From the NCBI RefSeq assembly GCF_003671495.1, contig NZ_RCHN01000006.1, forward strand, positions 124,001-188,000: 64,000 nucleotides of DNA. Reading direction: 5' to 3'. This document shows, one piece after another, positions 1 through 64,000 of this stretch. The stretch is from Ketobacter sp. (GTDB lineage: Bacteria; Pseudomonadota; Gammaproteobacteria; Pseudomonadales; Ketobacteraceae). The position numbers and the translations under genes were made by a program. Below the pieces are notes generated by a model. The model made no database searches and had not been told where the DNA came from. It saw only the letters and a program-made list of their open reading frames with translations. How positions within the stretch are numbered: the stretch's first letter is position 1; each line of letters begins with the position of its first letter.

Positions 1-1014
1 CCGCAAAGCCACTTCCTTCAGCAGCTCATCGCCGGCATCATGGCCCATGGAATCATTGACCTGCTTGAAGCGGTCCAGATCCATAAACAACAAAGCGAAG
101 GGCTGGCCGCTGTGATCACTGTAGGTGATGGAATTATTCAACGCGGAATTGAACAGGTTACGATTACCCAGTTCAGTCAAGGCATCGTACTGCGCCATAA
201 AGTGCAGCTTTTCTTCAATCTTTTTGCGTTCGGTAATGTCTTTGAACACGATCACCGCGCCGTCAAACTGGCCGGAAGGAGAATGGGTGGGGCTGGCGGT
301 ATACTCCACCGGCAACATCTTGTCATGATGGGAGCGGAATACCCCCACGTCACTGTGATAAGCCTTACCCTCTGAACAGGCTTTGTAGAGTTTCGTCTTT
401 GACCAGCCGCTGTCTTCCGGTTGCTGGGCCGACACGATCACGGCCTTATACAGGGGCTGACCGATGAGCACCGAACTGTGCATGCCCAGAATCATTTCCG
501 CCGCGGGGTTCACAAAGGTGATGGTGCCTTTCAGGCACACCCCGATGATGCCCTCACCCACCGAGCGCAATAAAACTTCATTGCTGGTTTTGACCTGTTT
601 GAGTTTGCTCAGAGCCTCTTCCAGTTTCTGCTGGCGACCGTCCAACTCCAGGAAGATGCGCACTTTGCTCAGCAGCACAAAGGGGTCGAAGGGTTTGAAC
701 AGAAAGTCCACCCCGCCGCTTTCATAGCCTTTGAACATGTAGCCTTCTTCTTTATTGATGGCGGTAAGGAAGATAATGGGGATATGACGGGTCTTGGGAC
801 GCTGGCGCATGAAGCTTGCCACTTCGAAGCCATCCATGCCCGGCATCTGCACATCCAGCAACACCATGGCAACGGTTTGCTTGAGCAGGATGGAAAGGGC
901 CTCCGGACCGGAGGTGGCGGCGATCACTTCAACATTGTCCAGTTCACCCAGGGTCGCTTCCAGCGCAACCAGGTTGGCCTTTTGATCGTCCACAATCAGA
1001 ATGCTCTGCTTCAT
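1..1014 (-). CDS. Response regulator with PAS and GGDEF domains (C-terminus beyond window)
   Basis: Reading down from an ATG at 1014, the frame stays open for 338 codons to the window edge, so the gene is partial. An N-terminal receiver begins MKQSILIVDDQ and carries the phospho-acceptor motif LLDVQMPGMDG and the FLTA and KPFDP motifs. A PAS domain follows (about residues 150-275), with a short ERKKIEEKLHFMAQYDALT linker of the kind that leads into GGDEF domains. The GGDEF fold is entered (FMDLDRFKQVNDSMGHDAGD), but its signature motif lies outside the window. It is probably a phosphorylation-controlled diguanylate cyclase. Its ATG overlaps the stop of the CheB-like gene as ATGA, so it is the fourth gene of the operon begun by the hybrid kinase, which is its likely phosphodonor. 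Catalytic competence cannot be judged here. Confidence 0.9.
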   Translation of the reverse strand, partial: MKQSILIVDDQKANLVALEATLGELDNVEVIAATSGPEALSILLKQTVAMVLLDVQMPGMDGFEVASFMRQRPKTRHIPIIFLTAINKEEGYMFKGYESGGVDFLFKPFDPFVLLSKVRIFLELDGRQQKLEEALSKLKQVKTSNEVLLRSVGEGIIGVCLKGTITFVNPAAEMILGMHSSVLIGQPLYKAVIVSAQQPEDSGWSKTKLYKACSEGKAYHSDVGVFRSHHDKMLPVEYTASPTHSPSGQFDGAVIVFKDITERKKIEEKLHFMAQYDALTELGNRNLFNSALNNSITYSDHSGQPFALLFMDLDRFKQVNDSMGHDAGDELLKEVALR

Positions 1015-1619
1015 GACTGCCCTCCTGCAGCAAAGGAAGACAAGCGTTCCGCGATGCGCACCATCGGCAAGATCTCATCCACTTCGGTGGCGGCAATGGC
1101 GGCCTTGGGCATGGAATCCACGGTAGCCTCAGCAGGTTCCTGCACCATGACATAGCCACCATTTTCTTTGATGTAGCGCACGCCCTCTGCACCGTCGGCG
1201 TTGGCTCCGGTGAGCACACAACCCACCAGATGCTGCTGGTAGACTTCCGCCGCCGACTCCATCGCCATATCAATAGAGGGCCGGCAGAAATTCAGCGGGG
1301 CATCCAGGCTCAGTGAGAACACCTTGCCGCTGTCAATGAGCAAATGATAATTGGGCGGTGCCACATAAAAGCAGCCCGCTTCTATTCCCTGTTTATCTTC
1401 CGGCTCCTGCACTTGTAAGTGAGTATACTTGGCAAGCATTTCGGGTACGCCACTGGACCTGTTGGGACGCTGATGCAACACAGCCACGGTTGGTATTCGG
1501 TAATGCTCAGGCAATGTCTTCAGCAATGTAATCAGTACATCCAACCCACCGCTGGAAGCGCCGATCACCACCAACTCAACCTGCTTAATCAATCCGCTGG
1601 AACACTCTTGCTGATTCAT
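1011..1619 (-). CDS. CheB-type methylesterase domain protein (no receiver domain)
   Basis: This protein of about 202 residues matches the catalytic domain of CheB. The serine motif GASSGG lies near the N-terminus, a histidine follows in VLHQRPN, and an aspartate region reads TGANADGAEG. These correspond to the Ser-His-Asp triad that hydrolyses glutamyl methyl esters on chemoreceptors. The receiver domain of classical CheB is absent, so control must come from partners. The ATG at 1619 (MNQQE) is preferred; upstream in-frame codons lie deep inside cheR. The gene overlaps cheR by 35 bases and the next gene by ATGA, which points to translational coupling. There is no CheA, CheW or receptor alongside, so the substrate is unknown. 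Stand-alone CheB domains beside hybrid kinases are known, usually with unclear targets. Confidence 0.88.
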   Translation of the reverse strand: MNQQECSSGLIKQVELVVIGASSGGLDVLITLLKTLPEHYRIPTVAVLHQRPNRSSGVPEMLAKYTHLQVQEPEDKQGIEAGCFYVAPPNYHLLIDSGKVFSLSLDAPLNFCRPSIDMAMESAAEVYQQHLVGCVLTGANADGAEGVRYIKENGGYVMVQEPAEATVDSMPKAAIAATEVDEILPMVRIAERLSSFAAGGQS

Positions 1620-2427
1620 CGATGGCTTTATATCTAAATTCGTTAGGCAAACTGCGCAAAGACTCTTTGATGCCGAGACCCAGGAAGCCACCCAAATCCA
1701 GACTGTTATGAAATAAGGTTAGCACCTTAGTTTGAAGTTCGCGCCGAAAGTAAATTAGGACATTACGGCAGATCACCATCTGCATCTCCCCAAACACCTG
1801 ATCTGTAACCAAATCGTGCTGGGTGAACACAATATTTTTCTTGAGGCCGGGATCAATCAGGAAGCGCTCGTAACCCACTGAAATGAAATCATCCAGGCCG
1901 CTTTTGCCACCGGCATCCCGATAGTTCTCCCGTGCTGTGGCCAGCATCTTGTCGTGATAGACGCCTTTGCTGGCCTGGTCCAGCACCTGGGAATTGATGT
2001 CCGTAGCGTAGATTACCGCTCGTTCCCCCAGTCCCTCTTCATGTAAAAGAATGGACATGGAGTAAGCCTCCTCCCCGGTGGAACAACCGGCATGCCAGAT
2101 CTTAATGAACGGATGACTGCGCAGCTCCGGAATCACTTGCTCCCGGATCACCCGATAGAATACCGGATCCCGAAACATATCCGTCACATTCACGGTCAAC
2201 CCACGCACGAAGTGGACACAGCGTTTTTTATCGCGGACCAGCTCATGCTGCAGATCACAGGGTCGCAGGATGTGATTATCCGACATGTAACGCGCCACCC
2301 GGCGCCGCAACGAGGCTCTGGAGTATTCCCTGAAGTCATAACCCCAGCGCAGATAAAGCGCCTGCATCAGGCACTCCACCTCCACTTCAAATTCACTGAG
2401 CTGATCCAGCTTTCCATCCTGCGCCAT
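1585..2427 (-). CDS. CheR-type protein-glutamate methyltransferase
   Basis: This 280-residue protein has the CheR architecture: an N-terminal helical domain (FREYSRASLRRRVARYM) and a SAM-binding domain with the nucleotide motif KIWHAGCSTGEEAYSMS. Further motifs are YATDINSQVLDQA and VICRNVLIYF. CheR enzymes transfer methyl groups from SAM to glutamates of chemoreceptors. The ATG at 2427 is chosen because it overlaps the TAA of the upstream kinase as TAATG; a longer start at 2445 is possible but would lie inside the kinase gene. No C-terminal pentapeptide-binding or TPR extension is visible. It lies between the hybrid kinase and the CheB-like gene, so the methylation pair probably serves this kinase system and not flagellar chemotaxis. 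Confidence 0.92.
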   Translation of the reverse strand: MAQDGKLDQLSEFEVEVECLMQALYLRWGYDFREYSRASLRRRVARYMSDNHILRPCDLQHELVRDKKRCVHFVRGLTVNVTDMFRDPVFYRVIREQVIPELRSHPFIKIWHAGCSTGEEAYSMSILLHEEGLGERAVIYATDINSQVLDQASKGVYHDKMLATARENYRDAGGKSGLDDFISVGYERFLIDPGLKKNIVFTQHDLVTDQVFGEMQMVICRNVLIYFRRELQTKVLTLFHNSLDLGGFLGLGIKESLRSLPNEFRYKAIDESARVFQRID

Positions 2428-5400
2428 TACGCCTGCCCCAACCACATCTTCACGATGGCTTTCAGTTTATTGGTGTCCACCGGTTTGGATAAGTAATCGT
2501 TGGCCCCCGCCTCAATACAGCGGGCACGATCATCCTTCATCGCCTTGGCGGTCAGTGCGATTATCGGCAGAGTCTTGAACCTGGGGTTGCTGCGAATCTG
2601 CTGCATGGCTTCCAATCCGTCCATTTCCGGCATCATCACGTCCATCAGCACCAGATCGAACTCAGCGGAGGACTCCAGCATTTCGATGGCTTCAACACCG
2701 GTACCGGCGGTCTCTATTTCAAAACCGCTTTCCTCCAACACCGCCGATAACGAATACAGATTACGGATATCGTCGTCCACCAATAGCAGGCGCTTACCTT
2801 CCACATCGGCTAATTTTACCGTGGAGGTATCCTCCGGCTCCTTGAGGTGGGCTGGCTGCTCTGCCCCTTTCAACCAATGCAGGAACAGCGTGGTTTCATT
2901 CAGCAGGCGGGAGATGGATTTGTCCGTCTTCAACACAATACGCTTGGCGAATTTGCGCAGCTGCGCATCCTGGCGCTTATCCAGGTCCCGGGCGGTATAG
3001 ATAATGATAGGGGTATTGCCGTTGGTGCAGTGGCTCAGGGTTTCCGCCAATTGGAAGCCGTCACTGTCTGGCAACTCCAGATCCAGAATAATGGCGCCGA
3101 ACTGCTGCCGCTTAAGGCAATCGATGGCCTGCTGCCCGGTCTCCGCCATCTCACAGATGACATTCTGTTCTGCGAAACTGTTTTGCAGTTGTTCCTGCTG
3201 AACAACATCATCTTCAATGACCAATACCCGGTTGCTGCTCAGCTGGCTCAATTCCGAACTGATGTCGTTGAACAGCTGATCCAGACGGTCGCGACCAAAG
3301 GGCTTGGCAATGAACTCCTCCGCCCCCTCAATGCTGGATGGATTGACATTGAGTTTTCCGGAAATCACGTGCACAGGAATATCTTTGGTTTGGTCATCCC
3401 CTTTGATTTCACTGAGGAAGGCTTCACCAGGCTCATCCGGCAACCCCAGATCAAGCACGATGGAGCCCGGGCGCTGTTGCTGCAAAAACTGCCGGGCATC
3501 TTTCACTGAGTGGGCACAGAATGCGGTGAAGCCGAATTCCTCTGCCAGGTTTTTCAGTACACCACTGAAGCTGGCATCGTCTTCCACAATCAAAATCGCA
3601 TTGCTGACAGGAACCGGCTCCGCTGCGATTGCCTTGTGCCCGTTTACGGATGCGGATGAGGCCGGTGAGACGACCGGTTGATCCGCGCTGGCACTTACCC
3701 GTGCCGGCGCCATGACGGCGGCCGGCGCGGCGCTACCACTGGAGACTCTGGGCAGGAACAAACTGAACACCGACCCGGTGTTTTCCCCTTCGCTGGTGAC
3801 CTTGACTGCGCCCTTCATGATGTCCGCCAGTTTGCGGGATATGGTCAAACCCAGGCCAGTACCGCCGTATTTGCGGGAAATGGTGCCATCCACCTGCTGA
3901 AAGGCTTCGAAGATAAGGTCCAGCTTGTCTTTGGGAATGCCGATACCGGAATCCTGAACCCGAAACTCGATGGCATCGGCCTTCGGCAAAATGCCGGCGC
4001 TGGTGGCGACATCGGACGGGGGCACACACATACTCACCACCACCTGGCCCTGGTGTGTGAATTTCAAGGCATTGGAAATAAAATTACGCAGGATCTGGCT
4101 GAGACGATGCTCATCCACCACAATACTCTCCGGCAGATTCTCATCAATCTCCACCACAAAACCAATCTGTTTGTTTTCCGCCTGGGCATCAAACTGGCCG
4201 TGCAACTTCGACGCAAGATCTTCCAGCGGCATGGCTTCCGCCACCAACTCCAGTTTCCCCTCCTCCACTTTCGACAGGTCCAGGATGTCATTGATCAACA
4301 TCAGCAGATCGCGGCCGGAGGAATTGATCACGCGGGCGTGCTCAACCTGCTTGTTATCCAGGTTGGATTTCCGATTCTCCATCAAGCCCTGCGACAGAAT
4401 CAGGATACTGTTCAGTGGTGTGCGCAGCTCGTGGGACATGGTGGAGAGGAATTCCGTTTTGTAACGGCCACTCATCTCCAGCTGCTGGGCTTTCTGCTCC
4501 AGTTCCTTACGGGAAACTTCCAGCGCCTGGTTGTTTTTCTCGATCTCGTCTTTCTGTCGATCCAACAGGCGATTACGCTCTTCCAGCTCTTCGTTCATTA
4601 CCCGCAGCTCTTCCTGCTGTTGCTGCAGACTTTCCTCCGAGGAACGCAAAATGGCGGCCTGTTCTTCCAACTCCTCGTTAGTGGCGCGCAATTCCTCCTG
4701 CTGTTGTTCCAATGCCTCCGCCTGCAATTTGGAACGGTCCAGCGCATCCGCCAGCTGCACCCGGGAGATCGCGGAGTTCAAGGCAATCGCCATGCCCTCT
4801 GCTGCCCGAGTTACAAATTCAATGTCCTCTTGAGAAAACGGTTTGAAGCTCATCAGCTCCATTACCGCCAGCAGGTGATTATTGAATTCCAGGGGAATCA
4901 CCATCACCTGCCGGGGTGTGGATTCACCCAGCCCGGAAGCAATGGGCGTGTAATCGCTGGGCAGATCGCCCACCACAAACAGATTGCGCTCCACGGCCGC
5001 CTGCCCCACCAGGGATTCGCCGATCTTGAGGCGGCTACGATCGCCCTTGCGCTGGGAATAGGCGTAGCTGGCCCGCATCACCAACTCATCGCCTTCCACC
5101 AGATACACCGCCCCCACCAGGGAATTCAGCATCGAAGCCAGGCTGCGCAACATGGACTGCATAACCTGATCGATGGTCTGCTCGCCACGCAGGGCCTCGT
5201 TCAGCCTGGCCACCTGTTCCTGGCGCCGACTACGCAGGTGAGCCTCGCTGCTTTGTTCCTTGAGCCGGTCCCGCATGATGGCCAGTGCGGCAAACAGCTT
5301 CTGCACTTCCAGGCTGTTGGCCTCCCCGATTTCCACATCCAGATTGCCATCGGAAATTTCACCGGAGAGTTCAATCACGTCATCCATGGCACTGTTCACT

Positions 5401-6029
5401 ACCAGGAACAGCCAGATATACGCGCCCAGCACCAGCACAACCAACATCGCGCCAAAAACAAACTGCTCGCGGGTGACCACTTCGGCGTCTCCCCGGATCG
5501 ACGTCATGGTGGCTTCCAGGTTGCCGTTGATTTCGTCCGCAAACTCCCGTAACAGGGTTTCATAGTGGCGGCGCTTGGCAATGGAGGGCCCCACCGCCGC
5601 GTACATTTCGTCGCTGCTGTACGTGCCGTCGAGCACGTCCGAGGTAAAGCGCTGGGTGGTTTCCACGAATTCTTCGAAGGCCGCCTGCAGCAGGTCTGCC
5701 TGCACACTGAGGGATGGCTTGAGCTCATCCAGCTTATTCAACATCTGGCGCTGGCTGCGTGCCAACGTCACCGCTTCGCTCAAGGTGTCCTTGTCGTTCT
5801 CAGCCATGGCGGCCTCAAACAGGCGATTGACATCCACCAGGCCTACCTGCAACTGGTTGGCATACTGCACCAGCACCAGATCCACTTCCTGGAATTCCTC
5901 CAGCGCCTGGGTGGTGTCCTGAAAGAAACTGTAGTTACTGAACACGATGGAGGAGAAGCCCACCAGGGCGATCAGCGCGATGGTGGTCATCTTCAGCTTG
6001 ATGGACAGGTTTTTGAGACTGTTAAACAT
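2427..6029 (-). CDS. Hybrid sensor histidine kinase with HAMP, GAF and three receiver domains
   Basis: This 1200-residue membrane kinase has TM1 near residues 14-32, a helical extracytoplasmic region and TM2 near 190-211. HAMP, a GAF domain (about 280-420) and a long Gln/Glu-rich coiled coil (about 425-525) follow. The HisKA domain has phospho-acceptor His533 in FLSTMSHELRTPLNS. The ATPase domain shows N-box LRNFISNALKF, DSGIGIP and GTGLGL. Three receivers start near 809, 933 and 1080, with acceptor regions VLDLGLPD, ILDLELPDSDG and LMDVMMPEMDG. Only the third has a fully classical DVMMPEMDG loop. It heads the operon with cheR, cheB and the receiver-GGDEF gene, so it probably runs an internal phosphorelay that feeds the GGDEF output. 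The sensed signal is unknown. A good sigma-70 promoter lies upstream at 6167-6195. Confidence 0.95.
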   Translation of the reverse strand: MFNSLKNLSIKLKMTTIALIALVGFSSIVFSNYSFFQDTTQALEEFQEVDLVLVQYANQLQVGLVDVNRLFEAAMAENDKDTLSEAVTLARSQRQMLNKLDELKPSLSVQADLLQAAFEEFVETTQRFTSDVLDGTYSSDEMYAAVGPSIAKRRHYETLLREFADEINGNLEATMTSIRGDAEVVTREQFVFGAMLVVLVLGAYIWLFLVVNSAMDDVIELSGEISDGNLDVEIGEANSLEVQKLFAALAIMRDRLKEQSSEAHLRSRRQEQVARLNEALRGEQTIDQVMQSMLRSLASMLNSLVGAVYLVEGDELVMRASYAYSQRKGDRSRLKIGESLVGQAAVERNLFVVGDLPSDYTPIASGLGESTPRQVMVIPLEFNNHLLAVMELMSFKPFSQEDIEFVTRAAEGMAIALNSAISRVQLADALDRSKLQAEALEQQQEELRATNEELEEQAAILRSSEESLQQQQEELRVMNEELEERNRLLDRQKDEIEKNNQALEVSRKELEQKAQQLEMSGRYKTEFLSTMSHELRTPLNSILILSQGLMENRKSNLDNKQVEHARVINSSGRDLLMLINDILDLSKVEEGKLELVAEAMPLEDLASKLHGQFDAQAENKQIGFVVEIDENLPESIVVDEHRLSQILRNFISNALKFTHQGQVVVSMCVPPSDVATSAGILPKADAIEFRVQDSGIGIPKDKLDLIFEAFQQVDGTISRKYGGTGLGLTISRKLADIMKGAVKVTSEGENTGSVFSLFLPRVSSGSAAPAAVMAPARVSASADQPVVSPASSASVNGHKAIAAEPVPVSNAILIVEDDASFSGVLKNLAEEFGFTAFCAHSVKDARQFLQQQRPGSIVLDLGLPDEPGEAFLSEIKGDDQTKDIPVHVISGKLNVNPSSIEGAEEFIAKPFGRDRLDQLFNDISSELSQLSSNRVLVIEDDVVQQEQLQNSFAEQNVICEMAETGQQAIDCLKRQQFGAIILDLELPDSDGFQLAETLSHCTNGNTPIIIYTARDLDKRQDAQLRKFAKRIVLKTDKSISRLLNETTLFLHWLKGAEQPAHLKEPEDTSTVKLADVEGKRLLLVDDDIRNLYSLSAVLEESGFEIETAGTGVEAIEMLESSAEFDLVLMDVMMPEMDGLEAMQQIRSNPRFKTLPIIALTAKAMKDDRARCIEAGANDYLSKPVDTNKLKAIVKMWLGQA

Positions 6030-6166
6030 CTTTGCCCGGCAATTGATTCAATGGTTCAAGATGACTTAGGCCTCCGCCAGGCACATCCCATCCCGCCAGG
6101 ACCCCGGATTCGGGCCGCAACCTGGCTCCCTAGTTTTTTTAGTTCTATTTCAATAGATTACTAATA

Positions 6167-6195
6167 GGTATAGTTGACCGAAACTGTCTGGTCAA
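6167..6195 (-). promoter_or_regulatory. Predicted sigma-70 promoter with overlapping inverted repeat
   Basis: On the minus strand TTGACC (6195-6190) and TATACC (6172-6167) are separated by exactly 17 bases, giving a good sigma-70 promoter for the hybrid-kinase operon with a leader of about 130 bases. The -35 box is one arm of an inverted repeat, TTGACC-N10-GGTCAA (6174-6195), whose other arm fills the spacer up to the -10. A dimeric regulator bound there would block RNA polymerase. The promoter call is sequence-based; regulation is inferred. Confidence 0.5.
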
Positions 6196-6208
6196 AAATG
6201 CCGGCCAA

Positions 6209-8089
6209 TCAAGCGGAACTGTGCACCACCCGGTTGCGGCCCGCTGCCTTGGCCTGATAGAGGTTGGCGTCCGCGGTTTTCAACAGGCTTTCGTTATCAT
6301 ACCGGTCGGAGGGAACCCGGCTGGCCACACCAATGCTGGTGGTCATGGTGATGGACTGCCCTTCCCACTCCACCGTGATGGACGCCACGGCAGCGCGAAT
6401 ATTTTCCGCCACCACCCGTCCTCCGGCCTCATCGGTTCCCGGCAACAGTGCCACGAATTCCTCACCGCCGTAGCGTGCCACAAAGTCCGGCGGACGGCGC
6501 AACGCGTCCGTCACCACCTGCGCAAAGCGCCTCAAGCATTCATCTCCACACTGATGTCCGTAGCGGTCATTGAGCTTCTTGAAGTGATCAATGTCCATCA
6601 TCAACACCGTGATGGTGCTTTTCTCGCGGAAACTGCGCTGGTACTCGGTTTTCAGCAACTCATCAAAATGACGCCGGTTATAGAGCCCGGTTAAACCGTC
6701 CTTGATGCTCAGTTCTTTCAGTTGCCGGTTGGCCACCTCCAGCTCTTCCGTGCGCTGCCGAACAATCTGGTCCAGGTTCTGGTTGACCTCCTCCTGAACC
6801 TGCAGCGCTTTGTCCTGCGCCTTGATGCGCATCTCTTTTTCTTCATTGACCCGATGCCCAAATGACAGCGACAGCAGAATCAGCTCCAGAACTGACCCGA
6901 TCTCCAACGCATGAGCCGAAATCATATTGGGTTGGGTACGACCGGTAATCTGCAACAGGTACACCAGGATGAACACCAGATAAATCAGCCAGGCCAACGC
7001 AAAGGTGCGCGCCGCCCGCACCCCCTTGATGGAATAAACCACTCCCAGATACACACCAAAGCTGACCGCAACAAAGGAGATCGCATGGGCAATTTTCAAC
7101 ACCAGCAGGTAGGGCAACACAAACGCTGAGGCCAACACCCCAACGAACGCCACCAACAGCACCCGACCCAGCAGCCGGTTAATCCCCCGCTCTGTTTCCA
7201 GTTTGAGAAAGCTGCGCACAAAGGCAACGGCCGCCAGCGGCATGATGGCCGTCAACACCAGCACCATGATGTTGTTCATGGCGACCGATTGCGGCCACAG
7301 ATACTGAAAGCTGGCACCGGTCAGGGTGAATTGCAGGGCGGTGGTGCTGAGCACATAGAACAGGTAATAGAAGTAGGTAAAATCCCGCACCAGGATAAAA
7401 ATAAACAGGTTATAGAAGAACATTGCCAGCATGATGCCGAAATAGGCCCCATACCATGCCATCTCCAGCTTGTCCTGCTCGTGAAACCGGGATTGTGTGA
7501 TCGCATCCAGCGGCACTTCCAACGGACCCTGGGATTCCACCCGCAGGTAAAGCTGCGCCTGGGTCAGCTTCAGATCATTGACCGGAAACAGATACACCCG
7601 GTTATCCACCGGGCGTCGATGGAAGGGTACCGTATCCCCCAGCTGGTAAGATTCGATGATCCGGCCGTCGTTGACCCAGTACACGTCCAGGCGGTCGATG
7701 TGCGGGTAGTTCAATCGGATATAGACCGGATCCCGCAACTGATGGAGGTTGTTCAACTGCACCACAAACCAGTAGGGAATGTTGGACTGACCGAAGTTCG
7801 TGACACCCGCCTTGTTCAATTGCCAGGGTGCCACTTCACCCCGCAGCAGGTTATCAATGGTCCGGCTTTGGTCATCGGGCAGAAACAGGAGGAACGGGCT
7901 GAGGTTGATGCGGTCCAGCTGGTTGATCTCACTGAGATCAATGGCCTCAAACCCTGGCGGTACGTCCGACCGGGCAAAGCCTGCGCCGGCCAACAGCAAC
8001 CACCAGAGACCCAGTGCGGCTGCCAACAGCATCCGCCCGTTCAGTCTTATTGTTTTGTGGTTGACGTTAACGTCCGCGGTGGTTGTCAA
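6209..8089 (-). CDS. 7TM-DISM membrane diguanylate cyclase
   Basis: This 626-residue protein has a signal-peptide-like N-terminus (LLAAALGLWWLLLAGAGFA) and an extracytoplasmic 7TMR-DISM type 2 domain. Seven hydrophobic helices lie between about residues 205 and 400, then a coiled coil, then a GGDEF domain. The active-site motif is RYGGEEF, a catalytically competent form, and the inhibitory I-site RxxD is present as RPPD five residues upstream. It should make c-di-GMP in response to an external ligand. The first in-frame start is TTG at 8089. An ATG at 8032 would remove the charged n-region of the signal peptide, so the TTG is favoured but unproven. The gene appears monocistronic. Confidence 0.92.
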   Translation of the reverse strand: MTTTADVNVNHKTIRLNGRMLLAAALGLWWLLLAGAGFARSDVPPGFEAIDLSEINQLDRINLSPFLLFLPDDQSRTIDNLLRGEVAPWQLNKAGVTNFGQSNIPYWFVVQLNNLHQLRDPVYIRLNYPHIDRLDVYWVNDGRIIESYQLGDTVPFHRRPVDNRVYLFPVNDLKLTQAQLYLRVESQGPLEVPLDAITQSRFHEQDKLEMAWYGAYFGIMLAMFFYNLFIFILVRDFTYFYYLFYVLSTTALQFTLTGASFQYLWPQSVAMNNIMVLVLTAIMPLAAVAFVRSFLKLETERGINRLLGRVLLVAFVGVLASAFVLPYLLVLKIAHAISFVAVSFGVYLGVVYSIKGVRAARTFALAWLIYLVFILVYLLQITGRTQPNMISAHALEIGSVLELILLSLSFGHRVNEEKEMRIKAQDKALQVQEEVNQNLDQIVRQRTEELEVANRQLKELSIKDGLTGLYNRRHFDELLKTEYQRSFREKSTITVLMMDIDHFKKLNDRYGHQCGDECLRRFAQVVTDALRRPPDFVARYGGEEFVALLPGTDEAGGRVVAENIRAAVASITVEWEGQSITMTTSIGVASRVPSDRYDNESLLKTADANLYQAKAAGRNRVVHSSA

Positions 8090-8204
8090 AGAAGGGGTCG
8101 GTCCAACGGTAAGTGACTATCCTGTATACATTCAGGTTAGTTCACCTACCGTGGTCGTCAATCTATCGGCGGCCCAGTGCTGCCAGGATATTGTCAGGGA
8201 GACG

Positions 8205-9056
8205 TCAGAGTTTACCCATCATGCCCTTGACCGCAGCCGGCAGGTCGGCGGGCAGCACCACGGTCTTGCCGTTGGCGGATTTGGAAATCTGTTCCAGGGA
8301 TTTAACGTACTTCTCACCCAATAGGTACACCACCGGCATTTCCTGCTCCCCAATGGCCGAGGTCACCATCTCAATGGCCCGTTGACTGGCCTTGGCCAGC
8401 ACCACCTGCGCCTCGGCATCCCGCCGGGAAGCTTCCAGGCGGCCTTCCGCTTCCAGAATGGCCGCCTGTTTGTCCCCGTCCGCCCGCGTCACTGTCGCCC
8501 GTCGGGCCCGCTCTGCCGCAGCCTGCTCTTCCATGGCACTCTGCATGGTGCCGGAGGGGTTGATATCCTGGATCTCCACTGTCTTCAGGGTAATCCCCCA
8601 ATCCGAAATATCGTCGGAAATGGAGTTCTTGAGGTGGGCCTTGATCTTGTCACGGGAAGACAACGCGTCATCCAGGTCCATTTCCCCGATAATGGAGCGC
8701 AGGGTGGTCTGCACCAGGGTCTGGATCGCAATCCGGTAATCCTCCACCCCGTACACGGCCTTCTCCGGCGAAATGATATTGATGTAGGCCACCGCATTGG
8801 CAATGATGACCGCGTTATCCCGGGTGATGACCTCCTGGGAGGGGATGTCCAGTACGATGTCTTTGGTGGTGACCTTGTAGGCCACCGAATCGATGAACGG
8901 AATGATGATGTTCAGGCCCGGCGCCAGGGTACTGTGATACTTGCCCAGCCGCTGCACCACCCACTTATACCCCTGCGGCACCAAGCGCACCCCTTTGGCC
9001 AGGGTGACCAACACCAGAACGAACAAGGCTCCCACCACATAGAGTCCGGCGTACAT
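8205..9056 (-). CDS. qmcA: SPFH/band-7 membrane protein, QmcA-like
   Basis: The 283-residue protein has one N-terminal membrane helix (about 4-20) and a prohibitin/stomatin (SPFH) domain beginning VPQGYKWVVQRLGKYHSTL. The family-typical PGLNIIIPFID and the helical stretch EEQAAAERARRATV are present. Such proteins form membrane microdomain scaffolds; E. coli QmcA is the closest named relative by pattern. It sits 17 bases downstream of an NfeD-like gene on the same strand, the standard gene pairing for this family. The C-terminus ends in a short hydrophilic tail. The exact cellular role is not settled for the family. Confidence 0.9.
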   Translation of the reverse strand: MYAGLYVVGALFVLVLVTLAKGVRLVPQGYKWVVQRLGKYHSTLAPGLNIIIPFIDSVAYKVTTKDIVLDIPSQEVITRDNAVIIANAVAYINIISPEKAVYGVEDYRIAIQTLVQTTLRSIIGEMDLDDALSSRDKIKAHLKNSISDDISDWGITLKTVEIQDINPSGTMQSAMEEQAAAERARRATVTRADGDKQAAILEAEGRLEASRRDAEAQVVLAKASQRAIEMVTSAIGEQEMPVVYLLGEKYVKSLEQISKSANGKTVVLPADLPAAVKGMMGKL

Positions 9057-9073
9057 AACGATTTCTCCTGTTG

Positions 9074-9526
9074 TTATACTTTTTCCACAATCAATGAGTT
9101 ACCCGAGACGTCCTTCACCCGTACCCGATCCCCTTCCGCCAGGGCATCCTGTGACATAATCAGCCACTCGTCCGCCCCCAGAATAGGCGCCGGAAACCGC
9201 AGCCGCCCCCGCTTGCCATCCTGGGGCACACTGATCACCTGCCCCACCTCGCCCACGATCGCCTCCCGGGAGAGCCCGGCCTTGGTCTTGTCGATGGAAA
9301 GCGGCTTCAGATATTTGAACCAGAAAAACGCCAGTACGGACGACAGCAGCGTCCAGATCAGGATCTGCCAGGTCAGGTCCAGGCCGGGCGCCACAAACAG
9401 GACACCCCCCATAAGCACCGCCGCAATGCCAAACCACAAGACAAAAAACGTCGTCAGCATGATTTCACTGAGCATCAGGAGCACACCCAGGACCACCCAG
9501 TGCCAGTACAAAACCTCGAATCCCAT
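9074..9526 (-). CDS. NfeD-like membrane protein
   Basis: This protein of about 150 residues starts at the ATG MGFEVLYWHW (9526); an upstream in-frame start exists but adds an unlikely hydrophilic tail. Hydrophobic helices occupy roughly residues 8-30, 33-50 and 55-75. The C-terminal third forms the small OB-fold typical of NfeD, with LSREAIVGEVGQVIS and the terminal segment RVRVKDVSGNSLIVEKV. NfeD proteins are encoded next to SPFH proteins and are thought to work with them in the membrane. The two genes here are 17 bases apart and surely co-transcribed. This is a short, protease-less NfeD. Confidence 0.88.
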   Translation of the reverse strand: MGFEVLYWHWVVLGVLLMLSEIMLTTFFVLWFGIAAVLMGGVLFVAPGLDLTWQILIWTLLSSVLAFFWFKYLKPLSIDKTKAGLSREAIVGEVGQVISVPQDGKRGRLRFPAPILGADEWLIMSQDALAEGDRVRVKDVSGNSLIVEKV

Positions 9527-9600
9527 ATTTATTCCACAAGGAAATGAATGATTTAGCTTCAAGAATAGCATAGGGAATGATTAGAAGATGAATGACATTT

Positions 9601-9629
9601 TTGGTAATGTGTCTCCTGGCTGATATACA
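9601..9629 (+). promoter_or_regulatory. Predicted sigma-70 promoter of the carbonic anhydrase gene
   Basis: TTGGTA at 9601-9606 and TATACA at 9624-9629 are separated by 17 bases. Transcription would start near 9636, giving a leader of only about 23 bases before the ATG at 9659. This is the best-scoring pair in the divergent region between the NfeD-like and carbonic anhydrase genes. Confidence 0.45.
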
Positions 9630-9658
9630 ACGACCAACGCAAGGACTTGAGAACGAAC

Positions 9659-10279
9659 ATGATTACCGGAAAAGAAGCTTTAGAGCGCCTGATTGAAGGC
9701 AATCGTCAATTTGTTGCAGGGCAGTATCGAGACCAGGAAATGAGCGCAGAGCAGCGCAGCGAAATGGCAGCCAGTCAAAGCCCCTTCGCCATCATCCTGG
9801 GCTGTTCCGATTCCCGCGTGCCGGTCGAGGTTATTTTTAATCAGGGCTTCGGGGACCTGTTCGTGATTCGCGTGGCGGGTAATATCGTGGCGCCCTCACA
9901 GATCGGCTCCATCGAGTTTGCTGCTGAGGCCTTCGGCACCCCCCTGGTGGTGGTGTTGGGCCACAGTAACTGCGGTGCAGTGAAGGCCACTCTGGATTCG
10001 CTGCGCAATCCCGGCGGCAGCCAGAGCCGTAACCTGCGCTCCATCGTGGACCGGGTCCGACCGGCCGTCGCGGCGCTCATCAACACCGACCTGGTCAACG
10101 ACCCGGACAAATTGACCGCCGCTGCGGTTCGCTCCAACGTCTGCGTGGCGGCGGGCTCCCTGCGCCATGGCTCTGAAATTCTCGAGCAACTGGTGCAGAG
10201 CGGGAAACTGCTGGTGGTAGGTGCCGAATACTCGCTGGAAAGCGGCGAAGTGACCTTCTTCGATGGTGTGCCGGTTTAA
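9659..10279 (+). CDS. Beta-class carbonic anhydrase
   Basis: The 206-residue enzyme hydrates CO2 to bicarbonate with a zinc ion. The family motifs are intact: Cys49, Asp51 and Arg53 in CSDSR, and His102 and Cys105 in GHSNCG, which give the Cys-His-Cys zinc site and the Asp-Arg gate. No signal peptide is seen, so it is cytoplasmic. The ATG at 9659 is preferred over a TTG at 9647 because the AAGGA at 9641 is almost adjacent to the TTG. The stop codon lies in the loop of a short hairpin (10268-10286). It may supply bicarbonate for carboxylases or carbamoyl phosphate synthesis, but its neighbours do not specify this. Confidence 0.93.
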   Translation: MITGKEALERLIEGNRQFVAGQYRDQEMSAEQRSEMAASQSPFAIILGCSDSRVPVEVIFNQGFGDLFVIRVAGNIVAPSQIGSIEFAAEAFGTPLVVVLGHSNCGAVKATLDSLRNPGGSQSRNLRSIVDRVRPAVAALINTDLVNDPDKLTAAAVRSNVCVAAGSLRHGSEILEQLVQSGKLLVVGAEYSLESGEVTFFDGVPV

Positions 10280-10286
10280 CCGGCAC
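10268..10286. other. Short inverted repeat spanning the carbonic anhydrase stop codon
   Basis: GTGCCGG (10268-10274) and CCGGCAC (10280-10286) form a perfect 7-bp stem with a five-base loop that contains the TAA stop. No T-tract follows, so a classical intrinsic terminator is doubtful. It lies between convergent genes and may act as an RNA 3'-end stabiliser. Confidence 0.4.
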
Positions 10287-10356
10287 CCATTCCAACATCC
10301 GTTGCGTAAGAAGCAACAATCCGAAGAGCCAAGCAGAGACAGAAACCCCTGCCGGA

Positions 10357-10926
10357 TCAGGTCTTAGGCAGGGTCACCCCGGTTTGCCCCTGATACTTGC
10401 CGCCGCGATCTTTATACGACACTTCGCATTCCTCATCCGACTCCAGGAACAGCATCTGGGCCACCCCTTCATTGGCGTAAATCTTGGCAGGCAGGTTGGT
10501 GGTGTTGGAGAATTCCAGGGTCACGTGCCCTTCCCACTCCGGCTCCAGCGGGGTCACATTGACGATAATCCCACAACGGGCGTAGGTGGATTTACCCAGG
10601 CAGATGGTGAGCACACTGCGGGGAATGCGGAAATACTCCACCGTACGGGCCAGGGCGAAGGAATTGGGCGGAATAATGCAGACATCGCTGTTGATGTCGA
10701 CAAAACTGCGCTCGGAAAAGTCTTTGGGGTCCACGGTGGCCGAGTGGATGTTGGTGAACACCTTGAACTCGGTGGAACAACGCACATCGTAGCCGTAGCT
10801 GGACGTCCCATAGGAGATAATGCGATTACCATCCACACCCTGGCGCACCTGGCCCGGTTCAAATGGTTCGATCATGCCATGTTCTTCCGCCATTCGGCGT
10901 ATCCAGCGGTCTGATTTGATGGACAT
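10357..10926 (-). CDS. dcd: dCTP deaminase
   Basis: The 189-residue protein is full length for the homotrimeric dCTP deaminase that converts dCTP to dUTP in dTTP synthesis. The start [19 protein letters not shown], the segment [11 protein letters not shown] and the core [17 protein letters not shown] are characteristic; the glutamate in the EWEGHVTLE stretch is the catalytic residue in the family. The C-terminal [10 protein letters not shown], which closes over the substrate, is present. It is downstream of apbC on the same strand but separated by 190 bases that contain its own likely promoter. Confidence 0.97.
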
Positions 10927-11021
10927 TGTCTGGTCGCACTCCCCTGATTTCTAGCTCGCGTAAACGCTTGATCGCTTGGTATTAATATCGGTCTGACATC
11001 GATTTATAAGAGCGGGTTTCC

Positions 11022-11052
11022 CCGAATCCTCCGTGGGCAGGGAATTCGGAGG
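11022..11052 (-). other. Two mutually exclusive inverted repeats in the dcd leader
   Basis: CCGAAT (11022-11027) can pair with ATTCGG (11044-11049), and CCTCCG (11028-11033) with CGGAGG (11047-11052). The right arms share bases, so only one stem can form at a time. They fall just downstream of the predicted dcd transcription start. Function is unproven. Confidence 0.3.
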
Positions 11053-11056
11053 CGGA

Positions 11057-11085
11057 ATCATACCCGTTTTGAGCCCCAGGGTGAA
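11057..11085 (-). promoter_or_regulatory. Predicted sigma-70 promoter of dcd
   Basis: On the minus strand TTCACC (11085-11080), a 17-base spacer and TATGAT (11062-11057) make a plausible promoter. The transcript would have a leader of about 125 bases before the dcd ATG at 10926. Confidence 0.42.
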
Positions 11086-11116
11086 ATGATCTGTTCCCCA
11101 CCCGGGGCCAGGGCGG

Positions 11117-12211
11117 TCAATCGTTCACGATGCTGATGGAAGGAAATGCCCCCGCCCCGCCCGCGGCCTGGGCCATCCCCGCCAGGGAGCCCGCGGCCCG
11201 CAGGGCAATCTGGCGGTAGAGGCTGCTGATCTCGCTGTCCGGTTCTGCCACCACTGTGGGCTTGCCGCCATCCGCCTGCTCGCGAATGGAAAGGCTGAGG
11301 GGCAGACTGCCCAGCACCGGAACACCGTATTCCCGGGCCATGCGCTCGCCGCCGCCCTGGCCGAAAATATGCTCCTCATGGCCACACTGCGAGCAGATGT
11401 GGGTGGCCATGTTCTCCACAATCCCCAACACCGGCACGTGCACTTTGCGGAACATCTCCACCCCTTTCTTGGCATCCAGCAACGCTATGTCCTGGGGCGT
11501 GGTCACCACAACGGCCCCGGCCACCGGCACCTGCTGGGACAGGGTAAGCTGAATATCACCGGTGCCCGGCGGCATATCCACAATCAGGTAGTCCAGGTCA
11601 TCCCACAGGGTCTGTTTCAGCAGCTGTTGCAGGGCGCCACTGGCCATCGGGCCGCGCCACACCATGGGGGTATCGGCCGTGGCCAGGTAACCCATGGAGA
11701 TGGATTGCAGGCCCAGAGCCGGCACCGGCACAAAAAACTTGTCCTGTTCGATGGCCGGGCGTGTGCCCGGGGCCACCCCCAGCATCAGTGACTGGCTGGG
11801 GCCGTAAATGTCGGCATCCAGCATGCCCACCCGGGCGCCTTCAGCCGCCAGGGCCAAGGCCAGATTCACTGCGGTGGTGGACTTGCCCACCCCACCCTTG
11901 CCGGAAGAGACGGCAATGATGTTCTTGACCTTGCCCACCCCCTCCAGCGGTTTGTTCTGGGCTGGCTTCACCGCCCAGCTCAGCACCAGTTCCAGCTTGC
12001 TGGCCAACGGCGCCAACAACGCTTCCAGGGCTGGTTGCAGGCTGGCTCGGGCCCGCTCCAGCGGGTAGCCGAAGTGCAACACCACCTTCACAACCTCCCC
12101 GGATGAGGCAATATCTTTCACTTCGGCCACGGAACTCAGGGGCTGGAGGGAAACGGGATCGGCATTTTTGGCCAGTATCTGGTGAATCTGGTCGTGAAGG
12201 GCTTGGGTCAT
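11117..12211 (-). CDS. apbC: Iron-sulfur cluster carrier ATPase (ApbC/Mrp)
   Basis: The 364-residue protein joins an N-terminal MIP18/DUF59 domain (about 1-90) to a Mrp/NBP35 P-loop ATPase. The deviant Walker A motif is VSSGKGGVGKSTTAVNLA, followed by MLDADIYGPSQ and DMPPGTGDIQL. The conserved CxxC cluster-binding pair is CSQC in the sequence HICSQCGHEE. The protein carries and transfers [4Fe-4S] clusters to target enzymes in the cytoplasm. A strong GAGGAG ribosome site precedes the ATG. It is divergent from metG, an arrangement common in gammaproteobacteria. Confidence 0.95.
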   Translation of the reverse strand: MTQALHDQIHQILAKNADPVSLQPLSSVAEVKDIASSGEVVKVVLHFGYPLERARASLQPALEALLAPLASKLELVLSWAVKPAQNKPLEGVGKVKNIIAVSSGKGGVGKSTTAVNLALALAAEGARVGMLDADIYGPSQSLMLGVAPGTRPAIEQDKFFVPVPALGLQSISMGYLATADTPMVWRGPMASGALQQLLKQTLWDDLDYLIVDMPPGTGDIQLTLSQQVPVAGAVVVTTPQDIALLDAKKGVEMFRKVHVPVLGIVENMATHICSQCGHEEHIFGQGGGERMAREYGVPVLGSLPLSLSIREQADGGKPTVVAEPDSEISSLYRQIALRAAGSLAGMAQAAGGAGAFPSISIVND

Positions 12212-12368
12212 GGTCGGTACTCCTCGATCAATAGCCCGGCTATGCTAGCGGAATTTACCCAACTGATATAGTGGGTTATCGGCATTCCAGCCCCCGCCAA
12301 CTGGTATCCGGCCCCCAGAACCGCTATATTACCCGCCTCATTTTAAACGGCTAACTTCCTCCAATTTC

Positions 12369-14414
12369 ATGAATCAGACCGAGCAGAAACAGCAACGCAA
12401 AATTCTTGTCACCAGTGCCCTGCCCTATGCCAACGGCTCAATCCACCTGGGGCACATGCTGGAACACATCCAGACCGATATCTGGGTGCGATTCCAGAAG
12501 CTGCGTGGTGAACAGTGCATCTATGTCTGCGCGGACGACGCCCACGGCACAGCCATCATGCTCAAGGCGGAGCAACTCGGCATCACACCGGAACAGCTGA
12601 TTGCCCAGGTGCAGCAGGAACATGAACGGGATTTTGCCGGTTTTGAAATCCGTTATGACAACTATTATTCCACCCACTCTGAAGAGAACCGGGTGCTGTC
12701 GGGCCTGATCTACGAGCGCAACAAGGCCCGCGGCAATATCGTCGCGCGCCAGATCACCCAACTGTTCGACCCGGAGAAACAACTGTTCCTGTCCGACCGC
12801 TTTGTGAAGGGCACCTGCCCGAAATGCGGCGCCGACGACCAGTATGGCGACAACTGTGAAAAGTGCGGCGCCACCTACGGCGCGGAGGAACTCAAAAACC
12901 CCCGCTCCACCATCTCCGGGGCGGCGCCGGTCTTAAAGGAAAACACCCAACTGTTTTTCGATCTGCCCAAGTTTCAGGATTTTCTGGCGCAATGGACCCA
13001 ATCCGGCAGCCTGCAGGAAGGCATCGCCAACAAATTGAAAGAATGGCTGGACGCCGGCCTGCAACAGTGGGACATCTCCCGCGAAGCACCCTACTTCGGC
13101 TTTGAGATCCCCGGCGAGACCGGCAAGTATTTTTACGTCTGGCTGGACGCCCCCATCGGCTACATGGCCAGTTTCCAGAACCTGTGTGAGCGCCGCGACG
13201 ACCTCAATTTCGACGACTACTGGGGCAAGGACTCCGACGCCGAGCTGTATCACTTCATCGGCAAAGACATCATCAATTTTCACGGCCTGTTCTGGCCAGC
13301 CATGCTCAGTGGCGCGGATTTCCGCACCCCCACCGCCATCTTCTCCCACGGCTTTGTCACCGTGAACGGCAACAAGATGTCCAAATCCCGAGGCACCTTC
13401 ATCAAGGCGGCCACGTACCTGAATCACCTGAGCCCGGAATACCTGCGCTACTACTTTGCCGCCAAGCTCAGCGGGCGCATTGATGACATCGACCTTAACC
13501 TGGAAGACTTTGCCCAACGGGTGAATGCGGACCTGGTGAACAAGGTGGTGAACATCGCCAGCCGCACCGCCAACTTTGTGAAGAAGCTGGGGGGCAAGCT
13601 GGCCGAAGGCAATGCCAACCCGGCCCTGACCGACGAATTCCAGCAGGCGGCCGCGGCCATTGCCAACCACTACGAACAACGGGAATACGGCCGCGCCATG
13701 CGGGACATCATGGCCCTGGCGGATAAAGCCAACCAGTACATCGACGAGAAAGCGCCCTGGGCCCTGATGAAACAGGCCGGCAAGGAGCAGGAAGTACTGG
13801 ACTGTTGCAGTGTGGGGGTCAACCTGTTTCGCCTGCTGGCCCTGTACCTGAAACCGGTCTTGCCTGGCCTGGCCGAAAAGGCGGAAGCCTTCCTCAATAT
13901 CGAACCGCTGCAGTGGAACGACCATCACACCCTGCTGCACGGGCATGAGATCAATAAGTTCCAGGCCATGATGCAGCGTATTGACATGAAGCAAATTGAG
14001 GCCATGACGGAAGAAGCCAAAACCGAGGCGGAAGCGGAGGCCAAAGCGGCCAAACCCCAAAGCGCTCTGGACGAAGACCCCATCGCCGAGCAGATCCAAT
14101 TTAATGACTTTGCGAAAATTGACATGCGGGTGGCCAAGATTGTCACCGCATGTCATGTAGAGGGGGCTGATAAATTGATACAGTTGACCCTGGATCTGGG
14201 CGGAGAAACCCGCAACGTATTTGCGGGCATTAAGTCCGCCTATCAACCGGAAGACCTGGAAGGTCGCCTCACCATCATGGTGGCCAACCTGGCGCCGCGC
14301 AAAATGAAGTTTGGCGTGTCCGAAGGAATGGTCATGGCGGCCGGACCCGGCGGCAAAGACATTTTCCTGTTATCCCCGGACAGCGGCGCTGTGCCCGGCA
14401 TGCGGGTCAAATAA
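12369..14414 (+). CDS. metG: Methionyl-tRNA synthetase
   Basis: The 681-residue class I synthetase shows the HIGH-type motif in [15 protein letters not shown] and the KMSKS loop in [11 protein letters not shown] zinc knuckle [18 protein letters not shown] sits in the connective region. The C-terminal 110 residues form the tRNA-binding domain ([15 protein letters not shown]), joined by an Ala/Glu-rich linker, which is the dimeric E. coli-type architecture. It charges tRNA-Met. The gene precedes the rsx operon by 35 bases, so rsxA may be read in part from metG. Confidence 0.98.
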
Positions 14415-14449
14415 GCCCCGGTTAACACTACCGAAACGAAGAGAGCATC

Positions 14450-15034
14450 ATGCCCGAATTTTTACTGGTTCTCGTCAGTACCATTCTGGTGAACAACTTT
14501 GTCCTGGTTCAGTTCCTGGGGCTGTGTCCGTTTATGGGGGTTTCCAACAAGCTGGAAGCCGCCATGGGCATGTCCCTGGCCACCACCTTTGTGCTGACCC
14601 TGTCGTCGGTGCTGAGTTACATGACCTACACCTATGTACTGGTGCCACTGGACGTGGCGTACCTGAAAACCATCTCGTTCATCCTGGTGATTGCGGTAAC
14701 GGTGCAGTTCACCGAGATGGTGGTGCGTAAAACCAGCCCGCTGCTGTATCGCGTACTGGGGATCTTCCTGCCCCTGATCACCAGTAACTGTGCAGTACTG
14801 GGGGTGGCGTTGCTCACGGTGAAAAAAGGCATCGACAGTTTTATGGACGCCTTTCTCTACGGTTTTGGTGCCGCCCTGGGTTTCTCCCTGGTGCTGGTGC
14901 TGTTCGCGGCCATGCGTGAGCGCATCGCAGTGGCCGACATTCCGGTTCCTTTCAAAGGTGCTTCCATTGGCCTGATCACCGCCGGACTGATGTCCCTGGC
15001 CTTTATGGGCTTCTCCGGCCTGATCAAGATCTAG
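14450..15034 (+). CDS. rsxA: Electron transport complex subunit RsxA/RnfA
   Basis: The 194-residue integral membrane protein has about six hydrophobic helices and no extracytoplasmic domain, as in RnfA/RsxA. Conserved pieces include [18 protein letters not shown] near the N-terminus and [15 protein letters not shown] in the middle. It is homologous to RsxE encoded further down; the two form the membrane core of the ion-translocating NADH:ferredoxin oxidoreductase. It is the first gene of the rsxABCDGE operon and is spaced 9 bases from rsxB. Confidence 0.97.
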
Positions 15035-15043
15035 GGGGAGTAT

Positions 15044-15640
15044 ATGGAGTTTCTTTTTGACAATTTCACTGCCTTGGGTGCCCTCACCGCCATCGCGTTG
15101 GGCTTCGGCGCCCTGTTGGGTTTTGCTGCCGTCAAATTCAAGGTGGAAGGCAATCCCATTGTGGAGCAGATTGATGCGTTGTTGCCGCAAACCCAATGCG
15201 GCCAGTGCGGCCATCCTGGTTGTCGCCCTTACGCAGAAGGCATGGCCGACGGGGAAGAGATCAACAAGTGTGTACCCGGTGGCGAAGACACCATTCGGGC
15301 GCTGGCGGATCTGTTGGGCCGTGATTTTGTGCCCCTGGACGAAGAGCACGGTGAGACCCCGGAATCCAAAATGGTGGCGGTGATCCGCGAAGCGGAATGC
15401 ATTGGTTGCACCAAGTGTCTGCAGGCCTGCCCCATGGACGCCATCCTGGGTGCGGCCAAACAAATGCACACGGTCATCGCCGACGAGTGCACCGGCTGTG
15501 ACCTGTGCGTAGAACCCTGCCCCGTGGACTGCATCGACATGGTCCCCGTGGCCACCACGTTACAGACCTGGCATTGGGCCGCCCCCAAAGGCATAGGTAA
15601 TCGCCCCGGTGAATTGATCCCGGTGAGGAACATCGCATGA
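15044..15640 (+). CDS. rsxB: Electron transport complex subunit RsxB/RnfB (iron-sulfur)
   Basis: The 198-residue protein has an N-terminal membrane anchor (about 5-26) and an Fe4S4 motif of the RnfB type ([17 protein letters not shown] with a fourth Cys in NKCVPGG). Two classical ferredoxin motifs follow, [12 protein letters not shown] and [12 protein letters not shown]. It passes electrons between the RsxC module, the ferredoxin partner and the membrane core. Its stop overlaps the rsxC start as ATGA, so the two are translationally coupled. Confidence 0.97.
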
Positions 15641-17805
15641 GCCGCCACATCTGGGATTTTCACGGTGGCATTCATCCGCCGGAAAACAAAAAGCAATCCT
15701 CCGAAACCAGCATCCGCTGGGCCGGTTTGCCGGAACGTCTGGTGGTGCCAGTACAACAACACATTGGTGCTCCGGCCAAGCCCTGCGTCAACGTCGGCGA
15801 CCCGGTCCTGAAAGGCCAAAAGCTGGCTGAAGCCGCGGGCTTTGTCAGCCTGCCGGTGCACGCCCCCACCTCCGGCACTGTCGCCGCCATCGAGCTGCGC
15901 CCCATCCAGCATCCCTCCGGTATGGACGCGCTGTGTGTAGAGATCACCCCCGATGGTCAGGATGAGTGGATCGAGCATCAGGGCGTGGGCGATTACGAAA
16001 CACTGGGCAAGCAGGAAATATTGAACCGCATTCGTGACGCCGGCATCGCCGGTATGGGCGGTGCCGGCTTTCCCAGTGTGGTGAAGCTGGGGGTCAAACC
16101 CGATCAGAAAATCAAAACCCTGATCCTGAACGCGGTGGAATGCGAACCCTACATCACGGCGGATGATCGCCTGATGCGGGAACGGGCTGACGAAATCGTG
16201 CAGGGACTGCAAATCGTGGCCTGGCTGATCGAGCCCGAAGAAATTCTGATTGGCATTGAGGACAACAAACCCCACGCCATCGCCGCCATGCAGAAGGCCA
16301 CCGCCGGCACCCAGTGCGAAGTGGTGGTGGTGCCCACCAAATACCCTTCCGGTGGTGAGAAGCAATTGATCCACCTGCTGACCGGTAAGGAAGTACGCAG
16401 CGGCGGCATTCCGGCGGACGTGGGTGTGGTGTGCCACAACACCGGCACCGCCTATGCCATCAAACGCGCCATCATGGACGGGGAGCCGCTTATCTCGCGC
16501 ATCACCACCCTTACCGGCGATTGCGTGGCTGAGAAAGGCAATTACGAAGTATTGATGGGAACGCCGGTGGGATGGTTGCTGCAACAGGCCGGGGTCAAAG
16601 CCACCGACCTGCACCGTTTGATCATGGGTGGCCCGATGATGGGGTTCGCCGTGCACAATATGGCGGTGCCGGTGGTGAAAACCACCAACTGCCTGCTGGT
16701 CCCCAACAGCAAAGAATTCCCCGATCCGGTGCCTGAGCAGCCCTGCATCCGCTGTGGCAGTTGTGCCCAGGTGTGCCCGGTGAACCTGCTGCCGCAGCAG
16801 TTGTACTGGTTTGCCAAAACCAAGGAGTTCGACAAGGCCGCGCATTTCAACCTGGCGGACTGCATTGAGTGCGGCGCCTGCTCCTATGTCTGCCCCAGCA
16901 ATATTCCCCTGGTACAGTATTATCGCTTTGCCAAGGGTGAAATCCGCACCCAGCAACAGGAACAGGCCAAGGCCGATCACGCCCGGCAACGGTTTGAAGC
17001 GCGCCAGGCCCGACTGGCCCGGGAGGAAGAGGAAAAGGAACGCAAACGCCAGGAGCGGGCCAAAGCCGCCGCGGCCAAGCAAGCGGAGAAAAAAGCCGCC
17101 CCGGCCGCCAAGGCCGCCCCCGCCTCTGCAGCAGGCGCAGTGGACGAGGCCGATGCTTTGGCAAAATTGCAAACCGCTGCCGCCTCCACCATGAAGCGCT
17201 ATAAAGAGGCCCAGAAAGCCCTGCTGACGGCGGAGAAGAACGGCTCCGAACACCTGGAAGCGCTGCAGAAAAAGGTGGAGCAATTGAAAGCCAAAGCGGA
17301 CGCTGCCAAAGAGGCGTTTACCACGGCCAAAAACGCCCAGGGCCAAACCGCAGACGCAAAACCGAAGCCGGCGGCCGCTAGCAAAGACGATCCCTTTGCC
17401 GCGCTGAAACAGGCCTCGGCAGAAGACTTTGCCGCCTACAAAGAGGCCGAGAAAGCACTGGCCGCAGCAGAAGCCAGCGGTGCTGAAGACGTGGCAGCCT
17501 TACAGCAACGGGTGACGGAGCTGAAAGCCCGCTCCGATGCCTCAAAGGCCGCCATGAAAGAAGCCCGCGCCAGGGAAAAGGAACAGATTCAGGCGAAGAA
17601 CGCCGCTGCTGATCCGGTAAAAGCCGCCAAGCTGGAAGTGGCCAAACAGCAGGTGTTGCTGAAAAAAGCCAGCAAAGCCCTGCAGGCCGCCAAAGACAGC
17701 GATGCCGGTGCCGATGACGCGCTCGAGTCCAACGTAAAAGCCGCAGAACAGGCGCTGGAAGCGGCCGAGCATGCCCTGAAAAAAATTGAAGAGGAGCAAG
17801 CCTGA
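15637..17805 (+). CDS. rsxC: Electron transport complex subunit RsxC/RnfC
   Basis: The 722-residue NADH-side subunit has the RnfC N-terminal barrel, a Rossmann-like domain with [17 protein letters not shown] (NADH/FMN region) and two ferredoxin motifs, [12 protein letters not shown] and [12 protein letters not shown]. From about residue 450 it continues into a Lys/Ala/Glu-rich helical extension. That extension contains three degenerate repeats of about 57-60 residues (near 505-565, 586-645 and 663-722), each predicted to be a helical hairpin. Long C-terminal extensions are usual in gammaproteobacterial RsxC. The stop overlaps rsxD as TGATG. Confidence 0.96.
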
Positions 17806-18851
17806 TGGCCCTGCTCAGTGTGACCTCCCCCCACATCCACAAACCGGGCAATACCGGTGGCTTCATGCGCCAGGTGCTGTACGCCACCGTGCCCGGCCTG
17901 TTCATGCTGACCTATTTCTTTGGTTTCGGCACGCTCATCAACATCGCCCTGGCAGTGGGCATCGCCCTGGTCTGCGAAACCCTGATCCTGAAGCTGCGCA
18001 ACAAGCCAGTGGCTTTTTACCTCAACGACTACAGCGCGGTGGTCACCGCCGTGCTGCTGGCCCTGGCCATTCCCCCCACTGCCCCCTGGTGGCTGACCCT
18101 GATTGGAACCACGTTTGCCATTGTGGTGGCCAAGCACCTGTACGGCGGCCTGGGTATGAATCCGTTTAACCCGGCCATGGTGGGTTATGTGCTGCTGCTG
18201 ATTTCCTTCCCCAAAGAGATGACCACCTGGCTACCGGCAGCCGGCCTGGACAATACCGTCACCGCACCGGGCATCCCCGACAGCCTGGGAATGGCGTTCC
18301 TGGGCATGAACCCGGACGCCCTCAGCGGAGCCACGCCCCTGGATGCCTTTAAAACCTACGCCGGGCAGCCGGAAGTGCTGGATTCCAATTCCATTCTCCA
18401 CGGGGTGTTTGCCGGGTTCGGCTGGGAGTGGGTTAACGTGGGCTTTCTGTTGGGTGGGGCCTATTTACTGTGGCGCAAGATCATCACCTGGCACATTCCT
18501 GCCGGCATGCTGCTGGCGTTGTTCCTGTTGTCGGGCTTTTTCAATACCGCCGTGGACGCCGACAACTACCCGGGCTTCCTGCATCATCTGCTGAGCGGCG
18601 GCACCATGCTGGGGGCGTTTTTCATCGCCACCGACCCGGTCACCGCCGCCACCAGCAATCGCGGCAAGATCCTTTACGGGGTTCTGATCGGTGTGCTGAC
18701 CTATGTGATTCGCACCTGGGGCGGGTATCCCGATGCGGTGGCGTTCAGCGTTCTGTTGATGAACCTGGCAGCCCCCACCCTGGATTATTACACCCAGCCA
18801 CGTACCTACGGTCATCGCAAGCCCAATAAAGGGCTGGCCAAGTCGGATTGA
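17805..18851 (+). CDS. rsxD: Electron transport complex subunit RsxD/RnfD
   Basis: The 348-residue membrane protein has about nine to ten hydrophobic helices and is homologous to NqrB. The covalent FMN attachment site is the threonine in ALSGATPLDAF. Other family segments are GGLGMNPFNPAMVGYV and FFIATDPVTAATSNRGK. It belongs to the membrane ion-translocating part of the complex. It is fused translationally to rsxC through a TGATG overlap and is followed 10 bases later by rsxG. Confidence 0.97.
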   Translation: MALLSVTSPHIHKPGNTGGFMRQVLYATVPGLFMLTYFFGFGTLINIALAVGIALVCETLILKLRNKPVAFYLNDYSAVVTAVLLALAIPPTAPWWLTLIGTTFAIVVAKHLYGGLGMNPFNPAMVGYVLLLISFPKEMTTWLPAAGLDNTVTAPGIPDSLGMAFLGMNPDALSGATPLDAFKTYAGQPEVLDSNSILHGVFAGFGWEWVNVGFLLGGAYLLWRKIITWHIPAGMLLALFLLSGFFNTAVDADNYPGFLHHLLSGGTMLGAFFIATDPVTAATSNRGKILYGVLIGVLTYVIRTWGGYPDAVAFSVLLMNLAAPTLDYYTQPRTYGHRKPNKGLAKSD

Positions 18852-18861
18852 GGAGCAGTGT

Positions 18862-19527
18862 ATGATTGGTCAATCCGTTACCCGTAACAGCATCATCCTC
18901 GGCGTGTTTGCCATTATTACCACCGGGCTGGTGGTGGCCACGGCCAACCTGACCAAAGACAAGATTGCGCTGGAAAAGCAGAATGCCATGAAGCGCAGCC
19001 TGTTGGAGGTCATGCCCAGTGAACGCCTGGATAACGATTTGCTCTCCAGCGTGGTGGAATTGCCAGCCAGCCAGCTGTTGGGCACCGCAGACAGCCGCCA
19101 GGCCTATGTGGCCAAACGGGATGGCCACCCCACCGGGATCATCTTTCAGGTGGTGGCGCCAGAGGGCTACGGGGGCTCCATCAACCTGATGGTGGGCATT
19201 ACCGAACAGGGTGAGATCACCGGCGTGCGGGTTATTCCCCCGCATTTCGAAACACCGGGCCTGGGGGATGCCATTGATGTGCAGAAATCCGACTGGATCA
19301 TGTCCTTCAACGGCAAATCGCTTGCCAATCTGAATGAGAAAGGGTGGCGGGTGAAAAAAGATGGCGGGCAGTTCGACGCGTTCACCGGGGCCACCATTAC
19401 GCCGCGGGCGGTGGTGGATGCGGTTCACAAAGCTCTGCTCTATTTTCAGCAGCACCAGAGTGAACTCCTGCACGGCACCCCGGCCCGGGCGGACGTGGCG
19501 GCGGTGCAACCCGGTACACACGATTAG
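18862..19527 (+). CDS. rsxG: Electron transport complex subunit RsxG/RnfG
   Basis: The 221-residue protein has one N-terminal membrane helix (about 12-30) and a periplasmic FMN-binding domain. The flavinylation motif is DAFTGATITPRAVV, in which the second threonine of TGAT(I)T carries FMN through a phosphoester bond in characterised relatives. The motif HFETPGLGD is also typical of RnfG/NqrC. It accepts electrons on the outer side of the membrane within the Rsx complex. Confidence 0.96.
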   Translation: MIGQSVTRNSIILGVFAIITTGLVVATANLTKDKIALEKQNAMKRSLLEVMPSERLDNDLLSSVVELPASQLLGTADSRQAYVAKRDGHPTGIIFQVVAPEGYGGSINLMVGITEQGEITGVRVIPPHFETPGLGDAIDVQKSDWIMSFNGKSLANLNEKGWRVKKDGGQFDAFTGATITPRAVVDAVHKALLYFQQHQSELLHGTPARADVAAVQPGTHD

Positions 19528-19549
19528 CGGCTCTGTAATCTGAATACTC

Positions 19550-19576
19550 AGGTACAGCGGACACAAAGGTACAGCG
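19550..19576 (+). repeat. Direct repeat of a 10-bp sequence covering the rsxE ribosome-binding region
   Basis: AGGTACAGCG occurs at 19550-19559 and again at 19567-19576, three bases before the rsxE ATG at 19579. The second copy supplies the likely Shine-Dalgarno bases (AAAGG). It looks like a small local duplication in the 51-base gap between rsxG and rsxE. Confidence 0.55.
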
Positions 19577-19578
19577 AC

Positions 19579-20292
19579 ATGTCAGCAGAAGACTACAAGA
19601 AGATTACCGTGGACGGATTGTGGAAGAACAACCCGGCGCTGGTTCAGGTACTGGGCCTGTGCCCATTGCTGGCCGTCTCCGGCAGTGTGGTGAATGCCCT
19701 CGCCCTGGGACTGGCCACCACCTGTGTGCTCACCCTGTCCAACCTGGCGGTGTCGTTGATTCGCAATGCCACCACCGATGCCATCCGCCTGCCCACGTTC
19801 GTCATGATCATCGCGGCCTTCACCACCTGCATCGAATTTCTGATGAACGCCTTCACCTACGAGCTGTACCTGATCCTGGGCATCTTTATCCCCCTTATCG
19901 TCACCAACTGCATTGTACTGGGGCGGGCCGATGCCTTTGCCAGCAAGCACAATGTGCCGGCCGCCCTGTGGGATGGCCTGATGATGGGCGCAGGCTTCAG
20001 CCTGGTGCTGGTGCTGTTGGGTGCCGTGCGCGAGCTGATCGGTACCGGCGCGCTGTTTGCGAATATGCACCTGTTGTTTGGCGACATCGCGCTGCACTGG
20101 AAAATCGAGCTGATTGCAGACTACCGGGGCTTCCTCATCGCCATTCTGCCGCCGGGGGCCTTTATGCTGCTGGGCGTCTTGCTGGCCCTGAAGAACATCA
20201 TTGATGCACGCATGGAAGCCGCCGCCAAGGCCAGGAAAGACAAATCCACCGTGGGCAGCAAACGGGTGCGGACCACCGGCAATATCGCCTGA
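19579..20292 (+). CDS. rsxE: Electron transport complex subunit RsxE/RnfE
   Basis: The 237-residue membrane protein is homologous to RsxA, with six helices. Typical sequences are [18 protein letters not shown] and [19 protein letters not shown]. It completes the rsxABCDGE operon and pairs with RsxA in the membrane core. The C-terminus is a short Lys/Arg-rich cytoplasmic tail. nth follows after 35 bases on the same strand, the standard gammaproteobacterial order. In E. coli the Rsx complex keeps SoxR reduced; in other bacteria Rnf drives ferredoxin reduction. Which applies here cannot be told from the window. Confidence 0.97.
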
Positions 20293-20327
20293 ACACCTGC
20301 AGTAGTCATGAACCAGTAACCGGCAGC

Positions 20328-20966
20328 ATGAACAAAGAGAAGCGGTACGAAATATTTTCCCGCCTGCGGGACCAGAACCCGAATCCCACCACAGAGCTGG
20401 AGTACAGCAGTACCTTCGAGCTGCTGATCGCGGTGATTCTGTCGGCCCAGGCCACCGATGTGAGCGTCAACAAGGCCACCGCCAAGCTCTATCCGGTGGC
20501 CAATACCCCAGCCGCCATCTACCGGCTGGGCGTCAAGGGGCTCACGCCCTACATCAAGACCATCGGCCTCTTCAACAGCAAGGCAGAAAACGTCATCAAG
20601 ACCTGCAAAATACTGATGGATGAGTACGATGGCGAAGTGCCCGGCGAGCGCAAGGCCCTGGAGTCGCTGCCCGGGGTAGGCCGTAAAACCGCGAACGTGG
20701 TCTTGAACACGGCCTTTGGTCAACCGGCCATGGCGGTTGACACCCACATCTTTCGGGTGTCCAATCGAACCAAAATCGCGCCCGGTAAAACCGTGCTGGA
20801 AGTGGAAAAAAAGCTGCTGCGCAATGTGCCCAGGGAATTCCTGCTGGATGCCCATCACTGGCTGATATTGCACGGCCGCTATGTCTGCACCGCCCGCAAA
20901 CCCCGTTGCGGTGCCTGCATCATTGAAGACCTGTGCGAATACAAAGATAAAACGGAATACGAGTGA
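20328..20966 (+). CDS. nth: Endonuclease III
   Basis: The 212-residue base-excision repair glycosylase/AP lyase shows a helix-hairpin-helix [18 protein letters not shown] containing the catalytic lysine (GRKTA). The catalytic aspartate is in [11 protein letters not shown]. The C-terminal [4Fe-4S] cluster follows C-x6-C-x2-C-x5-C ([17 protein letters not shown]). It removes oxidised pyrimidines from DNA. It directly follows rsxE, as in E. coli, and a small YcaR-like gene follows 7 bases later. Confidence 0.98.
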
Positions 20967-20973
20967 GGCCGCT

Positions 20974-21186
20974 ATGTTTGACACCAGACTTCTGGAAATC
21001 CTGGTTTGCCCGGTCACCAAGGCCAAACTGGAATACGACTCTGAAAAAGACGAATTGATCAGTCTGGCCGGCAACCTGGCCTATCCCGTTCGTGACGGCA
21101 TTCCGGTGATGCTGGAGGAAGAAGCCCGCCAAATCACTCTGGACGAGAAAGAAGCCTACAAACGCCAGTTCAAAGCCCAAGGATAA
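20974..21186 (+). CDS. YcaR/Trm112-like small protein
   Basis: This 70-residue protein ([19 protein letters not shown]) resembles the UPF0434/Trm112 family of short beta-rich proteins. Only one of the usual zinc-binding cysteines is kept (LVCPVTK), as in many proteobacterial members. A GAGTGAGG ribosome site sits just upstream of the ATG at 20974, which fixes the start. Eukaryotic Trm112 activates methyltransferases; the role of the bacterial short form is not established. It is packed between nth and the esterase gene in one transcription unit. Confidence 0.85.
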
Positions 21187-21192
21187 CGCCAG

Positions 21193-21861
21193 GTGTTTGC
21201 CACGCCGCTGCGCAGGGAAATTGTTGAGCCCACCACACCCGCCGATGCCTGCGTCATCTGGTTGCATGGCTTGGGAGCCAGTGGTCATGACTTTGTACCG
21301 GTGGTACCGCACCTGAAACTGAAAGCGGGGCTGGCGGTTCGATTTATTTTCCCCCATGCGCCGGACATTCCGGTGACCTGTAACGGCGGTTATGTGATGC
21401 CCGCCTGGTACGATATCCTGGCCCTCACCGAAATCCGGGAGATCAACCTGGATCACCTGCGCCAGGCGCAAGCGGCCATCAACCAGCTGATTCAGGAGCA
21501 GTTGGACCTGGGCATTCCCGCCCACCGCATCGTGTTGATCGGCTTCTCCCAGGGCGGCGCCGTCGCCTATCACACAGCTCTGCAGTTTCATCAACGACTG
21601 GCCGGCCTGATAGCGCTGTCCACCTATTTACCCAATCCGGATACCCTGGCGGCGGAAGCGCGAATCCCCAATCAGGATTTGCCCATTCACATTGTCCATG
21701 GCGACTATGACGACATGGTAACCGAACGCGCCGCCCGCGCGGCCTATACCTGGCTGCAGGAACAGGGTTATAGCGTGGACTGGAACCACTATCCCATGGG
21801 ACATGAAGTCTGTATCACCGAGATTCGCCAGATCGGAGTGTGGCTCAATCAGTGGCTGTGA
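21193..21861 (+). CDS. Carboxylesterase/phospholipase-type alpha/beta hydrolase
   Basis: The 222-residue cytoplasmic hydrolase belongs to the small carboxylesterase (acyl-protein-thioesterase-like) family. LHGLGASGHDF forms the oxyanion region, GFSQGGAVAYH holds the nucleophilic serine, HGDYDDMV the aspartate and GHEVCI the histidine. It starts with GTG at 21193, with AAGGA about 9 bases upstream. Its 3' end overlaps the convergent PepSY gene by 17 bases. The substrate is unknown; short-chain esters or lysophospholipids are typical. Confidence 0.9.
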   Translation: MFATPLRREIVEPTTPADACVIWLHGLGASGHDFVPVVPHLKLKAGLAVRFIFPHAPDIPVTCNGGYVMPAWYDILALTEIREINLDHLRQAQAAINQLIQEQLDLGIPAHRIVLIGFSQGGAVAYHTALQFHQRLAGLIALSTYLPNPDTLAAEARIPNQDLPIHIVHGDYDDMVTERAARAAYTWLQEQGYSVDWNHYPMGHEVCITEIRQIGVWLNQWL

Positions 21862-23491
21862 CGGCAGGGGCCTCAACTGTCCAGACGCTGTCTGCGCTCC
21901 CGCTGTAAACCCGCTTGGCTGTGCTCATGGCCATCAGCCCAAAACACGCTGCGCCCATCACTGCCATCGCATCCACCCCCAGCGCCGCCACGCTGCCGTG
22001 GCTCCACCAGGCAGGCACCCATCCGGCCCAGCCCAGCAACGAACTGGCGGCAATACTGAGCGTCAATGCTGCGGCCACCCAGAGCAATTGCACAGAAGCC
22101 CTGGCAGCGCCCACCGTGAACGCCCAGGCAATGGCAAGGAAAAACGTCACGTAGTACACCAGTTGATGGCCAAGCAGCAGATTGTCCACCCAGCCGTGCA
22201 TCCACTTGGTGGCGGCAATGGTGGCCGACATGCCACACACAGCCCCCAGGCACACACCCACCGTAGCACTGGCCAGCCAACGCGCGTTACCGCGTTGAAC
22301 CGGCAGCGGCTGTCTGGGTTTCTGGCTGCGGCGCCGGCTTTCCACCCACAACAGGTTGCCTGTATAAAACAACCAAGCGCCGGCCAGCGCCAGAATGAAA
22401 TAGATCCATTTCTCCAAGGTGCCCCCAAAGGTGACAAAGTGAAGGGAGAAGATCGTGTTGATGGCAGTGAAGGCAGCCGCCTGATGGGATGGCAGGTAAT
22501 CCGTATTCAAGACCTCACCGGAGTAAGGGTGCAAGATGGCAAAGCTGCCCCAGGCTCGAGCCCCCATACCCTGCTGATCGTTCCCCCATACCCGCACCGC
22601 CGGCATGGGGCTGGTCACCCTCAGGTATTGCAGCATGGTGGGTTCAAACTCCGGCGCCAGCGCCTCGACCTGGGCCAGAATCTTCGCGGGGGGCAGTAAG
22701 TCGGCCGGCTCCTTGGGCGACGGGTCCGGTGCCGGCAACCCGGAACGAAAGGACTGGATCAAGGTGCCGTCGTGCACCACTTTGTCCTGTGCCATGTAAA
22801 TGCCATCATGGAAGGCGAAGCCCACGGCCGTTAACGCAATAATCACATGAAATGGCAAGCTGACAATGCCCACCACATTATGGGCATCCAACCACATGCG
22901 CTTGCGATTCTTGCCTAACCGGAAGGAGAGGATATCCTTGGCGAACGTGGGCAACACCACCACCAGGCCCGAAAACAATGCCAGCGCGTACAGCACCGCA
23001 AAGATCCCCATCACCCAGCGGGTGTATTCCGTATCGAAAGGCAATCCCACCACCCGATGCAACACATCCAGAAACTCCGCCAGCGGCGAAGGCGAAGCCT
23101 GCTCGATCACCAGCTCACCGTCGCCATCAAAGAAGGATTGATAGTGCACCTGGGCAAGCTGGTCGTGTTCGTCGGCACCTTCAGCCGCCACCATCCATGC
23201 CATGGCTGCCGGGCGGTGCTCCAGTGGGTGTAGGTGAATAAAGAATTCGTCTGCCACCGTAGGATCCTGAGCCAGGGTTTGCTGGATCAAAGCCTGGGTA
23301 TCCGCCACATCCACCCAGGCCGAGGTGTTCGCCGGGGGCGAGGCCCAGCGTTCGAGAGGCGCTTTGAATACCGTGAGTGCGCCGGCGTAGAACGCGATGA
23401 ACAACGCCATGCCCGCCACAATTCCGGTCCAGGTATGGACCCCCTTATACAACCGCGCCCATTGATTGAGCCGTGCCCGTTGCAACACCAT
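21845..23491 (-). CDS. PepSY-associated transmembrane protein (iron-uptake operon)
   Basis: The 548-residue membrane protein has four main membrane helices (near 20-40, 165-185, 215-235 and 365-385) and additional hydrophobic segments in the last third. PepSY-type soluble regions lie between them. Conserved family features include the N-terminal LYKGVHTWTGIVAGMALFI and VMGIFAVLYALALFSGLVV. Proteins of this type follow TonB-dependent receptors and are proposed to reduce ferric iron or process siderophores at the inner membrane. It is the last gene of the receptor operon, downstream of two small membrane proteins. The precise reaction is not established. Confidence 0.85.
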   Translation of the reverse strand: MVLQRARLNQWARLYKGVHTWTGIVAGMALFIAFYAGALTVFKAPLERWASPPANTSAWVDVADTQALIQQTLAQDPTVADEFFIHLHPLEHRPAAMAWMVAAEGADEHDQLAQVHYQSFFDGDGELVIEQASPSPLAEFLDVLHRVVGLPFDTEYTRWVMGIFAVLYALALFSGLVVVLPTFAKDILSFRLGKNRKRMWLDAHNVVGIVSLPFHVIIALTAVGFAFHDGIYMAQDKVVHDGTLIQSFRSGLPAPDPSPKEPADLLPPAKILAQVEALAPEFEPTMLQYLRVTSPMPAVRVWGNDQQGMGARAWGSFAILHPYSGEVLNTDYLPSHQAAAFTAINTIFSLHFVTFGGTLEKWIYFILALAGAWLFYTGNLLWVESRRRSQKPRQPLPVQRGNARWLASATVGVCLGAVCGMSATIAATKWMHGWVDNLLLGHQLVYYVTFFLAIAWAFTVGAARASVQLLWVAAALTLSIAASSLLGWAGWVPAWWSHGSVAALGVDAMAVMGAACFGLMAMSTAKRVYSGSADSVWTVEAPAVTATD

Positions 23492-23534
23492 GAGACTTAC
23501 CTCTCTACAGTCCCGTACTAAATCTCGGCCAGGG

Positions 23535-23822
23535 TTAAATCGCGGCCAATCCGAAAACCGCCAGATTAAGCAGCGCTAACCACACCCAGGCATGCACAGC
23601 CCGGCGCCAAAGAAAGCTGATGGCAAACACCGTTAACCATACCGGCATCACCATCCACATCGCCAACTGTACCCGAGCGGTCTGCACCATCTCCGGGGTC
23701 ATTAACATGAACAGCTTGCTGAACCCAAGCGCCAGAGTGAACCCCAGTATCAAGCCCGCCAGCCCCTGACCAAGCCAGCCGGACTGGAAGCCCTGCCGTG
23801 AATCCGAACGGGGGTTAACCAT
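23535..23822 (-). CDS. Small membrane protein, DUF3649-like
   Basis: This protein of about 95 residues starts MVNPRSDSRQGFQSGW at 23822, overlapping the end of the preceding gene by 8 bases. Three hydrophobic helices are visible (about 17-37, 49-70 and 75-93). The WLTVFAISFLWRRAVHAW segment resembles DUF3649 proteins annotated as iron-transporter accessories. It lies between the DUF3325-like gene and the PepSY gene, the usual order in ferric-siderophore operons. No catalytic residues are recognisable. Confidence 0.65.
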   Translation of the reverse strand: MVNPRSDSRQGFQSGWLGQGLAGLILGFTLALGFSKLFMLMTPEMVQTARVQLAMWMVMPVWLTVFAISFLWRRAVHAWVWLALLNLAVFGLAAI

Positions 23823-24084
23823 GGGTCCGCCTCCTGCGCAGCTGCAAGGCAGCGCCTGAATACGGTAGAACCACCAGCGCACACATGGTGCCGGTAAGCC
23901 ACACGGCCACCGCCACCACCGGCTGATAGGGCAACCACAGCAGGATGAAACTGCCCATCAGCAACACACTCCCCAGATATCGACCGAACGCGGGCAGCGG
24001 CTGACGACACCAGAGCTGCTTGGGCGAACTCAGGTAGATGCAACTGCTGCCGGTTACCAGCAGCATGGCGGCCAGAAGAACCAT
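23815..24084 (-). CDS. Small membrane protein, DUF3325-like
   Basis: The 89-residue protein has three hydrophobic helices and the motif YLSSPKQLWCRQPL after the first, which resembles the DUF3325 family. It lies 20 bases after the TonB-dependent receptor gene. Together with the next two genes it probably forms the inner-membrane part of an iron-compound uptake or reduction apparatus. The function of this family is unknown. Confidence 0.65.
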   Translation of the reverse strand: MVLLAAMLLVTGSSCIYLSSPKQLWCRQPLPAFGRYLGSVLLMGSFILLWLPYQPVVAVAVWLTGTMCALVVLPYSGAALQLRRRRTHG

Positions 24085-24104
24085 GGAATCCCTCCCGTCA
24101 GGCG

Positions 24105-26150
24105 TTAAAGGAAATAGGTGATGGAAAGCCCTACGTTGCGCGGTTCCACAATGGCCACATAACCGGCGGGATAGCGGCCCCCGGGAGGCTCACGCAGAGT
24201 AAAGGCTCGTTTGTCGAAGGCATTGTTGACGAACGCAGACACCAGCCAGTTTTCCACTTCATAGTTGGCGGTGAAATTCACCAGCGTGTAGTTGCCGGCA
24301 ATGCGCTCCTCGGTGTTTTCGAAGTCACCAAAATACTCATCCACATAGTTGGCGGCCGCACCCACATTGAAGGCGTCATTGAGCCAATACTTGGCACCCA
24401 GGTTCGCTGTGATCTCCGGCGCCGAGTTGAGTTCATTACCGGTGGCATCAGCAAAGCCTGCACCGGCATCCTTGATCTCCGTACGCAACAGGCCCAGGCC
24501 AGCAGTCACATCCAGGCTGCCACCCAACCGGGTCACCGCTTCCAGTTCCGCACCGTAGGTCACCACTTCATCCATATTGGTGATATAGCGGCTGGAACTC
24601 AGCGCCTGGTAGCCCTCATATTCGTTAAAGAACAGATTGGCGCTGAGGTAGGTGTCGGCGCTCAACTGACTGCGCAGGGTGGCTTCATAGGTGTCCACGG
24701 TTTCTTCGTCAAAATAATAGTATTGGCCCGCGGCGAAGTTGAGTGCACCACCGGGGGAGTTGTAACCTTTACGCGCACTCAGGCCCAGGGTGGTGCTGGC
24801 GGTGACGTCATACAGCAGCGCCAGTTTGGGCAGGCTGATGGTTTCCTCTTCATCCAGCACCGAGATGATCTGGCCGTTGTTGTAATTGAAGTTCCGCACC
24901 TGGGATTCCCGCTGCACACGGCCCCCGGCCACCACACGAAAAGCGTCGGTCACCGCGTAGGTCAGCTCCCCATAGAGGGCTTCGGAATCGCTTTCATCAT
25001 CGCCGAAGTAAGCAAAGGCGCCGGTGCTCTCAAAGTCCTGGCTGCGCTCGAAATACGCCAGCCCCAGAAACCCGTACACAACACCCTGCTGGTTACCCAT
25101 ATTGATTTTCACATCCAGGGTCTGGTCCTCTTCATCAAACACCAGTTGCTGCTCCGCCGCTGACGAAGGCTCATAGGACTCAAAGCCCCACTGGTAGTCC
25201 ACATACGCCCCCAGCACTTCAAAGGACAGACTGTCACTGACCTCATAATTCACCTTGAGGCTGGTGGTGTCGGCGTCGGTATCAATATCGCGGAAATAGA
25301 TACGCTGGTAATCCCAGGGATCATCCGCCGCGTAATAGACCCGCCCGGTGTCCCCGGATTCGTTATTGCTGGAGTAGGTCAACAGGGTCTTGAGCTGGTC
25401 CGTAGGGGTCCACAGCAGCTTGGCCCGCACCCGCTCCGTCAGCACTTCATTCAGATCATAATCGGCAGGATTGGTATCGAACTGTTCCTCGCTGGTGAGG
25501 GTTTCGCCGTCGGTGCGCTGGGCCGTGATGCGGAATGCCAGAGTGTCTTCCACAATGGGGCCGGACACCATGGCCGAGGTATCAACGAACTGCTCCTGAT
25601 TGCGGTAGCCCACACGCCCGGCAGCCTGCCAGTCGAAGGTTGGATCCTGGGTGGTGATGATGATGGAGCCACCGATGCTGTTGCGACCATTGCTGGTGGA
25701 CTGTGGCCCGCGGAACAATTCGATCTGGCGGATATCCCAAAGCCCGGAGTCACCGGTCAGGTCCGCCACAAAGGGTTCTGCCACCCCGTCCACCAAGGTG
25801 GAGACCCGGGGATTGGCACCACCGGATATGGAATTGAAGCCGCCGGCGGAGCCGTTGCCGCTGACGCCACGAATGTCCGGTACCGAACCCGAAGTAACCA
25901 CCACATTGCTGACTTCCGACACCACCTCACTGATGGTCCGGTACTGCACGCCCTCGATCTTTTCTTCCGGTATCACGGTGACCGAGGAAGTGGTCTCCTG
26001 CAGCGAACGGTCCACCTTCTCCCCGGTAACCGTCACCGTTTTCAACACCGAAGTCTCTTCAGACACCTCATCTGCATATACGCAGGTCAATCCCTGACCG
26101 GCCAGAACAGCCCCAAGTCCAATTTGGAGAATCCGATTGGCATTCTTCAT
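24105..26150 (-). CDS. TonB-dependent outer-membrane receptor
   Basis: The 681-residue protein has a signal peptide cleaved after about residue 26 (CVYA-DEV). A TonB-box-like stretch SVLKTVTVTG is followed by a plug domain containing DIRQIELFRGPQSTSNGRNS, then a beta-barrel ending in the aromatic C-terminus SITYFL. It imports an iron chelate or similar ligand using TonB energy. Iron control is supported by the Fur box and promoter at 26225-26269. The ligand is not evident; the barrel lacks an obvious haem-receptor FRAP/NPNL motif, and downstream accessory genes fit a siderophore-type substrate. Confidence 0.93.
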   Translation of the reverse strand: MKNANRILQIGLGAVLAGQGLTCVYADEVSEETSVLKTVTVTGEKVDRSLQETTSSVTVIPEEKIEGVQYRTISEVVSEVSNVVVTSGSVPDIRGVSGNGSAGGFNSISGGANPRVSTLVDGVAEPFVADLTGDSGLWDIRQIELFRGPQSTSNGRNSIGGSIIITTQDPTFDWQAAGRVGYRNQEQFVDTSAMVSGPIVEDTLAFRITAQRTDGETLTSEEQFDTNPADYDLNEVLTERVRAKLLWTPTDQLKTLLTYSSNNESGDTGRVYYAADDPWDYQRIYFRDIDTDADTTSLKVNYEVSDSLSFEVLGAYVDYQWGFESYEPSSAAEQQLVFDEEDQTLDVKINMGNQQGVVYGFLGLAYFERSQDFESTGAFAYFGDDESDSEALYGELTYAVTDAFRVVAGGRVQRESQVRNFNYNNGQIISVLDEEETISLPKLALLYDVTASTTLGLSARKGYNSPGGALNFAAGQYYYFDEETVDTYEATLRSQLSADTYLSANLFFNEYEGYQALSSSRYITNMDEVVTYGAELEAVTRLGGSLDVTAGLGLLRTEIKDAGAGFADATGNELNSAPEITANLGAKYWLNDAFNVGAAANYVDEYFGDFENTEERIAGNYTLVNFTANYEVENWLVSAFVNNAFDKRAFTLREPPGGRYPAGYVAIVEPRNVGLSITYFL

Positions 26151-26224
26151 CTAACCAGCCCCCAAAACGCATGAAATACACCGGAATCCCAAGGAACGGG
26201 CAGATATTCCGGATTGAGGTGACC

Positions 26225-26253
26225 AAAATACGCTCAGGAAAGATTGATGTCAA
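26225..26253 (-). promoter_or_regulatory. Predicted sigma-70 promoter of the TonB-receptor operon
   Basis: On the minus strand a consensus TTGACA (26253-26248), a 17-base spacer and TATTTT (26230-26225) form a strong promoter. Transcription would begin near 26218, leaving about 68 bases before the receptor ATG. The -35 box abuts and partly overlaps the Fur box. Confidence 0.65.
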
Positions 26254-26269
26254 ATGATAATCATTTACA
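26252..26269 (-). promoter_or_regulatory. Fur box
   Basis: Bases 26255-26269 read TGATAAT-C-ATTTACA, matching 12 of 14 positions of the 7-1-7 Fur consensus. Bases 26252-26266 also form a 7-1-7 palindrome (AAATGATAATCATTT). It overlaps the -35 of the receptor promoter, the expected position for Fe-Fur repression. Confidence 0.75.
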
Positions 26270-26312
26270 TTAGCATTATTAATTGTGGAAAAGGTACGCG
26301 ACCTCGGTGTAT

Positions 26313-26591
26313 TCAGTGGCCGTAGCCTTGCCAATAGTCCTGAATGGCCAACAGCCCTTTGCGCAACCCCACCAACAGGGCCACCGCAATGGGCGCCATT
26401 ACCCAGGTGGTGGAGAAGCCGCCCCACTCCACCACCAGATACACCACCGTGGCCCCCAGCACACCATAAAACCCGGCCAGCACCAGATTCACAAACAGCA
26501 GAATGCCGCTCACCACCATGCGGGTGAGCAGCGTATGGGCCTGTTGCGGATCTTGCCGGGACAGGAGGTTCTGAATGAGCCGGACAATCAT
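26313..26591 (-). CDS. Small membrane protein of unknown function
   Basis: If it starts at the ATG at 26591 (MIVRLIQNLL) this is a 92-residue protein with two hydrophobic helices (near 24-50 and 60-78). The N-terminus is basic and amphipathic (LIQNLLSRQDPQQAHTLL). I do not recognise the family. No good ribosome site precedes the ATG. A longer reading from 26663 would overlap gloA. It follows gloA on the same strand and ends about 60 bases before the Fur-regulated promoter. It is kept because codon pattern and helices look protein-like. Confidence 0.5.
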   Translation of the reverse strand: MIVRLIQNLLSRQDPQQAHTLLTRMVVSGILLFVNLVLAGFYGVLGATVVYLVVEWGGFSTTWVMAPIAVALLVGLRKGLLAIQDYWQGYGH

Positions 26592-26625
26592 GAGGCGGGA
26601 CGGGAACGCAGAGCGGCAGCGGTGA

Positions 26626-27012
26626 TCAGGATTTTCGACCCAGCAGCTCGATGGCGTAACCATCGGGATCTTTGACGAAAGCCAGGATGGTGCTGCCGTG
26701 CTTCATGGGGCCGGGCTCCCGGGTTATCACCCCACCGCGGGCGCGGATCTGTTCACAGGCCTGATAGACATCGTCCACTTCCAGGGCGATATGCCCGTAT
26801 CCATTACCCAGATCGTAGTGATCCGTATCCCAGTTGTGAGTCAATTCGATGCAGGCCTGATCACTTTCTTCACCATAACCGACGAATGCCAGGGTAAAAC
26901 GGCCATCCGGGTAGTCCTTGCGGCGCAGCAAATTCATGCCCAGCACTTCGGTATAGAAAGCGATGGCGCGATCCAGGTCGCCCACTCGAATCATGGTATG
27001 CAGTAAACGCAT
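26626..27012 (-). CDS. gloA: Lactoylglutathione lyase (glyoxalase I)
   Basis: The 128-residue enzyme isomerises the methylglyoxal-glutathione hemithioacetal. The expected metal ligands are present: His5 (LLHTMIRV), Glu in CIELTHNW, His in YGHIALEV and Glu in YAIELLG. The length matches the short Ni/Co-type bacterial enzyme. The ATG at 27012 is fixed by an AAGGAG site 7 bases upstream. It is cytoplasmic and detoxifies methylglyoxal; the glutathione-linked glutaredoxin gene is elsewhere in the window. Confidence 0.96.
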
Positions 27013-27106
27013 GGTAAGCTCCTTGGTGAAATCTCGGGTGCAGATAGCAGGTGCGAAAAGCCAGAGCATGGAGTCTACCATAACGCCGCTGGCGGATGCC
27101 GCAGGC

Positions 27107-29200
27107 TCATCCCGGGAACACAAAGATCCCCATTTCATCCAGCTTCTGGGGAGTACGCTCCAGCTCCCGGTCGATGGCATCACCGCTCAACCAGTCACAG
27201 CCAACGGATTGCAGAAACCCCTGTTGGGCATCCCGATCCACCGACGTGGCCAACACCTGGATGCCCAACTGATGCACCATGTCCACCACGCCTTTGATGA
27301 TGGCCTGATCGGTCTTGGCCAACTCGCAAGCGGCCACGAAGGATTCACTTAACTTCACCAGGGTATAGGGCACTTCCTTCAGGCGATTTAGCGGCGCATA
27401 GCCGGTACCAAAGCTGTCCAGAATCAGGTTGAAGCCGTTGCGGCACAGCTCGTTCAATACCTCACTATGCTGCTGGTGACGCACGCTGTAATAGCTCTCC
27501 GGCAACTCGATGTAAATTTGATGGGAGCCGAGTCCCACTTCAGCAATGGCATTGATCACCCAGTCCACGCCGCCTTCCTGCAGCAGGATGGCCGGTGAGA
27601 TGGGCAGAATCAGCCGCACTTTGGACTTGCTGTCGTCGGGCAGGCGATCAAACCGCGCCAACGCCTGCTGCCACAGCCAGCGGAACAGGGTGGGCGCCAG
27701 CCCCGCCTCTTCCGCCTGTTGCAGAAAGGCCTCCAACGCCAGCTCGCCCTTGTGTGGATGCAACCAACTGAGGCGTACCTCGCAGGCCACCACGTCGGCC
27801 TGGTCACGACTGGTCACCGGCAGGTACTGGATGCGCCACTGTTTCTGTTCCAGGGCCAGATGCAGCTCGTATTCCAGTTGCATCTGTTCCACCCGCAACT
27901 TGTTCATTTCCACCGTGTAGTACTGGTAGTGGTTGCGCCCCACGGCTTTGGCCCGGGCCAGGGCGGCTTCTGCGTTTTTCATCAGGGTGGTGGCATCGTC
28001 CCCACAATTGGGGTACACGCTCACCCCGATGGAGCAGCCGGTGAACACCTCATGGCCATCCAGCAGGAAAGGCTCACGAATGCGCTCGATCACTTTGTTG
28101 GCCACCATGCCGGCGTTTTCCGGCGAGTCAATGTGGCTGAGCACCAACACGAATTCATCCCCTTCCAGGCGCGCCAGTTGATCATCCCGCCGCACCAGGG
28201 CATGGATACGGTCCGCCACCGCTTTCAGTAGCGTATCCCCCCGGTCATGGCCCAGGGACTCGTTGATGTGGCGGAAATGATCCAGGTCCACCGACAGCAC
28301 CGCAAAGTAATAGCCGGTGATGCCGGCCTTGAGTACCGTGCGGTCGATGTGTTCCTCAATGAAGGCGCGGGTGGGCAGATTGGTCAGGTGGTCCACCTGG
28401 GACAGTTTGGCCAGCTTGTCCTTGGACTCGCGGGTATCCTTCAGCTGTTTGAAGGCAAACAACAGGGTGACGCCGTGGTTGGATTTGAACGGTATGGCCG
28501 CAAACTTGGCGGAGATGGACTCGCCGTCCCGGCGCCAGAGAATGGATTTGTCCACCTGCAGAATCTGATCTTCACCGGTGACCCGGGCCACCGGGTGCTC
28601 GCTCCAGCGCGACCTGGCCTGGGTGCAACCCTCCTCGAACAGGCTTTCCAGATAGACACCGCTCAGGGCCATTGAGTTGGCTTTCAGCAATTGCTCCGCG
28701 GCGAAATTGGCAAACACAATCTGGCCTTTGGCATCCAGTGCCAGAATGCCCTCCTCCTGACTGCCGATAGGATCGGCCTTTTCCTCACTGTAGAGGGCTT
28801 CGATTTCCGCCCGCACGGCATACTGTGCCAGATAGTGCTGCAGGTAACGTTGCAGCTGACGCTCATTGACGGGTTTGCTCAACACCGTCACCAGGTCAAC
28901 CATGGCCTCGTACAGGCACATCTTGCGTTCCGACAGGTTGCTCACCACCAATAACACCGGTATCGGCCGGGTTTTCTTGCCCGACTTGAGCAGGTTCAGG
29001 GTCTGGTAACCGTCAGGCTCTTCCAGCTGGGAATCCAGGATCACCAGGGCCGGCTGGTGGCTTTCCACCAGATTCACCACATTGCCACCCACGGACGTGG
29101 CCACACAGCGGGCACCCATGGCTTCGATCACTTCGGTGTAGTAGGCGATATTGCTGTCTTCCGGATCGCAGACAATGACGAGCGGCTGTTGTTTAGTCAT
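27107..29200 (-). CDS. Receiver-PAS-GGDEF-EAL protein with degenerate catalytic motifs
   Basis: The 697-residue cytoplasmic protein has an N-terminal receiver (acceptor [11 protein letters not shown], lysine in LSKP), a PAS domain (about 150-255), a GGDEF domain and an EAL domain. The GGDEF signature is altered to RLEGDEF, but the I-site RxxD is kept (RRDD five residues upstream). The EAL domain reads [23 protein letters not shown] and ATSVDR where active enzymes have EALLRW, DDFGTGYSS, KIDRSF and AEGVET, and the C-terminal QGY motif is lost. Phosphodiesterase activity is therefore unlikely. It may bind c-di-GMP at the I-site and act as an effector, or it may be inactive. It is flanked by argG and gloA, with no partner kinase. 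Confidence 0.9.
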
Positions 29201-29298
29201 GGTGTTTACTTACAGGTCACTGATTTTAATTGAAGAATTTCGTCGGCTATGGCTTCCAGTATAGATAGAGATTGGGGGGGAGGCAGTGAGAAAAGCAC

Positions 29299-29330
29299 AA
29301 AAAAGCCCTGGCCGGAGCGGACAGGGCTTT
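29299..29330 (-). terminator. Intrinsic terminator of argG
   Basis: A 9-bp stem, AAAGCCCTG (29302-29310) with CAGGGCTTT (29322-29330), has an 11-base loop. On the minus strand it is followed by a run of T (the A-run from 29299). It lies about 44 bases after the argG stop. Confidence 0.8.
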
Positions 29331-29373
29331 CCATTCACCTTGCAGGGGATGTGCCTGGAAGGATCGGCCGCGG

Positions 29374-30594
29374 CTATTTCAGCTTGCGGCCCTTGTTGGC
29401 AGCAATGCGCAGACGCAGGGCATTCAGCTTGATGAAGCCGGCCGCATCCTTCTGGTCATACGCACCGGCATCATCCTCAAAGGTGGCAATTTTATCGTCG
29501 AACAGGGTCTGGTCAGACTTGCGCCCCACCACGCTGACGTTGCCTTTATAGAGCTTGACCCGCACCACGCCGTTCACCACTGCCTGGGATTCATCGATCA
29601 TGGTTTGCATCATCTTGCGCTCAGGACTCCACCAGTAGCCGTTGTAAATCAGCTCGGCGTACTTGGGCATGAGGCTGTCTTTCAGGTGAGCCACTTCCCG
29701 GTCCAGGGTAATGGATTCGATGGCCCGGTGAGCCCGCAGCATGATGGTGCCTCCGGGGGTCTCGTAGGCGCCACGGGATTTCATGCCCACATAGCGGTTT
29801 TCCACGATGTCCAATCGGCCGATGCCATTGGCACCGCCCAGCTTGTTCAGTTTTTCCAGCACCTCATGGGCCGCCAGACGCTCGCCGTCGATGGCCACGA
29901 TATCGCCGTGCTCATAGGTCAGCTCAATGTAGGTGGGCTGGTCCGGCGCGGCTTCCGGGCTCACGGACCAGCGCCACATATCTTCTTCCGGCTCCGCCCA
30001 GGGATCTTCCAGAATGCCACCTTCGTAGGAGATATGCAGCAGATTGGCGTCCATGGAATAGGGGGATTTCTTGCCCGCTTTGGAGAAGTCCACCGGGATA
30101 TTGTGCTGCTCGGCATAGGCCATCAGGGTCTCACGGGAGGTAAGATTCCACTCCCGCCAGGGGGCGATGACCTTGATACCGGGGGTCAGGGCGTAGGCAC
30201 CCAGTTCGAACCGCACCTGGTCGTTGCCCTTGCCGGTGGCACCATGGGAAATGGCGTCGGCGCCGGTTTCCTCAGCGATCTCCACCAGGCGCTTGGCGAT
30301 CAGGGGGCGGGCAATAGACGTGCCCAGCAGGTATTCGCCTTCGTAGATGGTGTTGGCCCGGAACATGGGGAACACGAAATCCCGCACGAACTCTTCCCGC
30401 AGGTCTTCAATGTAGATTTCGTTGATGCCCATGGCCTTCGCCTTGGCGCGGGCCGGTTCCACCTCTTCGCCCTGCCCCAGGTCGGCGGTGAAGGTGACCA
30501 CTTCACACTGATAGCTTTCTTGAAGCCACTTTACGATAACGGACGTATCCAAGCCGCCGGAATAGGCCAGAACCACCTTTTTGATGTCAGACAT
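29374..30594 (-). CDS. argG: Argininosuccinate synthase
   Basis: The 406-residue enzyme joins citrulline and aspartate using ATP, the penultimate step of arginine synthesis. The N-type ATP pyrophosphatase loop is [17 protein letters not shown]. Other family segments include [18 protein letters not shown] and [17 protein letters not shown]. It is the short, bacterial form and full length. It is monocistronic, with its own terminator, and remote from argD-argF at 50196-52322. A perfect TATAAT lies 56 bases upstream of the ATG. Confidence 0.98.
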
Positions 30595-30649
30595 GCGAAA
30601 ACCCTTAAACCTTCAGGACTGTGTGTGATGGAGAGTGAGAAAGGCGCGA

Positions 30650-30655
30650 ATTATA
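30650..30655 (-). promoter_or_regulatory. Probable -10 element of argG
   Basis: On the minus strand TATAAT lies 56 bases before the argG ATG. The best upstream -35 is weak (TAGCAA at 18 bases or TTAGCA at 19 bases), so activation or a longer spacer may be involved. Confidence 0.4.
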
Positions 30656-30699
30656 CCTGATAGCGGGGGGAATTTGCTAATGCCGGGCCCGGTGCGTTG

Positions 30700-31548
30700 C
30701 TAGCGTCGCAGCCGCACCAAAACCCGGCGGTTGAAGGCCATGTTGGTCTGGTTGGTGTTTTTCTTGGCGGGGCTGCCTTCGCCGTGGTAGCGCATTTCGA
30801 TCATATCGGGGAACACCCCCTTTTCCTCCAGGTAATCCTGCACCGCCTTGGCCCGCAGCCGTGACAGCTCCCAGTTGTGGCCCCGGCGGCCGCGACTGTC
30901 GGTGTGACCGTCAATGTAGATTTTCTTGACGCTGGTGTCGATGGCCACGTAGCCGGCAATCAGGTCCAGACGCTCTTTCAGGGCACCGCGGATGCCATAC
31001 TTGTTGGTTTCAAAATGCAGGTAGGATTGCTGCAGCTCGCCAAAGCCCGCCGGATAGAGCCCCGCCACACAGGATACGTAGCCCAGGTACGCGCTCTGGA
31101 AATTAACTGCCGACACGCCCACCGAGATATTGTGTTTACCGTACCAGCCGGGATGGACGAAAGACGGGGTCATGCCCACCTGGAGCTCCGCCAGCAGTTC
31201 ACTGGCCACCTCCTCCGCCAGCTCTATAGGGCGCCGCCCCTGCTTGAAGGCGGTGGTGCCAATGGCTTTGGGGGACAGATCGCCCCGCCATTCCGGGGCT
31301 TCGATCAGCATACGGGCCTCACCGGCTTTGCTCACCGGCCGGTACAGGTCCATATAAAAGCGCAGGCTCTCGCCGGCCGCCACTTCGAACACCGCATCGC
31401 CGTAGTTCGGTACCGCCTGCCACAGCCGGCATTTTAAGGGCGAGGGGTCCAAATGCCAGACGGCCTCGTCCACCCGCGCCACATAGGTGTGGGCGAGCGC
31501 CGGGGCCGATATGAGTACCACCAAGCCAATCAACAGGTTACGAAGCAT
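30700..31548 (-). CDS. motY: Sodium-type flagellar protein MotY (OmpA-like C-terminus)
   Basis: From the ATG at 31548 the 282-residue protein has a signal peptide (MLRNLLIGLVVLISAPALA). A MotY-type N-terminal domain (about 22-150) follows, then an OmpA-like peptidoglycan-binding domain. The latter shows IYIDGHTDSRGRRGHNWELSR, RLRAKAVQDYL and the terminal NRRVLVRLRR. MotY forms the T-ring that anchors stator units around the flagellar basal body in Vibrio and Pseudomonas. No stator gene is nearby. A start at 31569 would spoil the signal peptide. The gene is divergent from rnt, an order also seen in pseudomonads. Confidence 0.9.
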   Translation of the reverse strand: MLRNLLIGLVVLISAPALAHTYVARVDEAVWHLDPSPLKCRLWQAVPNYGDAVFEVAAGESLRFYMDLYRPVSKAGEARMLIEAPEWRGDLSPKAIGTTAFKQGRRPIELAEEVASELLAELQVGMTPSFVHPGWYGKHNISVGVSAVNFQSAYLGYVSCVAGLYPAGFGELQQSYLHFETNKYGIRGALKERLDLIAGYVAIDTSVKKIYIDGHTDSRGRRGHNWELSRLRAKAVQDYLEEKGVFPDMIEMRYHGEGSPAKKNTNQTNMAFNRRVLVRLRR

Positions 31549-31700
31549 ATACCGCTGTCCTGCTTGCAATCACAGTTATAGCAGTGGTTATCGGTCAGAA
31601 ATGTGAATTCTTGAGAGATTTCTCGCCCGGAAGGGGCAAAACATTTGTGCGGGCCAAGCCGGTGCGATAGCATTTCGGCACATGCACAAGAATTATTCTC

Positions 31701-32345
31701 ATGACTGACCATACCCCCAGCCTCGCCAAACGTTTTCGCGGCTACCTTCCCGTCGTCATCGACGTGGAAACCGGCGGTTTCAACCACAAGACCGATGCCC
31801 TGCTGGAAATCGCGGCGGTGATTCTGGACATGGATGAAAACGGTAACCTGGAGCCGGGCCAGCAGATCCACCACCACGTGATGCCTTTTGAGGGTGCCAA
31901 TATCGAACAGGCGGCTTTGGATTTCACCGGCATCGATCCCTATCACCCTTTTCGTGGCGCAGTGGGGGAAGTGGAAGCCATCAAGGACATCTTCCGCGCC
32001 GTGCGTTCCGCCATGAAAGAGGAAGGCTGCACCCGCGCCATCCTGGTGGGTCACAACGCCTTCTTCGACCGGGATTTTGTCAACGCCGCGGTGGACCGCA
32101 ACGGCATCAAGCGCAATCCGTTCCACCCCTTCTCCTGCTTTGATACCGCCACCATCGGCGGCGTGGCGGTAGGCCAGACGGTGCTGGCCAAAGCCTGCCG
32201 GGCGGCCCACATCTCTTTCAGCAATGCAGAGGCCCACTCTGCCATTTATGATGCGGTGAAAACGGCTGAGTTTTTCTGCTGGGTGATCAACAAGTGGAAA
32301 GCCCTCGGGGGCTGGCCCCTGAGCCAGGCTGATGATGGAGAATGA
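31701..32345 (+). CDS. rnt: Ribonuclease T
   Basis: The 214-residue DEDD exonuclease trims tRNA and 5S rRNA 3' ends. Exo motifs are visible: VVIDVETGGF (Asp, Glu), LVGHNAFFDRDF (motif II Asp) and the C-terminal AHSAIYDAVKTAEFF (His and Asp of motif III). Length and start agree with the family. It opens a plus-strand run with three less-known genes: the next start lies 6 bases after the stop, so all four are probably one transcript. Confidence 0.96.
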   Translation: MTDHTPSLAKRFRGYLPVVIDVETGGFNHKTDALLEIAAVILDMDENGNLEPGQQIHHHVMPFEGANIEQAALDFTGIDPYHPFRGAVGEVEAIKDIFRAVRSAMKEEGCTRAILVGHNAFFDRDFVNAAVDRNGIKRNPFHPFSCFDTATIGGVAVGQTVLAKACRAAHISFSNAEAHSAIYDAVKTAEFFCWVINKWKALGGWPLSQADDGE

Positions 32346-32351
32346 CGGCCA

Positions 32352-32831
32352 ATGGGGCTGGCATTGAGCGGGTATCTGCTAATTAAAACTCTGCACATCA
32401 TCAGCGCCACCATTCTGTTCGGCACTGGTATCGGCATCGCTTTCTTCATGTTCCGCTCCCACTTCACGCCGGATCTCCAGCAAAAGCTCTACGCCACCAG
32501 CACCACGGTTCTGGCGGACAAACTCTTTACTCTGCCCGCCGGTCTGCTGCAGCTGGGGACCGGACTGTGGCTGGTTCAGGAGGCGGGTTGGGATCTCACC
32601 CAGACCTGGCTGCTCCTGTCATTGTGCTTGTTTACCCTGGCCGGTCTGTGCTGGCTGCCGGTATTGTGGATCCAAGCACAACTGAAAAAGAATCTGCAAT
32701 ACTGCGTGCAGCACCAGGTTCAGCTCCCTGCAAATCACGAACGCCTGTTCCGAGTCTGGATTATTCTGGGTTGGCCAGCGTTCCTGGCACTGGCGCTGAT
32801 TTTTTATCTGATGGTGTCAAAACCTCAATGA
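32352..32831 (+). CDS. DUF2269-like integral membrane protein
   Basis: The 159-residue protein has four hydrophobic helices. It begins with YLLIKTLHIISATILFGTG, a pattern typical of DUF2269 membrane proteins, which have a conserved histidine in helix one. It could bind haem or a redox partner, but this is conjecture. It lies 6 bases after rnt and 10 bases before the DCC-DUF4166 gene. Its association with a thiol-redox fold and a dehydrogenase-like gene suggests a membrane redox role. Confidence 0.75.
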   Translation: MGLALSGYLLIKTLHIISATILFGTGIGIAFFMFRSHFTPDLQQKLYATSTTVLADKLFTLPAGLLQLGTGLWLVQEAGWDLTQTWLLLSLCLFTLAGLCWLPVLWIQAQLKKNLQYCVQHQVQLPANHERLFRVWIILGWPAFLALALIFYLMVSKPQ

Positions 32832-32841
32832 GCGCAATGCA

Positions 32842-33918
32842 ATGACTGCAACGGATCAATATTCAGGAGTGGACGGCAGCGTCTGGTTTATCTACGACGG
32901 CGACTGCCCGATTTGTTCCATGGCCTCCCACGCGCTTCGCCTCAAAGAGCAATACGGTCGGGTCACTCTGCTGAATGCACGGGAATATCCGGATCACCCA
33001 CTGTTGCAGGAAGTGCGTGCACGCCAGTTGGATCTGGATGAGGGCATGGTGATTGTCCACAACCAGCATTTCTACCATGGCCAGGACGCCCTTCTGTTCA
33101 TGGCGCAACACGGCGAGCCTCAAGCAGGGCTGCCGTGGCGATCTCGGGCAGGATTCAATCACTTCATCCGCCTGTTCCGCTGGCGACCACTCAGTAGACT
33201 GGCCTACCCCTGGATGCGGGCGATCCGCAATGGCTTGCTGCGCCTGCGCCACAAAGGGCCCATCGATAACTTGCAGCGGGCCCGGGAACCCATTTTCAAA
33301 CCGGTGTTCGGTGCCCAATGGGATGCCCTGCCGCCGGTGATGAAAAAACACTACGCCATTCGCCCCTACAGTATCGACCAGGTCATTGTGGACGGGGTGA
33401 TGGACGTAGTCTGTTTGCGGCCGCTCAACATGGCCAGACCCTTGTACCGGTTACTGGGCGCCATTCCCCTGACCACCGAATACGGTGTGCGCTGCACCGT
33501 GCATTTCAACAGCTCGCTGCGGGATCGCAGCTTTGGCTTCGTGCGGCATTTCTGGTTTGTCCACCAGCGCTTCTATCGGTTTCGCTCCCGCATGCTGGCA
33601 CTGGGCGGCGAGCAGGTCATTGAAATCATGCGCTTCGGTTTCTGCTGGAAAATGCGTTACCGGTGGGAAGACGACAAAGTCAAACTGATCCACGACGGTT
33701 ACGGTCTGTATTGGTTCGGCCACCTGATCCCGTTGCCGGTCACCTGGCTACTGGGGCGTGGAGACGCAGAGGAATGGGCCATCGACGACAACCGGTTCGC
33801 CATGAACGTGACCATGACCCATCCCCTCTTTGGCACCCAGTATTCGTATTCAGGCACCTTCACGGTCACTCAGGCTCTGGATACGGCCGACCAGCAGGAA
33901 GAAAGTTCCAGCCTATGA
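32842..33918 (+). CDS. Fusion of DCC thiol-oxidoreductase-like domain and DUF4166 domain
   Basis: The 358-residue protein starts with a DCC (DUF393) domain, marked by WFIYDGDCPICSMASHALR with a CPxC pair, which resembles a thioredoxin-fold active site. From about residue 155 to the end it matches DUF4166 (FGAQWDALPPVMKKHY onward, with many Trp/Phe/Arg residues). DUF4166 is often linked to saccharopine-dehydrogenase-like proteins, and one such gene overlaps this gene's stop by ATGA. The combined function is unknown. No signal peptide is present. Confidence 0.78.
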   Translation: MTATDQYSGVDGSVWFIYDGDCPICSMASHALRLKEQYGRVTLLNAREYPDHPLLQEVRARQLDLDEGMVIVHNQHFYHGQDALLFMAQHGEPQAGLPWRSRAGFNHFIRLFRWRPLSRLAYPWMRAIRNGLLRLRHKGPIDNLQRAREPIFKPVFGAQWDALPPVMKKHYAIRPYSIDQVIVDGVMDVVCLRPLNMARPLYRLLGAIPLTTEYGVRCTVHFNSSLRDRSFGFVRHFWFVHQRFYRFRSRMLALGGEQVIEIMRFGFCWKMRYRWEDDKVKLIHDGYGLYWFGHLIPLPVTWLLGRGDAEEWAIDDNRFAMNVTMTHPLFGTQYSYSGTFTVTQALDTADQQEESSSL

Positions 33919-35027
33919 AGACAGTGCTGGTCATCGGCGGCTACGGAAACTTTGGTTCCTACATCAGCCAATCCCTGGCGAAAGAACCGGACATCCAGGT
34001 CATTGTCGCCGGCCGCAGTGCGGAGAAAGCCCAACGTTGCTGCCAGCAGCTGCAGGCGGTGAATCCGCCACTTGCTCTGCAGATGGACATCCGCGAGCCT
34101 TTGGATCCCGTTCTGGCCACACACCACCCCCAGGTAGTGATTCACACCTCCGGCCCGTTCCAGGGGCAGGGTTATCAAGTGGCGGCAGCCTGCATCCGGC
34201 AGGGATGCCATTACATTGACCTGGCGGACGGCCGTGACTTTGTGTGTGGCATCAGTCAACTGCAGGACGCAGCGGTGGCCGCCAAGGTTCTGGTGTGCAG
34301 CGGCGCCAGTTCGGTGCCGGGGTTGAGCAGTGCCATTCTGCTGCACTACCAAGCTCAGTTTCAGGCCCTGCACAGCATCGACTACGGCATCAGCACCGCC
34401 CACCGCACCAGCCGTGGTTTGGCCACCACCCAGGCGGTGCTGAGTTACGCGGGCCATCCGATCCGAACCTTGATTGAAGGGAAAACCACCCAGCTGATCG
34501 GCTGGCGGGATACCCGTTCATGGCCGTTCTGGCAGTTGGGCAGGCGCCTGCTGGGCAATTGCGACGTACCCGATCTGCAACTCTTCCCTGAGTATTTTCC
34601 CAGCCTCAAAACCATTCGCTTCCAGGCCGGTCTGGAGCTGGCGTTGCTGCATCGCACCTTGGCTGGGTTGGCGTGGTTGGTGCAGCATAAACTGTTTCCC
34701 AATCTGCAACATGCAGCCCGCCCCATGCTGGCGATGTCCAATCTGTTCGACCGCTTTGGCAGCGCCGACAGTGGCTTTTTTATGGTGATGGAGGGCGTCA
34801 ACCAGCACGGCAAGTCACAGGCCCTGCGCTTTGATCTGGTGGCCCGTGAGGGGGATGGCCTGAACATTCCCACCATCCCCGCCATCGTGGTCGCATTGAA
34901 ACTGTGCCGTGATAGCCTCGACACCCGGGGCGCCCATCCCTGCATCGGACTGGTCACCCTGGATGAATACCTGGAGCGCTTGCAACCGCTGCATATTGAG
35001 TGGCGCACCCTCTCCTCTAAAGAGTGA
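33915..35027 (+). CDS. Saccharopine dehydrogenase-like NAD(P)-binding protein
   Basis: The 370-residue protein begins with a Rossmann motif, VLVIGGYGNFGSYISQSLA, followed by VIVAGRSAEKAQRC. A second region begins near residue 125 (VLVCSGASSVPGLSSAIL), as in saccharopine dehydrogenase/homospermidine-synthase-like proteins. The ATG at 33915 is set by its overlap with the preceding stop. In bacteria such proteins often act on polyketides or lipids and not on saccharopine; the substrate here is unknown. The stop abuts that of the convergent hydrolase with no gap. Confidence 0.8.
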   Translation: MKTVLVIGGYGNFGSYISQSLAKEPDIQVIVAGRSAEKAQRCCQQLQAVNPPLALQMDIREPLDPVLATHHPQVVIHTSGPFQGQGYQVAAACIRQGCHYIDLADGRDFVCGISQLQDAAVAAKVLVCSGASSVPGLSSAILLHYQAQFQALHSIDYGISTAHRTSRGLATTQAVLSYAGHPIRTLIEGKTTQLIGWRDTRSWPFWQLGRRLLGNCDVPDLQLFPEYFPSLKTIRFQAGLELALLHRTLAGLAWLVQHKLFPNLQHAARPMLAMSNLFDRFGSADSGFFMVMEGVNQHGKSQALRFDLVAREGDGLNIPTIPAIVVALKLCRDSLDTRGAHPCIGLVTLDEYLERLQPLHIEWRTLSSKE

Positions 35028-36011
35028 CTAGCCGCTGACTTCCTGCAACCAATCCACCAACACCCGGTTCAGCGCCTGCGGTTGTTCCTGCTGCGTCCAG
35101 TGTCCGGCGTCTACGATCACCACTTTTTTCCAGTTGCTGCAATAGCCGTCCAGCAGATCATAGAAATGATGAGCGGCGATAAAATCCAGCTCCGACCCCA
35201 CTGCCAACACCGGCACTTCGATGGACGGTAAGCCGTTGGGGTAGACCTGTTTCTGGTGTTCATAATCCAACGGCAGGCAACGGTACCAATTCAAGGCACC
35301 GCCAAATCCGGTGCGGGCATAGGCACTGGCGTAATAATCCAGCTCCTGATCTGTCAGTATTAATTCACCGGGCCAACTGGATTCCGCGTCATGAATCCAG
35401 TGTACGTGCCCGATGCTCTCGGCATCATGCTGACGACTGCGGGACAGGTTGGTGCCCTGCCCCGTATCCCGACGGGCATAGAAGCGGAAGGTGCGCGCCG
35501 GGTCCTCGTTGAATTTATCTTCGCAGGCCTGGGTTTGAAAGTAGGCAAAGTAGTTGTTGGGGCCATAGAGCTGGTTATAGAGATCCAGGGGATTCATGGG
35601 CATGTCTGCAAACGGTGAGTTGCAGGCACACAACGCTTTCACCCGCTCCTGATGATACAACCCCATGCCCCACACAATGGTGCCGCCGAAGTCATGACCG
35701 ATGAATATGCCCTGCTCATAACCAAAATGATCCAGCAAACCGCATAAATCCCCCAAACGTTGCTGCAGGGTGTAATCCTCCTGGTTGGGCAACACCTGGG
35801 AATACCCCACCCCCCGCATGTCCAGGGCAATCACATGGAAGCCCGCCGCCGCCAATGGGGCAAACTGATGACGCCAGGAATAAGCCAACTCCGGCATCCC
35901 GTGACACAGCAACACCGGCCAGGGCTTGGCCTCCCCTTGCGGGCGCTGCTCATAGACGGCCAACTGCACACCGTTGACGCTGATCAATTGGGGATGGTGG
36001 AAGTCGGGCAT
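35028..36011 (-). CDS. Epoxide-hydrolase-like alpha/beta hydrolase
   Basis: From the ATG at 36011 (GGAG just upstream) this is a 327-residue alpha/beta hydrolase. LLCHGMPELAYSWRHQF gives the HGxP oxyanion motif, and GHDFGGTIVWG holds an aspartate nucleophile, as in epoxide hydrolases and haloalkane dehalogenases. The charge relay ends with VDAGHWTQQEQP. Cap-domain tyrosines (YLYNQLYGPNNYFAYF region) could polarise an epoxide. It is divergent from an SDR gene with 145 bases between, so the two may belong to one catabolic unit. The true substrate is unknown. Confidence 0.85.
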   Translation of the reverse strand: MPDFHHPQLISVNGVQLAVYEQRPQGEAKPWPVLLCHGMPELAYSWRHQFAPLAAAGFHVIALDMRGVGYSQVLPNQEDYTLQQRLGDLCGLLDHFGYEQGIFIGHDFGGTIVWGMGLYHQERVKALCACNSPFADMPMNPLDLYNQLYGPNNYFAYFQTQACEDKFNEDPARTFRFYARRDTGQGTNLSRSRQHDAESIGHVHWIHDAESSWPGELILTDQELDYYASAYARTGFGGALNWYRCLPLDYEHQKQVYPNGLPSIEVPVLAVGSELDFIAAHHFYDLLDGYCSNWKKVVIVDAGHWTQQEQPQALNRVLVDWLQEVSG

Positions 36012-36083
36012 GGGAAACTCCGGTTTAAGTGATTGTTTTTTATTGTGAGGAACAGGATTACAAATCAGGGCTGTTCTTTTTTG

Positions 36084-36098
36084 GTATACATCGTATAC
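36084..36098. promoter_or_regulatory. Inverted repeat between divergent hydrolase and SDR genes
   Basis: GTATAC-ATC-GTATAC is a 15-bp near-perfect palindrome built from two self-palindromic hexamers. It includes TATACT and TATACC -10-like elements on opposite strands. It lies 59 bases before the SDR ATG and 73 before the hydrolase ATG. It looks like a dimer operator for divergent control, but the regulator is not in the window. Confidence 0.4.
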
Positions 36099-36156
36099 TA
36101 GAGCGCTATAACGAACAACAACATCACACAATAAAAAAACACCGGGAGAGCACAGC

Positions 36157-37557
36157 ATGTCATTCGATTTCACAGGCAGGGTTGCCATCGTAACGGGTGC
36201 GGGCGGCGGATTGGGTTTTGCCTATGCCCAATATCTGGCGGAACACGGCGCCAACGTGATCGTCAACGACCTGGGTGGTGGCACCTTCGGATATGACGGC
36301 AAACCCAGCTCAAAAGTAGCCAGCGCCGCGGCGGAAAAGATCAACGCATTGGGTAAAGGGAAAGCCATTGCTGACGGCCATGATGTATCAGTCGCGAAAA
36401 ATGCAGAGCGCATGGTGGAAACCGCGCTGCAGAATTGGGGTCGCATCGACATCATCGTCAACAACGCCGGCATCGCCAGTACCGAAGTATTCCCCAAGGT
36501 CAGCAAGGAAGAATACGACCTGCACCTGGGGGTACATGTGTTGGGTGCGCTGAATACCATGCAGGCCGCCTGGCCCCACATGATGAAACAGGGTTACGGC
36601 CGCATCATCAATACGGCGTCGGATTCTGTGCTGGGCTTCAGTCCCCAGGCCACCTACCCCTCCATGAAAGCGGCCTTGATCGGTCTGTCCCGCAATGCCG
36701 GTTTGTTGGGGCTGGAGCACAACATCAACGTCAATGTGATCATGCCGGCAGCATTTACCCGCCTGTCTGCCCTGTTGCCGGAAGGCGGCTTTCGCAACCA
36801 TCTGGAAAAAGATTTCCAGCCGGAAAAACTGGCACCGGTGGTGTCCTATCTGTGCCACGAGAAATGCGACATCACCCGCGAGATTTTTTCCATCGGCGGC
36901 GGCAAGTTCTCCCGCATTGTGATGGCCTCCAGCGACGCCTTGCCGGTGGACATGACCATGGAATCCGTTGCAACCCAGATGAAAACCGTGATGACGGACG
37001 ACACCAGCCAGCTGCAGATTTTCAAAACCACCTTCGATGATCTGAAAAACCTGGGCTTTTCCGATGAAGAGTGCCAGATGTTCTACGACATGACCGCCAC
37101 GCAGCAGGAGCTGGGACCCATTGAAGCAGTACCCATCGACCGCGTGGACAACGTCTGGGACATCACCATCAAATCCCCCGTCGGTGACCAGTTCAGCCAG
37201 CTGGTGTTGAACTCCAGCGGCAGCCACGTGCGCGGCCATGTACTGAACGAAGAACACGGCAATCAAACGGTGCTGGACGGTAAAATCGAAAACGGCGATG
37301 CCCTGGTGTGGAAATGCAAGCTGACCAAACCGGTGCCCATGACCCTCACCTACCACGGGCAGGTGGATAAGGATCAAAACCTGCAGGGCAAAGTGGTGGG
37401 CACCCTGATGGGCAAAACCGTCATGGATTGCGCCTTCCTCGGTAAACCGGTGTTCGGTGATCCCGCAGAGACCGCCAAGCAGGCCAGCCGACAACAGGCG
37501 GAACTGGACAGCCAGAAAAAACCCGGGCTGTTAAAGCGGTTGTTCGCCAAAGCCTGA
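36157..37557 (+). CDS. Short-chain dehydrogenase/reductase with C-terminal extra domain
   Basis: The 466-residue protein has a classical SDR domain in residues 1-250: TGAGGGLG cofactor motif, NNAG, a serine in NTASDSVLG and the catalytic YPSMK (YxxxK). It resembles the dehydrogenase part of peroxisomal multifunctional enzyme type 2 (17-beta-HSD4). From about residue 265 a different region follows: helical, then a beta-rich part of about 120 residues starting near DNVWDITIKSPVGDQFSQL, which I cannot assign. It may act on beta-hydroxyacyl or steroid substrates. GGGAG precedes the ATG. A clear terminator follows. Confidence 0.82.
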   Translation: MSFDFTGRVAIVTGAGGGLGFAYAQYLAEHGANVIVNDLGGGTFGYDGKPSSKVASAAAEKINALGKGKAIADGHDVSVAKNAERMVETALQNWGRIDIIVNNAGIASTEVFPKVSKEEYDLHLGVHVLGALNTMQAAWPHMMKQGYGRIINTASDSVLGFSPQATYPSMKAALIGLSRNAGLLGLEHNINVNVIMPAAFTRLSALLPEGGFRNHLEKDFQPEKLAPVVSYLCHEKCDITREIFSIGGGKFSRIVMASSDALPVDMTMESVATQMKTVMTDDTSQLQIFKTTFDDLKNLGFSDEECQMFYDMTATQQELGPIEAVPIDRVDNVWDITIKSPVGDQFSQLVLNSSGSHVRGHVLNEEHGNQTVLDGKIENGDALVWKCKLTKPVPMTLTYHGQVDKDQNLQGKVVGTLMGKTVMDCAFLGKPVFGDPAETAKQASRQQAELDSQKKPGLLKRLFAKA

Positions 37558-37600
37558 GACTTTTATTACCGGTTTATGATGCCGCTTTGTTGTGGTAACG

Positions 37601-37626
37601 GGCCAACCTCAGCGTTGGCCTTTTTT
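37601..37626 (+). terminator. Intrinsic terminator of the SDR gene
   Basis: GGCCAAC (37601-37607), a six-base loop and GTTGGCC (37614-37620) form a 7-bp GC-rich stem followed at once by six T (37621-37626). It lies 43 bases after the SDR stop. Confidence 0.9.
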
Positions 37627-37655
37627 ATCCTGTCTCACACCACCTGCTGCACTGA

Positions 37656-37716
37656 TTCTTAATCACCCTTTTCTTAATCACCCTTTTCTTAATCAACCTT
37701 ATTCTTAATCACCCTT
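37656..37716 (+). repeat. Four-copy 15-bp tandem repeat
   Basis: The unit TTCTTAATCACCCTT occurs at 37656-37670, 37671-37685, 37686-37700 (one mismatch, A for C) and 37702-37716 (after one extra A). It lies between the SDR terminator and the broken methyltransferase gene, in an AT-rich patch. No spacers separate the copies, so it is a minisatellite, not a CRISPR array. Confidence 0.9.
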
Positions 37717-37781
37717 CTCATTGCCAAAACCAATGCGTAAGATGCTGGTGACACCCGATCACATTGCAAAAGGCAAAAACG

Positions 37782-38526
37782 ATGGCCGAATTCAAAGATT
37801 ATTTTTCCACCGCGTCGGACGACTACAAACGCTTTCGCCCCCAATATCCGCAAGCGCTGTATCAATGCCTGGCGGACATTGCCCCCGGATCGCAGCTGGC
37901 GTTCGATGTGGGCTGCGGCAACGGCCAGGCTTCCCGGGAACTGGCTCCCTACTTTCAGCAGGTGCAAGCCAGTGACGCCAGCGCCGCGCAGATCGAGCAG
38001 GCGTTACCCCATGCCAACGTGCACTACCATGTGTCCCCGGCGGAACAGATCCACGCCGCGGACGCTAGTGTGGATCTGGTCACCGTGGCCCAGGCCATCC
38101 ACTGGTTTCAGCACGATGCTTTTTTTGCCGAGGTGGACAGGGTGCTGAAACCCAATGGCGGCCTGGGGCTACCAGCTCTTGTATACGGACACGGAACTGG
38201 ACCCCCTGATTGAGCACTTCCACAGCGACGTTATTGGCCCCTACTGGCCCCCGGAACGCGCCCTGCTGGACAACGGTTACACCCGCATCAGGTTCCCCTA
38301 CCCCCGCTTGGAGACGCCGCCCTTCTTCATGGAGGAACAGTGGCAGTTTTCTCACCTGATCGGCTATCTCAACACCTGGTCTGCGGTCAAACAATATGAG
38401 AAGGCACTGGGGCAAAACCCCATCGAACTGCACTTCCATCAGTTGGAAAGCGCCTGGGGCAACCTGGAGCGGGAGAAGAAAATTTATTGGCCTTTGATTC
38501 TGTACGTTGGTAAGAAATCGATATAA
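37782..38526 (+). pseudogene. Class I SAM-dependent methyltransferase, frameshifted
   Basis: The first frame (from ATG 37782, MAEFKDYFSTASDDYKRFRP) encodes the SAM fold with LAFDVGCGNGQASRELA and SVDLVTVAQAIHWF, then hits a stop at 38213. The second frame, entered near 38155-38165 (AAWGYQLLYTDTELDPLIEHF), continues the same protein family to a stop at 38526. Together they give the normal length of about 250 residues. The shift fits a net +1. An 8-base loss between GGC repeats at the PNG-(V)LAAWGY junction would explain the sequence. It could be a real pseudogene or a sequencing error. The family methylates small molecules; the target is unknown. Confidence 0.8.
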
Positions 38527-38596
38527 CCAGCCTAACCTGATTAATATTCAACCATTTGCGGCAGGGGTATAGTGTATAGCTGAGGAGGACCATGCT

Positions 38597-40204
38597 ATGC
38601 CGCAGAACATCAACACCAACCTGTCGTCTTTGGTGGGTCTGCGCCAACTGAGCCAGACTCAAACCAACCTCAACCGAATTCTGGAGAAAGTCGCCTCCGG
38701 TCAGCGCATCAACAGCGCCCGGGATGACGCGGCCGGTTTGGCCATTGCCAATCGTTTCACCTCCCAGATCAACGGACTCACGGTGGCCAGCCGCAATGCC
38801 AGCGACGGGATCTCCCTGGCGCAGACCACCGAAAGCGCCCTGGAAGAAACCACCACAGCCCTGCAACGCATCCGCGAGCTCTCACTGCAGGCCGCCAACG
38901 GCACCCTGAATGCGTCCGACCGTAATGCCATACAACAGGAAATCGATCAGCTCAAACAGGAAGTGGATCGCATTGCCGACACCACCACTTTCAACGGCAA
39001 ACGGGTATTGGACGGCTCCCTGGCGGAGCAGTCATTCCAGATCGGCGCCAATGCCGGTGAAACCGTTCAAGTCAGCGGCTTTGATGCCCGCAGCAGCGCG
39101 CTCGGTGGGCTGCCCGGGGCGTTACAGTCCAGCGGCAGCCGCGCAACCTTGGGCAGCACAGATCTGGGTAATCAGGGCATTCAGGAAGGTGACGCAGACA
39201 CCCCCGCCATTACCGACCTGAGCATTCAAGTCAGCTCCGGTACAGCGGTGAATATTGCCGACGACGCCAATGGCGGCGCCATCGCTTCCGTTGCCGCAAG
39301 CGCAGAGCTCACCGATCCCGATGCGCAAAACTACGGCTCCGGTCTGGCGAAATCCATCGCTGAACGCATCAACACACTGCGGCAGTCCGGCACCGAGGGG
39401 CTGGAAAACGTCTACGCCAGCGCCCGCACCGAGTTCAACACCAACGATGTGGCGTCCGCCGATTTCAGTGGCAGCGTCAACACCAGCACGGCCACCAATG
39501 TGGCCGCCGGTGCGCTCAGCAACGGCGATCTCAACATCAATGGAGTCGACATCGGCCCGGCACAGTTTTCTGAAAATGATGGAAATGGCAGCCTGACGAA
39601 CGCGATCAACGCCAGGAGCGACGTCACCGGTGTGACGGCCTCGATCAACGCTCAGGGTGAATTGCAATTACGGGCGGGTGACGGTCGCGACATCGTGGTC
39701 ACCACATCCTCGGCCGCCGTCAGCAACCGCGTGTTTGGCGGTGGCGAGAACCGCTTCAGTGAGCGGTTTCAGGACCTGCGTGTGAGCGGCGAGGTGACGG
39801 TCAGCGCCGAGGACAGCCTGACCTTCGGCGGCACCGATGTGGCATCCGCCGGCTTGGATGCGCTGCAGGAGGATAACGTCCAGGCCACCGGCAGCGTGGC
39901 ATCCATTGATGTCAGTACGGTGGCGGGTGCACAGTCCTCGGTGGAATCCATCGACTCCGCCCTGAACCGCATCGACAGTTATCGTGCTTCTTTAGGGGCT
40001 ATCCAGAACCGGTTCGAATCCAGTATCCGCAACCTGTCCTCCGTCAGTGAGGCTCAAACTGCCGCCCGTTCGCGCATTGCCGATACGGATTTTGCGTCGC
40101 AGATCACCGCCCTGTCGCGGGAACAGATCAAGCGCCAGGCCGGCCTGGCCTTACAGGCCCAGGCCAACGCGCTGTCACAGCAGATATTGTCGTTATTGGC
40201 TTGA
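38597..40204 (+). CDS. fliC: Flagellin
   Basis: The 535-residue protein has the conserved N-terminal D0/D1 helices (NTNLSSLVGLRQLSQTQ, RINSARDDAAGLAIANRF) and the C-terminal D1/D0 helices (IADTDFASQITALSREQI, ALSQQILSLLA). The variable middle (about 170-440) contains a Flagellin_IN-type segment near LNINGVDIGPAQF. It is exported by the flagellar type III system and builds the filament. A strong GAGGAGG ribosome site is 8 bases upstream of the ATG. I do not see a sigma-28 promoter. No cap, chaperone or other flagellar genes adjoin it, so it is an isolated flagellin. Confidence 0.95.
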   Translation: MPQNINTNLSSLVGLRQLSQTQTNLNRILEKVASGQRINSARDDAAGLAIANRFTSQINGLTVASRNASDGISLAQTTESALEETTTALQRIRELSLQAANGTLNASDRNAIQQEIDQLKQEVDRIADTTTFNGKRVLDGSLAEQSFQIGANAGETVQVSGFDARSSALGGLPGALQSSGSRATLGSTDLGNQGIQEGDADTPAITDLSIQVSSGTAVNIADDANGGAIASVAASAELTDPDAQNYGSGLAKSIAERINTLRQSGTEGLENVYASARTEFNTNDVASADFSGSVNTSTATNVAAGALSNGDLNINGVDIGPAQFSENDGNGSLTNAINARSDVTGVTASINAQGELQLRAGDGRDIVVTTSSAAVSNRVFGGGENRFSERFQDLRVSGEVTVSAEDSLTFGGTDVASAGLDALQEDNVQATGSVASIDVSTVAGAQSSVESIDSALNRIDSYRASLGAIQNRFESSIRNLSSVSEAQTAARSRIADTDFASQITALSREQIKRQAGLALQAQANALSQQILSLLA

Positions 40205-40239
40205 GTGTTTGCTTCTGAGCGTGAACAAACGGTTCGGCT

Positions 40240-41184
40240 TTAATCCAGAATAATACCGTAGCGGCCGGTATCTTCGGCAGGCGTGGATTGCTGCGCTTTG
40301 CTGACCCGCTCCAGAAAACGGCGGTGCTCGAAAATGATTTCGTCGGGTTTTTCCAACAACACCATGTGCCCGCACTCAGTGAGTTTCATAGACTCATGAT
40401 GCGGAACATTCACCCGCCAGAACTCATCATCGAAGACGGGCGACATGCCGTCCTGATCGCCCTGAATGATCAGGCATGGGGCTTTCAAATGGCGAATCTG
40501 CGCCAGCAATAACGGGCTCGATTCCGAAAACTCCCGCATGGCCTGCAGCATGCTTTCCCGGTATTTACACACTTCCCGCAGGTTATAGCGCAACACAATC
40601 TTGGGAATGCTCGGGGGTTTGGCGAAGGCGCGCCGATAATAGTCCGCCAGCGGCTCCACGTCCGTGCCATTGAGCATATCGCTCACCTCTTCCACCTTCG
40701 ACATCAGCAACTCACCACGGTTACTGAAGAGATTGGGAAAGGACATCAGGGCAATGGAGTCGACCCGCTCCGGCCGCGTGGCGGCAAAGTAGGTTCCCAA
40801 CGCACAGCCCATGGAATGACACACCAGATGCACCCGTTCACACCGCAAACGGTCCACCACCCGGTCCAGCCAGATGCTCAGTTGACGTAGGGTATGTTTT
40901 TTCTGGGCAAAGGTCTGATGCAGGCACAAGCCGGGAATATCCACCGCCACCACACGATAGTGGCTGGTATAGGCCTGCATCAGGCTCCGCCACTGGGTTT
41001 TCGAACCCAAAATACCGTGCAGGAAAATCAGGGTCTCCCCTTCGCCCCCTTCCAGATACTTGAATTCCTCCCCCTCAATGTCCATATGCAGGGAGCGCAG
41101 CCCGCCCAGGTAGCCGCGCACATAACGGGAAAGGTTTCGCAGATCTTTGGATTCAATAAAACTCAAAACGTACTTCGACCCCAA
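40240..41184 (-). CDS. Alpha/beta hydrolase
   Basis: The protein of up to 314 residues shows IFLHGILGSKTQWRSL (oxyanion loop), VHLVCHSMGCALGTYFA (nucleophile elbow, with Cys in place of the first Gly of GxSxG), QGDQDGMSP (acid) and TECGHMVLLEKP (His). This is a lipase/esterase-type fold without signal peptide. The farthest in-frame start is a TTG at 41184 without a good ribosome site; an ATG at 41085 (MDIEGEEFKYLEGG) would give 281 residues. The N-terminal helix before it (LRNLSRYVRGYLGGLRSL) could be a membrane-binding segment. The substrate is not identifiable. Confidence 0.8.
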   Translation of the reverse strand: MGSKYVLSFIESKDLRNLSRYVRGYLGGLRSLHMDIEGEEFKYLEGGEGETLIFLHGILGSKTQWRSLMQAYTSHYRVVAVDIPGLCLHQTFAQKKHTLRQLSIWLDRVVDRLRCERVHLVCHSMGCALGTYFAATRPERVDSIALMSFPNLFSNRGELLMSKVEEVSDMLNGTDVEPLADYYRRAFAKPPSIPKIVLRYNLREVCKYRESMLQAMREFSESSPLLLAQIRHLKAPCLIIQGDQDGMSPVFDDEFWRVNVPHHESMKLTECGHMVLLEKPDEIIFEHRRFLERVSKAQQSTPAEDTGRYGIILD

Positions 41185-41293
41185 CTGGCAACAGGCATGA
41201 AATCAACTGCTGCGCATGGTGACACAGCAGACCGGTAATATCCGTTTACTTTTTGTGTTTGATCAGTTGCACGCTAAGACGGTTAGTCAAAAC

Positions 41294-42694
<1,401 letters not shown>

Positions 42695-42806
42695 AAAATT
42701 CCTTACTAAACCATGGAGTTATTGTTGCTCCTAGACTCCATCAGCGGCAGGAATTCGTCAACCCCCAATCGGCTGCCAATCGAATGAAGGTGCGTTCCCA
42801 GACAGT

Positions 42807-43115
42807 TCAGTGCAGGGCCCTGGCCACTTCACTGGCGGCGGTGGACAGATGGGTGAAGTTCAGCCTCACCTGATACATATCCAACACATTCTGCACCAAT
42901 TCGCAGGAATCGCAGGTGGCCGAGAAGGAGGCCAGGCGCCCGGACTCCATGCGGGTGACATCCTCCAGCATAAAGGAGATCTCCTTTTCGGACTCCACCG
43001 CCACATCCGACAGCATCAAAAGACCATAATCATCCACTGCCATAACGTGGCCAATAACATGGTGTCCTTTTGCATCGAACACGCGGACATCGTGAAGAAA
43101 CTGATTGGCTTGCAT
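42807..43115 (-). CDS. PilZ-like small protein
   Basis: From the ATG at 43115 (GGAGGTGAG site upstream) the protein has 102 residues. The segment VIGHVMAVDDYGLLMLSD recalls the core of a PilZ domain (strand, turn, strand), but the usual c-di-GMP-binding RxxxR and DxSxxG motifs are incomplete. It may be a non-binding PilZ-like adaptor or an unrelated beta-barrel protein. A CRP-type palindrome overlaps its probable transcription start. It is divergent from a GGDEF-EAL gene, which favours a place in second-messenger signalling. Confidence 0.55.
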   Translation of the reverse strand: MQANQFLHDVRVFDAKGHHVIGHVMAVDDYGLLMLSDVAVESEKEISFMLEDVTRMESGRLASFSATCDSCELVQNVLDMYQVRLNFTHLSTAASEVARALH

Positions 43116-43132
43116 AGGTCTCACCTCCAAAC

Positions 43133-43148
43133 TGTGACGAACATCACA
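43133..43148. promoter_or_regulatory. CRP/Vfr-type binding site
   Basis: TGTGA-N6-TCACA (43133-43148) has both consensus half-sites without mismatch. On the minus strand a GATAAT -10-like hexamer lies directly upstream (43153-43148), so the site covers the expected start of the PilZ-like transcript, a repressing position. It is about 160 bases upstream of the divergent GGDEF-EAL gene. Binding is inferred. Confidence 0.6.
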
Positions 43149-43306
43149 TTATCAAAATATGACCAAAAGCCAAAAAATTCTTTGGGAATAAGGAATTAGG
43201 TGGAAAGCATGGAAATTTCTAAAGCCCTGAAGAGTTTACACAGCAACCCTCCTAATTCGGCTCACTATACTGTTATTAATGCCCGTATTGTTGCAGTTGC
43301 CGGTTT

Positions 43307-45694
43307 ATGAAGCTTCAAACCAAATTCCTTGTGATCCTCTTCCCTTTGGTGGTGGTCCCTCTGCTGCTGAACTCCTACATCACCCGCCAGCACTTTGCGG
43401 AAATGATGGGGGAAAGCGTGGCCCAGCAGAACAATATTCTGAAACAGCAGATGCTGTGGAACCTGGACCAGGCCCGGCAGGACAGCGCCAGCCTGGTGGC
43501 TGAAATCCTGAGCTATCCGGATTTGAGAGCAGCCTTTGATCAGCAGCAGGAACAACCGGAACTGCTGCAGTCCCGCTTGGAGCATTTCCAGCAGCATCAC
43601 CCCAGGCTGCAATATGTGGAGGTTCTGTCCGACGCGGGTACCTCCCTCGCCCGGGTTCAGGCGGCTGCAGCCACCGAGCTACCGGCCACGCTGCCAGCGT
43701 CGGACCCGCTGCGACTGTTCCACGCCGATCACCACCTGTACATGCTCGAAAACCACCAACAACCCGCGGATGCCGCGGTTGCTCCCGGCCTCAGTATCCG
43801 TACCCTGATGCGCCTGCAGCAAATGGAGACCTTCATTCAGAGAACGCGCCGATCCTCCAACATCCTGCTGGTGTTACTGGATCACGGCAAGGTGCTGAGC
43901 GAAGAATCTGCCCTCAAGACGTTGTTGCCCCGTCAGGGTGAGACCGGCGACAACCAGCTGCAGTGGAACAGCAATCATTATCTGGTGAACCGCAGCGACA
44001 TCACGCCCAGCCTGCAGATGGTGACGCTCACACCCACCGTAGACATGGAAGCCTCCAATGAAACCCTGAACAAAGTACTGTCCTATGTGGCCATCGCCAG
44101 CGGCCTCATCAGCCTGCTGATCCTGCATCGCAGCATTGCCACACTGGTGACCAACCCCCTGCAACGGTTTCAGGCCCTTACGCTCAACATCATCAACGGC
44201 AACTTCAAGCCGGTGAAGGTTATCCAGCGGCAGGATGAATTGGGGGTACTGTCACAATCCATGGAGACCATGCGGCAGCACCTGCAGGACACCTCGGAAC
44301 ACATTGAGGAGCTGGCCTATTTCGATCCCCTCACCGGCCTGCCCAACAAAGTCAGCTTCATCGACACCATCCAGCACCTGATTGAAAAGTCCCAGGTCTC
44401 CGGCCACCAGCTGGCCATCCTGTTCTTCGACCTGGACAACTTCAAACACATCAATGATGGACTGGGCCACGAATTCGGCGATGAATTGTTGATGCAGGTG
44501 AGCACCCGCTTAAAAGAATGCATCCGCAGTCACGATGTGATTGCTCCTGGCAACCATCTGGCGCTGCAGGATGCAGATGAGGTCATCGCCCGTCTGGGTG
44601 GCGACGAGTTCACTCTGGTATTGTCGAAGATCAATTCGCCGGATGAAGCCGCCAAGGTGGCCACCCGCATACTGCACAAGCTGTCCAAGCCCTTCGCCCT
44701 GCAGGACAATGACGTGTTCATCAGCGCCAGTATCGGCATTTCCATGTACCCCAAAGACGGTCGTACCCCGGAAGACCTGCTGAAGAACGCCGACACCGCC
44801 ATGTACGCCGCCAAGGCCAGTGGCAAGAATCACTCCCGCTTTTATGATTCCAAGATGAACAAGCCAGTGCTGGAACGCATCGAGCTGGAAGCGTCCATGC
44901 GCTCTGCCCTGGCCAATAACGAATTCATTCTCTATTACCAGCCCAAGGTACCGCTCTTTGGCGAAACCCGTTTTGAATTTGAAACCCTGATGCGCTGGAA
45001 CCACAGCGAAAAAGGCATGATCAGCCCCGGCCTGTTCATTCCCCTGGCCGAGGATTCCGGTTACATACAGACCCTGGGGGACTGGGCCATTGAGCAGACC
45101 TGCCGCCAGATTGAGTACTGGAATAAAAAGGGTTACAAGAATGTCACCGTGTCCACGAACCTGTCACCGGTGCAATTGAATTACGGCAATCCGCTGGACA
45201 CCATCAAGCAGGCCCTGGCCAGCTTTGATATCCGCCCTGAGCAACTGGAAATCGAGATCACCGAATCCGGCCTGATGCAGAACGAGAAGCATGCGGTGCA
45301 ACTGCTCAATGACATCAAATCCCTGGGGGTTCGCATTGCCCTGGACGATTTCGGCACCGGCTATTCATCCCTGGCCTATCTGCTGAAGTTTCCCATCGAC
45401 ACCCTTAAAATTGACCGGGCGTTCATTCGGGACATCGACTCCCACCCGGAGTCGCTGAAAGTGCTGGAATCCATTATCGGGCTGGCCAAAAGCCTGGACC
45501 TGCATGTGGTGGCCGAAGGTGTGGAAACCCGGGAGCAACTGGACCTGCTGCAGGCCCGCGAATGCAACTACATACAAGGCTTCTATTTTGCCCGCCCCAC
45601 TGAGCCGGATGAAGCCATGGCGTTCTTTGAGGGACATTACACCGCTGACACCGAGATCAAAGACAACAGCCCGATCCAAAAAGCCGTGTCCTGA
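43307..45694 (+). CDS. Membrane GGDEF-EAL protein
   Basis: The 795-residue protein has TM1 (about 7-22), an extracytoplasmic sensor of about 230 residues, TM2 (near 260-277) and a HAMP domain. A GGDEF domain (motif ARLGGDEF near 431) and an EAL domain follow. The EAL motifs are intact: FETLMRW, NLSP, DDFGTGYSS, KIDRAF, AEGVET and QGFYF. Phosphodiesterase activity is therefore likely. The GGDEF domain has an insert of about 15-20 residues between the normal RxxD position (RSHD) and the signature, which would displace the I-site. It probably tunes local c-di-GMP in response to a periplasmic cue. Confidence 0.93.
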   Translation: MKLQTKFLVILFPLVVVPLLLNSYITRQHFAEMMGESVAQQNNILKQQMLWNLDQARQDSASLVAEILSYPDLRAAFDQQQEQPELLQSRLEHFQQHHPRLQYVEVLSDAGTSLARVQAAAATELPATLPASDPLRLFHADHHLYMLENHQQPADAAVAPGLSIRTLMRLQQMETFIQRTRRSSNILLVLLDHGKVLSEESALKTLLPRQGETGDNQLQWNSNHYLVNRSDITPSLQMVTLTPTVDMEASNETLNKVLSYVAIASGLISLLILHRSIATLVTNPLQRFQALTLNIINGNFKPVKVIQRQDELGVLSQSMETMRQHLQDTSEHIEELAYFDPLTGLPNKVSFIDTIQHLIEKSQVSGHQLAILFFDLDNFKHINDGLGHEFGDELLMQVSTRLKECIRSHDVIAPGNHLALQDADEVIARLGGDEFTLVLSKINSPDEAAKVATRILHKLSKPFALQDNDVFISASIGISMYPKDGRTPEDLLKNADTAMYAAKASGKNHSRFYDSKMNKPVLERIELEASMRSALANNEFILYYQPKVPLFGETRFEFETLMRWNHSEKGMISPGLFIPLAEDSGYIQTLGDWAIEQTCRQIEYWNKKGYKNVTVSTNLSPVQLNYGNPLDTIKQALASFDIRPEQLEIEITESGLMQNEKHAVQLLNDIKSLGVRIALDDFGTGYSSLAYLLKFPIDTLKIDRAFIRDIDSHPESLKVLESIIGLAKSLDLHVVAEGVETREQLDLLQARECNYIQGFYFARPTEPDEAMAFFEGHYTADTEIKDNSPIQKAVS

Positions 45695-45723
45695 TGCCAG
45701 GATGTGATTGCGGCAGAAATAGA

Positions 45724-45747
45724 AAAGGCGCCTATAAAGGCGCCTTT
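45724..45747. terminator. Bidirectional intrinsic terminator
   Basis: AAAGGCGCC (45724-45732) and GGCGCCTTT (45739-45747) form a 9-bp perfect stem with a six-base loop. It is flanked by A-rich and T-rich bases on either side. It separates the convergent GGDEF-EAL and grxD genes. Confidence 0.8.
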
Positions 45748-45766
45748 CTCAGCTTTGGAGATCAGC

Positions 45767-46093
45767 TTACTGGCCGGCGTCCGCCGCCGCTTCCTCCACC
45801 AGCCCCTGCAGTTCACCCTGCTGGGCCATTTCCAGAATGATGTCGCTGCCGCCGATCAGCTCACCCTTCACCCACAGTTGCGGGAAGGTGGGCCAGTTGG
45901 CGTACTTGGGCAGCTCCGCACGGATGTCCGGGTGTTCCAGGATGTTGACATAAGCGAAGGGTTTGCCCACCGACATCAGGGCTTCCACTGCGCGGGCGGA
46001 AAAGCCACACTGGGGAAACTGCGGCGTACCCTTCATGTACAACAACACTGAGTTACTGCCGATTTGATCTTTAATGACGTCGAGCGTATCCAT
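45767..46093 (-). CDS. grxD: Monothiol glutaredoxin (Grx4 type)
   Basis: The 108-residue protein has the monothiol active site CGFS (FPQCGFSARAVEAL), preceded by LYMKGTPQFP. Later come the glutathione-binding TFPQLWVKGELIGGSDI and a C-terminal helix. Grx4-class proteins bind and hand over [2Fe-2S] clusters in iron-sulfur assembly. The length is standard. A TACAAT -10-like element lies about 30 bases upstream of the ATG. Confidence 0.97.
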   Translation of the reverse strand: MDTLDVIKDQIGSNSVLLYMKGTPQFPQCGFSARAVEALMSVGKPFAYVNILEHPDIRAELPKYANWPTFPQLWVKGELIGGSDIILEMAQQGELQGLVEEAAADAGQ

Positions 46094-46202
46094 AATGCAC
46101 CTGCTAATGTAAAAGTCCCGCTATTGTATCAAACACCGGGGTCACTAACACCATACTTCCACTAAGGCTTCCTCCATTGTACTGGGTACTGGATAATGGC
46201 CT

Positions 46203-48302
46203 TCATGCCGCCACCACCGCCACCGGCACCCCATTCAGCGCCGCATTGCCGGATAACTCGTCCAAAAACTGGTCATCGGTGAGGTCATTCATACTGACCC
46301 CCGCATGGGCCTGGGCAACCCGGGCCTGAACACCCTGGCGTCCATGGCCCCAGCCGTGGGGCAGGCTCACTACACCGGGCATCACGTCCGCGGTGCTTTC
46401 CAGTTGCGCCACCACTTCACCCACCCGGGAGCTGACCCGCACCGGCTGCCCATCCTGCAAGCCCAACCGCGCCACATCATCGGGGTGCATCATCAACTGG
46501 CAGCGGCTCTTGCCTTTCACCAGGCGTTGATAGTTGTGCATCCAGCTGTTGTTACTGCGCACATGGCGCCGTCCGATCAGACGGAAAGGCCATTCGTCCT
46601 CCTCTTCCGTCTGCTCCAGCAGACGGGCCAGATCCTCCAGCACTGGCTCCGGGGCGCAGCGGATCAATTTGTCGCTGTGCACCAGGCGTTCCGGAAACTG
46701 GGAGGCATGGGGCCCCATATCCACGCCGTGGGGGTTATCCTTCAGCACCTGCAGATTCAGCTGATCCCGATAGGGTCCGCTCTGCAGGCCCATGTGCAAC
46801 ACCATCTCCGGGGCAAAGGATGGCAGGGGCTCCAGGCCCTTCAAGCGGCTCACTCGCTCCCCCAGGGCCGCCAGGATCTCCCAGTCATGCATTGCTCCGG
46901 CAGGCTTGTCGAACACCGCGGCACTGTATTTGGCGAAGTTGCGCACCGCAAAGACCGACAGCGCCAGATCGTAGTGGTCGTGCTCCAGGGGACTGGTGGG
47001 GGGCAGGATGACATCGGCGAAACGGGTGGTTTCGTTAATGTAGAAGTCAATGGACACCATAAACTCCAGGGAAGCCAGTCCCGCTTCCAACTGCTCCCCG
47101 TTGGGGGTCGACAACACGGGATTGCCGGCACCGGTCACCAGGGCCTTGATCTGGCCTTCACCGGGGGTGAGGATTTCTTCCGCCAACGCGCTGCTGGGCA
47201 ACTCACCGCCGAACTCCGGCAGGCCCCGCACCCGGGTCTGCCACGCATTGAAGTGCCCCGCCTTCCCCATGGGGCCCCACACCATATCCACCGCCGGCAG
47301 GCTGAACGTGTAGCCGCCCGGCACATCCAGGTGGCCGGTAATAATATTCAGCAGCTGAATTCCCCACTGGCAGATGGCACCGAACTGCTGCACAGAGATG
47401 CCCATACGACCATAAATCGCCGCGTTCCGGGTATGGGCCAGGTCGTAAGCCAGTTGCCGGATGGTGTCCGCCTTGACCCCGGTTTTTTCCTCCGCCAATT
47501 CCGGAGTAAAGGTGGCGACAGCCTGTTCCGCCTGGTCCAGGTCCGCCAGGTGGGGCGTCAGGTGGCCGGTCTTGACCCAGCCGTTACTGAAAATCTCCCG
47601 GGCCATGGCCAGCAACAGGAAAGCGTCGGTGCCGGGGCGAATAAACGCATGCTGATCGGCAATCGCCGCCGTCTCGGTGCGGCGGGGGTCGATCACCACC
47701 AGTTTGCCGCCACGTTTCTGCAAGGCCTTGGCCCGCAGGCGGAAGCCGGGCACGCTCCACAGGCTGCCATTGGAGGCCATGGGATTACCACCGACGATGA
47801 TCAACAGATCGGTATGATCAATATCCGGCACAGGCACCTGCACCTGGTGCCCGTACATCCAATAGCACATCAGCTGGTGGGGCAGCTGATCCACCGAGGT
47901 GGCGGAAAACCGGTTCCTGGTTTTCAGGGGTTTGAAGAAGTTGGCACCATGGGTCAGCATGCCCCAGTTATGCACCGAGGGGTTACCCAGGTAAATGCCG
48001 ACGGCGTTGGTGCCGTGCTGGCCCTGGACCTCCACCAGCTTGGTGGCCACCAGGTCGAAGGCCTCCTCCCAGGCGATGGGCTGCCAGGTATCCCCCACGC
48101 GCCGCATAGGCTGGCGTATCCGATCCGGGTCCTCGTGAATATCGGCGATGGCCGTGGACTTGGGACAGACGTACCCCTGGCTGAAGGGATCGTCGGCATC
48201 CCCCTTGATGGTCACCACCTGGTCCCCCTGCGTGGTGATTTCCAGTCCACACATGGCTTCACACAGGTGACATACCCGGTAATGAGTTGTTGCTTCTGAC
48301 AT
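46203..48302 (-). CDS. Molybdopterin-dependent oxidoreductase
   Basis: The 699-residue protein belongs to the DMSO reductase superfamily of bis-MGD enzymes. An N-terminal [4Fe-4S] site is formed by Cys11, Cys14, Cys18 and Cys46 (CHLCEAMC ... YVCPKS). The cofactor-binding regions read IIVGGNPMASNGSLW and VVIDPRRTETAAIADQH. The C-terminal molydop-binding barrel includes SNNSWMHNYQRL. No twin-arginine signal is seen, so it is cytoplasmic. No partner iron-sulfur or membrane subunit is adjacent. The Mo ligand cannot be named confidently; the region around LPHQLMCYWMYGHQ is in the right place. It follows the HyuB gene by 30 bases. Substrate unknown. Confidence 0.88.
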   Translation of the reverse strand: MSEATTHYRVCHLCEAMCGLEITTQGDQVVTIKGDADDPFSQGYVCPKSTAIADIHEDPDRIRQPMRRVGDTWQPIAWEEAFDLVATKLVEVQGQHGTNAVGIYLGNPSVHNWGMLTHGANFFKPLKTRNRFSATSVDQLPHQLMCYWMYGHQVQVPVPDIDHTDLLIIVGGNPMASNGSLWSVPGFRLRAKALQKRGGKLVVIDPRRTETAAIADQHAFIRPGTDAFLLLAMAREIFSNGWVKTGHLTPHLADLDQAEQAVATFTPELAEEKTGVKADTIRQLAYDLAHTRNAAIYGRMGISVQQFGAICQWGIQLLNIITGHLDVPGGYTFSLPAVDMVWGPMGKAGHFNAWQTRVRGLPEFGGELPSSALAEEILTPGEGQIKALVTGAGNPVLSTPNGEQLEAGLASLEFMVSIDFYINETTRFADVILPPTSPLEHDHYDLALSVFAVRNFAKYSAAVFDKPAGAMHDWEILAALGERVSRLKGLEPLPSFAPEMVLHMGLQSGPYRDQLNLQVLKDNPHGVDMGPHASQFPERLVHSDKLIRCAPEPVLEDLARLLEQTEEEDEWPFRLIGRRHVRSNNSWMHNYQRLVKGKSRCQLMMHPDDVARLGLQDGQPVRVSSRVGEVVAQLESTADVMPGVVSLPHGWGHGRQGVQARVAQAHAGVSMNDLTDDQFLDELSGNAALNGVPVAVVAA

Positions 48303-48332
48303 TCCCGTTTCCTCTCTCTACACAATGACGCT

Positions 48333-49943
48333 CTACATAATTACGCTTGTGTTGTTATGCTGTTCCGGTGCCTGACCCCAGCCACCACCACCCGGTGTCG
48401 CGATGCGCAGGACATCGCCGGGTTTGGCCTGAAAAGTGGTTTTCGCCGCCAGGGGTTCGCCATTCAGGGAATTTTGCCCCGGACTGCCAGGGGCACCGCC
48501 CTGCTGACCCCAGGGTTGGCTGTGACGACGCTCAGTTAGTAGTGAAACCGTGGCGGCCGTGTTGAACCGCAGCTCACGCACCAGCCCGTCACCGCCCCGA
48601 TGGGCACCGGCACCGCCGGAACCACGACGGATTTCATAGCGGTTAACATGAATGGGATAGTGCAGCTCCAGGCTTTCCACCGGGGTGTTGAGGGTGTTGG
48701 TCATATGGGTCTGGAGCGCACTGAGGCCGTCCGCCCGTGGCGACGCCCCCATGCCTCCACCCATGGTTTCGTAATAGTCCCAGCGCCGGCCGTCCGGCTC
48801 GATGGCACCCATGGCGACATTATTCATACTGCCGTGGCTAGCGGCAGCCAGACGTTGTGGAATGGCCTGAGACAGGGCTCCAATGACCACATCCACCACC
48901 CTGGTACTGGTTTCCACGTTGCCCGCTGCCACCGCCGCCGGAAACCGGGCATTGAGCAGGCAGCCCGCTTCGGCACGCAACTCAATGTGGCGGAACGCCC
49001 CGGCGCAGGCCGGCAATTGATCCGGCATCAAACATCGAAACACATAAAATACCGCCGCGGCCGCCACCGACAACGGACAGTTCACATTGCCGCTGACCTG
49101 GGCTGAGGTGCCGCTGAAATCCACCACCACATGACCGTTGGCCACCTGCAGCCGGGCCTGAATGGGAATGTTGCGGGTGCCGGCCCCGTCATCGTCCAGA
49201 ACATCGCGGAAGCAATAGTCGCCATCGGGAATCTGCTTCAGGCTCTCTGCCGCCAGCGTGGCCGCGTATTCATTCAGGCCCGCCACCATCTGGCGGTACT
49301 GGGCAACACCATAGCGCGCGATCAGTTGCTGCAGGCGTTTCAACCCGGTGCGGTTGGCACTGACCTGGGCGGTGAAATCGCCAATGGCCGCCAACACGTG
49401 GGGGGTCAAATGGGTTAGGTCCTCCGTGGCCAGGGACCCTGCCGGCAACCCCGCCAGACGCTCCAGTACGGAAGTATTCCAGCTGCCTTTTTGCAGCAAA
49501 TGGGTGGGGGAAATCACCACGCCTTCCTCCTGCAGCGTGCGGGACACCGGCATCGACCCCGGCGCGGAGGCGCCGATATTGGCATGGTGGGCCCGGTTGG
49601 CCACAAACGCCGTTAACTGGCCTTCAGCGAACAAGGGTGCGATCACGGTGACATCCGGCAAATGGGTCCCGCCCATAAACGGGTCGTTCACCACCACCAT
49701 GTCCCCTTCCTGCCATTGAATGCCGGCAACAATGGACGCCATGGCGAACGCCATACTGCCCAGGTGCACCGGAATATGGGCCGCCTGTGCCGTCAACGCC
49801 CCCTGGGCATCGAAAATGGCGCAGGAAAAGTCCAGACGATCCTTGATGTTGGGGGAAAACGCCGTGCGCTTGAGTGCTGCGCCCATTTCGTCACAGATGG
49901 ATTCAATGCGGCTGGAAAACAGACTGAGCTCAATGGGATTCAT
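48333..49943 (-). CDS. Hydantoinase B/oxoprolinase family protein
   Basis: The 536-residue protein corresponds to the HyuB subunit of hydantoinase/5-oxoprolinase/acetone carboxylase-type enzymes. It starts NPIELSLFSSRIESICDEMGAAL and has the conserved KRTAFSPNIKDRLDFSCAIF, DPFMGGTHLPDVT and NRAHHANIG segments. The GSGGAGAHRGGDGLVRELRF region is also diagnostic. HyuB normally works with HyuA, but no HyuA gene is seen on either side in the window. It may have a remote partner. It is transcribed into the molybdopterin enzyme gene. Confidence 0.9.
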   Translation of the reverse strand: MNPIELSLFSSRIESICDEMGAALKRTAFSPNIKDRLDFSCAIFDAQGALTAQAAHIPVHLGSMAFAMASIVAGIQWQEGDMVVVNDPFMGGTHLPDVTVIAPLFAEGQLTAFVANRAHHANIGASAPGSMPVSRTLQEEGVVISPTHLLQKGSWNTSVLERLAGLPAGSLATEDLTHLTPHVLAAIGDFTAQVSANRTGLKRLQQLIARYGVAQYRQMVAGLNEYAATLAAESLKQIPDGDYCFRDVLDDDGAGTRNIPIQARLQVANGHVVVDFSGTSAQVSGNVNCPLSVAAAAVFYVFRCLMPDQLPACAGAFRHIELRAEAGCLLNARFPAAVAAGNVETSTRVVDVVIGALSQAIPQRLAAASHGSMNNVAMGAIEPDGRRWDYYETMGGGMGASPRADGLSALQTHMTNTLNTPVESLELHYPIHVNRYEIRRGSGGAGAHRGGDGLVRELRFNTAATVSLLTERRHSQPWGQQGGAPGSPGQNSLNGEPLAAKTTFQAKPGDVLRIATPGGGGWGQAPEQHNNTSVIM

Positions 49944-50088
49944 AGGTGGAACTCGGTTTCAGGTTGTCGAACGTAGACCAAACAATGGTTTCCCAATCCA
50001 GCACCCGCTTCAACGGCGAAAAACGACAGCTTTCGGACAGCTGGAGGGAAACCACTGATTTTTCAAGGGCTGCCCCAGCCCCCGACGA

Positions 50089-50119
50089 TTGCAACTGTCA
50101 TGTTATCAGACTATGATAA
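50089..50119 (+). promoter_or_regulatory. Predicted argD promoter with overlapping palindrome
   Basis: TTGCAA (50089-50094), 17 bases and TATGAT (50112-50117) form a good sigma-70 promoter. The inverted repeat TTATCA-N5-TGATAA (50103-50119) covers the -10 and looks like an operator. Transcription would start near 50124. The regulator (possibly ArgR) is not deducible from sequence alone. Confidence 0.5.
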
Positions 50120-50130
50120 ACGGTTTCATC

Positions 50131-50152
50131 GGCAGCAATGGCTGCCTTTTTT
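50131..50152 (+). terminator. Intrinsic terminator in the argD leader
   Basis: GGCAGC (50131-50136), loop AATG and GCTGCC (50141-50146) form a 6-bp perfect stem followed by six T. It lies 44 bases before the argD ATG. No plus-strand gene precedes it, since the nearest upstream gene runs on the minus strand. It could attenuate argD, or stop spurious transcripts. Confidence 0.7.
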
Positions 50153-50195
50153 GTTTGCGGTACCCTCAACAGTCTCAGGTTTTCAGGAACGATAT

Positions 50196-51374
50196 ATGGC
50201 AACAAGCGGTTTGATGACCACCTACAAACCCATGGCGGTGGCCTTCGAGAAAGGCGAAGGGGTTTGGCTCTACGACACCGACGGCAACAAGTATCTGGAC
50301 TGCATCAGCGGCATCGCCGTGTGTGGCTTGGGACACTGCCACCCCCGCGTGACCCAGACCATTCAGGAACAGGCGCAGCGCCTGGTACACACCTCGAACC
50401 TGTACCGCATCCAACAACAGGAAGCCCTGGGCGCCCGGCTGGCGGAAGTCAGCGGCATGGAAGCCTGTTTTTTCGGCAATTCCGGCGCAGAAGCCAATGA
50501 GTGTGCCATCAAAATCGCGCGGCTCTATGGCCACAACAAGGGCATCGAAAAGCCCGCCATTGTGGTCACCGACAAGTCCTTCCATGGTCGCACCCTGGCC
50601 ACCCTCAGCGCCACTGGCAGCCGCAAGGTACAAGCCGGCTTCGAGCCCCTGGTGCAGGGCTTTGTGCGGGCACCCTACGACGACCTGAACGCGGTTCGCA
50701 CCATTGCCGAAAATAACCCCAGCGTGGTGGCCATCCTGGTGGAACCGGTGCAGGGAGAAGGCGGCATCAACATCCCGTCTGACGATTACCTGAAAGGGCT
50801 GCGCCAAATCTGTGATGATCATGGCTGGCTGCTGATGCTGGATGAGATCCAGACCGGCAATGGCCGTACCGGCACCTACTTTCATTACCAGCAGCACGAA
50901 CTGATGCCGGATGTGGTCACCACTGCCAAGGGCCTGGGTAACGGCCTGCCCATCGGCGCCTGCCTGGCCCGGGGTGAAGCCGCTGCCACTCTCAAGCCCG
51001 GCAATCACGGCTCCACCTACGGCGGCAATCCGCTGTGCTGCGCCACGGCGCTGACCGTGGTGGACACCCTGGTCGCCGACAACCTGCCACAGCGGGCGTT
51101 GCAATTGGGTCAAAACATCCTTAACGATTTTAAAGCCCAGCTGAGCGGCGTGGCCATGGTCACCGACATTCGCGGTAAAGGCCTGATGATCGGCATCCAG
51201 CTGAAAAAGCCCTGCGCTGAGCTGGTGGCCCAGGCCAAAGAGCGCGGCCTGCTGATCAACGTGACCTCCGACAATGTGGTCCGTCTACTGCCAGCCCTGG
51301 TGATGAGCGACGCTGAGGCCGGGCAAATGGTGCAGGCGGTGAGCCAGCTGATCAGGGACTTCGCAGCCCAATAA
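50196..51374 (+). CDS. argD: Acetylornithine aminotransferase
   Basis: The 392-residue class III PLP aminotransferase converts N-acetylglutamate semialdehyde to acetylornithine. The PLP lysine is in VTTAKGLGNGLPIGA and the cofactor aspartate in LMLDEIQTGNGRTG. The motif FFGNSGAEANECAIKIAR is typical of the family. The ATG at 50196 is preferred (AGGAA about 7 bases upstream). An earlier ATG in the same frame at 50101 would place the terminator inside the coding region. It is followed by argF 33 bases later, so argD-argF form an operon. Confidence 0.94.
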   Translation: MATSGLMTTYKPMAVAFEKGEGVWLYDTDGNKYLDCISGIAVCGLGHCHPRVTQTIQEQAQRLVHTSNLYRIQQQEALGARLAEVSGMEACFFGNSGAEANECAIKIARLYGHNKGIEKPAIVVTDKSFHGRTLATLSATGSRKVQAGFEPLVQGFVRAPYDDLNAVRTIAENNPSVVAILVEPVQGEGGINIPSDDYLKGLRQICDDHGWLLMLDEIQTGNGRTGTYFHYQQHELMPDVVTTAKGLGNGLPIGACLARGEAAATLKPGNHGSTYGGNPLCCATALTVVDTLVADNLPQRALQLGQNILNDFKAQLSGVAMVTDIRGKGLMIGIQLKKPCAELVAQAKERGLLINVTSDNVVRLLPALVMSDAEAGQMVQAVSQLIRDFAAQ

Positions 51375-51407
51375 ACCCTGTTAACGATTTGGAATGAGAT
51401 GTAAGCC

Positions 51408-52322
51408 ATGGCAACACGGCATTTTCTGACACTGCTGGACGTGGAACCGGACCACCTTGAGAAGCTCCTGCACCGAGCCATCGAGCTGAAGCGCATGCTG
51501 CGCGACGGGGATCCGTACGAACCCTTCAAGAACAAAGTGCTGGCGATGATTTTTGAGAAATCCTCCACCCGCACCCGCGTGTCGTTTGAAAGTGCCATGA
51601 TCCAGTGCGGCGGCGGCGCCATGTTCCTCTCACCGCGGGACACCCAACTGGGCCGCGGCGAACCGGTAGCCGACACGGCTCGGGTGCTGTCCCGCATGGC
51701 GGACATCATCATGATCCGCACCTTCGAACATGAGAAGATCGAAACCTTCGCCCGCCATTCCCGGGTGCCGGTGATCAACGCCCTCACCGATTCCTATCAC
51801 CCCTGCCAGCTGCTGGCGGATATCCAGACCTATATCGAACACCGCGGCTCCATTCGCGGCAAAACCGTGGCCTGGATCGGTGACGGCAATAATATGTGCC
51901 ACTCCTACATCAACGCCGCCCGCCAATTCGGGTTCCAGTTGCGTATCGCCTGCCCCCCTGGGTTTGAGCCGGATGCCACCCTGGTGGCCAACAACAGTGA
52001 CCGCGTGACCGTGACCAGCAGTGCTGAAGCCGCCGTGACCGATGTGCACCTGGTGGTGACGGATGTCTGGGCCAGCATGGGCCAGGAAGAGGAGCAGGCC
52101 GCCCGGGAGAAAGCTTTCTCCTCATTCCAGGTCTCCCCTGCATTGATGAACAAAGCCGACCCCAGCGCCCTGTTCATGCACTGTCTGCCCGCCCACCGCG
52201 GCGAGGAAATCAGTGTGGACATGCTGGACGATCCCCGCTCTGTGGTGTGGGATGAAGCGGAAAATCGCCTCCATGCGCAGAAAGCGCTGATGGAATATCT
52301 GCTGGGCACCTGGAAACCCTGA
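51408..52322 (+). CDS. argF: Ornithine carbamoyltransferase
   Basis: The 304-residue enzyme makes citrulline from ornithine and carbamoyl phosphate. The carbamoyl-phosphate site is [15 protein letters not shown], with [11 protein letters not shown] following. The ornithine-binding motif is [10 protein letters not shown], and [13 protein letters not shown] completes the active site. Length and motifs match the anabolic enzyme. Its product feeds argG at 29374. The ABC ATPase gene starts 5 bases after the stop. Confidence 0.97.
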
Positions 52323-52327
52323 ATCGG

Positions 52328-53380
52328 ATGGAACCACTGCTGCAACTGGATGGCGTCTGGTGTGCCTACGACAACAGCACCGTTGTCGAAGACCTGGGCT
52401 TTCACATCAATAAAGGGGATATCGCCTGCCTGCTGGGGCCCAGCGGCTGCGGCAAAACCACCACCCTGCGCGCCATCGCCGGCTTTGAGTCCATCCAACG
52501 CGGCAGCATCCAACTGGATGGCATGGAGGTATCCGCGCCCAAATTGCTGGTCCCCCCCGAGAAACGCAACCTGGGCATGGTGTTCCAGGATTACGCCCTG
52601 TTCCCCCACCTCACCATCCAGGAAAACGTGTGCTTCGGCCTGCGCCGGGCCTCTACCGCCAAGCGGCGCACGGTGGCCGCCCGGATGCTGGAACTGGTGG
52701 GCCTGGAAGCCTACGCCAAGCGCTACCCCCATGAGCTGTCCGGCGGGCAGCAGCAGCGGGTGGCTCTGGCCCGCGCCATGGCACCGGAACCCAGCCTTAT
52801 CCTGCTGGACGAGCCCTTCTCCAACCTGGATGTGGACCTGCGTCGACGCCTGAGCCTGGAGGTGCGGGACATCCTGAAATCCCTGGGCACCACGGCCCTG
52901 CTGGTGACCCATGACCAGGAAGAGGCGTTTGCCGTGGCCGACCGCATCGGCGTGATGAACGAGGGCAAACTGCAACAGTGGGATACCCCCTACAACATCT
53001 ACCACGAGCCCCTGAATCGCTTTGTGGCGAACTTTATCGGGCTGGGACACTTTATTCGTGGTAAAGCCCTGTCTCCGGAACTGGTGGACACAGAGATGGG
53101 TGTGATTCGGGGCAACCGGGCCTATCAATGGGTGCCGGAAAGCCCGGTGGACATCCTCCTGCGACCGGACGATATCCTGCCCGATCCGGACAGCCCGCTG
53201 CAGGCCAAGGTGCTGCAGAAAACCTTTACCGGCGCCTCCATGCTGTTCAAGCTGCAGCTGCCCACCGGCAGCATCGTGGAGGCTATCTTCCCCAGTCACA
53301 ATGATCATGAAATCGGCACCATGGTCGGTATCCGGCTGGAAGCAGACCATCTGGTGGCATTCTCGTCGCCCACCCGCTAA
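52328..53380 (+). CDS. ABC transporter ATP-binding protein (FbpC/PotA type), orphan
   Basis: The 350-residue ATPase has Walker A LLGPSGCGKTTTLR, Q-loop FQDYALFPHLT, signature ELSGGQQQRVALARA, Walker B LILLDEPFSNLD and switch histidine VTHDQEEAF. A C-terminal TOBE region (about 240-350) follows. This pattern fits the iron(III)/polyamine/sulfate importer family (FbpC, PotA, CysA). No permease or binding protein is encoded nearby, so the transporter partner must be elsewhere. It lies 5 bases after argF, but a link to arginine is not shown by sequence. Confidence 0.9.
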   Translation: MEPLLQLDGVWCAYDNSTVVEDLGFHINKGDIACLLGPSGCGKTTTLRAIAGFESIQRGSIQLDGMEVSAPKLLVPPEKRNLGMVFQDYALFPHLTIQENVCFGLRRASTAKRRTVAARMLELVGLEAYAKRYPHELSGGQQQRVALARAMAPEPSLILLDEPFSNLDVDLRRRLSLEVRDILKSLGTTALLVTHDQEEAFAVADRIGVMNEGKLQQWDTPYNIYHEPLNRFVANFIGLGHFIRGKALSPELVDTEMGVIRGNRAYQWVPESPVDILLRPDDILPDPDSPLQAKVLQKTFTGASMLFKLQLPTGSIVEAIFPSHNDHEIGTMVGIRLEADHLVAFSSPTR

Positions 53381-53426
53381 GGGGTGCTATGCTTAAAAAA
53401 GTCTCATCTTTGGAAGCATTGTACCC

Positions 53427-55244
53427 ATGTTGCAGGCATACCATTCGGCCCGAATCAAACTGATCACTGCAGTCATCCTGGCGGCGGTGGCCCTGCTCAG
53501 CCTGCTGTTCCTCAGCCAGCGGGACAGCGCCCGTGAGCATCTGAACGCCCAGCAACAGGTGCTGCAGGTGCTGACCAGTGCCAACCAGATTCAGGGGCTG
53601 GTGATTCAATTGCAGCAACTGCGTACCGGCACCGACCCCGCCGCTAACCGTCGCGTTCTCGAAGCCCTGCAGCAACACAGCCAGGCGTTGGCCCAGGTGG
53701 CCAGCCTCTCCTTCAAAAGCGCCGACCCTGTCTTGGAAAACACCGTGCTGGCCCTGATCAGACAACTGGGTGCCTATCAGCGTAACCTCAACGAGCTGGT
53801 GGCCTGGCAGGAGAAGCTGATCAGTACCCAGTCGGAATTGCAGCAAGAAACCCGCTCGTTAGAGCAGTACCTGAAGGAACAGAACGCGGTCTACCTGTTC
53901 AGCCTGTTCACGGACATGCAGGCGCAGCAATTACAGTTTCAGGTGACCCACAACCCGGAATCGGCCACCGCTGCGGGCACGCTGGCAACAACACTCCTGC
54001 AAGAGGTGCCTCTGTCCGAATTGCCACCGGAGGATTTCTCTGCGGCCGCCGAGAAAATCAAACAGCAGAGCGCCCTGTTCCGCACGCTGGTGAAACAACT
54101 GACCGAAGTCGAGTCGCGGCAGACCGCATTGCACGGCACCTTCTCCCGTTTGTCGCCCCTCAGTGCTGACATCGACCAGGGACTGCAACGGGGCGATACG
54201 CAGCAGAACAACGGGTCATTGGAATTGATGTTCGTGCTGACCCTGATTCTGGTGGCCTTTGGGGTGTACTTCCTGTTTGCCACCATTATCCACGGCTTTG
54301 AACGCAAGCAAAAGGAATTGCTCTCCAGTGCCATTGGCCTGCGCAACGGGGCCGTAGAAAACCTGGATCAACTGCAGCAACTGCTGGACACCGCTGCCCA
54401 TCAGCGACGCCAGCGGGACGCCCTCATGGATCGGTTACTGACAAAGCTCGAACAGGGCGCCACCCCTACCCTGGACAGTGGCGACCTCAACCAACTGCTG
54501 GGCAGACAGTTGAGTGCGCTGAACGCCGACTCCCGGGAAGTGGATGCGGAATTTCACCGTATTGATGAGCAATGCCAGGCATCGATCGCCGCCGGCAGTG
54601 AGGCACTGGACTCCATCGACATCAGCCGCAGCAATCTGCAGTCCATGACCACCAATATCCATCAGCTCACCGATCAGATCAGTGCTGCCACCGGTCATAT
54701 CCAGGAGCTGGCGCAAAACAGTCAGTCCATTGGCACCGTGGTGGACATGATCACCAACATCACCAGCCAGACCAACCTGCTGGCGCTGAATGCGGCGATC
54801 GAGGCAGCCCGCGCCGGTGAGCATGGGCGTGGCTTTGCCGTAGTGGCCGACGAGGTGCGTTCGCTGGCCACCAAGACGGCCAGCGCAGCAGAGGACATCA
54901 AAAAGCAAATTGCCGACATCCAACGCTCTGCCGCCGCCAGCGTGGACATGATGGAAGTCAGCCAACAGATGGTGGAGGCACGGGTGGAGGAAACCCAGAG
55001 CGCCGGCACCAGTCTGGAACAGGTCGCCGCCGCCATGTCCGGGGTGTCTGATTATCTGGAACAGATCCGCAGCATCACGCAGCGGGCCGAAGCCGGGGCC
55101 CAGCACCGCCGGGACCAGCTGGCCGCGCTGGAACACAGCCTCATCAAAGCCCTGGAACAGATGCTGGATCAGCACCAACACAAAGCCAGTGGCGGCGAAG
55201 TCCTGTCACTCTGCCGTGAACTGCAGGCGCTGAACCGGCCGTGA
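53427..55244 (+). CDS. Methyl-accepting chemotaxis protein
   Basis: The 605-residue receptor has TM1 (about 12-30), a helical periplasmic domain rich in Gln and Leu (31-262) and TM2 (about 265-288). No distinct HAMP domain is apparent. The signalling domain carries the hairpin tip [38 protein letters not shown]. Glutamine/glutamate sites for methylation flank it (e.g. [11 protein letters not shown]). It signals to CheA/CheW, which are not encoded in this window. The ligand is unknown. Confidence 0.92.
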
Positions 55245-55247
55245 GGG

Positions 55248-55269
55248 AAACCGGCTGTGAGCCGGGTTT
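55248..55269. terminator. Stem-loop between convergent MCP and glpK genes
   Basis: AAACCGGCT (55248-55256) and AGCCGGGTTT (55260-55269) pair with a three-base loop and one bulged G. The right arm overlaps the glpK stop codon. T-tracts on either side are short, so termination is plausible but not strong. Confidence 0.45.
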
Positions 55270-56755
55270 AGTCCGCTGTGCGCACCCGGGCCACTGCCCG
55301 CAGCCAGCCGTTATAGAGTCGATCGCGCAGCCCGTCATCCATGGCAGGACTGAAATGGCGCTCGCAATGCCAGAGCGAGGCAATATCCTCCAGGGACTTG
55401 TACACCCCCACCTGCAGCCCCGCCAGATAGGCCGCCCCCAGCGCTGTGGTTTCGATCACTGCCGGGCGGTCCACGTTGACATTGAGTACGTCACTCAGGA
55501 ACTGCACCACCCAGTTATTGGCCACCATACCCCCATCCACCCGCAAGGTGGTGGGTTTGCCGGCGCCATCCGCCTCCATGGCGTGGATCAGGTCCTTGGT
55601 CTGATAGGCCACGGACTGCAGCCCGGCGGTCACAATATCCTTGATCCCGGTATCACGGGTGAGCCCGAACAGGGCACCCCGGGCTTCCGGGTCCCAATAG
55701 GGCGCCCCCAGCCCGGTGAACGCCGGCACCATGTACACGCCGTGTTCCACCCCCACTTCCTGTGCCATGGCCTCGGTTTCGCGGGCGTGGGAGATCAGGG
55801 CGATGCCGTCCCGCAACCATTGGATGGCGGCGCCGGCGATGAAAATACTGCCTTCCAGGGCGTAGGTCACCTCACCCTGCAACCGATAACCCACGGTGGT
55901 CAACAGGCGGTTCTGCGACGCCAACGCCTCGGAACCGGTGTTCAGGATCATAAAACAACCGGTGCCGTAGGTGCTCTTGATCATGCCAGGGCGAAAGCAG
56001 GCCTGGCCGATGAGCGCCGCCTGCTGGTCGCCGGCAATCCCTGCCACAGGCACCGGCCCACCCAGCCACTCCGGCAGAGTGACGCCAAAGTCCGCGGCGC
56101 TGTCTTCCACCTGCGGCAGCACGGCCTTTGGCACCCGGAAGATGGCCAACATGGCATCGTCCCATTGCTGACTATGAATATTGAACAACAGAGTCCGGCT
56201 GGCGTTGGTGGCATCAGTCTTATGGCTGGCGCCACCGGTAAGCCGCCACAGCAGAAAGCTGTCCACCGTGCCAAAGGCCAGCTCGCCCCGCTCCGCCCGC
56301 GCCCGGGCCCCTTCCACCTGGTCCAGAATCCAGGCCACCTTGGTGGCGGAAAAGTACGGGTCGATCAACAGCCCGGTAGCGTCCTGCACCTGGGATTCCA
56401 GGCCCTGCTTCTTGAGTTCCAGACACAGCGCGGAGGTGCGGCGATCCTGCCACACAATGGCCTTGTGAATCGGTTTGCCGGTGGCACGATCCCACAGGAT
56501 GGTGGTTTCCCGCTGATTGGTGATGCCGATGCCGGCAATATCCGACGCCTGCAACTGGGCATTTTCCAGCGCCTCCCGGCACACTGACAGGGTGGTTTCC
56601 CAGATTTCCTCAGCATCGTGCTCAACCCATCCATCCGCCGGAAAAAACTGGGTGAACTCCTTTTGGGCTGAGGTCACAATGGTACCCCGCTGGTCAAACA
56701 CGATGGCCCGCGAACTGGTGGTACCCTGGTCAATGGAAAGCAAAAATTGGCTCAT
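55268..56755 (-). CDS. glpK: Glycerol kinase
   Basis: The 495-residue FGGY-family kinase phosphorylates glycerol to glycerol-3-phosphate. Diagnostic parts are [17 protein letters not shown] (phosphate loop), [14 protein letters not shown], the FGGY-2 signature segment [11 protein letters not shown] and [12 protein letters not shown]. The length is standard. No glycerol facilitator gene adjoins it. It is divergent from glpR, which probably represses it, and the 231-base region between holds GlpR-like half sites. AAGGA lies a few bases upstream of the ATG. Confidence 0.97.
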
Positions 56756-56934
56756 GGCTGAGTCTTCCTTGTTATGTTAGGCCGGTGATCAATCCAGGTT
56801 TTGGGTCGATTCGATCACTGTGGGCAACTGTAGGTCAATGTGCTGATGCTTACAGTCGTGCAACGGCAGCCTGGGATCATAGCTGATTTTCGATAACAAA
56901 CCGAATCAGTCACCATTTGGTGTATCATTCAGCA

Positions 56935-56956
56935 CGAAACGAACACACCCTATAAT
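56935..56956 (+). promoter_or_regulatory. Probable glpR promoter with GlpR-like operator
   Basis: A perfect TATAAT (56951-56956) has a weak -35 (TTCAGC, 17 bases upstream). CGAAACGAACA (56935-56945) falls in the spacer and on the other strand reads TGTTCGTTTCG, similar to the TTCG-rich GlpR half site known from E. coli and Pseudomonas. Autorepression of glpR and shared control with glpK are inferred. Confidence 0.45.
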
Positions 56957-56986
56957 AAAGACAGAAGTAACGAGCGAGAAAGTAAC

Positions 56987-57775
56987 GTGGCCAATTTATC
57001 GCAAACCGCCCGCCATGAACACATTGTGGAACTGGTGAACGCCAAGGGTTTTGTCTCGGTAGAGGACCTGGCGAGCCATTTTGAGGTAACTCCGCAAACC
57101 ATGCGTCGGGACATCAACACCCTGGCGGCTGAGAACCGGGTGCGACGCTTTCACGGTGGTGCCAGCGCCGCCCCCAGTACCCAGAACATCGAGTACGCCC
57201 AGCGCAAGTTGCAGCAATCCCCGGAAAAGAACCGCATCGCCAAGCGGGTGGCGCAACACATACCGGATCATGCTTCGCTGTTCATTAATATCGGCACCAC
57301 CAACGAAGCCATCGCCAAGGAGCTGCTGGACCACACCGGCCTCAAGATCATCACCAACAACCTGCACGTGGCCGCCATCGTCAGCGGCAAAGAGGATTTC
57401 GACGTCATCATCGCCGGCGGTAAGGTGCGCAGCCGGGACGGCGGCATCATCGGTGAAGCCACCATGGATTTTGTGTCCCAGTTTCGCACCGACTTTGGCA
57501 TCATCGGCATCTCCGGCATTGACGACGACGGTTCCCTGCTGGATTTCGATTACCAGGAGGTGCGGGTGGCCCAGGCCCTGATCAAGAATTCCCGGCAGGT
57601 ATTACTGGCCTGCGATCACACCAAATTTGGCCGTCACGCCATGATCAAACTGGGGCAGGTTTCTGACCTGAATGTGCTGGTGACCGACCGCGCACCGGAC
57701 GAGCATTTCCGCAGCCTGCTGCAGGAAGCGGGGGTCACCACCCTGGTGGCGGACGAAGACCTGGAATCAAACTGA
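56987..57775 (+). CDS. glpR: DeoR-family glycerol-3-phosphate regulon repressor
   Basis: The 262-residue repressor has an N-terminal DeoR helix-turn-helix (RHEHIVELVNAKGFVSVEDL and HFEVTPQTMRRDINTLA) and a sugar-phosphate-binding C-terminal domain (IGTTNEAIAKELL, CDHTKFGRHAM). It begins with GTG at 56987. It sits between glpK and glpD, the usual place for GlpR. It should release DNA when glycerol-3-phosphate accumulates. pdxH follows 26 bases later. Confidence 0.95.
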   Translation: MANLSQTARHEHIVELVNAKGFVSVEDLASHFEVTPQTMRRDINTLAAENRVRRFHGGASAAPSTQNIEYAQRKLQQSPEKNRIAKRVAQHIPDHASLFINIGTTNEAIAKELLDHTGLKIITNNLHVAAIVSGKEDFDVIIAGGKVRSRDGGIIGEATMDFVSQFRTDFGIIGISGIDDDGSLLDFDYQEVRVAQALIKNSRQVLLACDHTKFGRHAMIKLGQVSDLNVLVTDRAPDEHFRSLLQEAGVTTLVADEDLESN

Positions 57776-57801
57776 GCACAACCTGACGGACGGAATCTGG
57801 C

Positions 57802-58437
57802 GTGGACATTAGCGATATGCGGCGCGAATTTGAAAGCGCCGGACTCAACCGAGAAGATCTTGATAACGACCCCATACAGCAGTTTGAACGGTGGTTTCAG
57901 GATGCCCGCGACGCCGGTATCCTGGAACCCAACGCCATGTCCCTGGCCACGGTGGACGCCACCGGCCAACCGACGGTGCGCACGGTGCTGCTGAAGTATT
58001 TTGATGAACAGGGCTTTGTCTTCTTCACCAATTACGAAAGCCGCAAAGCCCACAATATAGAGCACACCCCCAAAGCCGCCGCCCTGTTCCCCTGGCTGGG
58101 GTTGAACCGACAGGTCTCGATACAGGGCAGCGTACGCCGCATCAGCAAAGCGGAATCCTTCAAATACTTTTCCTCACGGCCGCGGGAAAGCCAGATTGGC
58201 GCCTGGGTTTCCGACCAGAGTAAAGCCATCAGCTCCCGCGGTCTGCTGGAGCAAAAACTGGCGGAAATGAAGCGCAAGTTCGGTGAAGGGCACATTCCGT
58301 TACCCACCTTCTGGGGTGGCTACCAGATTGTGCCGCAACGGGTGGAATTCTGGCAGGGGCGCCCCCATCGCCTGCATGACCGGTTTGAGTATCTGCGTGA
58401 CGGGGAGCAATGGGGCATCCAGCGCCTGCAGCCCTGA
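57802..58437 (+). CDS. pdxH: Pyridoxamine 5'-phosphate oxidase
   Basis: The 211-residue FMN enzyme oxidises pyridoxine/pyridoxamine phosphate to pyridoxal phosphate. Visible family segments are AMSLATVDATGQPTVRTVLL, GFVFFTNYESRKAHNI, FSSRPRESQIGAWVS and the C-terminal RLQP. The start is a GTG at 57802, which gives the family's usual MDISDMRREF N-terminus; an ATG five codons later is the alternative. It lies within the glycerol cluster, but it is a general cofactor gene. Confidence 0.96.
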   Translation: MDISDMRREFESAGLNREDLDNDPIQQFERWFQDARDAGILEPNAMSLATVDATGQPTVRTVLLKYFDEQGFVFFTNYESRKAHNIEHTPKAAALFPWLGLNRQVSIQGSVRRISKAESFKYFSSRPRESQIGAWVSDQSKAISSRGLLEQKLAEMKRKFGEGHIPLPTFWGGYQIVPQRVEFWQGRPHRLHDRFEYLRDGEQWGIQRLQP

Positions 58438-58514
58438 GCCAGGCTCGGCTGCCATGATAAAAATTACCGATTCCAATTAGGCACTATGCTGCGGACAGCG
58501 TGGCACCGGGCTCA

Positions 58515-58554
58515 GTAATATCCTTTTTACCATTCAGGCCAATAAGGATATTAC
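58515..58554 (+). promoter_or_regulatory. Stem-loop that pairs the ribosome-binding site of the 58556 gene
   Basis: GTAATATCCTT (58515-58525) and AAGGATATTAC (58544-58554) are perfect 11-bp complements separated by 18 bases. The right arm contains the AAGGA Shine-Dalgarno sequence and ends one base before the ATG at 58556. In RNA the stem would hide the ribosome site. In DNA the same repeat could be an operator. It may be a thermosensor, a translational switch or a repressor site; sequence alone does not decide. Confidence 0.6.
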
Positions 58555-58555
58555 C

Positions 58556-59617
58556 ATGTCTACCCATCGAATTATGGACAAGTGCCACCGTCGCCGCCCC
58601 CGCCGAGAAGTTCGCCCCGCCCGGGAAGGGGATGAAAACCTGGGCGTGCTCAAGCTGCTGCCTGGCAAATGGAAAAGCCAGGACACCGGCTGGAACATGA
58701 TTGCCCTGCCCACCGAAGGCCCCAAGTTCAGTTATCGACTGCTCATGAACCAGTATAGTGAGACTCTGGAATTTCTGGAGGTGGACGATAACATCCCCAA
58801 TCGCGGCGTACTCCGCAACGACCCCAACAAACAGGAAGAGGATAAGGACCCGGACCAATTCCTGATTGGTCTGGACTACAAGCAGGTGATTACCCAGGTC
58901 GCCGCCGAAGACCGCATGATTGCCATTCAGGAGGACGGCAGTGAAGACATCGTGGCAAGCGGCTTGCAAGGGGATGTGCCTTCCACCATCCATCACGAAC
59001 CCGGGCTCTTCCTGCACATGAAGGATGAACGTTCCAACAACGTGGATATTGCCCGCCTTGCCACCATTCCACACGGAGATTCAGTGCTGGCACTGGGCAC
59101 CAGCAAAGTGATCGAGGATCCGGAGGCCCTGAAGAAATTCAGAATCCCGGGCATTAACGGCCTTCCCATCGGCGTCAACCCGGAGCTGCCGCCACTGCCG
59201 TCGGAATTACCCACCCGCCAAAAGCTCGGCTACATGACGCCCTATTCCCACTATGTGGAGAAACCGTTCAGGGGCACTGTGCCAGACACAGTGTCCGGGT
59301 TTCCCGGCTTCAACCCAAAAGATCCTCACGACCTGCTGAACGTCGCCAATCGCAACCTCGAATTCAAGCGCATCACCCGGCTGATGTTTGATACGGAAAT
59401 CGAAAGCGGTGGCATCGTCAACATTCCGTTTGTGGTGAAGCAGGCCAACGCGGCCTCGATGAAGTCCACATTCTGGATTCAGGAGCTCGAGGGCAAGTTG
59501 CGTATGCAGTATTTGCAGGTCGTGATGCTGGATTTCTTCCCCCGCTTTGATGGCTTGCCCGGCTTGATCCGCTGGCCCCACATCAGCATCAACACACTGG
59601 AAAAAGTCTCCCGATAA
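58556..59617 (+). CDS. Possible haem-binding protein, uncharacterised
   Basis: The 353-residue cytoplasmic protein lacks signal and membrane segments. An opening basic stretch (HRRRPRREVRPAR) precedes LGVLKLLPGKWKSQDTGWNMIALP. That phrase resembles the LxxLxGxWxGxGxN start of beta-barrel proteins often annotated as haem-binding or peroxidase-like. A repeated barrel strand pattern and the segment IHHEPGLFLHM follow, with His residues that could bind haem. I am not sure of the family. Translation may be controlled by the stem-loop at 58515-58554. It sits between pdxH and glpD but need not be part of the glycerol pathway. Confidence 0.6.
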   Translation: MSTHRIMDKCHRRRPRREVRPAREGDENLGVLKLLPGKWKSQDTGWNMIALPTEGPKFSYRLLMNQYSETLEFLEVDDNIPNRGVLRNDPNKQEEDKDPDQFLIGLDYKQVITQVAAEDRMIAIQEDGSEDIVASGLQGDVPSTIHHEPGLFLHMKDERSNNVDIARLATIPHGDSVLALGTSKVIEDPEALKKFRIPGINGLPIGVNPELPPLPSELPTRQKLGYMTPYSHYVEKPFRGTVPDTVSGFPGFNPKDPHDLLNVANRNLEFKRITRLMFDTEIESGGIVNIPFVVKQANAASMKSTFWIQELEGKLRMQYLQVVMLDFFPRFDGLPGLIRWPHISINTLEKVSR

Positions 59618-59653
59618 GTCAACCGGGGCAGTCCATCCTGCTCACCCGCCAGC

Positions 59654-59686
59654 AAAGCCGGTGGCCCCAGCCGCCGGCTTTCTTCT
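59654..59686 (+). terminator. Intrinsic terminator downstream of the 58556 gene
   Basis: AAAGCCGG (59654-59661), a 12-base loop and CCGGCTTT (59674-59681) form an 8-bp stem followed by a pyrimidine-rich tail (CTTCT). It lies about 37 bases after the gene's stop and isolates it from glpD. Confidence 0.7.
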
Positions 59687-59789
59687 CCAGAAGGCCTTTT
59701 CACGGGCCCACTCCACGCCCCTTCATTGAAGCCCCAAAGCCCCTTACCGCTTGTCAGCCCCCGTTATGCGCGCTTACTGTCACGAAATC

Positions 59790-59833
59790 TTCGTTTTATT
59801 TCTATTGCGAAAACAAACGAAAGCAAATAAACT
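59790..59833 (+). promoter_or_regulatory. glpD promoter with GlpR-like operator sequences
   Basis: TTGCGA (59805-59810), 17 bases and TAAACT (59828-59833) form a plausible promoter with a leader of about 43 bases. TTCGTTTT (59790-59797) and CGAAAACAAACGAAA (59808-59822) overlap it and resemble the TTCG/CGAA half sites of GlpR operators. Similar motifs precede glpR. GlpR repression of glpD is the expected biology; the sites are inferred. Confidence 0.5.
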
Positions 59834-59882
59834 TGAATAACACGCTGTACGAAACGATTTGATTACTAAAGGTAGCGCAATC

Positions 59883-61544
59883 ATGCACAGCCACCCCCCT
59901 CTTCAAAGCGTCATCCATGGCACCGCCACCGACCGGAAAAATGTCAACTTATCAAACAGTTATGACGTTTTCGTGGTGGGTGGCGGCATCAATGGCTGCG
60001 GCATTGCGGCAGAAGCGGCGGGCCGGGGGATGAAAGTGGGGCTCTGCGAACAGAGCGACCTGGCCGCGGCAACCTCCTCCGCCAGCAGCAAATTGATTCA
60101 CGGCGGCCTGCGCTATCTGGAACATTACGAATTCCGACTGGTACGTGAAGCCCTGGCGGAGCGGGAGATCCTGCTACACAAGGCCCCCCACCTGATCAAA
60201 CCCCTGCGTTTCGTGTTGCCCCATCGCCCCCATTTGCGCCCGGCCTGGATGATTCGTACAGGCCTGTTCCTGTACGATCACCTGGCCCGCCGCAACAGGA
60301 TCCCGGGCTCCCGGGGATTGGCATTCCATGGCAATGACCAGCATCCCGCCAACCCTTTACAGGATTCCATCGTCAAGGGTTTCGAATACTATGATTGCCG
60401 GGTGGACGATGCCCGCCTGGTGATCAGCAATGCGTTGTCCGCCCACGAGCAGGGAGCCGACATCCAGGTGCAAACCCGCTGCCTCAATGCCCGGCGACAG
60501 GATGGCCTGTGGCACATCACGTTGCAGCACATTGCCAGCGGTCAGCGCCAAACCTGCACCGCCAAAACACTGGTGAACGCCGCCGGCCCCTGGGCCCAGC
60601 GCTTCATCGAGCAGAATCTGCAGGCGACCTCGCCGCGTAAAATAAACCTGATCAAGGGCAGCCACCTGGTCACCCGCAAACTGTACCAGGGCGATCAGGC
60701 CTACATCCTGCAAAACGAAGATCAGCGCATCGTCTTCGTGATTCCCTATCAGGATGATTTCACCCTGATCGGCACCACCGACAAAGCCTATCATGGCGAT
60801 CCCGCCCAGGTGGCCATGGATGCCGAAGAGGAAGCCTATCTGCTGGACATCGTTAATCGCCATTTCAAGCACGCCATCAGCAGCGAAGACGTGCTGTGGC
60901 GCTACTCCGGTGTTCGCCCCCTGTGTGATGACGAGTCGGACTCCCCCTCGGCCATGACCCGGGATTACACGCTGGAATTACAGACCAATGAGCAGAACCA
61001 AGCCCCCTTGTTGAGCATCTTCGGCGGCAAGATCACCACCTACCGCAGGCTGGCCCAGGCCGCCATGAAAGCGCTTGCGCCCCACCTGGAGAACTTGCAA
61101 CCGGCGGTGACGGATGCTGCCGTGCTGCCCGGCGGGGACATCGGTGACACGGATTTCGATGTCTGGGTGGCTCTGGTGCAACATCAATACGAGTGGCTGG
61201 ATGGCGAACACTGCCGCCGGTTGTGTAACGCCTACGGAACGCGCATTCACACACTGCTTGCAGATTGTCGGCAGCTTACTGATCTTGGCGAGCATTTTGG
61301 TGCCGGGCTGTTCCAGCGGGAAGTGGATTTCCTGATGCAACAGGAGTGGGCGCACAGCGCCGACGACATTCTCTGGCGCCGCAGCAAACTGGGGCTGCGC
61401 CTGAGCCCGCAGGAAGCGCAACACTTGTCAGATTATATAGCGCTCAGGTTAAAGGCTAAGGCCAAGCAGGTGGATGCCGGCCCGGCACAAGCCCAGTTGC
61501 CTTGCACTCCAACCATTGAGCCGGCATTGCGACAGGCCGTTTGA
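59883..61544 (+). CDS. glpD: Aerobic glycerol-3-phosphate dehydrogenase
   Basis: The 553-residue FAD enzyme oxidises glycerol-3-phosphate to dihydroxyacetone phosphate and feeds electrons to quinone. The dinucleotide motif is DVFVVGGGINGCGIAAEAAGRG. Other family segments are SSASSKLIHGGLRYLEHYEF, LINLIKGSHLV region and IFGGKITTYRRLAQ. The N-terminus has an extra 35 or so residues before the FAD fold compared with E. coli GlpD. ATG at 59883 has AAAGG about 10 bases upstream. It is membrane-associated but has no TM helix. It works downstream of glpK and is probably repressed by glpR. Confidence 0.95.
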   Translation: MHSHPPLQSVIHGTATDRKNVNLSNSYDVFVVGGGINGCGIAAEAAGRGMKVGLCEQSDLAAATSSASSKLIHGGLRYLEHYEFRLVREALAEREILLHKAPHLIKPLRFVLPHRPHLRPAWMIRTGLFLYDHLARRNRIPGSRGLAFHGNDQHPANPLQDSIVKGFEYYDCRVDDARLVISNALSAHEQGADIQVQTRCLNARRQDGLWHITLQHIASGQRQTCTAKTLVNAAGPWAQRFIEQNLQATSPRKINLIKGSHLVTRKLYQGDQAYILQNEDQRIVFVIPYQDDFTLIGTTDKAYHGDPAQVAMDAEEEAYLLDIVNRHFKHAISSEDVLWRYSGVRPLCDDESDSPSAMTRDYTLELQTNEQNQAPLLSIFGGKITTYRRLAQAAMKALAPHLENLQPAVTDAAVLPGGDIGDTDFDVWVALVQHQYEWLDGEHCRRLCNAYGTRIHTLLADCRQLTDLGEHFGAGLFQREVDFLMQQEWAHSADDILWRRSKLGLRLSPQEAQHLSDYIALRLKAKAKQVDAGPAQAQLPCTPTIEPALRQAV

Positions 61545-61676
61545 CGCGCTTTTTGCGAACGTCCCACTGCCTATGCAATTTGCCTGCTACGAACTTTTAT
61601 TTGGCCCGGGTCTGGGTGACAATACCCCGCTGTTGCATTATCGCCACACGGCACTACCCCCATACCGGACCAAAGC

Positions 61677-62621
61677 ATGGCACGCATTGAAGTCAAACAT
61701 TTACGCACGCTCGTCGCCCTGAGGGATTGCGGCAGCCTGGTGGATGCCGCGCAACAGGTGCACCTCACTCAATCCGCTCTTTCCCATCAACTGAAAGAAC
61801 TGGAAGATCGCCTGGGGCAACCGGTGGTGATCCGCAAATCCAAGCCGTTGAAGTTCACCAAAGGTGGAGAACGGCTGCTGCAGCTGGCGGAACAGGTGCT
61901 GCCGGCCGTGGAGCAGGCAGAACAGGATATCGTACGTCTGGCCGAGGGCAAGCAGGGCCGCTTGCACATTGCCATTGAATGCCACAGTTGTTTTGACTGG
62001 TTGATGCCCACCATTGACGAATACCGGGAAGACTGGCCAGACGTGGAGATCGACCTGATCAGTGGCTTCAACTTTGATCCCCTGCCGGCACTGGCGCGGG
62101 CAGAACTGGACCTGGTGATCACCTCCGATCCGCAGAACCTGCCGGGCATCCGCTATATTCCCCTGTTTCAGTATGAAGCCCTGCTGTGCGTGGCCAAGCA
62201 TCACCCCCTGACCAAAAAACCCGTAATTCTGCCCCAGGACCTAGCCGGCGAAACGCTCATTACCTACCCGGTGGAGCATGCACGGCTGGATATTTTCAAG
62301 TACTTCCTGCTGCCGGCCAACGTGCAACCGGCCCACACCCGGACTGCGGAGCTGACCATCATGATCATTCAACTGGTGGCCTCCGGTCGTGGCGTATGCG
62401 CCCTGCCAAACTGGGGCATCACGGATTATCTGGAAAAAGGCTATGTGGTGGCGCGCTCACTGGGGGACGACGGCATCTGGGCGAACCTGTATGCCGCCAT
62501 TCGTGAGGATCAGGCAGAGTCACCCTATATGGAAGAGTTCATCAACACGGCCAGGCTGTGCAGCCAGCAGAACCTGCGCGGCATACTGGCCGTCGCGCCG
62601 GAAGACGATCCGGCGGCTTAG
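61677..62621 (+). CDS. metR: LysR-family methionine-biosynthesis regulator MetR
   Basis: The 314-residue LysR-type protein has an N-terminal winged helix (IEVKHLRTLVALRDCGSLVD, TQSALSHQLKELEDRLG). The co-inducer domain contains the MetR-typical IAIECHSCFDWLMPTIDEY and SGFNFDPLPALARAELDLV. MetR activates metE and other methionine genes with homocysteine as co-effector. metE and metH are not in this window, and no TGAAN5TTCA MetR site is visible in the 132 bases upstream. Its last four bases overlap the convergent kinase stop. Confidence 0.92.
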   Translation: MARIEVKHLRTLVALRDCGSLVDAAQQVHLTQSALSHQLKELEDRLGQPVVIRKSKPLKFTKGGERLLQLAEQVLPAVEQAEQDIVRLAEGKQGRLHIAIECHSCFDWLMPTIDEYREDWPDVEIDLISGFNFDPLPALARAELDLVITSDPQNLPGIRYIPLFQYEALLCVAKHHPLTKKPVILPQDLAGETLITYPVEHARLDIFKYFLLPANVQPAHTRTAELTIMIIQLVASGRGVCALPNWGITDYLEKGYVVARSLGDDGIWANLYAAIREDQAESPYMEEFINTARLCSQQNLRGILAVAPEDDPAA

Positions 62622-64000
62622 TTCGACTCCCTGAGACTTTGCAAACGGGGCCAGAGAAAACTAAATTTGGCCCCGCCCAATTCGCTCTCCCCTACCCGCA
62701 CTCGCCCACCGTGCCAATAGGCGATCCGGTTCACGATCGATAACCCCAACCCATAGCCACCGGACGCCCGGGTGCGACTGTCGTCCAGGCGAGTGAACGG
62801 CTGGAACACCCGCTTGCGATCGGATTCGGGAATGCCCGGGCCATCATCATGCACATCAATACGAAACACATCCCCCATGGCAGAGAACGTGATCTCCACC
62901 CGGCCCTGGGCATAGCGTAACGCATTGCCTACCAGGTTCTGCACCACCCGATGGATGTAACGCTCTTCCCCTTCCGCGTAGCAACGCTCCTCCGGCAGGT
63001 CCGGCGGCACATACACCACCGCCTTGTCGCCGGACAGCGCCTTGCTTTCCTGCTCCACCCGCCGCATCAGGGCATCCAGGTCGATCATCACAAAATCCAG
63101 TACCGGAGTGCCTTCCTCCAGCTTGGAATAGGTGAGAATCTCATCAATGAGTTTGTCCAGCTGTTCGATATCCAGGTCGATAAGATCCACCTGCCGCAAT
63201 CGCTGCTCGTCGTTATCGGCGTCGATCAGCATTTCCAGACCAAAGCGAATCCGGGCCACCGGCGTGCGCAGCTCATGGGATACCGCCCGGGTCAATTCTT
63301 TCTGGGAATTCAGCAGGCGCTGGATGTGCTCAGTCATCCCATTCAGGGTGCCCGCCAACTGGCCAATGGCATCGGAGCCTTCCACCGGAGCCCGCGCATT
63401 GAGGTCACCCCCACGGATGCGCAACACCGCTTTTTCCAGTGCGGAAAGCCGGTTTTCCAGGGGTTTCACCAACAGATAAACCGCAAACCCCACCAGCCCC
63501 AACGCGATTACCACCATCACTGCCATCAGCTCAAACGGGTACCAGTTGAACATGTTCTGGGGCCCGAGCTGCAGCACCTCGCCGGTTTCGTTCAGCAGTT
63601 TATAGGCGGTGATCTGCGTGTTGTTGCCGCGGTTGCCGGCAAAATTGGCCACGGCCTGCTCCTCATTGAACAGGCGATGCTTTTTGTCGTCGTCCAGTTT
63701 GACTTCAAACGGCGCGATGCGGCGCACGGGAAAGCCGAAAGTTTTATTGATCTGGGCAAGGCGGGCATTCCATTCGTTTACCGGATAGCGGGACAGGTAC
63801 TGAGCGATCAGCTCGGCCATACCGCGACCCTGCTGTTCCGTCATGTATTCCCCCCGGGCCACCAGATAACGCGTCCCCTCCCGATAGGGAATCGAGACAA
63901 TGGCTTCACCTTCCCGGTTGAACTCATCCAGGATGCGCAGAACCACCTTATTCTCTTTCAGCTCCTCACGCTGGGTGGTGGTAAGCTCCAATTGATCCAG
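62618..64000 (-). CDS. Sensor histidine kinase, RstB-like (N-terminus beyond window)
   Basis: The frame is open to the window edge with no convincing start, so the gene is partial. Visible are a periplasmic domain (about 145 residues) and a membrane helix (FELMAVMVVIALGLVGFAVYLLV). A HAMP domain follows, then HisKA with LTRAVSHELRTPVARIRFGLE, and an ATPase domain with NLVGNALRYAQ, DDGPGIP and GGYGLGLSIV. The end ELGGAKFSFLWPRL and the SHELRTPVARIRF region resemble E. coli RstB. The partner regulator would lie upstream outside the window. The signal is unknown. Confidence 0.9.
   Translation of the reverse strand: MDQLELTTTQREELKENKVVLRILDEFNREGEAIVSIPYREGTRYLVARGEYMTEQQGRGMAELIAQYLSRYPVNEWNARLAQINKTFGFPVRRIAPFEVKLDDDKKHRLFNEEQAVANFAGNRGNNTQITAYKLLNETGEVLQLGPQNMFNWYPFELMAVMVVIALGLVGFAVYLLVKPLENRLSALEKAVLRIRGGDLNARAPVEGSDAIGQLAGTLNGMTEHIQRLLNSQKELTRAVSHELRTPVARIRFGLEMLIDADNDEQRLRQVDLIDLDIEQLDKLIDEILTYSKLEEGTPVLDFVMIDLDALMRRVEQESKALSGDKAVVYVPPDLPEERCYAEGEERYIHRVVQNLVGNALRYAQGRVEITFSAMGDVFRIDVHDDGPGIPESDRKRVFQPFTRLDDSRTRASGGYGLGLSIVNRIAYWHGGRVRVGESELGGAKFSFLWPRLQSLRESN

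Follow-up and report, generated by a model that had tools for sequence, protein, structure and literature searches.

Why does a gene for a haem-binding-like protein start directly behind a long inverted repeat that includes its own Shine-Dalgarno (SD) site? We examined whether this repeat, found in the 64,000-nucleotide stretch of Ketobacter DNA analysed here (the window), is best read as an RNA stem, as a DNA operator or as a chance complementarity.

The inverted repeat and its surroundings

The features of the locus are listed in Table 1, and the sequence of positions 58514-58558 is AGTAATATCCTTTTTACCATTCAGGCCAATAAGGATATTACCATG. The two arms form Watson-Crick pairs at 11 of 11 positions, eight of them A-U, and one base (C58555) separates the right arm from the ATG; allowing one mismatch, the pairing extends to 14. 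An earlier note had described just this arrangement, a perfect 11-bp repeat with an 18-base loop and AAGGA in its right arm, and had proposed to fold the leader in silico. The fold reproduces the repeat: the 71-nt leader reaches -17.6 kcal/mol (z -3.54, none of 200 shuffles equally good) with a stem identical to the inverted repeat, and the 40-nt hairpin by itself reaches -12.6 kcal/mol (z -5.10, again 0 of 200).

Table 1. Features around the inverted repeat (positions in the window).
Feature	Position	Strand	Remarks
Pyridoxamine phosphate oxidase gene, pdxH-like, upstream	57802..58437	+	no terminator-like site in 58380-58640
Upstream block	58454..58493	+	SP163 agrees at 28 of 40 bases
Ten-codon ORF, hypothetical	58486..58518	+	ATG to TAA, stop inside the left arm
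Left arm GTAATATCCTT, anti-SD	58515..58525	+	with A58514, 12 of 12 bases identical in SP163
Loop, 18 bases	58526..58543	+	length and sequence not conserved; 41 bases in SP163
Right arm AAGGATATTAC	58544..58554	+	contains the SD AAGGA (58544-58548)
heme_bind_FMP (NF040572) gene, 353 codons	58556..59617	+	profile match

The gene matches its family profile with an E value of 4.3e-78 and 262.7 bits (cut-off 150), which bears out the label "haem-binding-like" of the earlier note. Pfam families were not detected in the product at E values up to 0.1, one match to a solved structure (E 0.21) was disregarded, and a narrow full-text literature search for the family by name found no paper. The downstream gene, which we take to be glpD-like, carries DAO and DAO_C domains. 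In the relative SP163 a pdxH match is followed by the heme_bind_FMP gene and by a glpD-like start, the last one assigned by eye. Terminator-like sites are also absent from the corresponding SP163 stretch, and an intrinsic terminator was therefore rejected; with no such site after pdxH and before the gene in either species, both arms would be part of any read-through RNA. The upstream block contains AAAAATTACC and TTAGGCACT and is a possible promoter or regulatory site; a sigma-54 promoter in TTAGGCACT was rejected by eye, as the spacing from GG to GC is right in SP163 only. By eye we also noted a strong inverted repeat CCCACCATAGTG ... CACTATGGTGGG on the 3' side of the gene in SP163 (L003:4091-4117).

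Conservation in relatives

The gene was found in 2 of the 57 genomes of the relatives search (its own genome and SP163) and in 1 of 369 genomes of the class (its own). Four of six genus genomes are devoid of it; in three of these the sequence after pdxH is unlike, and in the fourth pdxH itself was unmatched. A contig search yielded 40 loci, SP163 at 89% and the 39 others at 42-53%. Eight plasmid records matched, all with less than 60% identity, and among the viral contigs searched no match was confirmed. Outside the two genus members the gene is scattered over Nitrospira, Nitrosomonas, Paracoccus, Methylobacterium and others, a patchy spread that suggests horizontal transfer.

The SP163 leader consists of AGTAATATCCTT, then 41 unrelated bases, then AAGGAGATTACT. 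Its stem pairs UAGUAAU-A-UCCUU with AAGGA-G-AUUACUA, so that ten of the window's 11 pairs are unchanged, one is replaced by an A.G mismatch and two outer pairs (A-U and U-A) are gained. The pairing, whose loss in close relatives that keep the gene had been named beforehand as evidence against the stem, is thus retained in the one such relative (1 of 1), with a different loop. No pair has changed on both sides, and with a left arm that does not differ between the two leaders available, covariation could not show. Conservation of the right arm is nothing special: the last 7 nt preceding the start agree with SP163 at 5 of 7 positions, and in a set of 63 orthologous leader pairs (76 protein pairs minus 13 without a common start or with too little flank) this value was the most frequent. 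When both species were required to mask the SD, the heme_bind_FMP leader ranked first among these 63 pairs; a third high scorer (window position ~38155) was set aside, as it seems to be a spurious start within a different reading frame. As a whole the SP163 leader (96 nt) does not exceed its shuffles in stability (z -0.39, with 62 of 200 equally good).

In distant homologues a perfect SD-overlapping stem of at least 9 bp was absent in 38 of 38 cases, the longest having 8 bp (L009); the scan took perfect stems only and gives SP163 a value of 6 by the same measure, so that a stem with a central mismatch would be missed. The set excludes L041 (a partial match) as well as L001 and L002 (the window and SP163), and its start codons were picked by script, several of them being doubtful.

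Frequency of SD-covering stems

How rare such stems are was estimated from 680 kb of the own genome, which provided 292 leaders whose SD is 4 bases or longer. A stem qualified if it was perfect, had at least 11 bp, covered the SD and ended no more than 7 bases from the start. For comparison, 60,000 swapped leaders were assembled, each with its upstream 82 nt from one own-genome leader and its last 18 nt from another; self-pairings were kept among them, so that the counts are slightly too high. Stems of at least 9, 10 and 11 bp occurred in 77, 27 and 9 swapped leaders, respectively. Among the real leaders 2 of 292 carry a qualifying stem, compared to 0.044 expected; we take these two to be the leaders of the heme_bind_FMP gene and of a GAF-domain gene outside the window. 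In a smaller swap with 4,992 leaders and one mismatch allowed, a score of 11 was never reached and scores of 9 or 10 were reached 14 times. Shuffling the upstream part of the leader itself gave a score of 11 in 0 of 4,002 cases, and the same treatment of SP163, whose own score is 9, gave at least 9 in 16 of 4,002. A wider list of 608 own-genome and 223 SP163 ORFs (ATG or GTG starts with an SD-like motif) contained seven entries with a score of at least 9, headed by the heme_bind_FMP gene and the GAF-domain gene (both 11); the other five were four GTG starts, with scores of 9-10, and the SP163 copy of the heme_bind_FMP gene (9).

Since 9 of 60,000 swapped leaders show such a stem, a chance origin is improbable for a stretch of 64 kb. 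For a single gene selected from an entire genome, chance has to be reckoned with: about 1.5e-4 per leader amounts to somewhat less than one such stem per genome, and this stem was picked after being seen. The complementarity could then have no regulatory role and have been kept in SP163 through shared ancestry, a reading consistent with the ordinary stability of the SP163 leader and with the absence of the perfect stem from the distant homologues. Against it stand the excess of observed over expected stems in the 292 leaders and the identity of the left arm in SP163, while the 20 bases preceding it (58494-58513) agree in 7. Taken together we regard chance as an unlikely explanation.

Possible control of translation and its alternatives

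The reading we favour, at about even chances, is a locus-specific RNA hairpin that acts in cis in the pdxH-heme_bind_FMP leader and controls translation, probably a genuine on/off control of one protein and of an ordinary kind. Transcripts would start upstream of ~58520, either by read-through from pdxH or from a promoter in the block 58454-58493; the left arm GUAAUAUCCUU would pair with the SD-to-start region AAGGAUAUUAC and keep ribosomes off, so that the gene would be silent on transcripts that include the left arm. Something other than simple heat would open the stem, such as a trans-acting factor or a ribosome that terminates within the left arm. SD masking was predicted for each of six 5' ends tried between 58300 and 58520, with unpaired probabilities at 37°C of 0.15, 0.01, 0.00, 0.00 and 0.00 for the five SD bases (5' ends 58300, 58438, 58497, 58510 and 58515), and in the SP163 model five of six SD bases are paired with 5' ends at 2870, 2919 or 2930. 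In RNA starting at 58526 the modelled values become 0.98, 0.99, 0.07, 0.02 and 0.37, an incomplete opening, since the GG then finds other pairing partners. With a ribosome footprint placed over 58501-58531 the model yields much the same values, 0.97, 0.99, 0.07, 0.04 and 0.55. Thus the SD is predicted to open in part when the transcript lacks the left arm or when a ribosome sits on this arm; the SP163 site opens less fully in the model under the same two steps. Several points count against control by a hairpin. The sequences offer no double compensatory change, and one central pair is lost in SP163; the SP163 leader is of ordinary stability, and none of the 38 distant homologues has the perfect stem. 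The conservation of the left arm could also have another cause. The claim of the earlier note that an RNA stem sequesters the SD holds as far as the predicted pairing and its retention in SP163 are concerned, whereas the suggested melting with heat is unsupported.

One form of the opening step, contained within the hairpin reading, would involve the ten-codon ORF: a ribosome ending at the TAA at 58518 would cover the left arm and free the SD. The haem protein would then be made only when the ORF is translated; this translation itself, or a pause on a peptide that is otherwise not conserved, would serve as the signal. At the corresponding positions SP163 has TTG and TAG/TAA, and the peptides are unlike; short ORFs placed like this are, in our judgement, not rare by chance. 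We consider such gating improbable. A related arrangement is mgtQ-mgtB of Salmonella, where, as reported (PMC8092293), an intergenic stem-loop hides the ribosome binding site (RBS) of the downstream gene, translation of mgtQ was shown to release the mgtB RBS, and acidic codons matter. Both loci combine a stem-loop over the RBS with a short ORF upstream (8 amino acids in mgtQ as given there, 10 codons here), but here one simple stem is present and the peptide is not conserved.

The left arm may instead double as the -10 element of a promoter, so that short transcripts are translated and long read-through ones are silent. The candidate consists of TAATAT (58516-58521) and CGGACA (58492-58497), 18 bp apart, with transcripts expected to start near 58528. 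Among the sigma-70-like sites of the intergenic region it ranks second, it would account for the conservation of the left arm without covariation, and in an RNA starting at 58526 or 58528 two SD bases of the five are freed, a third in part. Its score of 6.61 lies, however, slightly below the 90% quantile of the background (6.72; 400 random 122-nt stretches of the window, with textbook promoter weights), the SP163 counterpart scores 4.64, close to the background median of 4.38, a scan against a stricter consensus gave no promoter in either of the two species, and SP163 RNA from 2942-2950 leaves the SD only partly open; a toggle between two transcripts is therefore decidedly unlikely. SD-masking stems are known to silence long transcripts of phage T4 gene e and of some insertion-sequence transposases, and here too the SD would be masked by a left arm that only the long transcripts contain, although the internal promoter is only weakly predicted in our case. 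As a DNA operator, the arms would be half-sites for a repressor of the heme_bind_FMP gene alone. Conservation of the left arm at 12 of 12 positions without covariation fits such a site. The change in spacing from 18 to 41 bases would be hard to accommodate for a DNA-binding dimer and free for an RNA loop, and since the arms still pair in SP163 despite the 41-base spacing, an RNA stem is favoured over a spaced operator. The palindrome occurs at a single place in six genus genomes (spacings of 10-40, a pattern that does not include the wider SP163 copy), by which a repeat family or REP-like element was also rejected. The 12-base arm with at most one mismatch is no commoner than a backwards control (4 vs 14 in the own genome, 83 vs 104 in the six genomes), and a regulon operator was rejected on this ground; these counts argue against an operator shared by several genes but leave a repressor of one gene untouched. 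The operator, raised earlier as the alternative to the RNA stem, is thus weakened by the spacing and by the absence of other copies, and we rate it as quite improbable.

An RNA thermometer, in which an AU-rich stem melts with heat, is suggested by the base composition of the stem and by its place, as simple thermometers have a hairpin over the SD. FourU and ROSE elements likewise hold the SD in a hairpin just upstream of the start codon; they differ from the perfect 11-bp stem found here, which is predicted to stay closed to 70°C and has no Rfam match, and the heme_bind_FMP gene is not known to be a heat-shock gene. Rfam families, including riboswitches, gave no match in 57000-60000 at E values up to 1, and a riboswitch or other known RNA was rejected on the same basis. 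In a ViennaRNA series from 4 to 70°C, run without a known thermometer as positive control, the mean unpaired probability of the SD rose from 0.03 at 37°C to 0.09 at 70°C (0.35 at 70°C in SP163). Because the modelled SD stays closed to 70°C, the melting with temperature proposed in the earlier note is disfavoured and a simple thermometer was rejected as highly improbable; such modelling is reported to separate thermometers poorly (PMC2896394). Control by an SD-masking hairpin, if confirmed, would add translational control to a heme_bind_FMP gene and leave the general picture of leader hairpins unchanged, and the short leader makes an easily tested system.

The GAF-domain gene is located 12 kb away, about 6.7 kb past the end of the window (L096:14600-14690 = G000:C43:194600-194690). 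It carries a 12-bp SD-masking stem, GGAATACTCCTG / CAGGAGTATTCC, which ends directly before its ATG. Its leader showed no match at an Rfam cut-off, RNAalifold on the leaders of the six genus members returned three pairs only, and at least three of the six have broken pairs in the stem. All six leaders contain TACTA and, folded singly, show an SD region that is mostly paired; in SP163 one pair of the stem has become A-T instead of T-A and another G.U instead of A-U.
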